A stretch of DNA of 35,967 nt from an uncultured Acidimicrobiales bacterium (lineage in GTDB: Bacteria > Actinomycetota > Acidimicrobiia > Acidimicrobiales > SZUA-35): assembly GCA_937922045.1 (NCBI GenBank), contig CAKZXA010000052.1:1-35967 (forward strand). The letters run 5' to 3'. How positions within the stretch are numbered: the first letter of the stretch is position 1; every line of letters starts with the position of its first letter. Positions 1-35,967 of this stretch are shown here, piece after piece. The position numbers were made by a program, and so were the translations under genes. A model generated the notes under the pieces. The model worked only from the letters and a program-made list of their open reading frames with translations, had not been told where the DNA came from and searched no databases.

Positions 1-26
1 TCTCACCCACCACCTGGCTCTCTGGG

Positions 27-1043
27 TTACCACTCTGGCAGATCCTCTCGGCGGCGCACGGAATCACCGAGCACCACCTCCGGATTCACCACTTGTTCGA
101 GCGGGACTGGCTCGCCTCGAATGAGGGCGGTGAGAGTCTCAACCGCCGTCAGGGCAAGTTGATCGAAGGGCTGACGGACCGTGGCAAGTGAAATGCCCTC
201 TCCTTCACAAGCAGTACCGTCGAATCCTGCGAGCATGATGTCGTGAGGAACATCTCGTCCTTGCTCGGTGAATCCCCGGAGCAGTCCGAGTGCCATCTCA
301 TCGTTAGCGGCGAAAACCCCATCGGGCTTCGCCCTGAGTACTGCATCGACGTTGGCGTAGCCGCTTGCACGGCTGAAATCGCCGTGGATGATGGATGCAT
401 CGTCGACGGTCAGCCCGCGAATCTCGTGAGCGAGCCGAAAGCCCTCCAAGCGGAGCGTTGCGTCGACTCGTTCCAACGGCCCAGCAACAGTGCAGACTCG
501 TTCACAGTCGGCGTCGAGCATTGCGCCGACGAGTTCGGCTGAAGAGTTGCGGTTCTCGACATCGATGACATGCACATCGGACCGGCGTGGGTGAGCACCG
601 ACGAGAACCGTCGGAACTCGGGCATCGAGGAGGTCTTCGACCCAACGTTCGCCGACGGCCACGGCGCTGATCACCACGCCATCGACCAACCCGTCGCTGA
701 TGAGGTTGCGGACCGAAACGGACGGCTCTGCGGAGTCCATGAGCAACATGAGCCCCTCGTCCAACCGATCGGCGGCGCGGGCGATGCCCTGCATGAGCGA
801 GATCGCGTACGAATCACCCAAGATGTCGTTGGAGCCAAGGACAAACCCGATGACTGACGTAGTCCCACCTGCAAGTCTCTTGGCGGTCCGATTCGGTCGG
901 TAGCCGAGCGCCTTGGCGATCATCTCGACCCGCTCGCGAACATCGCCGCGCACGCCATCGCGTCCGTTGAGTGCCCGAGAAGCAGTAGCCCGAGACACAC
1001 CACTCTTGCGAGCCACGTCGTCGAGCGTCACATCGTCGGCCAC
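27..1043 (-). CDS. LacI-family transcriptional repressor
   Basis: A sugar-responsive DNA-binding repressor, 338 aa from the chosen start. The N-terminal helix-turn-helix is seen as VTLDDVARKSGVSRATASRA (about residues 5-24), followed by a hinge helix with GYRPNRTAKRLAGG and then a periplasmic-binding-protein-like effector domain ending in the typical 'P.V.LGDSVRRRE' region. I chose GTG at 1043: a strong GGAGG lies 5-6 nt upstream, and the resulting length is the usual one for the family. An ATG at 1109 would add 22 residues before the HTH and has no better ribosome site. The gene is divergent from the GH1 glucosidase. A perfect 14-bp palindrome of LacI-family type lies 75 bp upstream of the start, so autoregulation and control of the glucosidase operon are likely. 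The effector is unknown; a beta-glucoside is inferred only from the neighbour. Confidence 0.93.
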   Translation of the reverse strand: MADDVTLDDVARKSGVSRATASRALNGRDGVRGDVRERVEMIAKALGYRPNRTAKRLAGGTTSVIGFVLGSNDILGDSYAISLMQGIARAADRLDEGLMLLMDSAEPSVSVRNLISDGLVDGVVISAVAVGERWVEDLLDARVPTVLVGAHPRRSDVHVIDVENRNSSAELVGAMLDADCERVCTVAGPLERVDATLRLEGFRLAHEIRGLTVDDASIIHGDFSRASGYANVDAVLRAKPDGVFAANDEMALGLLRGFTEQGRDVPHDIMLAGFDGTACEGEGISLATVRQPFDQLALTAVETLTALIRGEPVPLEQVVNPEVVLGDSVRRREDLPEW

Positions 1044-1117
1044 TGCTTCCTCCTCCGCGAGACTGCGTAATCCACGCACTTCGGTTTGAAGCCGGTCCTC
1101 CCAAGTCATGGTTGCGT

Positions 1118-1131
1118 TGGAAGCGCTTCCA
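1118..1131. promoter_or_regulatory. LacI-family operator O1
   Basis: TGGAAGCGCTTCCA is a perfect 14-bp palindrome with the central CG typical of LacI/GalR-family operators. It overlaps the predicted transcription start of the repressor gene, which suggests autorepression. Confidence 0.75.
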
Positions 1132-1160
1132 TGTAACCATGGCCATAGTCGACTTGTCAA
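1131..1160 (-). promoter_or_regulatory. Putative promoter of the LacI-type gene
   Basis: On the minus strand TTGACA (1160-1155) is a perfect -35 match. TTACAT (1136-1131), 18 bp away, is a moderate -10 candidate. The predicted start of transcription falls within the adjacent palindrome at 1118-1131, a classic position for repression. Inferred from sequence only. Confidence 0.45.
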
Positions 1161-1196
1161 CAGAGACATCGCTATTCCAGAAAGCAAGAGGTTCTC

Positions 1197-1224
1197 TTGA
1201 CATCGATCGTCTATCGACTATCAC
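1197..1224 (+). promoter_or_regulatory. Putative promoter of the glucosidase operon
   Basis: TTGACA at 1197-1202 is a perfect -35 box, followed after 16 bp by TATCAC (4 of 6 to the -10 consensus) at 1219-1224. The predicted transcript start is near 1231, just upstream of the GTG start. That would cut into the ribosome site at 1226-1231, so the exact start of transcription is uncertain. Confidence 0.4.
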
Positions 1225-1238
1225 TGAAGGAACACCAG

Positions 1239-2612
1239 GTGCCTGTTACCGAAAGCGCTTCCGAAACTACTCGCAGCCCCCTTGTCTTCCCGCCAGGGTT
1301 TGTCTGGGGCTCAGCAACATCGTCGTACCAGATCGAAGGAGCGACGGCGGTTGACGGGAAGACACCGAGCATTTGGGACGTCTTCACCCGCAAGGAAGGC
1401 GCCGTCGCCGACGGGTCGAACGGCGACCGAGCCTGCGAACATGTCGAGCGATACGCCGATGACGTTGCGCTGATGGCTGATCTTGGCCTGGGGGCGTATC
1501 GCTTCTCGTTGGCATGGTCCCGTGTAATGCCAAATGGCGGCAGTCAGGTCAACCCGGCAGGGCTCGATTTCTACGATCGACTCATCGATTCGCTGCTCGC
1601 GGAAGGCATCACGCCAATGCCCACTCTCTACCATTGGGACCTCCCTCAAGCGTTGGAGGACAAGGGTGGCTGGGTCAATCGTGATACCGCAGCCGCGTTC
1701 GCCGAGTACACCGAAGCCGCCGTGACCCGCCTCGGCGATCGGATCTCCACGTGGACCACCCTCAACGAGCCCTTCGTCTCAGCCAACCATGGCTACGTCA
1801 CCGGTGAGCATGCGCCCGGGCGCACGTCGATGGCTGAGGGGATGGCCGCATCTCACCACCTGAATCTGGCCCACGGACTCTCAGGAGAGCGGATCCGGTC
1901 CATTGCACCCGAGTCGCGGCTGGCCATCGTGCTCAACTTCACCCCGGTGGAGCCAGCGACCGACAGCGAGGCCGACCGAATCGAGACCCACCACAGGAAT
2001 AACCTCGAGAATCGTTGGTACTCCGATCCAATCGGCGGCTTCGGCTACCCGCAGGACAGTGCTGAGCACTATGAGTGGGACCAATCCGAAGTCCTCGAGG
2101 GTGACCTTGATATCATCAGCGCTCCGATAGATCTGCTCGGCATCAATTTCTACTCGCGCAACATCGTGTCGGCGGACGACAGCTACATCGCTCCGCCGGA
2201 CACGCCGCGCAACACGATGGGCTGGGAGATCCACCCGCCGAGCCTCGGACGATTGCTGCGCGACCTCCACACTCGCTACTCGTTCCCGAGTTTCATGATC
2301 ACCGAGAATGGCGCTGCAATGCCCGACGAAGTTCGCGAGGACGGACGCATCGCTGATGACGATCGCCTCGACTTCATTCGCGCCCACGTCGAACAAGTCC
2401 ACAGCGCCATTGAGGACGGAGTCCCCATGGAGGGATACCTCGTTTGGTCGCTGTTCGACAACTTCGAATGGGCCTGGGGCTACGGCCCGCGATTCGGAAT
2501 CGTTGAGGTCGACTTTGAGACCCAAGTTCGTACACCAAAGAAGAGCGCCGAGTGGTTCTCGGCGGTCGCCAAGTCAAACCAAGTTACCTTTGAGGAGCAA
2601 GATCATGGCTGA
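1239..2612 (+). CDS. GH1 family beta-glucosidase
   Basis: A retaining beta-glycosidase of about 457 aa, the normal length for glycoside hydrolase family 1. The N-terminal signature F.WGSATSSYQIEGA is present. The acid/base Glu lies in TLNEPF (about residue 177) and the nucleophile Glu in ITENGA (about residue 356). The C-terminus has the family's LFDNFEWAWGY substrate-binding segment. No signal peptide is seen, so it should act in the cytoplasm on imported beta-glucosides. The GTG start at 1239 is preceded by GAAGGA with 7 nt spacing. A TTG at 1197 in the same frame overlaps the -35 box and is unlikely. The next gene starts 8 nt before this stop, so the two are translationally coupled. Aglycone preference cannot be told from sequence. 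Confidence 0.95.
   Translation: MPVTESASETTRSPLVFPPGFVWGSATSSYQIEGATAVDGKTPSIWDVFTRKEGAVADGSNGDRACEHVERYADDVALMADLGLGAYRFSLAWSRVMPNGGSQVNPAGLDFYDRLIDSLLAEGITPMPTLYHWDLPQALEDKGGWVNRDTAAAFAEYTEAAVTRLGDRISTWTTLNEPFVSANHGYVTGEHAPGRTSMAEGMAASHHLNLAHGLSGERIRSIAPESRLAIVLNFTPVEPATDSEADRIETHHRNNLENRWYSDPIGGFGYPQDSAEHYEWDQSEVLEGDLDIISAPIDLLGINFYSRNIVSADDSYIAPPDTPRNTMGWEIHPPSLGRLLRDLHTRYSFPSFMITENGAAMPDEVREDGRIADDDRLDFIRAHVEQVHSAIEDGVPMEGYLVWSLFDNFEWAWGYGPRFGIVEVDFETQVRTPKKSAEWFSAVAKSNQVTFEEQDHG
1251..1262. promoter_or_regulatory. LacI-family operator O2 (imperfect)
   Basis: GAAAGCGCTTCC shares the AAGCGCTT core (1253-1260) with the perfect operator at 1118-1131, with one mismatched outer pair. It lies inside the first codons of the glucosidase gene, about 20 bp downstream of its predicted transcription start. 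Two sites roughly 130 bp apart would allow looping or roadblock repression of both divergent units. Confidence 0.6.
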
Positions 2613-3774
2613 AGTCTCGTTTCGTTCCGTACAGAAGGTCTACGAAAACGGCTTCGTCGCAGTCCACGATCTGGATCTCGAGGTCTCCGATGGCGAGCTG
2701 CTCGTGGTCGTCGGGCCCTCCGGTTGCGGCAAGACCACCACCCTCCGGATGCTGGCCGGGCTGGAAGACATCACCATCGGCGAGGTGTCGATCGGCGGCA
2801 AGGTGGTTAACGACCTCACGGCGAAGGAGCGCGATATAGCGATGGTGTTTCAGAGCTATGCGCTCTATCCCCACCTCTCCGTTGCCGACAACCTGGCCTA
2901 TCCGCTGCGAATGGCGAAGTATCCCAAACACGAACGGGCCGAACGGGTCATGACGGTCGCCAAACAGCTGCGGTTGGAAGAACTCCTCGATCGCAAGCCT
3001 CGCCAGTTGTCGGGTGGTCAACGCCAGCGAGTCGCGATGGGTCGTGCCATGGTCCGCGAACCCCAGGTCTTCCTGATGGATGAACCACTGTCGAACCTCG
3101 ACGCTAAGCTCCGGGTGTTGATGCGCAGCGAGGTCGCGGAGCTACAGCACGAGCTCAACACGACCATGTTCTATGTCACACACGATCAGATTGAGGCGAT
3201 GACCATGGGTCACCGCGTCGCAATCATGGACCATGGCGTCCTTCAACAGGTGGCGCCCCCGGTCGAGCTTTACCGCTCCCCTGCGAATCTGTTCGTCGCC
3301 GGCTTCATCGGGTCGCCACCGATGAATTTGTTTGACGCTCAGGTGACTGGCGATGAGAGCGCTGTGTCGATCACCAGCGGGACCGCATCGATCGGCTTCG
3401 ACTCGCAAGCGCCCGATGCACTGCAACGAGTCAGTGGTGAGGCTGTGGTCATCGGTGTCCGACCAGAGCACGTCGAACTGGTGGCAGCCTCGACAGGGAT
3501 GCCGGCCATCGTCAAGCTCGTTGAAATGCTCGGGTCAGAAACGCTCGTCCACCTCGATGTCGACGGACTCGACTATCGGATGACCGACAACGATGCCACT
3601 GAAGAGGCGGTCGCCATGGGTGGCCGAATGCTGTGCAAGCTCCATCACGAGGCGACGATCCCGCGTCAGGGCGAGCGAATTAACATCAGATTCGAGCGAC
3701 GTCATGTCCACGTCTTCGACCCCACCTCGGGCTCAGTCATCACCGTCGACTCCGCTCAGGTATCACCGGCCTGA
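2605..3774 (+). CDS. ABC transporter ATPase, MsmK/UgpC type (sugar import)
   Basis: The ATP-hydrolysing subunit of a CUT1-type carbohydrate importer, 389 aa. Walker A is GPSGCGKTT (residues 37-45), Q-loop Q83, signature LSGGQ (135-139), Walker B VFLMDE (155-160) and H-loop His193. A C-terminal TOBE/OB extension follows from about residue 235, the regulatory domain of the UgpC/MalK class. ATG at 2605 follows GAGGAG with 7 nt spacing and overlaps the glucosidase stop by 8 nt. No permease or substrate-binding protein is in the window. It may be a shared ATPase serving several importers, as MsiK does in Streptomyces, or its permeases may be encoded elsewhere. Confidence 0.93.
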   Translation: MAEVSFRSVQKVYENGFVAVHDLDLEVSDGELLVVVGPSGCGKTTTLRMLAGLEDITIGEVSIGGKVVNDLTAKERDIAMVFQSYALYPHLSVADNLAYPLRMAKYPKHERAERVMTVAKQLRLEELLDRKPRQLSGGQRQRVAMGRAMVREPQVFLMDEPLSNLDAKLRVLMRSEVAELQHELNTTMFYVTHDQIEAMTMGHRVAIMDHGVLQQVAPPVELYRSPANLFVAGFIGSPPMNLFDAQVTGDESAVSITSGTASIGFDSQAPDALQRVSGEAVVIGVRPEHVELVAASTGMPAIVKLVEMLGSETLVHLDVDGLDYRMTDNDATEEAVAMGGRMLCKLHHEATIPRQGERINIRFERRHVHVFDPTSGSVITVDSAQVSPA

Positions 3775-3781
3775 GGCCGGT
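3765..3781. terminator. Hairpin spanning the ABC ATPase stop codon
   Basis: ACCGGCC-TGA-GGCCGGT is a perfect 7-bp stem whose 3-nt loop is exactly the stop codon of the ATPase gene. It sits between two convergent genes and could act on both strands. There is no T-run, so classical intrinsic termination is uncertain. Confidence 0.4.
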
Positions 3782-3808
3782 TCGGCGGCCTGAGTCATGA
3801 GACGAGGT

Positions 3809-5269
3809 TCACCATTGCGACTCGGTTTTAGGAACGATCAGATCCTCGATCGACTGCCAACGAACTCTCAAGGCCCCGAAGGAGCGGCGCTGCAGAGCGT
3901 TGCACCAAAGCCCCGAGCCGTACGCCAGCTCGTCGGCTAGCGCAATCGCACACCAGCGGAACGGGTCGATTTCTGGTCGGCTACGCCGCCATTCCAGGAC
4001 AAGCGAGACAAGAGCACCGAGGCCGGCTCGGCGCAGGGAACCAACGCCGACCACCCCGAAGAGCATCAACGGCCACCACGAGCGGCGCATCGTTGCTGCG
4101 AGGGCATCGCCGGCGAAGAGCGTGCCGCCGCCGGCCAGAACCAACGCCTCTTTCACAGGCTCATCGACTCGCCCCCGAAGCTCGGGAACGAGCAGAACGA
4201 CTGAGCCAGCCCAAAGGGCTAAAGCAGCGATACGCAATGGACCTCCGACGAGCATGAGAGCCCACACCGCAACACTCCAAGGGCTGATCGAGATCGCTTC
4301 AACCGATCCTGGATGCTCGATACCGAGATCGACGGTGCTTCTTCCGTATCCGTGCCGTCGCATCAACCATTCCCGCCACGATCTCCCGACCGGATGAGTC
4401 ACCGTCACGCTCGGCTCGTAGCGAACGGTGTCACCGGCGTTGTGCATCCGCCACACCAGATCGACGTCTTCACCCCGATTCATATCCGGTCGAAACCCGC
4501 CGGAGGCTTCGTAGGCATCCCGCCGGACCAAAAGCATCCCGCTGGGCACGAACGGGATGCGCGTGCCAGGACTCACCGCTCCCGGAGCAGCGCCTCGATC
4601 GAAGGCACCACGAACGGCCTCGAAGCGCTCCGCGATGGTCGAGCCCGCCTGACTCCTGATGCGTGGAGCGATGACCTGCACCCCCCACGTCTCGGCGAAC
4701 GTCGCAAGCCGGCTGACCGCATCCTCGGCTCCATGACCATCGACGCTGATGTCATCATCTATGAACAACAGGTAGCGGGCCGTGCCCTCCCCAGCGCCGA
4801 TGTGGCGAGCGCCACCGGGACCGAACGAAGCCGAACACCGAATCACCCGCACCTGTTCATTTGCGATCAGTTCGGTGGGCTGTTCGGATCCATCGTCCAC
4901 CACTGTCACCGAAGCGAGATGTTCGGTGGGCAAACGAGCCAGAAGTCTGCGAACCGACCGTGGCCGGTTTCGCGTCGGGATCACAACGTCGATTGCGCTC
5001 AGCACCCTCTCGTCGCCAGGCAGCGTAGGCGACTCAGGTTGAACGAAACCCCAGCGATAGAGCCGATCGTCGAAGCTGAATTCACCGGCACTCGCCGCGG
5101 AGTCATCGATGCCCTGCCCAACAATCCCATCAACAACATCCCGCTCGGACGACGTGAGGACCACGATGCGAAACGGTGAGCCACCCATGAGCGTCCGGCC
5201 ATCCATCGAACGGCGGACCGACGGGTCGAGTCGAAACAATGTCACGCCCATCACCGTAGATGGATTCAT
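3809..5269 (-). CDS. mftF: Mycofactocin-type glycosyltransferase, MftF-like
   Basis: A membrane-associated GT-A fold glycosyltransferase of 486 aa. After an N-terminal segment with RLDPSVRRSMDGRTLMGGSP (typical of MftF), the GT2 domain begins at IDVVIPTRNRP (about 93-103). The metal-binding D-D-D lies at 171-173 and a GEDVDLVWRM acceptor motif at about 266-275. The C-terminal third has hydrophobic segments (about 330-362 and 399-413) and ends with RPEIDPFRW...DELAYGSGLW, matching the MftF family's tail. MftF adds beta-1,4-linked glucose to the redox cofactor mycofactocin. No mftA, B, C, D or E is visible here, so the rest of the pathway must be elsewhere or absent. The ATG at 5269 is kept; an ATG at 5251 is an alternative. 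Confidence 0.82.
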   Translation of the reverse strand: MNPSTVMGVTLFRLDPSVRRSMDGRTLMGGSPFRIVVLTSSERDVVDGIVGQGIDDSAASAGEFSFDDRLYRWGFVQPESPTLPGDERVLSAIDVVIPTRNRPRSVRRLLARLPTEHLASVTVVDDGSEQPTELIANEQVRVIRCSASFGPGGARHIGAGEGTARYLLFIDDDISVDGHGAEDAVSRLATFAETWGVQVIAPRIRSQAGSTIAERFEAVRGAFDRGAAPGAVSPGTRIPFVPSGMLLVRRDAYEASGGFRPDMNRGEDVDLVWRMHNAGDTVRYEPSVTVTHPVGRSWREWLMRRHGYGRSTVDLGIEHPGSVEAISISPWSVAVWALMLVGGPLRIAALALWAGSVVLLVPELRGRVDEPVKEALVLAGGGTLFAGDALAATMRRSWWPLMLFGVVGVGSLRRAGLGALVSLVLEWRRSRPEIDPFRWCAIALADELAYGSGLWCNALQRRSFGALRVRWQSIEDLIVPKTESQW

Positions 5270-5310
5270 TCATAATGCTCGCTAAACAACCAGGCACATG
5301 GAGGCCTGCC

Positions 5311-5604
5311 ATGCCCACACCACGTTCTGTTCTGCTCCTCGTACTCTTCCTTGCTGGAATGCTCGCTGCGTGCACCTCAGCGCAAACTGATGACTCCACC
5401 AGTGAGGGCGTCACGTCGACGGGTTCGACATCGACCGCCTCCGAGACAACGTCAGCTCCCGTCGCTGTCGATCCGGCGGTGACGCGGCCCTGGCTCGAGA
5501 TTCCTGCAGCCCTGCCGTGTCTTCGAGGGCTGAAGGGGCCGTCGCAACTTCAGAAGTCGGAAATGGACGGTCGCTTCGTTGCCTTTCTCACGAGACTAAG
5601 CTAA
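5311..5604 (+). CDS. Small lipoprotein, possibly truncated
   Basis: A 97-aa protein with a clear lipoprotein signal: MPTPRS, a hydrophobic run, and the lipobox L-A-A-C with the lipidated Cys at residue 21. A Ser/Thr-rich linker (about 22-53) follows, then a short tail (about 54-97) in which I recognise no domain. ATG at 5311 has GGAGG 6 nt upstream. The abrupt end after about 45 non-linker residues suggests that a once longer extracytoplasmic protein lost its C-terminal domain, but this is inference. It is divergent from the MftF-like gene and precedes the DUF2510 gene by 22 nt. Confidence 0.55.
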   Translation: MPTPRSVLLLVLFLAGMLAACTSAQTDDSTSEGVTSTGSTSTASETTSAPVAVDPAVTRPWLEIPAALPCLRGLKGPSQLQKSEMDGRFVAFLTRLS

Positions 5605-5626
5605 ATGCCGGGCGAAAGGACTGACA

Positions 5627-6361
5627 ATGACCACTCAAGCTCCGCCAGGCTGGTACGCCGATCCAACCACGGCGGATCAGATGCGCTGGTGGGATGGGAG
5701 TCAATGGACACAAGATGTTCAGCCCGTCCCGACGACGCCGCCACCTCAAGAGCCAGCGACTGCTCTCGCAGAACATAGCGTCTCGGACTACGCCGAGCTG
5801 ACCGCCGAGAGTGGCCCTCAATGGTGGAGGCGCAAGCGAGTCCTGATCCCTGCAGGCCTTGTAGCACTAGTTGGGATGGTGGGAGCGCTCGGCGATGATC
5901 CTGAGTCGAAGCCGATAGGCCAGGCCGATGAGATCCAAGAAGAGGTCGATCTGGAGCCAGCTGGAGCATCGGACGCAGAACCGGCTAGCTCAACCATAAA
6001 TCAACCGACGATCTCGACCACTCTCTCGACTGGGTCAACGGCGAACACCACGGCGGAGTCGACATCCACGAGCACGACGGCGACAGCCAGTACGGCCCCA
6101 ACAACCTCCGGTGCCTCTACAACTGCACTCTCAACAACAACTGCCCCTCCCATCACAGCATCAACGACCGCTCCGCCTACGACATCGACGACTGCAACCG
6201 CGCCGCCCACGACTCTCGAAGACTATGTATCACCGGGCGCTTTCTGTTCACCCGAGGGCGCAACTGGCAAGACCTCGACAGGAAAGAGCATGGTCTGCTC
6301 CAGCACGAAGAAGGACGGCACGCCTTACGACAATGGTCGGTCCCGTTGGCGATCGCCGTGA
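5627..6361 (+). CDS. DUF2510 domain membrane protein with Thr-rich stalk
   Basis: A 244-aa protein starting with a DUF2510 motif (PPGWYADPTTADQMRWWDGS, about residues 6-25), a short Trp-rich module common in actinobacterial membrane proteins. One membrane segment (about 72-88) follows. Next comes a Thr/Ser/Pro-rich low-complexity stalk (about 120-200), then a small C-terminal module with two Cys (about 205-242, including TSTGKSMVCSST). ATG at 5627 follows GAAAGGA with 6 nt spacing. It is likely anchored with its C-terminus outside the cell. Function unknown. It is the last intact gene before the mobile-element debris. Confidence 0.8.
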   Translation: MTTQAPPGWYADPTTADQMRWWDGSQWTQDVQPVPTTPPPQEPATALAEHSVSDYAELTAESGPQWWRRKRVLIPAGLVALVGMVGALGDDPESKPIGQADEIQEEVDLEPAGASDAEPASSTINQPTISTTLSTGSTANTTAESTSTSTTATASTAPTTSGASTTALSTTTAPPITASTTAPPTTSTTATAPPTTLEDYVSPGAFCSPEGATGKTSTGKSMVCSSTKKDGTPYDNGRSRWRSP

Positions 6362-6371
6362 GCCGTGGTGC

Positions 6372-6674
6372 CTAGTTGGCCAAGGCGTTCGGGTTAGTAG
6401 CGCCTGCAGCTTTGACGTGCGACCGAGCACTCTCCAAGGCGACACGACCCAACCAGCCAGCAGAGCGAGGGACACGACCCAACACATCTACCACGAGCAT
6501 CAACGCCACCGGAGGCCAAGCAGCAACACCACGACCAACCCAAGAGGGCTCAGCAGCGAAGATATTGCAGGCCACTGAGACGAGCAGCGCCAGTCCTAGC
6601 GCACAATGAACTCGACGACGGATATCGCTGCGATCGGGCCTGTCAGCGGCAAAGAGCGCTACGTTCCCGTACCT
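6372..6674 (-). pseudogene. DUF2637 protein fragment (mobile-element membrane protein)
   Basis: The open frame reads, on the minus strand, an Ala/Leu-rich helix followed by VACNIFAAEPSWVG and VAAWPPVALMLVVDVLGRV. This is the C-terminal transmembrane part of DUF2637 proteins, which typically read '...N.AAAEPT..G...AAWPPVALLL..ELL'. The N-terminal helices are missing: an in-frame TGA lies at 6677-6675 and no good start codon or ribosome site follows (only GTG at 6575). DUF2637 proteins are carried by actinobacterial plasmids and integrative elements. This copy is a decayed 5'-truncated remnant and supports the view that 6.4-8.6 kb is an old element. Confidence 0.65.
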
Positions 6675-6737
6675 TCAAGGGCAGCAAGCGAGCAGCTGCC
6701 CGTCCGCCCGGATCGCTTAACTCAGGCGTAGGTTCGG

Positions 6738-6962
6738 TTGACTGCCCGAGTACCGGGAGGCGAGGGTGTTCGTCTGCACGACCTGCGCCACTGGTTCTCT
6801 AGCTCCCAGTTGGACGCTGGGGAATCGCTTTCAGCGGTGGCGGCAAGGATTGGTGACAACGTCGAAACGTTTGCGAAGATCTACGCTCATAAGGGCAGGC
6901 GTGGGGACACCGGCGCTGCCGAGGCGATCGGAGCGCTGGTTGACCAGCTACTTGATTTATAG
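6738..6962 (+). pseudogene. Tyrosine recombinase (phage integrase) C-terminal fragment
   Basis: The 74-residue frame contains VRLHDLRHWFSSSQLDAGES, the H-x-x-R box of tyrosine recombinases, and then 'AARIGDNVETFAKIYAHK', which aligns with the region of the LGH box and catalytic Tyr. The core-binding domain and first catalytic Arg are absent. An in-frame TAG at 6729-6731 lies just upstream, and the sequence before it does not resemble an integrase. The fragment ends facing the VapC-like gene, the two stop codons sharing the sequence TTATAG. It is clearly an inactive relic, although C-terminal residues such as the Tyr are preserved. Confidence 0.8.
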
Positions 6963-7337
6963 CCGCCGTTCGAGCTTCCGTTGCTGGATGGTGTAGAAGA
7001 ACGGCCCGCTCTCCTCGCACGCTTCGACGATCGAATCAAGGTGTTTCAGGAACAGCGCAGCCATCGTTTCACCAGTCATGCTCTTCTTGGACAAAGAAAA
7101 GCAACGGACGCTATGGTCGATGACAGCCTGACGTTCGGCCGGATTCTTGCGAACATTGCCATCCTTCATTAAGACGACCCAGCCTCTGGAGCCAGCTAGT
7201 TCTAGCCACTCTTCGTCGGCGATCGTCTCATCCTGCGGAACGCCGTAGTGCTCCGCCAGGGTGACGAGCTGTAGGCCGGCTTCTCGGAGCAGCCTCGGAA
7301 CCTTGATCCCGCCCAGGCTTCGATCGGAAAAGTTCAG
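6957..7337 (-). CDS. PIN-like toxin, VapC45-type (CTG start)
   Basis: A putative RNase toxin of about 126 aa. Reading from CTG at 7337 gives NFSDRSLGGIKVPRLLREAG, then PQDETIADEEWLELAG, then WVVLMKDGNVRKNP, the pattern of the PIN-like family (DUF5615-like; compare M. tuberculosis VapC45). Acidic residues D5, D36/E37, E42/E43 and D59 are candidates for the metal site. The first ATG (7169) would delete the first 56 residues including D5, so it cannot be the true start. No ATG, GTG or TTG lies in frame upstream. CTG overlaps the antitoxin's stop as CTGA, replacing the usual ATGA/GTGA coupling. Translation would depend on re-initiation from the antitoxin gene. The start codon is inferred; the domain is seen directly. 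Confidence 0.75.
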   Translation of the reverse strand: MNFSDRSLGGIKVPRLLREAGLQLVTLAEHYGVPQDETIADEEWLELAGSRGWVVLMKDGNVRKNPAERQAVIDHSVRCFSLSKKSMTGETMAALFLKHLDSIVEACEESGPFFYTIQQRKLERRL

Positions 7338-8059
7338 GCAGCCTGTCGGGATGCGACACGCACCACGTCCTCTAGCTCGGCCGCTGGAACACGGTACTCG
7401 GCAGAGAGATCCTCAAGGGACTCACCCGCCCAGAATCGGTGTAACACCGAATCGATCTTGGCCCCACCATGAACGAAGAAGGGCGAGCCGAACGAATGTG
7501 ATGGATCAACTACAACTTTGGCTATTTGATAGGCCGGAACTTCGATTCGAGAAGCGTAGCCATCGTCGGCGTATGTGATTCGCGCTAGGTAGGACCTGAC
7601 AACCTCGACGAAGACGTGCTGGCCGTTGCGAACAACCACAAGACTCTCGATGTCTCGGCTACCGTCTGAATCTACCTCACGTGTGCCGTAGTCAAAGAGC
7701 AGTTCGGCGCCATGGGTATAGAGCTTCTGCGAAGCTAAGGCGTGATCGAGGCCGATCTCCATTTGCAAAGCATCTAGTGCAGGCCTAATACGCTGCATTG
7801 GGACGCCGCTCTCTCGCACTGCTGCAAGGACCAGTGCCTCAGCCAGGCCGACAAATGGGATTGTGGGATCGCCACGCCGCTGCGCCGGTAGGTGTGAGAC
7901 GATCGGTCTGCCGGTGACGTTAGACCGGTCAGACCAGGTCCTAACGTAACCCTTGGCCCAGCTGCTGAACGTAGACAACGGAACACCGACGATACGCGCA
8001 GCTTCGGAGACGGTGTAGAGGGGAGTTTGGAAACGCACGTCATCGGTCACACGCAACAC
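7334..8059 (-). CDS. VapB45-like antitoxin (HTH plus DUF433)
   Basis: A 241-aa antitoxin, long for a VapB but matching the VapB45 type (M. tuberculosis Rv2018 has about this length). The N-terminus has a MerR/excisionase-like helix-turn-helix, YTVSEAARIVGVPLSTFSSW (about 15-34). The middle has an all-helical region (about 70-120). The C-terminus is a DUF433-type module: VVVDPSHSFGSPFF, then GESLEDLSAEYRVPAAELED. GTG at 8059 follows GGAG with 7 nt spacing, and TATAGA lies a little further upstream as a candidate -10 box. The toxin gene follows with a 4-nt overlap. The antitoxin should bind both the toxin and its own promoter. It lies inside mobile-element debris, a usual setting for such pairs. 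Confidence 0.82.
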   Translation of the reverse strand: MLRVTDDVRFQTPLYTVSEAARIVGVPLSTFSSWAKGYVRTWSDRSNVTGRPIVSHLPAQRRGDPTIPFVGLAEALVLAAVRESGVPMQRIRPALDALQMEIGLDHALASQKLYTHGAELLFDYGTREVDSDGSRDIESLVVVRNGQHVFVEVVRSYLARITYADDGYASRIEVPAYQIAKVVVDPSHSFGSPFFVHGGAKIDSVLHRFWAGESLEDLSAEYRVPAAELEDVVRVASRQAA

Positions 8060-8124
8060 CTTCGGTCTCCATCCAATCTATATGTTTGCAGTGACATCGA
8101 CTTGCCTCAAGGCTAGCCGAGCTG

Positions 8125-8565
8125 TCAGGTGGCTGATAGTAGTGCTTTGATGAGCGAAACAGGAATGACGATTTGTGAACGAAAACGCAACGCTCTGGTC
8201 TCCTGCGCCTTTAAGCACTCGTGCACGGTCGATCGCGGTAGACCCCAAAGGATGGCGGCCTCGTCGACTGAATATGTCGTTCGCCCTTGAATACGTCGAC
8301 CCGACGGTTTGCCGAACCGTACCAATGGATCGAGTACTACCGGCGAGGCTCTGCCCGCCGGGTGAATCTTTTGCGCCGTACCATCATCGAAGGGACCAAA
8401 CTCAACCTTCTTGAAGAACCGATCCGCACTATCTGTGAGCATGATCTGGTGGCCTGAACGGACAACGATCGCAATTGCATTTGGAATGTCGTGACGCTCT
8501 TGTGACTCCAGCACCAGCTCCTTGCCGAAGATGACGTCCCCGATCTCTCGTACCCATTCAGCCAT
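8125..8565 (-). CDS. Chimeric ORF: DUF433-type antitoxin part fused to excisionase-like HTH
   Basis: The 146-aa frame joins two unrelated pieces. Residues about 1-90 (for example VRSGHQIMLTDSADRFFKKV and HPAGRASPVVLDPLVRFGKP) resemble the second half of DUF433 antitoxins, lacking their N-terminal HTH. Residues about 95-146 (YSVDEAAILWGLPRSTVHEC, then RFRSQIVIPVSLIKALL) are a near-complete excisionase/HTH_17 domain, of the kind that partners integrases. An in-frame TGA lies 12 nt before the ATG at 8565, with no clear ribosome site. The likeliest origin is a deletion that joined an antitoxin gene to a xis gene during element decay; whether the product is made is unknown. It lies 65 bp upstream of the intact antitoxin gene in the same direction. 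Confidence 0.55.
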   Translation of the reverse strand: MAEWVREIGDVIFGKELVLESQERHDIPNAIAIVVRSGHQIMLTDSADRFFKKVEFGPFDDGTAQKIHPAGRASPVVLDPLVRFGKPSGRRIQGRTTYSVDEAAILWGLPRSTVHECLKAQETRALRFRSQIVIPVSLIKALLSAT

Positions 8566-8628
8566 GCCCGCGTGCGGTCAGGGCGAAGCCCCAACAGGCC
8601 CGCCGCCTCAACGTTCCGCGGCCGGGAC

Positions 8629-9612
8629 TCACGCCAAGGGTGGTGTGTGTTCCCGAACGAAGGGCAGGAGCAACGCCAGTATCGGTTCGAGCGTTGGGGC
8701 GAACGCGAGCGTCGAATTCTGGAGCAGGGTGGTGGCGGCTCTCGAGTGCACGATCGGGTGGAGATAGTCGACTTCTTGACCGTGGTGAAGGATGAGTGTC
8801 GCTGGCACAGTGAGCGCTGCGAGTTGTTCGTCGGTCATGCCGAGCGTGGTTTTCTGGCTGAACGATTGCAGGTGTTCTCCCGTCCGCTTCATCGCCGCGA
8901 GAAAGTCGGAAACGTCTTGCTGCATCAGGTGCTCACGTCCGTCAGGGCCGTTGCGTTCGATGTATGCATTCCACAGCCGCGTCTTGGCGACATCCTCCAT
9001 CGAGGTGAGGCTCTCGTCGTTCACGTACTTCAGGTAGTACTCCTCGGAGAGCTGCGATGCTGCCATCGGGCCACCGGTCAACGGAGCGATCACGAGGGCC
9101 GCTACGTCGTCGGGATAGCGCTCAGCCAGCGCCATGTTCGACCTCGAGCCTGACGACATCCCGTAGAAGGCGGCCGGAGCTACTCCGAGGCGCTCGATGA
9201 GCACGTGGAGATCCTCGGCTTCCTCGATCGAGAGGGGCTCGGTGCCGAAGCTGATCGAGGATCGACCCATGTTCCGGCGATCCCAGATGATCACCTTGAG
9301 GTAGGGGGCCGCGGCCGCCACATTCCGGGCGAAGCCTCCGAATCCGTCGATCTCGCCCATTCCGCCCGGTGTCACGATCAGAGGGATGCTGGCGTTTGGG
9401 TTGTAGATCTCCACATAAACCGTCACGTCGCGTTCGGGGCGGAGATCGACGGACAGCTTCTCACATTCGAGTTCGTCGACTCCCGGTTCTGGGAGAGCAT
9501 TGAAGTACACGGGGTAGTACGAGTTGTTCGACGCACTCTTGAAGAGGGTGGCGTCTTCTTCGGGTTCGATGTCGTCGATTTCGGTGGCGCCGGTTTCGAT
9601 GTCGTTGGTCAT
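8629..9612 (-). CDS. Alpha/beta hydrolase
   Basis: A soluble alpha/beta-fold protein of 327 aa. The oxyanion region is TPGGMGEIDG (about 81-90), the strand-4 motif WDRRNMGRSS (110-119), and the nucleophile elbow GMSSG places the Ser at residue 153. The acid is probably D282 in EVDYLHP. The stretch where the catalytic His normally lies (about 302-312, FAPTLEPILAL) holds no His, so activity is doubtful. The first 50 residues are acidic and low in complexity. ATG at 9612 is chosen over a TTG at 9654 that lacks a ribosome site. The gene lies downstream of, and in the same direction as, the sigma factor operon, 136 bp away. Substrate unknown. Confidence 0.82.
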   Translation of the reverse strand: MTNDIETGATEIDDIEPEEDATLFKSASNNSYYPVYFNALPEPGVDELECEKLSVDLRPERDVTVYVEIYNPNASIPLIVTPGGMGEIDGFGGFARNVAAAAPYLKVIIWDRRNMGRSSISFGTEPLSIEEAEDLHVLIERLGVAPAAFYGMSSGSRSNMALAERYPDDVAALVIAPLTGGPMAASQLSEEYYLKYVNDESLTSMEDVAKTRLWNAYIERNGPDGREHLMQQDVSDFLAAMKRTGEHLQSFSQKTTLGMTDEQLAALTVPATLILHHGQEVDYLHPIVHSRAATTLLQNSTLAFAPTLEPILALLLPFVREHTPPLA

Positions 9613-9748
9613 AGTCGGTCCAACCTGTAGATGGTTCGGGAGGAAGTGGCCCAAGGAAGGCCGTCCAGATGCGACGAATTCTCACACTAACAAAGCAACG
9701 TGTGGCCGACCCTTTCTCGCACCCCGATTGGAGTTCGAGTCCTAGCCT

Positions 9749-10780
9749 CTAGCCGTCCGATTGCTGGATGTGGCGGTTGATGATCCTTGCCAGCGGCCAA
9801 ACATCGTCGGCGTTGTTGGCAATCATGCAGTAGCGCAGCCCTGAGATCGGGTTGATTCCCGAGTGAAGCGAGACCCCGGCATCCTCGCCTACGAGCTGCA
9901 CTGTTGTTCCATCGGCCCCGATCCAGAAGCCAAGTCCGTAGGAACTCGCGCCCGGTTCCTGGCTAGCGAAGCCCTGGTTCGGTGTCGTCATACGTTCGAC
10001 GAAGGGGCGATCAACGATCCGGCCTGCTATCAGAGCGTCCCAGAAGCGCAGCATGTCGCCGCCGGTTGTGTAGGCGCCGCCATCACCAGTACCGATCACA
10101 GGCAGATGGAAGACATTGGTTCGTCCGTCGCCGAGGTACCCGAGCGCGGTTCCTGCTGGCAACCGATCGCTGCGGAGGAAGTCGGTTTCGGTCATGGCTG
10201 CCGGTTCGAACACACGCCGCCGCACTTCATCGTGATAGGGCTGCCCGCTGGCTCGTTCGATGATCAACGCCAGCATGATGTAGCCGCTGTTGTTGTAGGT
10301 GAACCGAGTGCCAGGTGGGTCGGTCTGTCGGTAGCGGTTCAAGATCGGGACGAAGTCCTCTGGCCCTTCCAAAACATGGACAGGCACATCGAGCACGTAG
10401 TCGTCGCTGCTGGCGATCTCATCCTCGTTGAGGTAGTCGCCAACACCGGAGGTGTGCCCCAGCAGGTGCTCGATTGTTACCGCCGAATCGACGTGGGGGA
10501 GATCGTCGCCAACCAGCCCCCTGAGGCTGGTATCGAAAGCGAGCAGCCCCTCCTCGATCAGCGACACGACGGCCAGGGCAGTGAATCCTTTTGTTCCGCT
10601 CGCCGTCGCGAGCCGGGTGCGAACCGTCATCGGTCGGGCCTCGGCTCGGTCCGCCATGCCGGCAGCGAGCTCGAGCACCGACCGGCCCTCGTGGTCGACC
10701 ACGATCACCCCCGAGAACTGATTCTGCTCGGCGGTATCACATAGCTCGGCCACGAGGGCATCTGTCGGATCGGTCGGCAC
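9749..10780 (-). CDS. Beta-lactamase-fold serine hydrolase (class C/esterase type)
   Basis: A 343-aa penicillin-binding-protein-like serine hydrolase. The active-site S-x-x-K is SGTK (S61, K64) and the second motif Y-x-N is YNN (Y162-N164); the region after GGAYTTGGDMLRF is typical of COG1680 esterases/beta-lactamase relatives. No signal peptide is seen. GTG at 10780 has a strong GGGAGG 8 nt upstream; the ATG at 10798 has none and would place that site inside the gene. It follows the putative anti-sigma gene by 42 nt, so it is probably part of the sigma operon. The natural substrate cannot be inferred; these proteins are more often esterases or peptidases than resistance enzymes. Confidence 0.88.
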   Translation of the reverse strand: MPTDPTDALVAELCDTAEQNQFSGVIVVDHEGRSVLELAAGMADRAEARPMTVRTRLATASGTKGFTALAVVSLIEEGLLAFDTSLRGLVGDDLPHVDSAVTIEHLLGHTSGVGDYLNEDEIASSDDYVLDVPVHVLEGPEDFVPILNRYRQTDPPGTRFTYNNSGYIMLALIIERASGQPYHDEVRRRVFEPAAMTETDFLRSDRLPAGTALGYLGDGRTNVFHLPVIGTGDGGAYTTGGDMLRFWDALIAGRIVDRPFVERMTTPNQGFASQEPGASSYGLGFWIGADGTTVQLVGEDAGVSLHSGINPISGLRYCMIANNADDVWPLARIINRHIQQSDG

Positions 10781-10822
10781 GAGACAAGCCTCCCACATGC
10801 TGATGATGGGATCAGCTGGTTT

Positions 10823-12232
10823 TCAGCTCGGGATCGGTAGCAACATGTCGTCGGCAATGAAGGCTTCGAGTCCGCCAACTTCTTCGGTCATCGTGTCGCA
10901 GGAGATGAGCGGCACCGAACCGCGGTCGCCGGCGACGATGCCAGCGTCGGTCGCTTCCCAGCGTTCACGCACAATGACCGGCTCGCCATTTTCTTCGGCC
11001 GAGCCGATCGCTGAGGTGTCGACGACAAACAGGGGGTCGGCAGTGCTGGTGCGAATGCCAGAGGCCAGGAGCGTGGAATCCAGGTAGTTGAACCGGGCGG
11101 TGAAGCTGACGGCATCCGCACTGAAATCTACGACCAGCAGGCTGTCGTCGTCACCGAAACACTGGCGGCGATCGAACCCTTCGATCCCCTCGTCATCGAA
11201 GAAGGCCACGGATTCGTCGGTTACCCAGAACGGGATCTCGGAATCAATCAGCACCCAGTCGACGCCATCAGCCGAGGCCCGTATCCCGGTGGCCGACAAC
11301 GTATCGCCGGGTTTCGCAATGTCAGCGACATCGGGGGCAAGGCCACGGGTAACGGGGCTTTCGGCGAGAACCACAACCATCGACGGTTCAACACTGGGCA
11401 AGGGATCGGCGACCTTCTCCAGAAGATCGGCAGGATACCAGGTGGCTGGCTGCTGACGGAAAGGAATCATCTCGAACCACACCCGGTCATTCGCTTCAGC
11501 CTGTTGGCCGGTGGCGATCAGAGGGAAAATGCTGAACTGGCCTTCCATCGGCTCCCCGGCCGGGCTGAGCATGCCCTGTATGAGTTCGGTGCTGGAAGTG
11601 ATCCAGACCGAGCCCTCCTCAACGGTACGGTCGGGAACCGTGGACTCGTCGGTGATTGCCTCCTGATCGCTCGCTGAATCCGTGTCGGGGGTGTCGGTTT
11701 CTGGCGTGTCGGTGCCAGGGGTATCGGTTTCTGGGGTATCGGTGCCAGGCGCGTCGGTGCCAGGCGTGTCGGTTCCTGAGGTGTCGGTTCTCGATTGCTC
11801 AGACCCTTCTGGCGACGCAGCATCGATCTGCACGTCCGGCTGGTTCTGGGCCAGGGCGAACAGTCCGCCAGCGACGGCGATCACTACCACCGCTGCGGCG
11901 GCCAGCATGGGAAGCAGGGTGCGGTTGTGCTTTGGGATGGGTTCAGGGTGTCTCATGTCCCTAAGACGAATCACGTTGGCATCGGTTTGCACGTCGAGCG
12001 GAGAAAGTTCAGAAATCTCCGGGACCGCCTGGAGGCCAGGCTCTGGAACGGCATGGTCTGCAACGGCATGTTCCGGATCGACATGCTCCGGATCGGCCTG
12101 GGGTCGAGATTCGATGTCGTCCTGCTCGGCTTCCAACTGATGCAGCCGAGCTTCGATGTCGTCCCAATAGCCCGGACCGGACGTGGGAATCTCCGAGCGC
12201 AGGAAGGCGCCCAGTTCGTCGTCTTGACTCAT
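10823..12232 (-). CDS. Single-pass membrane protein, likely anti-sigma factor
   Basis: A 469-aa protein. The cytoplasmic N-terminus (about 1-104) is acidic, with 'FLRSEIPTSGPGYWDDIEARL' split by no recognisable zinc site. One membrane helix (about 105-127) follows. Next are a repeated Thr-Asp-Thr-Pro stalk (about 145-185) and a C-terminal extracytoplasmic domain of unknown fold. ATG at 12232 overlaps the sigma gene's stop as ATGA, which fixes the start and implies fixed stoichiometry. Placement and topology fit an anti-sigma factor that senses an external signal, but I see no ZAS H-x3-C-x2-C motif. The role is therefore inferred from context. Confidence 0.7.
   Translation of the reverse strand: MSQDDELGAFLRSEIPTSGPGYWDDIEARLHQLEAEQDDIESRPQADPEHVDPEHAVADHAVPEPGLQAVPEISELSPLDVQTDANVIRLRDMRHPEPIPKHNRTLLPMLAAAAVVVIAVAGGLFALAQNQPDVQIDAASPEGSEQSRTDTSGTDTPGTDAPGTDTPETDTPGTDTPETDTPDTDSASDQEAITDESTVPDRTVEEGSVWITSSTELIQGMLSPAGEPMEGQFSIFPLIATGQQAEANDRVWFEMIPFRQQPATWYPADLLEKVADPLPSVEPSMVVVLAESPVTRGLAPDVADIAKPGDTLSATGIRASADGVDWVLIDSEIPFWVTDESVAFFDDEGIEGFDRRQCFGDDDSLLVVDFSADAVSFTARFNYLDSTLLASGIRTSTADPLFVVDTSAIGSAEENGEPVIVRERWEATDAGIVAGDRGSVPLISCDTMTEEVGGLEAFIADDMLLPIPS
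11682..11795. repeat. 15-bp tandem repeat encoding a TDTPG/TDTPE stalk
   Basis: About seven imperfect copies of a 15-bp unit (such as GTGTCGGTGCCAGGC on the plus strand) run from 11682 to 11795. Read on the minus strand they encode pentapeptides of the form T-D-T-P-G/E. The unit is a multiple of three, so copy-number change alters stalk length and keeps the frame. Confidence 0.9.
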
Positions 12233-12744
12233 GCCTGCCACCTCTCCAACCGGGATCGGGCTCGGCTTACGCGTGATGCCACCGTACCTCGAGCTTCGCC
12301 GAGGATCTCGGCTACCTCGTCGTAGCTGTAGCCCCAGCCGGCGACCAGCATTAGCGCCACCCGCTCCTCGGGAGCCAGCTGTTCCATCACGCTTTCCATC
12401 TCCATCCGACCGATGCTGGCCGAGGCGGCATCGCCGGTGTCGTTGCCTTGGTTGCGGAGCGAATCCAAATCATCGTGTCGCCGACGCCCCTCGTAGCGGG
12501 AATGGTCGATGGCGGTGCGGTACACGATCGAATGCAGCCAGGTACTGAACTGCGACCGGCCGTCAAAGGTAGATAGCGCTCGAAAAGCCTTCTCGTAGGC
12601 CGCTTGCATGATGTCGTCGGTGCGGTTCGGGTCGCGCACGACGGCCCAGGCCACACCTCTGAGCCGCTCGTCATGGGCCTTGATGTATTCGCCGAACGAC
12701 CGGGCGTCGGTGGGGGCAATCCGATCACCGAATTGTTCAACCAA
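12229..12744 (-). CDS. ECF-type RNA polymerase sigma factor
   Basis: A 171-aa sigma-70 family factor with only regions 2 and 4. Region 2 is seen at about 18-85 (YIKAHDERLRGVAW, DPNRTDDIMQAAYEKAFRAL, then FSTWLHSIVYRTAIDH). Region 4 is at about 115-168 (LAPEERVALML, YSYDEVAEILGEARGTVASR). The open frame extends far upstream antisense to the next gene. TTG at 12744 is the sensible start: AGGGGGG lies 7 nt before it and no ATG or GTG is available nearby. A TATACT box (12766-12761) just upstream suggests a promoter. The stop overlaps the start of the membrane protein gene, which is likely to hold this factor at the membrane until a signal arrives. Confidence 0.9.
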   Translation of the reverse strand: MVEQFGDRIAPTDARSFGEYIKAHDERLRGVAWAVVRDPNRTDDIMQAAYEKAFRALSTFDGRSQFSTWLHSIVYRTAIDHSRYEGRRRHDDLDSLRNQGNDTGDAASASIGRMEMESVMEQLAPEERVALMLVAGWGYSYDEVAEILGEARGTVASRVSRARSRLERWQA

Positions 12745-12927
12745 AGCCCGACCCCCCTGGAGTATAGGGGTGGGCGCCTCAGGGATGAAGGATTGGCGGC
12801 GTGTGTGTTCATGCTCTTTCGACGCACGAGCGATCCGTCCGTATGCAGATCGACGAAGATTCTTTGCGCCACGGGTACGATATGGCAGCCTCGGCCGACC
12901 GGCCGTGTGTTCAACGAAGGGGAAGCC

Positions 12928-14109
12928 GTGTCGGAAATCGGTTCGCGTTCGCAAGCATCGACGGCGGTCTGGGGCGGTGAGGACCGGTACCTGCTCGATC
13001 GCGCGACACAGGTCCCCGTCGTGCACAGTGTGGCGTTCGGCTACCCCGATTTTGACGAGTGGTACGACGTCGCCACCGGTGTGGCCGAGGGGCACATCTA
13101 CGGACGCAACACGAACCCGACGGTGGCCGTTTTCGAGGAGAAGGTGCGACTGCTCGAAGGAGCAGCAGCGGCAACCTCCGCATCGACCGGCATGGCCGCC
13201 ATCTCCAACACGCTGCACGCCTTGTTGCGGCCTGGCAGCCGGGTGGTGTCGGTCAAGGACACCTACGGTGGCACGAGCCTGCTGTTCATCGAATTTCTCC
13301 CGGCGTTCGGGATCGATTGTGAACTCGTTGACACCACCGACACCGACGCAATCGAGGCGGCGATCGGCGCCGGCTGCGACATGCTGTACCTCGAAACCCC
13401 CACCAACCCCACGCTCAAAGTTCTCGACCTCGCTCGCCTCATCGCCGCTGGCCACACAGCCGGAGCGGTCGTGGTGGTCGACAACACGTTTGCCACGCCA
13501 ATCAACCAGCTGCCGCTTGCGTTTGGCGCCGATCTCGTCGTCCACTCAGCCACGAAGTTTCTCGGCGGTCACGCCGATGCGCTCGGCGGCGTGGTGGTTG
13601 GCGACGCCGATCTGGTGAAGAAGGTGTTCCAGTACCGCGAGATCAACGGAGCAACTCTCGACCCGATGGCCGCCTACCTCCTGCTGCGAGGTATGAAAAC
13701 GCTCGACCTTCGGGTGAAACGACAGGCCGAAAACGCCATGGCGGTCGCAACCTTCCTCGAAGCCCACGAACGGGTTACGCAGGTGAACTACCCGGGCCTC
13801 GAATCCCATCCCCAGCATGCGATTGCGGCCGCCCAGATGTCGGGCTTCGGCGGGATGTTGAGCTTCGCTATCGATGGCGGGCTCGACGCGGTCAAAGCCT
13901 TCCTCCCTGACCTACAAATGGCCCACCGGGCCGCCAACCTTGGCGCGGTTGAAACCACGGTGGGTCCACCGGCAACGACAAGCCACGTCGAGTGCACGCC
14001 CGAAGAGCGGGCCGCTCTCGGTATTCCCGAAGGCCTGGTCCGCTACTCGGCTGGGATCGAGCACGTCGACGATCTGGTCGCCGACCTGGCTCAAGCCCTC
14101 GACCGGTAA
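12928..14109 (+). CDS. Cystathionine gamma-synthase/lyase-family PLP enzyme
   Basis: A fold-type I PLP enzyme of the Cys/Met metabolism family, 393 aa, the usual length. The PLP-phosphate region is YGRNTNPTV and TSASTGMAAI, the Asp holding the pyridine nitrogen lies in VVVVDNTFATP, and the Schiff-base Lys is K210 in SATKFLGGH. The C-terminus, LVRYSAGIEHVDDLVADL, is canonical. Members perform gamma-synthesis with O-acyl-homoserine or gamma/beta-elimination; sequence alone does not settle which. The unusual GPPATTSHVECTPEER loop differs from the common 'HPASMTH' of MetB, so a lyase or a specialised role is possible. GTG at 12928 follows AAGGGGA. The gene is divergent from the sigma factor. Confidence 0.9.
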   Translation: MSEIGSRSQASTAVWGGEDRYLLDRATQVPVVHSVAFGYPDFDEWYDVATGVAEGHIYGRNTNPTVAVFEEKVRLLEGAAAATSASTGMAAISNTLHALLRPGSRVVSVKDTYGGTSLLFIEFLPAFGIDCELVDTTDTDAIEAAIGAGCDMLYLETPTNPTLKVLDLARLIAAGHTAGAVVVVDNTFATPINQLPLAFGADLVVHSATKFLGGHADALGGVVVGDADLVKKVFQYREINGATLDPMAAYLLLRGMKTLDLRVKRQAENAMAVATFLEAHERVTQVNYPGLESHPQHAIAAAQMSGFGGMLSFAIDGGLDAVKAFLPDLQMAHRAANLGAVETTVGPPATTSHVECTPEERAALGIPEGLVRYSAGIEHVDDLVADLAQALDR

Positions 14110-14116
14110 CGCTCGA

Positions 14117-14260
14117 TTAGATCGGGTGTCCGAAGGCTTCGCAATCGGCGTTCTCACACGACGACGGCCCACCCGGATGCTCCGGCGGCAGCGCGCTCAC
14201 CCCACAGAAGCCACAGATGGGCGACTCATCGTCGTCGGTCTCGTCCCACATGTCGCTCAT
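14117..14260 (-). CDS. Small zinc-ribbon protein (47 aa)
   Basis: Reading the minus strand from ATG at 14260 gives a 47-residue acidic protein ending at TAA (14119-14117). It contains CGFCG (Cys 16 and 19) and SSCENADCEAFG (Cys 35 and 40), a plausible four-Cys zinc-binding site. The N-terminus is acidic (DETDDDES). No good Shine-Dalgarno is visible. The ORF fits neatly between the PLP enzyme (7 bp away, convergent) and the GGDEF remnant. Function unknown; a structural zinc ribbon is the most that can be said. Confidence 0.6.
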   Translation of the reverse strand: MSDMWDETDDDESPICGFCGVSALPPEHPGGPSSCENADCEAFGHPI

Positions 14261-14292
14261 GACCAGGAGCCTAACGAATGGGCTGGTCCTCT

Positions 14293-14649
14293 TCAGGTCC
14301 TTGAGGAAGTCGTGACAACGCGGTCTCGCCCATCGCGCTTGGCTTCATAGAGGCATCGGTCGGCCGCCTCGATGAGTTCCCGCATCTCGCTGAACGGTCC
14401 GGCAGCTACTCCGGCCGAAACGGTCACCGTCATGTCGGTGGCGACATCGGTCCAATCCAGCTTCCGCAGCTCAGCGCCGATCCGTTCTCCGAGCTGGCAC
14501 CCAACCTCCAGCGAGGCGTTCGGAAGGATCACGACGAATTCCTCGCCACCGTAGCGAGCGACGATGTCTTCTTTCCGTATACACGCTCGCAGCACTGATC
14601 CCACGCGAGCCAACACGCGGTCTCCTGCAGCGTGCCCATAGGAGCCCAC
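14293..14649 (-). pseudogene. 5'-truncated GGDEF (diguanylate cyclase) domain
   Basis: The frame encodes YGHAAGDRVLARVGSVLRAC, the inhibitory-site motif RKED, the active-site RYGGEEF, and the C-terminal TVSAGVAAG and EAADRCLYEAKRDGRD blocks of a diguanylate cyclase. The start of the GGDEF domain (the LTGLxNR and DxDxFK metal-binding parts) is missing. Upstream sequence in all frames decays before the neighbouring VOC gene. A GTG at 14649 could start a 118-residue product, but without the first metal-binding Asp it could not make c-di-GMP. It could still bind c-di-GMP through the retained RxxD. Most likely a pseudogene produced by deletion. Confidence 0.7.
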
Positions 14650-14769
14650 TCGGTTCGCCGTGCGGGCCGAACGTGATTGATGAGTAGACGTGCGAGGCCC
14701 AAAAGTTCCCGACTTTCTGGATTGGCCTGGGTTGACCGGTTCTGCTGGCTGGTTTAGTACCGCTTCCGT

Positions 14770-14775
14770 TACTCT
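14770..14775 (+). promoter_or_regulatory. Leaderless-type -10 box (TACTCT) of the VOC gene
   Basis: TACTCT fits the TAnnnT -10 form and lies 6 nt before ATG 14782, so transcription would begin at or next to the A of the start codon. No Shine-Dalgarno is present. No clear -35 box is seen. Confidence 0.45.
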
Positions 14776-14781
14776 GCCCGA

Positions 14782-15240
14782 ATGCGACCTTTCCGTATTC
14801 TTGGCCTCCAACAGATAGCGATCGGCGCTCCCGAGCTCGCCGGTCTCCGCCACCTCTGGGTGGACACGTTGGGAGTTGAGAAGGTCGGCGACTATGAGGC
14901 CGAGTCTGAGAATGTGCGTGAAGACATTCTCCAGCTCGGGTCGGGGCCGGGTGCGGTGGAGATCGACCTCATGGAACCGATCGATCCCGATGGCCGCCCC
15001 CGGGTTCACGAACCGGCTCTCAACCATCTTGGTCTTTGGGTCGACGACCTGGCCACCGCCGTTGCTTGGCTCACCGACCAGGGAATGAGGTTCACGCCCG
15101 GCGGGATTCGCAAGGGTGCGGCCGGGCACGATGTTGTCTTTATCCATCCCAAGGGCAACGACGAGTTCCCGCTCAGTGGGCAGGGTGTGTTGATCGAACT
15201 GGTTCAGGCACCGGCCGACGTCATCGCCGCGGCCGGATAG
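14782..15240 (+). CDS. VOC (glyoxalase/methylmalonyl-CoA epimerase-like) protein
   Basis: A 152-aa protein of the vicinal-oxygen-chelate fold with two beta-alpha-beta3 modules. The first begins [14 protein letters not shown] and the second [15 protein letters not shown], and it ends VLIELVQAP. Likely metal ligands are Q11 or nearby, the His of LNHLG and the Glu of IELVQ. This arrangement resembles methylmalonyl-CoA epimerases and glyoxalase I-like proteins. It starts 11 nt-spaced ahead of a GlcD-type oxidase and is surely co-transcribed with it. Together they may epimerise and then oxidise a 2-hydroxy acid or its thioester, but that is inference. Confidence 0.85.
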
Positions 15241-15251
15241 AAAGAAGGCCG

Positions 15252-16622
15252 ATGGCCAGCAACCTGATCGACGCTCTGAACACCCGACTTCCGGCCGAGT
15301 GCATCCAGCAGGATCGCGACGTCATCGATTCCTACAGCCAAGACCGAGCCATCTTCGAAGGACGGGGCACGGCCAGCGTTCTCGTCATGCCCCGTAACAC
15401 CGCCGAAGTGGTTGCCGCTGTTGAGGCTGCAAACGCCGCCGAAGTGCCGATCGTTCCCCGAGGCGCAGGTACCGGGCTGACCGGGGCAGCCAACGCCGTC
15501 GATGGCTGCATTATCCTGTCGTTGCACCGCATGAACAAGATCCTGGAGATCGATACGGCCAACCGCTGGTGTCGGGTGCAGCCCGGTGTTATCAATGCCG
15601 ACCTCAAGGCGGCGGTGGCTGAACACGGCCTTTACTACCCGCCCGACCCGGCATCGGTCGATATGTCGAGCATCGGTGGCAACGTCGCTACCAATGCTGG
15701 CGGATTGTGTTGCGTCAAATACGGCGTCACCCGAGATTACGTGATGGCGTTGGAAGTGGTTATGGCCGATGGGCGCGTCATGCACACCGGGCGCCGCACG
15801 ATCAAGTCGACGACTGGGCTCGATCTCACCGGCTTGTTCGTCGGTTCCGAAGGCATCCTCGGAATCACCACCGAGATCACGCTCAAACTTGTACCAGCAC
15901 CACCCGAACCGGCCACCGCCGTCGCCTACTTCGATGAGCTGACACCAGCGGGGGAGGCCATCGTCGACATCTTTCGCCAAGGCCTCGAGCCCTCGGTCAT
16001 GGAGATCATTGACCAGGCCTGCTTACGCCAGGTCGAAGCCGTCTACCGGATGGACCTCGACATCGACGCCGCCTGCCTCCTCCTGATCCAGACCGAAGGC
16101 GATGGCTCGTCGGAGAGCATCGAGCGCATCGCTGAAATCTGTCGAGCCCATGGGTCGAGTTTCGTCTATCACGTCGACGATCCAGCCGAAGGGGACATGC
16201 TGATCGAGGTTCGTCGCAAAGTTTGGCCAGCCTTCGAGAAGCTAGGCAAGGCCCTCCTGCCAGAGGACGTGGCGGTACGGCGTGAACGCCTCCCCGAACT
16301 GCTAGCCGGGATTACCGAAATCGCCGATCGTCATCAGGTGCAGCTACCAACGCTCGGCCACGCTGGCGACGGAAACATGCATCCGCTGCTGGTCTTCGAT
16401 GCCGACGACGCCGACGAGGTCACCAGGGTTAAGGCCGCCTTCGGCGACATCATTGCCCTAGCGCTGGGCCTTGGCGGCACAATCGCGGCCGAACATGGCG
16501 TAGGCACGTTGAAGCGGGAGTTCGTGGGCGACGAACTCGACCCGATCCAGCTCGACATGCAGCAGCGGATCCGTGGCCTCCTCGACCCTCATGGCCGGTT
16601 CAATCCTGGCAAGGCGCTCTAA
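15252..16622 (+). CDS. FAD-linked oxidase, GlcD/D-lactate dehydrogenase type
   Basis: A flavoprotein of 456 aa that oxidises 2-hydroxy acids. The FAD-binding PCMH domain shows PRGAGTGLTGAANAVDG, then SIGGNVATNAGGLCCVKYGV. The C-terminal FAD-oxidase domain shows LPTLGHAGDGNMHPLLVF and AEHGVGTLKREF. These are hallmarks of GlcD, bacterial D-lactate dehydrogenase and D-2-hydroxyglutarate dehydrogenase. ATG at 15252 is preceded by GAAGG. No iron-sulfur partner (GlcF) lies next to it, which argues for a stand-alone D-lactate/2-hydroxy-acid dehydrogenase. The gene converges on the acyl-CoA dehydrogenase gene. Confidence 0.92.
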   Translation: MASNLIDALNTRLPAECIQQDRDVIDSYSQDRAIFEGRGTASVLVMPRNTAEVVAAVEAANAAEVPIVPRGAGTGLTGAANAVDGCIILSLHRMNKILEIDTANRWCRVQPGVINADLKAAVAEHGLYYPPDPASVDMSSIGGNVATNAGGLCCVKYGVTRDYVMALEVVMADGRVMHTGRRTIKSTTGLDLTGLFVGSEGILGITTEITLKLVPAPPEPATAVAYFDELTPAGEAIVDIFRQGLEPSVMEIIDQACLRQVEAVYRMDLDIDAACLLLIQTEGDGSSESIERIAEICRAHGSSFVYHVDDPAEGDMLIEVRRKVWPAFEKLGKALLPEDVAVRRERLPELLAGITEIADRHQVQLPTLGHAGDGNMHPLLVFDADDADEVTRVKAAFGDIIALALGLGGTIAAEHGVGTLKREFVGDELDPIQLDMQQRIRGLLDPHGRFNPGKAL

Positions 16623-16670
16623 TGCGCCGGCCGTGCGCCCGTTTCCTCGGCGACGGGAGGGTCGAGCTGC

Positions 16671-17867
16671 TCAACCACGGGGAACGTCGATCCAGGGGAT
16701 GTCTTTGTCGACGCGAGGCTCGCCCGGCAGGCCGAGTACCTGTTCGCCGAGAATGTTCTTCATGACCTCGGTGGTGCCACCCTCGATGGTGTTGGCGCGA
16801 GCGCGCAAGAAGGCGTAGCCGATGCCACCGCTGGTCATGTCACTGCTTTCAGGGCTTCGGTAGGTGTAGTCATAGTCGATCTGGCCGGCCATGCCTTGGA
16901 GGTCTACCGCCGTCTCGAAGATGTCCTGGTTCAGAATGGCGCCGACGGCCTTGCCCACCGAGCCCTCGGGGCCGGGGTTGCCAGCCTTCGCCTGGTTGGC
17001 GGCCCGCATGTTCGTCAGGCGTAGGACCTCAGCTCGGATCCAGAGCTTCATCACGTCGTCGCGGGATGTGGACGAATGCTGCTGCGCATTTGCTTTGTAG
17101 GTGTTTACCAGGAACGATATTGCGCCGGAGCCGCGCTTGGGGCCACCGCCACCGCCGCCGCCTCCGCCGATGGCGGTCCGCTCGTTCATCAGGGTGGTGA
17201 GCGCTGCCCGCCAACCCTCGCCCTCGGCGCCGACGCGGTGTGCGTCCGGGACTCGAACGTCGGTCATGTAGACCTCGTTGAATTCCGCCTCGCCGGTGAT
17301 CTGGCGGAGAGGGCGGACATCGACACCCTCGGCCTTCATGTCGAGCGCGAAGTAGGTCATGCCGCGGTGTTTGCGGGCTTGGGGATCGGTGCGTGTCACC
17401 AGCATGCCAAAATCGGCGATATGGGCCAGGGTGTTCCACACCTTCTGCCCGTTCACAATCCACTCGTCGCCGTCCTTGATGGCTCGAGTGCCGAGGCCGG
17501 CGAAATCAGACCCGGCTCCTGGCTCGGAGAAGAGCTGGCACCACCGTTCTTCACCGGTGAACATCGGACGCAGGAACCGCTGCTTCACCGAGTCGTCGCC
17601 GTGGGTCACGATGGTTGGGCCCGCCAGCGCCATGAAGAACTGAGACGGGTCGGTGGCCGGAGCGCCAGCGTCGGCGAGGCGCTTGTTGACCAACCGCTGC
17701 AACTGTGGTGCTAGCCCGAGGCCGCCGTGACCCTCGGGAAACGTGACCCAAGCCAAACCGGCATCAAACTGGTGTCCGCGGAACTCTTGGTAGGACTGCT
17801 CAGCCGGATCGTGCTCGGCCAGGAGGGCATCAAGCGCAGCTTCGACCTTCGAGGTGTCATCGATCAT
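16671..17867 (-). CDS. Acyl-CoA dehydrogenase
   Basis: A flavin-dependent dehydrogenase making a 2,3-double bond in acyl-CoA, 398 aa. FAD/substrate motifs include CQLFSEPGAGSDFAGL (middle domain) and WNTLAHIADFGMLVTRTD. The C-terminal domain ends in TIEGGTTEVMKNILGEQVLG, the usual FAD-binding signature. A run of nine glycines after NERTAIG forms a flexible insert in the loop between the middle domain and the C-terminal helices. ATG at 17867 has no Shine-Dalgarno. A palindromic motif lies about 10 bp upstream. The substrate may be branched or terpenoid given the carboxylase-AtuA operon 6 kb away, but no direct link is seen. Confidence 0.92.
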   Translation of the reverse strand: MIDDTSKVEAALDALLAEHDPAEQSYQEFRGHQFDAGLAWVTFPEGHGGLGLAPQLQRLVNKRLADAGAPATDPSQFFMALAGPTIVTHGDDSVKQRFLRPMFTGEERWCQLFSEPGAGSDFAGLGTRAIKDGDEWIVNGQKVWNTLAHIADFGMLVTRTDPQARKHRGMTYFALDMKAEGVDVRPLRQITGEAEFNEVYMTDVRVPDAHRVGAEGEGWRAALTTLMNERTAIGGGGGGGGGPKRGSGAISFLVNTYKANAQQHSSTSRDDVMKLWIRAEVLRLTNMRAANQAKAGNPGPEGSVGKAVGAILNQDIFETAVDLQGMAGQIDYDYTYRSPESSDMTSGGIGYAFLRARANTIEGGTTEVMKNILGEQVLGLPGEPRVDKDIPWIDVPRG

Positions 17868-17874
17868 TCACACA

Positions 17875-17891
17875 TACTGTCAGTACCGGTA
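17875..17891. promoter_or_regulatory. Candidate operator upstream of the acyl-CoA dehydrogenase
   Basis: TACTG-T-CAGTA (17875-17885) is a palindrome with a 1-nt centre. It runs into a perfect TACCGGTA palindrome (17884-17891). The pair lies 8-24 bp before the dehydrogenase start, where a TetR/FadR-type repressor would block transcription. The remaining sequence to 18029 shows nothing I can name. Confidence 0.4.
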
Positions 17892-18029
17892 GCACTTTCT
17901 TCAAATCAGAGCAGAAATTTCAGAACAGAAGTCTCAGAGCCGAGGGAGAATCGAAAACGACGAGAGCGCCAGGCGACGGCTACGAAACCATCGCCGAGCG
18001 CCCTCGGTCAGTACGTGCTCACGTGGGGT

Positions 18030-19487
18030 TTAGCTCCGGTTGCCTTTGCCTTTGCCCTTGCCGCCAGCTCTATTCTGAGCGGCCTTGGCATCGAGCACGA
18101 AGATCCCCTCATCGGAGCTGGTCACGACTACCTTGCCCTTACCGAAGTAAGGGTAGTTGCCCCAGGTCCCGAAGAAATCGGTGCGATCGTCGACCGGAAA
18201 GATGTCGAAATAGCCGCGTAGGTCGAGTTCACCGTTGCGCGCTTCCCAGGTGTCATAGATCCACAAGCCAGACGAGTAGTTCGACTGATAGAGACGGTTG
18301 TTGTCGACGAACATGTTGTGGTCGATCGACGAGTTCCCGTCGGAGTACTCCGAGATGACGTTGATATTGTCGAGATCGGAGAAATCCCAGATGTAGGTGG
18401 TGCGGCTGAAACCGCTCACGTACTCGTCGAGTTCGTCACCAAGGAAGAAGAACGAGTGGTCGTCACTCAGCCAGCCCTGGTGGGTGTAGTAGTTCGGGAT
18501 GCCGTCACCCTCGTAGGGGAAGTCTTGATACTCGACTCTGGCGAGAACCTCGACGTCATTGATGTCGGTTGCGTCGTAGACGGTGAGGCTGTCCTCGTTT
18601 GAACCAACACAGATCTCGTGTCGGCGGTAGTCGAGGTCGGGCCCGCGATAGTCGACGCACTGGATGTCATGGTTGTAGCCGTCCTGGTTGAGGCAGCCTA
18701 TGAACTGCGGATTGTGAGGATCGGTCGACACGTCGTAGACGATCGATCCGCCTTCACCGTTGAAATACGGGGCTACGCCAGGAGGTGCCCCCGTCTGGCA
18801 GACCTGAAGGCCGACGACGGCTCCCGCAACATAGAGGCGCCCGCTGTCGGGGTTGAGCGACAGGTTGTGTGAGTTAGTCATGTCGGTGATGCGATTCGTT
18901 TCCACGACATCGATGGCCCCGGTCGCACCGCGGAACTGGGTGAGGTCTACCACCTGTACGCCATAGCCCTCGAAGTTCTCGAAGTCGATCGCCTCCGATC
19001 CGATGTAGGCAGTGTTTTCATAGACTCGGATATCACCCCAGATGTTGCCAAAATCGCCGGGAACCACCGAGGCCAAGGTGCCTAGGTAGACAGGGTTTGA
19101 ACCGTCTGTGACATCCATGAAGATCGTTCCTTCAAACGATCCAACGATGGCAACTTGCATCTTGGTTGCCGGGTCCTGCCAGCCCCAGACATCGTTGACA
19201 AAGGATGCATCAACATCGGTTAGTGGGGTGAACGATTCGAGATCAACGTTCATACAGGGAAAAAGGTCTGCTGCCATACCGTCTTCGCAGTCGGCGTCCT
19301 TAAGTGCTTGCATCGGAACGCCGCCTGGACTTACTTCGCCGACGTGTCCGTCGTAGAGGCGCCCCTTCAACGACTCCGCCTGATCGCCGGTCGGGTCATG
19401 AGCCCCGGCGCTTGCTGGTACCACGGCAAGGATGAGCGCTGCGGCGAGCAGCGCCTTGCCGAACTTTCGAAGCGAGATGGTTCTCAT
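18030..19487 (-). CDS. Secreted LVIVD-repeat protein (choice-of-anchor B family)
   Basis: An exported beta-propeller-like protein of 485 aa. The signal peptide is clear: RTISLRKFGKALL, a hydrophobic core, and Ala-rich cleavage near residues 27-29. LVIVD-type repeats follow, such as GTIFMDVTDGSNPVYLGTL, GVQVVDLTQF, GSIVYDVSTDPHNPQFIGCL and LWIYDTWEARNGELDLRGYF. The conserved SHNLSLNPDSGRLYVAG and NHDIQCVDYRGPD/HEICVGSNED blocks match the choice-of-anchor B family. The C-terminus ends in a Gly/Lys tail (GGKGKGKGNRS) rather than a known sorting signal. ATG at 19487 follows AGGAGG with 5 nt spacing. Function unknown, extracellular. Confidence 0.87.
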   Translation of the reverse strand: MRTISLRKFGKALLAAALILAVVPASAGAHDPTGDQAESLKGRLYDGHVGEVSPGGVPMQALKDADCEDGMAADLFPCMNVDLESFTPLTDVDASFVNDVWGWQDPATKMQVAIVGSFEGTIFMDVTDGSNPVYLGTLASVVPGDFGNIWGDIRVYENTAYIGSEAIDFENFEGYGVQVVDLTQFRGATGAIDVVETNRITDMTNSHNLSLNPDSGRLYVAGAVVGLQVCQTGAPPGVAPYFNGEGGSIVYDVSTDPHNPQFIGCLNQDGYNHDIQCVDYRGPDLDYRRHEICVGSNEDSLTVYDATDINDVEVLARVEYQDFPYEGDGIPNYYTHQGWLSDDHSFFFLGDELDEYVSGFSRTTYIWDFSDLDNINVISEYSDGNSSIDHNMFVDNNRLYQSNYSSGLWIYDTWEARNGELDLRGYFDIFPVDDRTDFFGTWGNYPYFGKGKVVVTSSDEGIFVLDAKAAQNRAGGKGKGKGNRS

Positions 19488-19623
19488 CAAGCCCTCCTGT
19501 TGTAAAGCCCGGCCACGTCAAGTCTCGCCTAACCCGACGCATCAGGCAAGGCCAATCTGGCTCCGGGTGGTATCGGGGCTTTGTCGTTCGTGGATGGAGC
19601 TCATGTGCCACTACTGTCGGGCC

Positions 19624-20379
19624 ATGCCTGCTGTCTTTGTCCACGGTGTTCCCGAGACCGACGCCATCTGGTCGCCCCTTCTGGCCGAGCTCAAACGCGA
19701 TGATGTGATCTGCCTTTCCCCTCCAGGTTTCGGCGCTCCCTGCCCGCCGGGCTGGGAGTCGAGCCCGGGGGCATACGCCGCCTGGTTAATCGCTGAGCTG
19801 GAACGCATCGGGGAATCGATCGACCTCGTCGGCCATGACTGGGGCGGAGGGCACGTGATCAACGCTCTGGTCGAGCGCCCTGACCTGGTGCGGAGTTGGG
19901 TGAGCGATGTACTCGGTATCTTTCACCCCGACTATGTATGGCACGACATGGCTCAGACATGGCGAACTCCCGGCGATGGCGAGGCCGCTGTCGAGGCAAT
20001 GGTCGGAGCCTCCCTCGATGATCGCAAAGCGATGTTTGGCGCGCTCGGCCTCGATGGTCTCGATCTCGACGCGCTGGGGTCGGCCGTCAACGACGACATG
20101 GGCAAGAGCATCTTGGGTTTGTATCGCGGGGCCGAGCCGGCTGAGCTGTCGGCGATGTACGACCGGCTCGGTCGACTAGCTTCGGTCCCCGGCCTGACCG
20201 TTGTTGCAACCGAAGACCACTACACCGGTGGCGAAGAAATGGCCCGACATTGTGCAGAGGCGGCAGGAGCCAGCGTTCATCGACTGGATTCACTCGGCCA
20301 CTGGTGGATGGTGGAGGACCCAGCGCGCTCGGCCGCAATGTTGACCGATTTTTGGAGCACTGCCAGCGGCGCAAACTAA
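19624..20379 (+). CDS. Alpha/beta hydrolase with Asp nucleophile
   Basis: A 251-aa alpha/beta hydrolase starting with MPAVFVHGVPETDAIW, whose HG is the oxyanion-hole motif. The nucleophile elbow is GHDWGG with Asp at residue 72, as in epoxide hydrolases and haloalkane/haloacetate dehalogenases. The catalytic His is in LGHWWMVEDP. The start at 19624 fits the family's beginning directly with strand 1. ATGs at 19594 and 19603 in the same frame would add a few residues, and none has an ideal ribosome site. The transglutaminase-like gene begins 1 nt after this stop, so the two form an operon. Substrate unknown. Confidence 0.86.
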   Translation: MPAVFVHGVPETDAIWSPLLAELKRDDVICLSPPGFGAPCPPGWESSPGAYAAWLIAELERIGESIDLVGHDWGGGHVINALVERPDLVRSWVSDVLGIFHPDYVWHDMAQTWRTPGDGEAAVEAMVGASLDDRKAMFGALGLDGLDLDALGSAVNDDMGKSILGLYRGAEPAELSAMYDRLGRLASVPGLTVVATEDHYTGGEEMARHCAEAAGASVHRLDSLGHWWMVEDPARSAAMLTDFWSTASGAN

Positions 20380-20380
20380 C

Positions 20381-21061
20381 GTGGTCAGGGTGAACGGTAC
20401 GGATCTCAACCCCGCCTGGCTCGAACCCACCTGGTTCATCGACGCCGACCATGAGGCGGTCGCAGCCTTTGCGGCCGAGGCGGTTGGCGACGCTACCGAT
20501 CCCGAAGCAAAGGCGGTTCAGCTGTTCCACGCCGTTCGCGATGGCTTTCGCTATGACCCCTACGACATCGAGCACGAGCCCGAACAATACAAGGCCAGCG
20601 CTATCACCTCGGCCGATCGGGGCTGGTGCGTCTCGAAATCGGTTCTGCTCACCGCGGCGGCGCGAAACCAGGGCATCCCGGCCCGGCTTGGATTCGCCGA
20701 TGTGCGTAACCACCTGTCGACGCCGAAGCTGCTCGAGTCGCTCGGAACCGACCTCTTCATCTGGCACGGCTATAGCGAGCTGCTGTTGGAAGGCCGCTGG
20801 TTCAAGCTCAGCACCGCCTTCAACATCGAGCTCTGTGAACGCTTTGGCGTGAAGGTGCTCGAGTTCGACGGTTCCCACGATGCCCTGATGCATCCTTTCG
20901 ACGCCTCAGGTAATCGCCACATGGAGTACATCAACCAGCGCGGCAGCTATGACGATCTTCCGTTGGACGCCATCATGGCCGACTTCGCCTCTCTCTACCG
21001 CAACTGGGGAGCCGCCGGAGCGTCGACCGCGGCAGAGGCTGGCGACGACGCCTGGACCTAG
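20381..21061 (+). CDS. Transglutaminase-like cysteine peptidase-fold protein
   Basis: A 226-aa protein of the transglutaminase/arylamine N-acetyltransferase superfamily. The candidate catalytic Cys is C83 in RGWCVSKSVLLTAAAR and the His is H129 in FIWHGYSELLLEGRW. The third-residue region reads FKLSTAFN, as in the subfamily with 'ATPAFN' instead of the more common Asp. It has no signal peptide. GTG at 20381 immediately follows the hydrolase stop; GTG at 20390 is an alternative. Members are often protein- or peptide-modifying, but for this cytoplasmic subgroup no reaction is established that I can name. Confidence 0.83.
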   Translation: MVRVNGTDLNPAWLEPTWFIDADHEAVAAFAAEAVGDATDPEAKAVQLFHAVRDGFRYDPYDIEHEPEQYKASAITSADRGWCVSKSVLLTAAARNQGIPARLGFADVRNHLSTPKLLESLGTDLFIWHGYSELLLEGRWFKLSTAFNIELCERFGVKVLEFDGSHDALMHPFDASGNRHMEYINQRGSYDDLPLDAIMADFASLYRNWGAAGASTAAEAGDDAWT

Positions 21062-21084
21062 CCGGTCGGTGAGGTCAGGTCAGG

Positions 21085-21855
21085 TCAGGTTCGAGGCCAC
21101 AGGGTTTCGGTGTGGCCGTCGACGCCGATTATCTGGCCCGATATGTGGCGGGCCTGATCGGAGCAGAGAAAGACGATGAGATCGGCGATCTCCTCGGGGT
21201 CGACGAAGCACTGCATCGAAACACCGAGCGCATACTGCCGCCTAACCTCATCCTCGGGCTGGTCGGTTGTGGCCGCGTGAGCGGCGACCACGCGGTCCAT
21301 CCGATCGCCATTGACGTTGCCGGGCACAACGCCGTTGACCCGAATGTTGTCTGGACCGAGCTCCATGGCCCATGTCTTCGTCAAGCCGGTCGAGGCCCAT
21401 TTCGCCGCCGCGTAGGGGGAACGAGTGGGGTAGCCGAGGATCCCAGCCGAGGAGATCAGATTGACGATTACCCCCGAGCCTTGTGTCTTGAAACCGGGCA
21501 CGACCCGCCGCGTGCAGTAGAACTGGGAATCGAGCGTCACCGACAAGGTCGTGGCCCACTCCTCGTCGGTGATGTCCTCAACCAACTTGGTTGGGCCGGC
21601 GATGCCAGCGTTGTTGATCATGATGTCGAGTCCGCCGGGAAGAATCTCATCGAAGATGGCGTCGAGTTCGGCCGACGACGAAACATCACAGCGCCATCGG
21701 CTTATCGACGAAGGCAGATCGTTCATCGCCGTCTCGTCGATGTCGCAGGTGAACACGGTGGCGCCGGCGGCCTCCAATGCGAGGACGGTCGAGCGTCCCA
21801 TACCTGCACCTCCTGCGGTGACAAAGGCGCGCTTGCCCTCTAGAGAACATTTCAT
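21085..21855 (-). CDS. Short-chain dehydrogenase/reductase
   Basis: A classical SDR of 256 aa. The nucleotide-binding motif is TAGGAGMGR (residues 13-21), an altered TGxxxGxG. NNAG is at 81-84. The catalytic set is Ser135/136, Tyr148 and Lys152 (SSAGILGYPTRSPYAAAK). D38/D40 after the second strand suggest NAD(H) rather than NADP(H). ATG at 21855 follows GAGGAG with 9 nt spacing. It heads the same way as the hydroxyacid dehydrogenase just upstream (52 bp), so they may be co-transcribed. Substrate unknown. Confidence 0.92.
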   Translation of the reverse strand: MKCSLEGKRAFVTAGGAGMGRSTVLALEAAGATVFTCDIDETAMNDLPSSISRWRCDVSSSAELDAIFDEILPGGLDIMINNAGIAGPTKLVEDITDEEWATTLSVTLDSQFYCTRRVVPGFKTQGSGVIVNLISSAGILGYPTRSPYAAAKWASTGLTKTWAMELGPDNIRVNGVVPGNVNGDRMDRVVAAHAATTDQPEDEVRRQYALGVSMQCFVDPEEIADLIVFLCSDQARHISGQIIGVDGHTETLWPRT

Positions 21856-21907
21856 TGGTGGAGACTCCTCAGATAGTGACGTTGTCGGTAAATGCAGTCC
21901 CAGGTCG

Positions 21908-22843
21908 CTAGTAGCCGCGCCCGCGGTCGAGCTGGGGAAAGGCCCGTTCCCCGCGGCGTAATCGTCGGATGTTCGCGGCCACCGCCTGGGAAGCCGAGCC
22001 GACCAGCGTATTGCCAGCCACGTGGCCGGTTAGCACTACCTTTGGATGATCGAAGAGGATTGAGTCGTCGGCTGGGGGTTCTGGATGGGTTACGTCGAGA
22101 ACGGCTACCGCTAGCAGGCCATCGTCGAGCGCTTGGAGCAGTACCTCCTCCGCAATGAGCGTTCCCCGGCCCATGTTTATCAACAACGACCCGGGACGAA
22201 ACGCGGTGACTCGTTCGGCGGTTAGTAGGCCGGTCGTGGCCGCCGTACTCGGCAAGATGTTGATGACGGCGTCGCTCGTGGCGAGGAAGTCGTTCAGCTC
22301 ATCATGTCCGGCGTAGTGGGTGAGCCGATCGGAGCTCACGCCACCCGATCGGGACCAGGCGTTAACCGGGTAGCCGAGATCGGCAAAGGCTCGTCCGACG
22401 CGCTCGCCAATGGTGCCGTAGCCGAGTATGCCAATCCGATAATCAGCGGCTTCGTTGTAGCTGGGCTGCTCGAATCGATGGTGTCGTTGTAGAGATGCCA
22501 TTTGGTTGAAAGAGCGCTGGTAGTGGAGAACCCAATGAAGGGCATACCCTGCCATCTCGTCTGACATCGCCGGGTCGTGAAGGCGAATGATTGGCGTGTC
22601 GCCGAGGGCTTCGGCCATGGCTGTCGTTTGCCACTGCTCGGCTCCCGCCGCCAACGAAAGTACGGCCTGAACATTCTGGTACGAGGCGAGGTCTTCAGCA
22701 TCGATGGTGTAGGCGATGACGAACTCGACTTCGGTGGGCTCATCGACGTGGGGCCACCGGACGAGTTGTTCCTCAGGCAGCAGTGCCTCAAGGGCTGTAA
22801 ACCATTCTTCCGCCTGATCATGTGGTTTGACGACGATCGACAT
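21908..22843 (-). CDS. D-2-hydroxyacid dehydrogenase, GhrA-like
   Basis: A 311-aa NAD(P)H-dependent 2-hydroxyacid dehydrogenase. The Rossmann motif is GILGYGTIGERVG. The active-site Arg is in NMGRGTLI (about R226), the Glu in DVTHPEPP (about E255), and the His in TGHVAGN (about H274). The short length and the GHVAGN context resemble glyoxylate/hydroxypyruvate reductase A. It probably reduces a small 2-keto acid such as glyoxylate. ATG at 22843 is chosen; GTG at 22849 is 2 codons upstream. Its opposite reaction direction to the GlcD-type oxidase at 15252 is interesting but not evidence of a shared pathway. Confidence 0.9.
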   Translation of the reverse strand: MSIVVKPHDQAEEWFTALEALLPEEQLVRWPHVDEPTEVEFVIAYTIDAEDLASYQNVQAVLSLAAGAEQWQTTAMAEALGDTPIIRLHDPAMSDEMAGYALHWVLHYQRSFNQMASLQRHHRFEQPSYNEAADYRIGILGYGTIGERVGRAFADLGYPVNAWSRSGGVSSDRLTHYAGHDELNDFLATSDAVINILPSTAATTGLLTAERVTAFRPGSLLINMGRGTLIAEEVLLQALDDGLLAVAVLDVTHPEPPADDSILFDHPKVVLTGHVAGNTLVGSASQAVAANIRRLRRGERAFPQLDRGRGY

Positions 22844-22878
22844 CGCCACAACCTAGCGCCACCGCTAGACGGTGCGGA

Positions 22879-23145
22879 TCAGCTAAACCAGCCGCCGAGT
22901 TTGTCAGCCCAATAGAAGACGACGACGAGAGCGATCAGGGCAGGGATGAACCATGTCGGGAACGACGACTTGGTCTCGCCGCTGAGTTCGGGAAAGGTTT
23001 CTTCGCACACCGGACACGCCGTGTCGTCTGTTAGCTCGGCTAGCGGCAGCGCTTGTTGGCATGTATTGCACCACACCACGCGCGGTTTCGCATTCTCGTC
23101 GCTAAAAGACCGCTGTCCCCGGTCTTGACCCTCATCGCCACCCAT
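22879..23145 (-). CDS. Zinc-ribbon, C-terminal membrane-anchor protein
   Basis: An 88-aa protein. CNTC (Cys 26, 29) and CPVC (Cys 44, 47) form a rubredoxin-like zinc ribbon. A single membrane helix (about 63-81, PTWFIPALIALVVVFYWADK) ends the chain, giving a tail-anchored topology with the ribbon in the cytoplasm. The first 20 residues are charged and polar. The gene is divergent from the PfkB kinase gene. Function unknown. Confidence 0.8.
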   Translation of the reverse strand: MGGDEGQDRGQRSFSDENAKPRVVWCNTCQQALPLAELTDDTACPVCEETFPELSGETKSSFPTWFIPALIALVVVFYWADKLGGWFS

Positions 23146-23165
23146 TTCGTAAACGATAGCGGTGC

Positions 23166-23171
23166 TAGTGT
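23166..23171 (+). promoter_or_regulatory. Leaderless-type -10 box (TAGTGT) of the PfkB gene
   Basis: TAGTGT fits TAnnnT and lies 6 nt before ATG 23178. No Shine-Dalgarno is present, so transcription probably starts at the initiation codon. Confidence 0.45.
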
Positions 23172-23177
23172 GCCGTC

Positions 23178-24176
23178 ATGCCTTCGGGGATATCGGAATC
23201 TCGTCCGGACATGGAGTTGAAATCAACGCAGCGCCAGGCGAGCCATCGGCTCTGTGTCGTCGGCGATTATGCGTGGGATGTGCTCATCCAGGCCAACAGC
23301 AGTCTGCTGCAAGGCGGCGACTCCTTTGGCGAGGTCGCTCTGGCTCCTGGCGGGAGCGCGGCCAACGTTGCCGTGTGGGCGAGGCGCTGTGGATTCGCCG
23401 TCGACTTCGTTGGCAAGATAGGACGCGATCGCTTCGGACAACTCGCCGTTGAGGATCTCGACCGAGAAGGTGTAACCGCTCATCTGGTCGCCAGCGATGC
23501 TCACCTCACCGGAAGTGTCGCCGTCTTTGTGGATCCGAGTGGAGAACGCTCGATGGTCTCCGGGCGAGGGGCCGACTTCTTTCTGCTCGCCTCCGAGTTG
23601 CCCGACTCGGTAGTGTCGGCAGCCGATCATGTTCACGTCAATGGGTGGAGCGTGTTCACCGACCCGCCCCGGGCCGCTGCCCTGCGGTGCGCCGAGCTGG
23701 CTCATCGGTCGGGGGCGACGGTTTCGTTTGACCCCTCATCGTTTCAGCTGATCGCCGAGTCCGGGGTAGACCTCTTCTTGGGGTGGGCCCAGGCTTTGCA
23801 ACCGAACCTGGTCCTCCCCAACTTCGAGGAAGGCAAGGTGCTGACCGGGCTCACAGAGCCTGCACCGATCGCTCGGCGGCTAGCAGAGTTGTTTGTCGGT
23901 GCAACGGTTGTACTCAAGCTCGACGCCGACGGAGCGCTCGTCTTTCACGACGGCGAGTTGACGAAGATCGATCCTGCGACCGACAAGTTGGTCGACGCGA
24001 CCGGCGCTGGCGACTCCTTCGCTGGCGCCTACTTGGCCCATTGGCTACGAGCCCGCCCTCACCCGGGCGATCACGTGGCAGCGGCTCGCTTTGCGACACC
24101 GGTTGCGGCCTGGGTCGTTGAGCATCTGGGAGCACGGCCTCGCCCGGATGCGACGCTAGCGGCCTACCTCGAATAG
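23178..24176 (+). CDS. PfkB-family sugar kinase
   Basis: A ribokinase-family carbohydrate kinase of 332 aa. The N-terminal PfkB signature is seen as PGGSAANVAVWARRCGF, with a preceding 'VVGDYAWDVLIQ'. The anion-hole/catalytic motif is DATGAGDSFAGAY with the catalytic base at D279. The lid and substrate pocket follow the family pattern, but the substrate (ribose, fructose, 2-keto-3-deoxygluconate, nucleoside) cannot be decided. ATG at 23178 is chosen because of the -10 box 6 nt upstream. An ATG about 12 codons later also precedes the fold. Confidence 0.9.
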   Translation: MPSGISESRPDMELKSTQRQASHRLCVVGDYAWDVLIQANSSLLQGGDSFGEVALAPGGSAANVAVWARRCGFAVDFVGKIGRDRFGQLAVEDLDREGVTAHLVASDAHLTGSVAVFVDPSGERSMVSGRGADFFLLASELPDSVVSAADHVHVNGWSVFTDPPRAAALRCAELAHRSGATVSFDPSSFQLIAESGVDLFLGWAQALQPNLVLPNFEEGKVLTGLTEPAPIARRLAELFVGATVVLKLDADGALVFHDGELTKIDPATDKLVDATGAGDSFAGAYLAHWLRARPHPGDHVAAARFATPVAAWVVEHLGARPRPDATLAAYLE

Positions 24177-24202
24177 AGAGACGAAGGCGAGAGCCGGTAA
24201 TT

Positions 24203-24232
24203 TTGACACGCTGATATTACCTGTCGTAGGCT
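24203..24232 (+). promoter_or_regulatory. Promoter of the carboxylase-AtuA-TetR operon
   Basis: TTGACA (24203-24208) is a perfect -35 box, followed after 18 bp by TAGGCT (24227-24232). The -10 box is 8 nt before ATG 24241, so the transcript is probably leaderless. A weak inverted repeat, GACA...TGTC (24205-24225), spans the spacer and could be a TetR operator. Confidence 0.65.
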
Positions 24233-24240
24233 CACCGGTC

Positions 24241-25944
24241 ATGAATCACGCACCGGGATCGACGTTGCTGGCCCCGCCCCTTCCTTCTTCGCTCGACGTC
24301 GCATCGGAACGGTTTGAGAAGAATCGTTCCGACATGATGGAACTGCTCAAAGCCCACGACGATTTGCTAGAAGTGGCGCTTGGCGGAGGTGGCCCCGAGG
24401 CCACAGAACGTCATCGCAAACGCGGCAAGTTGCCGATTCGTGAACGCATCGCAGCCGTGCTCGATCCCGACACACCGTTCCTCGAAATATCGCCGTTGGC
24501 CGGTTATGGCTCCCAGTACGCCCTCGGTGGCGGCATGGTGTGTGGTATCGGCATTATCGCTGGAACCGAATGCGTCATCATGGGTAACGACCCAACGGTG
24601 ATGGCTGGGGCCCTCACCCCCTACTCGTCGAAGAAGTGGATGCGCGCCCTGCAGATCGCGCGCGACAATCGGATCCCGTACATCAGCTTCGTCGAGTCGG
24701 CAGGCGGCGATCTGCGGGTTGGCAAGAAGCCAAAGAACGAACAAGCGGGCGGCGATGACGAGCCAGACGTGGCAGAAAGTGCGGTCGGTAGCGCCGTCGT
24801 ACCCGAGCACTTTGCTGAGACCGGCCGGTTCTTCTACGAGATGATCGAGCTGTCGAAGCTGCGCATCCCCACCGTGTGCATCGTGTTTGGCTCGTCCACT
24901 GCTGGTGGGGCCTATCAACCGGGCCTCTCCGACTACAACATCTTTATTAGGGAGCAGTCCTACGCCTTCCTCGCCGGTCCGCCCTTGGTGAAGATGGCCA
25001 CCGGAGAAATCGCAGACTCGGAGACCATCGGAGGCGCGGTCAAACACGCTGAGGTCTCCGGCCAGGCCGAATATTTGGCAGACGACGAGTTGGATGCCCT
25101 TCGAATCTGTCGAGAGGTTGTCTCCCACCTCAACTGGCGCAAACCGGATCACGCACCGTCTCTGCAATCGGAACCGCCCGTCTACGACGCTGATGAACTG
25201 CTCGGCATTGTCAGCCGCGATCTGCGCACACCGGTCGACGTGCGAGACGTGATCGCCCGAGTCGTCGATGGCTCCCGGTTCGAAGAGTTCAAGCCCCGCT
25301 ACGGCTCGACCATGATCTGTGGTTGGGCCTCCATCCACGGCTACCCGATTGGTGTGCTCGGAAACAATGGTGTGATCTACCCCGACTCGGCCCAGAAGGC
25401 CGCCCACTTCATTCAGCTCTGCAACCAGGTCGACATTCCACTTCTGTTCCTTCAGAACATCACCGGCTACATGGTGGGCACCGATTACGAAGCCGACGGC
25501 ATCATCAAGAAGGGCTCTCAGATGATCAATGCCGTCACCAACTCGACGGTGCCCCACCTGACGGTGATCATTGGTTCCTCGTATGGAGCTGGCACTTACG
25601 GCATGTCGGGGCGAGCCTTTGGGAATCGCTTCACCTTCCTGTGGCCGACGGCCAAGGTGGCGGTGATGGGACCAAAGCAGATAGCGGGCGTGATGTCCGA
25701 GGTCCGTCGAGGTCAGGCGAAACGAAGAGGCATACCCTTCGACGAAGAGGCCGACGCCGAGATGGTAGCGGCCGCCGAGGCGGCCCAGGAGGAAGGGTCG
25801 CTTGCCCTCCGAGCCACCGGCGCGATCAGCGATGATGGCATCGTCGACCCACGCGACACTCGAACCGTGCTCGGCATGTGTTTGAGCGTCGTTCGCAACC
25901 GATCTATCGAGGGTGCCGAGTCCTACGGGGTGTTCCGACTGTGA
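24241..25944 (+). CDS. Acyl-CoA carboxylase, beta (carboxyltransferase) subunit
   Basis: The carboxyltransferase subunit of a biotin-dependent acyl-CoA carboxylase, 567 aa. It starts with the family's KNRSDMMELLKAHDDLLE and KRGKLPIRERIAAVLDP blocks. Crotonase-fold oxyanion regions are seen at VESAGGDLRV and FGSSTAGGAYQPGLSDY (N-half) and at NITGYMVGTDYEADGIIKKG and GSSYGAGTYGMSGRAF (C-half). The sequence is closer to methylcrotonyl-/geranyl-CoA carboxylase beta subunits (AtuC/LiuB type) than to AccD, as judged by these blocks and the AtuA neighbour. Its stop overlaps the alpha subunit's start as GTGA. It should form a complex with that alpha subunit in the cytoplasm. The acyl-CoA substrate is not settled by sequence. 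Confidence 0.93.
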   Translation: MNHAPGSTLLAPPLPSSLDVASERFEKNRSDMMELLKAHDDLLEVALGGGGPEATERHRKRGKLPIRERIAAVLDPDTPFLEISPLAGYGSQYALGGGMVCGIGIIAGTECVIMGNDPTVMAGALTPYSSKKWMRALQIARDNRIPYISFVESAGGDLRVGKKPKNEQAGGDDEPDVAESAVGSAVVPEHFAETGRFFYEMIELSKLRIPTVCIVFGSSTAGGAYQPGLSDYNIFIREQSYAFLAGPPLVKMATGEIADSETIGGAVKHAEVSGQAEYLADDELDALRICREVVSHLNWRKPDHAPSLQSEPPVYDADELLGIVSRDLRTPVDVRDVIARVVDGSRFEEFKPRYGSTMICGWASIHGYPIGVLGNNGVIYPDSAQKAAHFIQLCNQVDIPLLFLQNITGYMVGTDYEADGIIKKGSQMINAVTNSTVPHLTVIIGSSYGAGTYGMSGRAFGNRFTFLWPTAKVAVMGPKQIAGVMSEVRRGQAKRRGIPFDEEADAEMVAAAEAAQEEGSLALRATGAISDDGIVDPRDTRTVLGMCLSVVRNRSIEGAESYGVFRL

Positions 25945-27884
25945 CCTCAATCGACACACTCCTCGTCGCCAATCGCGGTGAGATCGCTAGAAGGATCTTC
26001 CGCACGGCCCGTTCGATGGGTATCCGCTGTGTTGCGGTCTTCGCCGCAGCCGATGCCAGCGCTCCATTCGTAGCCGAAGCTGACGAGGCCATCCGGCTGC
26101 CCGGCGGTTACCTCGACCAGGACGCCATTATCGAGGCGGCGCGGCGAACCGGAGCCGGTGCTGTGCATCCTGGCTACGGATTCTTATCGGAGAATGCCGA
26201 CTTTGCCCGAGCCGTAGGCCAGGCCGGCATGATCTGGGTCGGTCCTGAGCCCGAGGCGATTGGCGCCATGGGCGACAAGATCGCGGCCAAGCGATCAGCC
26301 GTTGCAGCTGGGGTTCCCGTCTTGCCGTCGTCGGAGGACGTTTCACAGGCCGGCGGCATTGGCTACCCCCTGCTGGTAAAGGCATCTGCTGGCGGTGGGG
26401 GCAAGGGCATGCGCGTGGTCGACTCGGCGGCTAGCCTGGCTGAGGCCGTCGCCTCCGCCCAGCGCGAGGCGCTCGGCGGGTTCGGTGATGAGACCGTCTT
26501 CCTCGAACGGTATGTGGCCAGGGCTCGCCACGTCGAGATCCAGATCTTGGGTGACGCCCACGGGCAGATCGTCCACCTCGGTGAGCGTGAATGCTCGATC
26601 CAGCGTCGCCACCAGAAGATCATCGAGGAATCGCCATCGCCCATTGTCGACGACGCGATGCGAGAGGCGATGGGGTCGGCGGCGGTCGCCCTGGCTAAGG
26701 CCATGAACTATCGCTCGGCCGGCACGGTTGAGTTCCTCGTCGATGACGACTCTCGCGAGTTCTTCTTTCTTGAAGTGAACACCCGGCTCCAGGTCGAGCA
26801 TCCGGTAACCGAGCTCGTGACGGGCATCGACCTGGTGCGTGAACAGTTGCGCATCGCCGCGGGCGAAGCCCTGGGTTACGGCCAGGACGACATTGTTTTT
26901 TCCGGACACGCCATCGAGGCGAGGCTCTACGCCGAGGACCCGGCCGCTGGCTTCCTTCCAGCCACCGGCACCCTCACCGCATTCGCTCCCCGCGCCGAGC
27001 CCGAGGTTCGTTGGGACAGCGGCGTGGAAGCCGGTTCCACGATCGGTACCGACTTCGATCCGATGCTGGCCAAGGTGATCGCTCACGGTCCGACGCGGAG
27101 CGAGGCGGCATCTCGCCTCGCTCTAGCCCTGGAACGATGCCACCTTGGAGGCGTCACCACCAATCGGGACTTCCTCGCCGCAACGCTCAGACACGAAGCC
27201 TTCATTGCCGGTGACACGACCACCGACTTCATCGCACGGGTAGCGCCGGTCACGGCCGTCGGCAGCAGGTCGCTCCAAACGGCGGCGATCGCGGCTGCGA
27301 TGTGGACCCAGGGTGCCAATCGATCTGTCGATCGGCGTTGGGGCTTTGCCCCCTCCAACTGGCGCAACGCTGGCCTGCCGCCCACGCTTATCTCCTTCGA
27401 CGCGGGGTCTGAGGGACCGATCGATGTGGCTTACCGCTCTGCTCGCGATGGCGTTTTCACCCTCACCTCAGGTGAGACGGTGACGGTGGTCGACTGGCAA
27501 GACGGCGAGGTGACCATCGAGATCGATAGACGTCGTCATACAAGCCGGATCACTCGAACCGGGGCCGACCTCCACGTCCAGATCCCTGGGACCACGATCA
27601 CCCTGCAACAGCGCCCGCGTTTCCCGCTGCCCGGCATGGAACTCCCGACCGGCGGCTTGGTGGCGCCAATGCCGGGAGCCGTCATCGATGTGCGTTGCGC
27701 CCTCGGCGACCAGGTAGCGGCCGGGTCGATTCTGGTCGTTCTGGAAGCAATGAAGATGGAGCATCACATCACCGCCCCCTTCGATGGCACGGTAAGCAAA
27801 CTGTCGGTGAAGGTTGGAGACCATGTCGACAATGGGCAGCTCTTGCTGGCCATCGACGAGATTGATCAGGAGCAGGACACATGA
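25941..27884 (+). CDS. Acyl-CoA carboxylase, alpha (biotin carboxylase + BCCP) subunit
   Basis: A 647-aa subunit that carboxylates biotin using ATP and bicarbonate. The biotin-carboxylase domain begins IDTLLVANRGEIARRIFRTA. The glycine-rich ATP loop is KASAGGGGKGMRVV, followed by ERECSIQRRHQK and FFLEVNTRLQVEHPVTE. A BT-like linker follows. The C-terminal biotinyl domain has EAMKMEH with the biotinylated Lys at about residue 605. GTG at 25941 overlaps the beta gene's stop by 4 nt, and the stop overlaps the AtuA start as ATGA. Length and order match methylcrotonyl-, geranyl- and propionyl-CoA carboxylase alpha subunits. Confidence 0.95.
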   Translation: MTSIDTLLVANRGEIARRIFRTARSMGIRCVAVFAAADASAPFVAEADEAIRLPGGYLDQDAIIEAARRTGAGAVHPGYGFLSENADFARAVGQAGMIWVGPEPEAIGAMGDKIAAKRSAVAAGVPVLPSSEDVSQAGGIGYPLLVKASAGGGGKGMRVVDSAASLAEAVASAQREALGGFGDETVFLERYVARARHVEIQILGDAHGQIVHLGERECSIQRRHQKIIEESPSPIVDDAMREAMGSAAVALAKAMNYRSAGTVEFLVDDDSREFFFLEVNTRLQVEHPVTELVTGIDLVREQLRIAAGEALGYGQDDIVFSGHAIEARLYAEDPAAGFLPATGTLTAFAPRAEPEVRWDSGVEAGSTIGTDFDPMLAKVIAHGPTRSEAASRLALALERCHLGGVTTNRDFLAATLRHEAFIAGDTTTDFIARVAPVTAVGSRSLQTAAIAAAMWTQGANRSVDRRWGFAPSNWRNAGLPPTLISFDAGSEGPIDVAYRSARDGVFTLTSGETVTVVDWQDGEVTIEIDRRRHTSRITRTGADLHVQIPGTTITLQQRPRFPLPGMELPTGGLVAPMPGAVIDVRCALGDQVAAGSILVVLEAMKMEHHITAPFDGTVSKLSVKVGDHVDNGQLLLAIDEIDQEQDT

Positions 27885-29647
27885 GCGAACGAGACCCCAT
27901 CAGGATCGCCAACTGCTCAGGTTTCTACGGCGACCAGATCGATGCGGCCAAGCGAATGGTCGAAGGTGGACCCATCGATGCGTTGACCGGCGACTGGCTG
28001 GCCGAGCTCACCATGCTGATCCTGGCCCGAACCCAGGCCAAGCGGCCCGGCGGTGGCTATGCCCGCACCTTCGTCACCCAGATGGAGCAGGTGATGGGAC
28101 AATGCCTGGACCGCGGCATCAAGGTGGTTTCGAATGCAGGTGGCCTCGATCCCGACCACTGTGCCGAGGCCGTGGCTGAGGTCGCCGACAAGCTTGGTTT
28201 GAATCCCACGATCGCCTACGTCAACGGCGACAACCTTCTGCCACGACTCGACCGGCTCCGCGAGGAGGGAATCGAGATCATCAACGTTGAGACCGGCCAA
28301 CCGGTGACCGAGACTGACTACATCTCGGCCAACGCCTACCTAGGCTGTTGGGGGATCGTCGAGGCTCTCAACGGAGGCGCCGACATTGTGGTGACCGGTC
28401 GCACAACCGATGCGGCCGTCGTTTGCGGTCCCGCCGCCTGGCATCACGGCTGGGCTCGCGACGACTGGGATGCCTTGGCTGGCGCCGTGGTGGCTGGCCA
28501 CGTCATCGAGTGTGGCACGCAGGCAACCGGCGGCAACTACTCCTTCTTCACCGAGGTGTCTGGCATGGACTACGCCGGGTTTCCTATCGCTGAGGTAGCG
28601 GCCGACGGATCGAGCGTGATCACCAAGCACCCCGGAACCGGTGGCGAGGTCACGGTCGGTACCGTCACCTCCCAACTGCTGTACGAGATCGGTGGCCACG
28701 GCTACCTCGGGCCGGATGTGACCGCTCGATTCGACACCATCGAGCTTCACGACAATGGCCAGGACCGGGTCCTCGTGACAGGAACCCAGGGCGAACCACC
28801 ACCGGAAACATTGAAGGTTTCGATGAACCGTTGGGGCGGCTATCGGAGCGATATCAACGTTGCCCTGACCGGTCTGGACATCGAGGCCAAGGCCGAACTT
28901 CTGGAACAAATCCTTTGGCGATCAACCCCGCACGACCCTGACGATTTCGAGTCTGTGACGGTTGCGACGGTACGAACCGACGACGAAGATCCAGCGACAA
29001 ACGAACAGGCCGTGGCCACCTGGCGGGTAACGATCAAGGATCCAGACGAAGCCAAAGCCAGATCGGTCTCGTCGGCACCAAACGCCATGGCCTTGGCCTC
29101 GATCCCCGGCTTCTTTGGCCTGGGTGGAACCGGATTCGCCCGCCCCTTTGGTGTGCACACCTCGGGGCTGATACCAGCGGGCCTTGTACCCCAGCACGTG
29201 GTGATCCTCGATGGTCAACGCACCGTCGTGGAGTCGACGGCGCCAACACCGGAGACCCCGGTCGTCGTCGACCCGTCCTTTGATCAGCTGCCGGCCGTGC
29301 CCGGCGGGCCGTTCCGTCGCTGTCCTCTCGGCCTCATCGCCGGCAGCCGATCTGGTGACAAGGGGGGCGACGCCAACCTCGGTCTCTTTACCCGCAGTGC
29401 CGACGCCTACGCATGGCTCGACGCTGCCTTGACCACCGAGCGACTCCGCGAGCTTCTGCCCGAGGCGGCGGAGCTCGAAATCGAGCGCTTCGCCCTACCG
29501 AACATCTGGTCGATCAACTTCCTCATCCACGGCATCCTTCAGGAGGGCGTGGCTTCATCGACTCGCCAAGACGGCCAGGCCAAGAGCCTGGGGGAGTGGG
29601 TGCGAGCGCGTCATCTCGACATTCCGGTCTCCCTGCTCGATACCTGA
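27881..29647 (+). CDS. AtuA family protein (DUF1446 plus C-terminal ferredoxin-fold domain)
   Basis: A 588-aa protein of the acyclic-terpene-utilisation AtuA family. The DUF1446 domain begins IRIANCSGFYGDQIDAAKRM, with further conserved blocks KVVSNAGGLDPDHCAEAV, VVTGRTTDAAVVCGPAAWHH and NYSFFTEV (to about residue 450). The AtuA-like C-terminal domain shows GSRSGDKGGDANLGLFTRS and ALPNIWSINFLIHGIL. In Pseudomonas, atuA sits beside geranyl-CoA carboxylase genes and is needed for citronellol use, but its reaction is unproven. Here it is translationally coupled (ATGA) to the carboxylase alpha subunit, which strongly argues that it works on the carboxylase substrate or product. Confidence 0.92.
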   Translation: MSERDPIRIANCSGFYGDQIDAAKRMVEGGPIDALTGDWLAELTMLILARTQAKRPGGGYARTFVTQMEQVMGQCLDRGIKVVSNAGGLDPDHCAEAVAEVADKLGLNPTIAYVNGDNLLPRLDRLREEGIEIINVETGQPVTETDYISANAYLGCWGIVEALNGGADIVVTGRTTDAAVVCGPAAWHHGWARDDWDALAGAVVAGHVIECGTQATGGNYSFFTEVSGMDYAGFPIAEVAADGSSVITKHPGTGGEVTVGTVTSQLLYEIGGHGYLGPDVTARFDTIELHDNGQDRVLVTGTQGEPPPETLKVSMNRWGGYRSDINVALTGLDIEAKAELLEQILWRSTPHDPDDFESVTVATVRTDDEDPATNEQAVATWRVTIKDPDEAKARSVSSAPNAMALASIPGFFGLGGTGFARPFGVHTSGLIPAGLVPQHVVILDGQRTVVESTAPTPETPVVVDPSFDQLPAVPGGPFRRCPLGLIAGSRSGDKGGDANLGLFTRSADAYAWLDAALTTERLRELLPEAAELEIERFALPNIWSINFLIHGILQEGVASSTRQDGQAKSLGEWVRARHLDIPVSLLDT

Positions 29648-29656
29648 TTGGTCCTC

Positions 29657-30316
29657 ATGCGTGACGAACTGCGATCCGTACCTGCGCCCCCTCCGATCCT
29701 TTCGCGCTCCGACGAGGAGGCGCTGACCAGACGCCAGCGCGAACTCCTCGACGAGTTGGGGGCCATCTTCGACAAGGGCTTCGTCGATGTAACGATGGCT
29801 GAGCTCGCCGCTCGTTTGAACTGTTCGTTGAGAACCCTCTACGGTCTGGCTCCCAGTCGCAATGAATTGGTCCTGATCGTCTCTGACCGAAATCTCCGCA
29901 AGGTCGGCCGTGCCGCCCACGCCGCCATCGACGATGGCACGACCGCTCTTGAGGCGGTTCGGGCCTATCTGCGGGCGGCCAACGTGGCGGTCTCCGACAT
30001 CACCCAACAGTTTGCTGATGACATGGCGGGCCTACCCGAGGGTCGCGCCCTCAACGAGGCCCACTCCGAATACCTTGTGGCGGTCACTCGGCGGCTCCTC
30101 GATCTCGCCGTCGAGCGCGGCGAAATCCGCCCGGAGATCCGTGGTGTCGACACAACCGCGGTCGCCCGCATGATCGCTGGGCTCGGACGAGACTTCGCTC
30201 AGGCCCACGTGTTGACAACGCTGGCGTCGAGCCCGAAGGATGCAGCCGATGCCATGGTCGATGTTGTCCTCACAGGGCTGGCAGCGACCCACGGGACGGA
30301 CGGCCCCGAGAGTTAG
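29657..30316 (+). CDS. TetR-family transcriptional regulator
   Basis: A 219-aa repressor-like protein. The N-terminal HTH is FDKGFVDVTMAELAARLNCS then LRTLYGLAPSRNELVLIV (about 40-80), followed by a variable all-helical ligand domain. The first 30 residues (PAPPPILSRSDEEALTRRQR) precede the usual domain start. ATG at 29657 begins 10 nt after the AtuA stop; an alternative TTG at 29648 lies directly at that stop. As the last gene of the carboxylase operon it probably regulates that operon, with an acyl-CoA as a likely ligand (inference). Its stop overlaps the stop of the convergent hypothetical gene. Confidence 0.9.
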   Translation: MRDELRSVPAPPPILSRSDEEALTRRQRELLDELGAIFDKGFVDVTMAELAARLNCSLRTLYGLAPSRNELVLIVSDRNLRKVGRAAHAAIDDGTTALEAVRAYLRAANVAVSDITQQFADDMAGLPEGRALNEAHSEYLVAVTRRLLDLAVERGEIRPEIRGVDTTAVARMIAGLGRDFAQAHVLTTLASSPKDAADAMVDVVLTGLAATHGTDGPES

Positions 30317-31320
30317 TGCAGCATTGCTGCTGTCTCGGCCCAGAAGCGAGTCGCTACCGCCGCCGGATCTTCATCCACCGGGAAGTGGCTGAGTGGCAGA
30401 ACCCGTCCGACGAAGGCGGTGGCATTCCACGTTGGTTGGGAGAAATCGATGGTGAGCCGATCCGGCCACCAGAGGCTGACGTAGAGATAGGGCTCGCTTA
30501 ACCCGTCGTCGCCTGGTGAGGCGCCGTAGGATCCTCGTGTAGCCTCGTCGCCGGCTTCGAGAGCGGCGTCGAAATGGCCGGGCCAGAGCTGGGGCCGGCT
30601 GGGATCGATTGTCGCAAGGCGAGATCGAAAGGCTTCAAGCCCAGCGAAGGCCATGCCATGCCAGCAACTCAGAAAGCGGGCTGTGTCCGGATCGATGGTG
30701 AGGGGCTCATCGGTATTTCCAACGGGTGGCGAATCGTGCTCGGCCGCTGTCGATGGATCGATCTCGGCGTCGAGATGGCGGGCCGCATCGGCCAGCGTGG
30801 TCACCGGGACCGAGCTGACGGCGTCGCCTCGCTGATCGACGAGCAGCACATGGCCTCGGCTGGCAACAACCCGGACCTGTCGGGGCTGGCCCGCATGGTC
30901 GAAAAAGGGTGTGCCGAAGCCGTCGAGTGTCCAGCGCAAGCCGAATTTGGTGTTTGCCCGATGACGGAGAGGAGCCACGACGTAGACAGCCAACCGATGC
31001 AGGGCAATCCTGGTCTGAACGAGATCGCTCGGGACCGTTGGCAACCGACGGGCGCTCGTCAACCAGCGGTCGGCCGCCCACTCCTGCAACACATTGTCGC
31101 TGGCGACCACATCATCCCAGCTGCGATCGCCTCCTTCGAGCCCGGAAGGGACGACGGCTCCCGGCTTTATCGCAACCGGATCATCGGCGAAATAGGGCTC
31201 GACCGTCACGGCCGGCGGCGAGGGTTCAAGCACGATTGCGGTTCCGTCTTTGAGGATTTGTTGGGCCTCGAGTTGAGGATTCCGCCAAGCGTCTGAGGTG
31301 GTGGTTTCATTGTCGCTCAT
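30313..31320 (-). CDS. Hypothetical protein
   Basis: A soluble 335-aa protein with no family I can name. It has no signal peptide or membrane segment. The N-terminal half includes RWLTSARRLPTVPSDLVQTR and RHRANTKFGLRWTLDGFGTP. The C-terminal half is Trp- and aromatic-rich (LSCWHGMAFAGLEAFRSRL, SLWWPDRLTIDFSQPTW, VLPLSHFPVDEDP). Codon use resembles its neighbours. The ATG at 31320 has no Shine-Dalgarno, but a TACCGT box lies 9 nt upstream on this strand, compatible with leaderless expression. It is convergent with the TetR gene and divergent from the DMT exporter. Confidence 0.75.
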   Translation of the reverse strand: MSDNETTTSDAWRNPQLEAQQILKDGTAIVLEPSPPAVTVEPYFADDPVAIKPGAVVPSGLEGGDRSWDDVVASDNVLQEWAADRWLTSARRLPTVPSDLVQTRIALHRLAVYVVAPLRHRANTKFGLRWTLDGFGTPFFDHAGQPRQVRVVASRGHVLLVDQRGDAVSSVPVTTLADAARHLDAEIDPSTAAEHDSPPVGNTDEPLTIDPDTARFLSCWHGMAFAGLEAFRSRLATIDPSRPQLWPGHFDAALEAGDEATRGSYGASPGDDGLSEPYLYVSLWWPDRLTIDFSQPTWNATAFVGRVLPLSHFPVDEDPAAVATRFWAETAAMLH

Positions 31321-31439
31321 GGGCTACGAACGGTACCGCGTGGCTCCGCTCTTTGGGGGCTATGAAGTGGTTTGACGTGGGCCGACTAACCGGTGATGCT
31401 GGAGCGGTGCATGGGCCGGAGCTAGATACCTCGTCGACG

Positions 31440-32327
31440 ATGAGTTCGCGGGTGGTGTTGGCCACGGTTGTGCTGGTCGCCGTGCTCATTGGCGGGAACT
31501 TCACGGCGCTGAAGTTTGCCCTCGATCACACGACCCCTTTCCTGCTCGCATCGCTGCGTACCGTCGTGGGTGGATCGGCGCTCCTGGCCTTCGCCTTGTT
31601 CCGTGGCGAGCGGCTGCCACGACGCCTCGACGACCTGGCGCGGATTTTCGTCGTGTCGTTGTCGATCACGTCGATTTCGAGCGCCTTGTTGGTCTACGGC
31701 GTTAATCGAGTGCCGGCGGGTGTTGCCTCCCTCATCGCCAGCACGATGCCGCTGTTCACCGCTGTGCTGTCGGTCATCCTGCTGAGCGCTGCAATCTCAA
31801 CCCGAGGCAGACTCGGGCTCCTGGTCGGCTTCTTCGGCACCCTGGTCTTGGTCTCCCCTTCGCTTCGGGGCGAAGCGGCTGCGATCGGTATCGCCTCCCT
31901 GGTGCTGTCGGCCATCGCCTGGGCCTTCGGCACCGTCTTTATGAAGTGGAAAGACTTCTCTCGGGTTAGCCCGATAATGCTGGTCGGCGTTCAGCTCATT
32001 ATGTCGGCCGTCGTTCTCGTGCCGTTTGCTCTGGCCGTGGAAGGCACGAGCGGCACGGATTGGTCGCTAGGCCTGTTTGTGCCGTTGCTGTACGCGGCGA
32101 TCCCAGCCAACGCCGTCACCTTCTCCTTGCTGGCGACGGTCGTTCGCCGGGCCACACCGACTCAGGCCGCAGCGTCGGCCTACCTCATCCCCGTGTTTGG
32201 TGTGTTGTTCGGGTGGCTGATCCGAGGTGAGCTTCTTGGTTTGAGCGAGCTTACTGGCGGCGTGCTGGTGGTCACCGGTGTCTATCTTGTCGTGACGGCC
32301 GGGGCCCGCCAGGCCCAGGCTGCCTAA
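31440..32327 (+). CDS. DMT-superfamily (EamA) transporter
   Basis: An inner-membrane protein of 295 aa with two EamA repeats and about ten membrane helices, such as VVLATVVLVAVLIGGNFTAL, LLVGFFGTLVLVSPSL, ASLVLSAIAWAFGTVFMKW and LTGGVLVVTGVYLVV. The family moves metabolites, mostly amino acids or nucleotide-type compounds, and is usually an exporter. ATG at 31440 sits at the start of the first helix. An upstream in-frame ATG near 31362 would add a 26-residue extension unlike the family. Substrate unknown. Confidence 0.88.
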   Translation: MSSRVVLATVVLVAVLIGGNFTALKFALDHTTPFLLASLRTVVGGSALLAFALFRGERLPRRLDDLARIFVVSLSITSISSALLVYGVNRVPAGVASLIASTMPLFTAVLSVILLSAAISTRGRLGLLVGFFGTLVLVSPSLRGEAAAIGIASLVLSAIAWAFGTVFMKWKDFSRVSPIMLVGVQLIMSAVVLVPFALAVEGTSGTDWSLGLFVPLLYAAIPANAVTFSLLATVVRRATPTQAAASAYLIPVFGVLFGWLIRGELLGLSELTGGVLVVTGVYLVVTAGARQAQAA

Positions 32328-32360
32328 TCGGTCGGTTGGTCGTTCGCAACGACCTTGGCC

Positions 32361-32366
32361 TACCGT
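32361..32366 (+). promoter_or_regulatory. Leaderless-type -10 box (TACCGT) of the LLM oxidoreductase gene
   Basis: TACCGT fits TAnnnT and lies 6 nt before ATG 32373; no Shine-Dalgarno is present. Confidence 0.45.
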
Positions 32367-32372
32367 GGCGCC

Positions 32373-33419
32373 ATGAAGCTCTCAACCAGCATCGGCGTAG
32401 GATTCGACGGAGACCCTCAGCGCTTGGCGTCTCGTGTCCGTGACCTGGAGGCAGCCGGCATCGACCGGATCTGGGGTGGCGAGATCTATGGCTTCGATCT
32501 GGTGTCGACCCTCGGCTATCTAGCCGGGCAGACCGAGCGAGTCGAGCTGATGACCGGGATCTTGCCGGTCTACTCCCGCAGCCCGGCCCTGATCGCTCAG
32601 ACCGCCGCCACCATCGATGCTCTTTCGGGCGGTCGGTTCGTTCTCGGCCTGGGAACCTCTGGCCCTCAGGTGATCGAGGGCTGGCACGGCTACCCCTTCG
32701 ACAAGCCGATCGGGCGAACCCGAGACACGATAGAGATCTGTCGCAAGGTGTGGTCGGGCGAGAAGGTTGTGCACGAGGGCAAGGCTTTCAGCCTGCCCCT
32801 CCCCGAAGGCCAGGGCAAGGGCTTAGGTAAGCCCTTGAAGTTCATGAATCGCATGCACCGCCCAGACATTCCGGTTGTGGTCGCCTCTATCGGCCCGAAG
32901 AACGTCGAGCTTACGGCCGAACTGGCCGACGGCTGGCAGCCCATTCACTTCGTGCCCGACCGTTTCGAGCAGGTGTGGGGCGACGCCCTAGCCGCCGGTA
33001 AGGCCAAACGTCCACCGGAGCTTGGTCCGCTTGAAATCATCGCTGGGGGCATGGTCGCTCTTGGCGACGGGCCAGAGGTAGCTGAAGCTCGTGAAGCGGC
33101 TCGCGGTCACATCGCCTTCTACGTGGGTGGCATGGGGGCCAAGAGCAAGAACTTCTACAACGATCTGTTCAAGCGCTACGGCTGGGTGGAGGAGGCGGAG
33201 AAGATCCAAGACCTCTTCCTCTCGGGAAAGCGAGCCGAAGCTACCGCTGCGGTGCCAGACGAATACCTCGATCTCTCGATGCTGTGTGGCGACGAGGCGG
33301 CCGTCAGGGAGCGCATCGCGGTGTACAAGGGCATCGGCGTGACCTGTCTCGACATTCAGCCGATGGGCGCCGACCCGTTGGGGACCATAGAAAAGATCAA
33401 GGCCTGGGTCGAGGACTAA
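32373..33419 (+). CDS. LLM-class (F420-dependent) oxidoreductase
   Basis: A luciferase-like monooxygenase-fold TIM barrel of 348 aa. It shows LSTSIGVGFDGDPQRLASRV at the first strand, DRIWGGEIYGFDLVSTLGYL, and the family's signature RFVLGLGTSGPQVIEGWHG. It ends with 'IKAWVED'. This arrangement matches F420-dependent oxidoreductases of mycobacteria and Acidimicrobiia. The cofactor choice (F420 versus FMN) is inferred from the family. It stands alone between the exporter and DoxX-like genes, so the substrate is unknown. Confidence 0.9.
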   Translation: MKLSTSIGVGFDGDPQRLASRVRDLEAAGIDRIWGGEIYGFDLVSTLGYLAGQTERVELMTGILPVYSRSPALIAQTAATIDALSGGRFVLGLGTSGPQVIEGWHGYPFDKPIGRTRDTIEICRKVWSGEKVVHEGKAFSLPLPEGQGKGLGKPLKFMNRMHRPDIPVVVASIGPKNVELTAELADGWQPIHFVPDRFEQVWGDALAAGKAKRPPELGPLEIIAGGMVALGDGPEVAEAREAARGHIAFYVGGMGAKSKNFYNDLFKRYGWVEEAEKIQDLFLSGKRAEATAAVPDEYLDLSMLCGDEAAVRERIAVYKGIGVTCLDIQPMGADPLGTIEKIKAWVED

Positions 33420-33460
33420 ACCCCAACCCGGACCTTTAAAGGGGACGACGAACAGGCTCG

Positions 33461-33826
33461 TCAGCGAGCCATGATCGCAATCAGATAGACCACAGCGAGA
33501 GCCATAACGACGAAAGCAGGGGCGCTCTGCTTCATTGGGTCGCCAGCCCTCTGGTGGTAGACGACGGCGCCGATCATAAGGGCGATCAGACCGAGGCCGG
33601 CCAACAGACCGATCCATTCGAGATCGCTCGCATCGTTGAGTACGCCGATGATCACGCCTATCGCGCCGGCCACCTCGGCCGCACCGATCATCCTTGTCTG
33701 ACTCGTGGGTACGCCTAGATGGGCCATCATGTCGGTAGACATCTTGGATCCCATCACCTTGCCTGCACCGGCCATCGCTGTCATACCAGCCAGCCCGAGA
33801 GCGGTAATCCACGCCAGAATATTCAT
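33461..33826 (-). CDS. DoxX-like small membrane protein
   Basis: A 121-aa protein with four membrane helices: MNILAWITALGLAGMTAMAG, the GAAEVAGAIGVIIGVL region, IGLLAGLGLIALMIGAVVYH and VVMALAVVYLIAIM. The GxGKVMG and MAHLGVP pattern after helix 1 is typical of the DoxX/DUF4870-like fold. ATG at 33826 follows GGGAGAG with 6 nt spacing. Divergent from the sulfatase gene. DoxX relatives have been linked to thiosulfate or redox reactions, but this subgroup has no assigned activity. Confidence 0.82.
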   Translation of the reverse strand: MNILAWITALGLAGMTAMAGAGKVMGSKMSTDMMAHLGVPTSQTRMIGAAEVAGAIGVIIGVLNDASDLEWIGLLAGLGLIALMIGAVVYHQRAGDPMKQSAPAFVVMALAVVYLIAIMAR

Positions 33827-33901
33827 TTGTATCTCTCCCTAGCCGCTACCGAGACGATCCCGGTGGCGTCCTTGCTGTCAGTCATCAACAAGAAGGCCGC
33901 T

Positions 33902-35329
33902 ATGTCTATTCCTAAAGCCTCGCCCAACCTGGTGTTTGTCATGTCCGATGATCACGCCGCTCATGCGATCTCGTGCTACGGCAGTGCCATCGTCTCCACC
34001 CCGAACCTCGATCGAATAGCGGCAGGTGGTATGCGCTTCGATGCTTCCTTCTGCACGAATTCGATCTGCGCGCCGAGCCGAGCCGCGATTCTGACCGGTA
34101 CCTACAACCACATCAACGGTGTCACCACCCTAGACACGCCGCTCGATAACACGAAGTGGACGTTTCCCCAAGAGCTGCAACGAGCCGGTTACACCACGGC
34201 CATGATCGGCAAATGGCACCTCGGGCATGGCCCGGCCGCCGACCCTGCCGGTTTCGATGAGTGGCGAGTCTTGCCTGGGCAGGGCCACTACCACAACCCG
34301 GTCATGTTGGAGGCCGATGGCCGGGTGGTGGAACGGGGTGGGTACGTCACCGACCTCATCACCGACGACACGATCGACTTCATCGATCGTCATCAAGCGA
34401 CAAACCCCGACACTCCCTTCGCCGTGCTCTGCCACCATAAGGCACCACATCGAAGCTGGGAGCCGGCGCCCCGCCACTTCAACCTCTTCGATGATGTGCA
34501 GATCCCCGAACCCGAAACGTTCGGCGATGATTTGGCCGGTCGGGCGGAGGTGATTCAGGCGGTCAAGATGCGCATGATGGATCTCGACCCCGTGGTCGAT
34601 CTTAAGGCCACCGTTCCAGCGGGGCTCAGTCTCGACGAAGAGATCTCGTGGCGCTACCAGCGCTACATCAAGGACTACCTCAAGACCGTCGTCGCTATCG
34701 ACGAGAACGTGGGCCGGCTGCTCGATCATCTGGACGAGGCCGGCCTCACCGACGACACGATTGTCGTCTACACCTCGGACCAGGGTTTCTTTCTTGGAGA
34801 GCACGGCTGGTTCGATAAGCGCCTGATGTATGAAGAGTCGCTCTCGATGCCGTTGCTGGTTCGGTACCCTCCGCAAATCGAGGCTGGTTCACGTTGTGAA
34901 GAGATCGTGGTCAACGTCGATTTTGCTCCCACCTTGCTGGAACTCATGAACGTGGAGACACCTTCATCGGTACAGGGCCGGTCCTTCGCCCCGCTCTTGA
35001 GGGGCGACGCCGTGTCCGACTGGCCGGAATCGATGTACTACCGGTACTGGATGCACCGGGATGGCTCACACAACTGCCCGGCCCACTACGGTGTGCGGAC
35101 CAAAACCCACAAGCTGATCTGCTACTACAACGACCCGCTCGACCAACCGGGAGCCAGCGGCCCTATCGACCCGGTGGAATGGGAGTTGTTCGATCTTGTC
35201 GCTGACCCTTATGAGATCAACAACGTTGCCGACGACCCGAACTATCACTCTCTACGAGATGAGCTCATGGCCGAGCTTGCTCGGCTGCAAGCGATGGTCG
35301 GCGACGAACCTCTTGACCGCCTGGACTAG
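33902..35329 (+). CDS. Type I sulfatase (arylsulfatase/GlcNAc-sulfatase family)
   Basis: A hydrolase of sulfate esters, 475 aa. Metal ligands are in FVMSDDHAAH. The catalytic Cys to be converted to formylglycine is C56 in SICAPSRAAILTG, a perfect C-x-P-S-R motif. GKWHLGHG gives further active-site residues, and TSDQGFFLGEHGWFDK holds the second metal site. The C-terminus (LFDLVADPYEINNVADDP) is typical of COG3119 sulfatases. No signal peptide is seen, so it may act in the cytoplasm. A formylglycine-generating enzyme must come from elsewhere. ATG at 33902 follows AAGAAGG. The stop shares CTAG with the stop of the CAP gene. Confidence 0.93.
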   Translation: MSIPKASPNLVFVMSDDHAAHAISCYGSAIVSTPNLDRIAAGGMRFDASFCTNSICAPSRAAILTGTYNHINGVTTLDTPLDNTKWTFPQELQRAGYTTAMIGKWHLGHGPAADPAGFDEWRVLPGQGHYHNPVMLEADGRVVERGGYVTDLITDDTIDFIDRHQATNPDTPFAVLCHHKAPHRSWEPAPRHFNLFDDVQIPEPETFGDDLAGRAEVIQAVKMRMMDLDPVVDLKATVPAGLSLDEEISWRYQRYIKDYLKTVVAIDENVGRLLDHLDEAGLTDDTIVVYTSDQGFFLGEHGWFDKRLMYEESLSMPLLVRYPPQIEAGSRCEEIVVNVDFAPTLLELMNVETPSSVQGRSFAPLLRGDAVSDWPESMYYRYWMHRDGSHNCPAHYGVRTKTHKLICYYNDPLDQPGASGPIDPVEWELFDLVADPYEINNVADDPNYHSLRDELMAELARLQAMVGDEPLDRLD

Positions 35330-35967
35330 CGGGAGACGCCGAAGTTCTGGGTCCAATAGGTCTCGAAATGGCCGACGCCGATGTCTTTGAGGTTGCAGTT
35401 CATGATGTTGGCTCGGTGGCCCGGACTGTTCAGCCAGCCCTCCACGACGGCCTCGGGCGTGCGATAGCCGTAGGCGATGTTCTCGGCCCATGACCACCAC
35501 TCGTAGCCCTGACGTTCCATGCGGTCTCCCGCCGAGGAGCCGTCGAGACCATCGTGGTCGAAGTAGTTGTTCTGCTTCATGTCTTTGCTGTGTTCCCACG
35601 ATGCTTGACGCAACTTTTCATTGTGGGAAAGAGCAGGGCAGCCGGCTTGGGTTCTCGCCTGATTGGTCAGATCGATCACTCGCTGCTCGAAGGCACGATC
35701 GTCGCCACTTCTTGTGGTGGTCGTTAGCTCGGTGGTCGTTGTCGACTGGACGGTTGGGTCTGTCGTCGTCACCGTGGTGGTGGAGTTCTCCGTCGACGGG
35801 GTGGAGTCGTCAGCCGGTGGGGTCGACTCGGTGCTCGACGTCATCGCCTCGCTGGAGGCGGTGGCCTGTTCCGTCGTCGTGGTCGGCTCAGCCGTTGTCG
35901 AGGAGGGAGCCGCAGTCGATGCGGTCGTGGTGGGGGCGGCGGTGGTCGTCGTGGCTTCGCTGGTAAT
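35326..35967 (-). CDS. CAP/SCP-domain protein, partial (5' end beyond window)
   Basis: The visible 213 residues begin in a long Thr/Ser/Ala/Pro-rich linker (to about residue 90) that continues in frame past the window edge. They end with a CAP domain: VIDLTNQARTQAGCPAL, HSKDMKQNNYFDHDGLDG, ENIAYGYRTPEAVVEGW and SPGHRANIMN. The conserved His residues and the 'WLNSPGHR' block are intact. Such proteins are secreted in actinobacteria, the linker acting as a wall-spanning stalk; a signal peptide is expected upstream. The ATG at 35844 lies inside the linker and is not the start. Function unknown. It is convergent with the sulfatase gene. Confidence 0.88.
   Translation of the reverse strand: MTSEATTTTAAPTTTASTAAPSSTTAEPTTTTEQATASSEAMTSSTESTPPADDSTPSTENSTTTVTTTDPTVQSTTTTELTTTTRSGDDRAFEQRVIDLTNQARTQAGCPALSHNEKLRQASWEHSKDMKQNNYFDHDGLDGSSAGDRMERQGYEWWSWAENIAYGYRTPEAVVEGWLNSPGHRANIMNCNLKDIGVGHFETYWTQNFGVSR

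Follow-up and report, generated by a model that had tools for sequence, protein, structure and literature searches.

A second MftF-type glycosyltransferase at a beta-glucosidase locus in an uncultured Acidimicrobiales bacterium

The window analysed in this study is an entire contig (C52, 35,967 nucleotides) of the genome of an uncultured Acidimicrobiales bacterium (G000), and gene neighbourhoods in it can be read within this contig only. At 3809..5269 on the minus strand it contains an open reading frame with an ATG start for a protein of 486 amino acids, an MftF-family GT2 glycosyltransferase which we call MftF2. The preliminary description had given these coordinates without a strand; the frame was confirmed, and the plus strand across the interval is interrupted by stops. 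With the NCBIfam model TIGR03965, MftF2 scores 306.4 bits against a cut-off of 280, residues 13-470 of the protein aligning to positions 2-464 of the 467 in the profile. The next-best family, EpsD, reaches 99 bits with its own cut-off at 370, and Pfam Glycos_transf_2 gives 51 bits. Motifs, invariant columns and Foldseek matches delimit a GT-A-like catalytic domain (approximately residues 93-300; 4370..4993, minus strand). Its motifs VVDDGS at 123, DDD at 171 and GEDVD at 266 contain columns invariant in 15 aligned MftF proteins and are kept in comparison with 137 others. Moreover, 53 of the 78 columns that are at least 85% conserved in these 137 other MftF rows, the catalytic ones included, are retained in every MftF2 row present. 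The open frame and the kept catalytic motifs rule out a pseudogene. The earlier assignment to an MftF-like protein with a GT2 core thus stands, the TIGR03965 score lying above the cut-off and the GGSP and catalytic motifs being kept; its sequence marks MftF2 as a second MftF that is intact and divergent.

An AlphaFold2 model of MftF2, calculated from a 15-row alignment, has a mean pLDDT of 86.7. Foldseek aligned this model over part of its length to glycosyltransferases in the PDB (best E 1.2e-11), which we take to be GT-A folds. The secondary structure of the model shows a bundle of long helices in the C-terminal part (approximately residues 330-461; 3887..4282, minus strand), which is perhaps membrane-associated. 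For MftF of M. smegmatis, one membrane helix has been predicted at 324-346 (PMC7491314, in part).

A separate model was obtained for the N-terminal domain, which is modelled as a winged-helix or RRE-like arrangement (approximately residues 10-81; 5027..5242, minus strand) and contains the GGSP motif at 29-32. Residues 1-96 modelled alone gave a mean pLDDT of 74 and a pTM of 0.57. Foldseek matches of this domain were rich in RiPP enzymes, none of them significant (best E 1.4). VIA-align, which warns that Z below 8 may reflect merely a common arrangement, gave Z scores of 7.0 to TigE, 6.4 to lasso B1, 5.5 to the PbtF RRE and 4.8 to McbBCD, in all Z 4-7 to RiPP-enzyme chains such as 8vpo, 6jx3, 8t19 and 6gos, while its best Z of 7.3 was to 3dee, a winged helix outside RiPP enzymes. 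Which of the matched chains carry RREs is mostly presumed here; for 8t19 the title says so. The PqqD model was absent among the nine Pfam families matched by any of 15 MftF members, and hhalign of the MftF2 N-terminal domain against MftB returned a probability of 2%. The model-based term RRE-like therefore denotes a lead. Fusions of RREs with glycosyltransferases have already been published, and MftF is not named in the main text of either paper (PMC7470986, PMC12710340). Like these fusions, MftF2 combines a GT2 domain (PF00535) with an N-terminal winged helix whose fold appears RRE-like; unlike them, it has no sequence-profile support from Pfam PqqD or MftB.

The genes on the tail side of MftF2 constitute a beta-glucosidase locus with the order LacI (minus), GH1 (plus), ATPase (plus) and MftF2 (minus). 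The GH1 beta-glucosidase (1239..2612, plus strand, with a chosen start) matches PF00232 and TIGR03356 (569.9 bits, cut-off 478.5) and contains the catalytic motifs LNEP and TENG. It is followed by the gene of an MsiK/UgpC-type ABC transporter ATPase (2605..3774, plus strand, start likewise chosen) with 462 bits for NF008653 at a cut-off of 432 and with the Pfam domains PF00005, PF17912 and PF08402. 34 bases separate the 3'-ends of the ATPase gene and of MftF2, the GH1-ATPase pair being arranged tail-to-tail with the latter. Since the genes are convergent, GH1 and MftF2 do not form one transcript. A LacI-family repressor (27..1187, minus strand; PF00356, PF13377) is divergent from GH1. Its true start is probably near 1040, as the ORF has its HTH only from residue 54 onwards. 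This repressor shares 50-58% identity with the LacI proteins beside orthologous GH1 genes in the genomes G004, G012 and G169. Elsewhere in the window, at 12229-13545, a 438-aa ORF was noted in which an ECF sigma-70 domain is confined to the last part, approximately residues 279-435.

The divergent region between lacI and GH1 contains a perfect palindrome, TGGAAGCGCTTCCA (1118..1131), which is a probable LacI operator on sequence grounds. It also occurs in the lacI/GH1 region of the loci L040 and L077, and with one mismatch in that of L224. A weaker copy with three mismatches is located at 1250-1263. In the whole window four sites with at most three mismatches were found at 1.88 expected. Of these, the one at 6820-6833 has three mismatches, is placed 1.5 kb upstream of MftF2 and is taken as chance. 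No copy is located just upstream of MftF2 in the window, near MftF2 in the loci L040, L041 and L042, or on contig C45 of the same genome. A scan of the window with what we presume to be the CebR operator pattern gave four sites against 3.24 expected, no more than chance. Any co-regulation of MftF2 with the locus would be conjectural.

The LacI regulator, the GH1 enzyme and the sugar ABC ATPase, all components of a ceb-type locus, are present in the window. C45 carries an SBP 60% and two permeases 69% and 68% identical to those of G169. The SBP match on this contig sits 103 bases from the contig end, and on C52 the lacI ORF reaches to within 26 bases of the contig start. The two contigs probably adjoin, which would complete a locus of the type LacI-SBP-permease-permease / GH1-ATPase. 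In gene content this resembles cebR-cebEFG-bglC and msiK of Streptomyces, as outlined in part of PMC4890002, with regard to the LacI-family regulator, the GH1 beta-glucosidase and the multi-sugar ATPase, as well as the SBP and two permeases, which in G000 are on the other contig. In contrast to the Streptomyces arrangement, the ATPase is encoded after GH1, the regulator gene and GH1 are divergent, and the locus has an MftF copy attached. We infer that the locus would serve a beta-glucoside.

No mft partner was detected in the window: tblastn with the genome's own MftA, MftB, MftC, MftD and MftE returned E values of 0.04 or higher, and a GVY end like that of MftA was not found there either. A search of the whole genome for mftA-E and for further copies of mftF, as the preliminary description had proposed, revealed a complete cluster on contig C108, where MftF, MftD, the mft-coupled SDR, MftE, MftC, MftB and MftA lie together with an NDMA-dependent alcohol dehydrogenase in their neighbourhood. 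The MftF of this cluster reaches 303.4 bits with TIGR03965, and the genome's best MftC and MftD matches are also on C108. Hence the statement that the glycosyltransferase occurs without a mycofactocin cluster is correct for the window but not for the genome. As the mft set is complete on C108 and none of it is in the window, the pathway is complete without MftF2.

Two explanations had been put forward, a pathway split within the genome or a paralogue that uses another acceptor. In a split pathway, an mft cluster at another site would depend on MftF2 as its sole MftF, and large distances between MftC and MftF do occur: they are 2.87 Mb apart in the single-contig genome G044, and in G169, also a single contig, two MftF genes lie at 0.70 and 2.25 Mb from MftC. 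Nevertheless, we regard this explanation as highly improbable and rejected it, since C108, which fits the tetranucleotide profile of the genome (r 0.944), carries a full cluster that includes an MftF. For C52 the fit is r 0.964, and stretches of other genomes gave 0.68-0.87. The value for C52, obtained against ten other G000 stretches, and a GC content of 0.617 also rule out that the window is a foreign contig. That MftF2 is a paralogue was borne out, both by the MftF of the C108 cluster and by the MftF2 clade described below.

The premise that MftF normally closes the mft cluster proved weak in the Acidimicrobiales. Among 112 MftF places in 108 sampled genomes of the order that have both genes, the distance from MftC to the start of MftF is at most 6 kb in 39, 6-60 kb in 31 and larger on one contig in 3; the remaining 39, MftF2 included, are on other contigs, for which draft assembly is a confounder. 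In four of 298 genomes of the order (G066, G139, G208 and G213) an MftF match (E<=1e-50) was observed with no MftC match (E<=1e-60); draft gaps are possible in these cases, and the match in G066 is weak (173 bits).

MftF2 and the MftF of C108 share 30-34% identity. A first scan of the genome contigs with the single MftF2 protein as query had found no relatives. An MftF match of at least 214 bits is present in 31 of the 39 genomes of the family. Five of the 39 (G000, G004, G009, G012 and G025) have two such matches, and in three (G000, G004 and G025) both exceed the TIGR03965 cut-off. The window copy and one copy each from G004, G009, G012 and G025 form the MftF2 clade, with an SH-aLRT support of 98 in a 74-row and 99 in a 142-row tree, both being quick trees with neither bootstrap nor a non-MftF outgroup, in which two of the five MftF2 rows are contig-end fragments. 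Identity among the MftF2 copies is about 40%. It had been considered that the protein might fall outside the MftF clade; it scores as MftF and sits among the MftF rows of these trees, which contain MftF proteins only. In the 74-row tree, the other MftF of G004, G009, G012 and G025 groups with the family's usual MftF.

The C108 MftF of G000 behaves differently. In both trees it pairs (support 99) with the second-cluster MftF of G106, a member of another family; the mft cluster holding this copy spans L019:7964-15406 on C108. Since this MftF does not group with the family's usual MftF, the C108 cluster, or at least its MftF, may have been replaced by transfer. The quick trees drew MftF2 outside the family's own MftF, a placement weakened by a constrained tree: joining the MftF2 clade with 30 usual family copies scored 10.5 log units better than the free search, with a p-AU of 0.65. 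An old duplication within the family is thus a possible origin of MftF2.

In four of the five MftF2 genomes, from three genera, a GH1 gene lies on the tail side of MftF2 and is convergent with it. These GH1 enzymes of G004, G009 and G012 are 68-71% identical to that of the window and are encoded directly tail-to-tail with MftF2, whereas in the window the ATPase gene is in between. LacI adjoins GH1 in the window, G004 and G012. Further out, an ammonium transporter lies beyond lacI in G004, and in G009 and G012 the genes outside GH1/lacI are holA and dihydropteroate synthase. Apart from lacI, GH1 and MftF2, comparison of the window with G004 revealed no neighbour in common, including on the MftF2 side. 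This flank comparison is partial, since MftF2 is cut off by the contig end in G009 and G012 and the window ends at lacI. The fifth genome, G025, lacks this neighbour: its MftF2 contig of 14.8 kb contains no GH1, and a search of the genome at E<=1e-60 gave no GH1 match either.

Among the MftF loci examined, mostly with flanks of 1.5 kb, a GH1 match was found at MftF2 loci only, the GH1 of G169 lying just beyond the stretch covered. In the best 80 of 522 MftF loci, those that were named, flanks of up to 5 kb contained MftE in 65, MftC in 23 and GH1 in a single case, which was G004's own MftF2 contig. GH1 was matched in 41 of 298 genomes of the order (E<=1e-100), and comparison of the match lists placed MftF less than about 10 kb from GH1 on the same contig in G000 and G169 only. 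Viewed from the enzyme, a GH1 orthologue of at least 64% identity is present in 10 of the 39 family genomes, four of which have MftF2 alongside. No MftF was found near the GH1 orthologue in the stretches of 8-16 kb read from G013, G016, G024, G027 and G032. The G007 contig stops 0.36 kb past GH1, and the search of this genome yielded no MftF. The MftF2-linked GH1 genes did not form a clade in a GH1 tree. On a 68-kb contig of G027 (C26), the GH1 orthologue and an MftF were observed approximately 26 kb apart, with MftC on the same contig.

Part of this distribution would fit a neutral explanation, in which an old spare MftF landed beside GH1, the two were inherited together, and the copy was kept for redundancy. 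Most GH1 orthologues were seen with no MftF nearby, MftF2 occurs in G025 with no GH1, no shared operator lies just upstream of MftF2, and the outer flanks are comparable in part only. On the other hand, the GH1-MftF2 pair is present in three genera with no other neighbour found to be shared between the window and G004, the MftF2 copies have retained their motifs at a mutual identity of about 40%, and a second MftF lineage joins an orthologous locus in G169. Taken together, we consider mere co-inheritance of a spare copy unlikely.

The case of G169, a genome from another family assembled as a single contig, concerns one of its two MftF genes. It follows LacI-SBP-permease-permease on the same strand, starting 8 bases after the second permease, and this row is divergent from the orthologous GH1 and ATPase genes. 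Its product is the sister of the other MftF of G169 (support 100), which implies that its arrival at the locus was an event separate from that of MftF2. In G016, G044 and G179 the set LacI-SBP-permease-permease / GH1-ATPase was likewise seen, with no MftF in the 14-16 kb read.

In family score, GT2 core, GGSP domain and C-terminal helices MftF2 resembles the known MftF (TIGR03965; MSMEG_1426 of M. smegmatis, Rv0696 of M. tuberculosis). It differs from it as a second copy on a contig free of mft genes and next to GH1, and by changes at S221, A312 and P325, which are strongly conserved in other MftF and altered in all five MftF2 rows. Two of these positions fall shortly after the RxxYG motif. 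Such clade-specific changes could mean a changed acceptor, and they would suit a repurposed enzyme that glucosylates another peptide, a lipid or a free oligosaccharide in beta-glucan or cello-oligosaccharide metabolism and no longer has mycofactocin as its acceptor. The lack of mft genes in the window, the presence of another MftF in all five MftF2 genomes and the GH1/LacI neighbourhood of two MftF lineages, accompanied by transporter genes in G169, point in the same direction. However, MftF2 has kept the GGSP domain and the catalytic motifs and still scores above the MftF cut-off. MftC is also present in all five genomes, although this co-presence says little, as 30 of the 39 family genomes have MftC. 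Repurposing is a possible, if tentative, alternative, and mycofactocin seems to us somewhat more likely as acceptor than another molecule.

The explanation which we prefer is that MftF2 is an active MftF-type glucosyltransferase tied to beta-glucoside metabolism, with mycofactocin or a precursor of it as acceptor. We assign it a probability slightly below one half (about 0.48). Two points, the limited reach of the flank comparison and the ATPase gene that separates GH1 from MftF2 in the window, lowered this weight slightly and raised that of the neutral explanation. In M. smegmatis the mycofactocin chain is a beta-1,4-glucan that requires MftF and is shortened by cellulase, and loss of mftF abolished all glycosylated mycofactocins and the aglycons PMFT and PMFTH2 too (PMC7491314, in part). 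MftF2 would most likely work in the manner of MftF, as an inverting glucosyltransferase that uses a glucose donor and adds beta-1,4-linked glucose to its acceptor, which is perhaps recognised via the N-terminal RRE-like domain. Attached to a locus for uptake and splitting of beta-glucosides (LacI, GH1, sugar ABC transporter), it may adjust the glucose chain of mycofactocin during growth on beta-glucans as carbon source, and GH1 could be the enzyme that trims this chain. The genomic data are suggestive of such a functional link between MftF2 and the beta-glucoside locus. A more far-reaching proposal, in which MftF2 and GH1 are a build-and-trim pair that sets the glucan length and ties the state of the cofactor to the supply of cello-oligosaccharides, at least two MftF lineages having joined such loci separately, appears doubtful to us.

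New in this study is the location of a second MftF beside a set of beta-glucosidase genes, for which G169 offers a separate parallel. No description of such an MftF copy was found in the open-licence literature on mycofactocin, where cellobiose refers to cellobiose dehydrogenase in one paper, considered in part. The 2011 description of mycofactocin was based on presence and absence of marker families and not on copy number (PMC3023750, in part). With two matches above the cut-off in three of 39 family genomes, TIGR03965 matches should not be counted as one per mft cluster. The second MftF at the beta-glucosidase locus provides a concrete, testable lead on how the mycofactocin chain may be built and trimmed.
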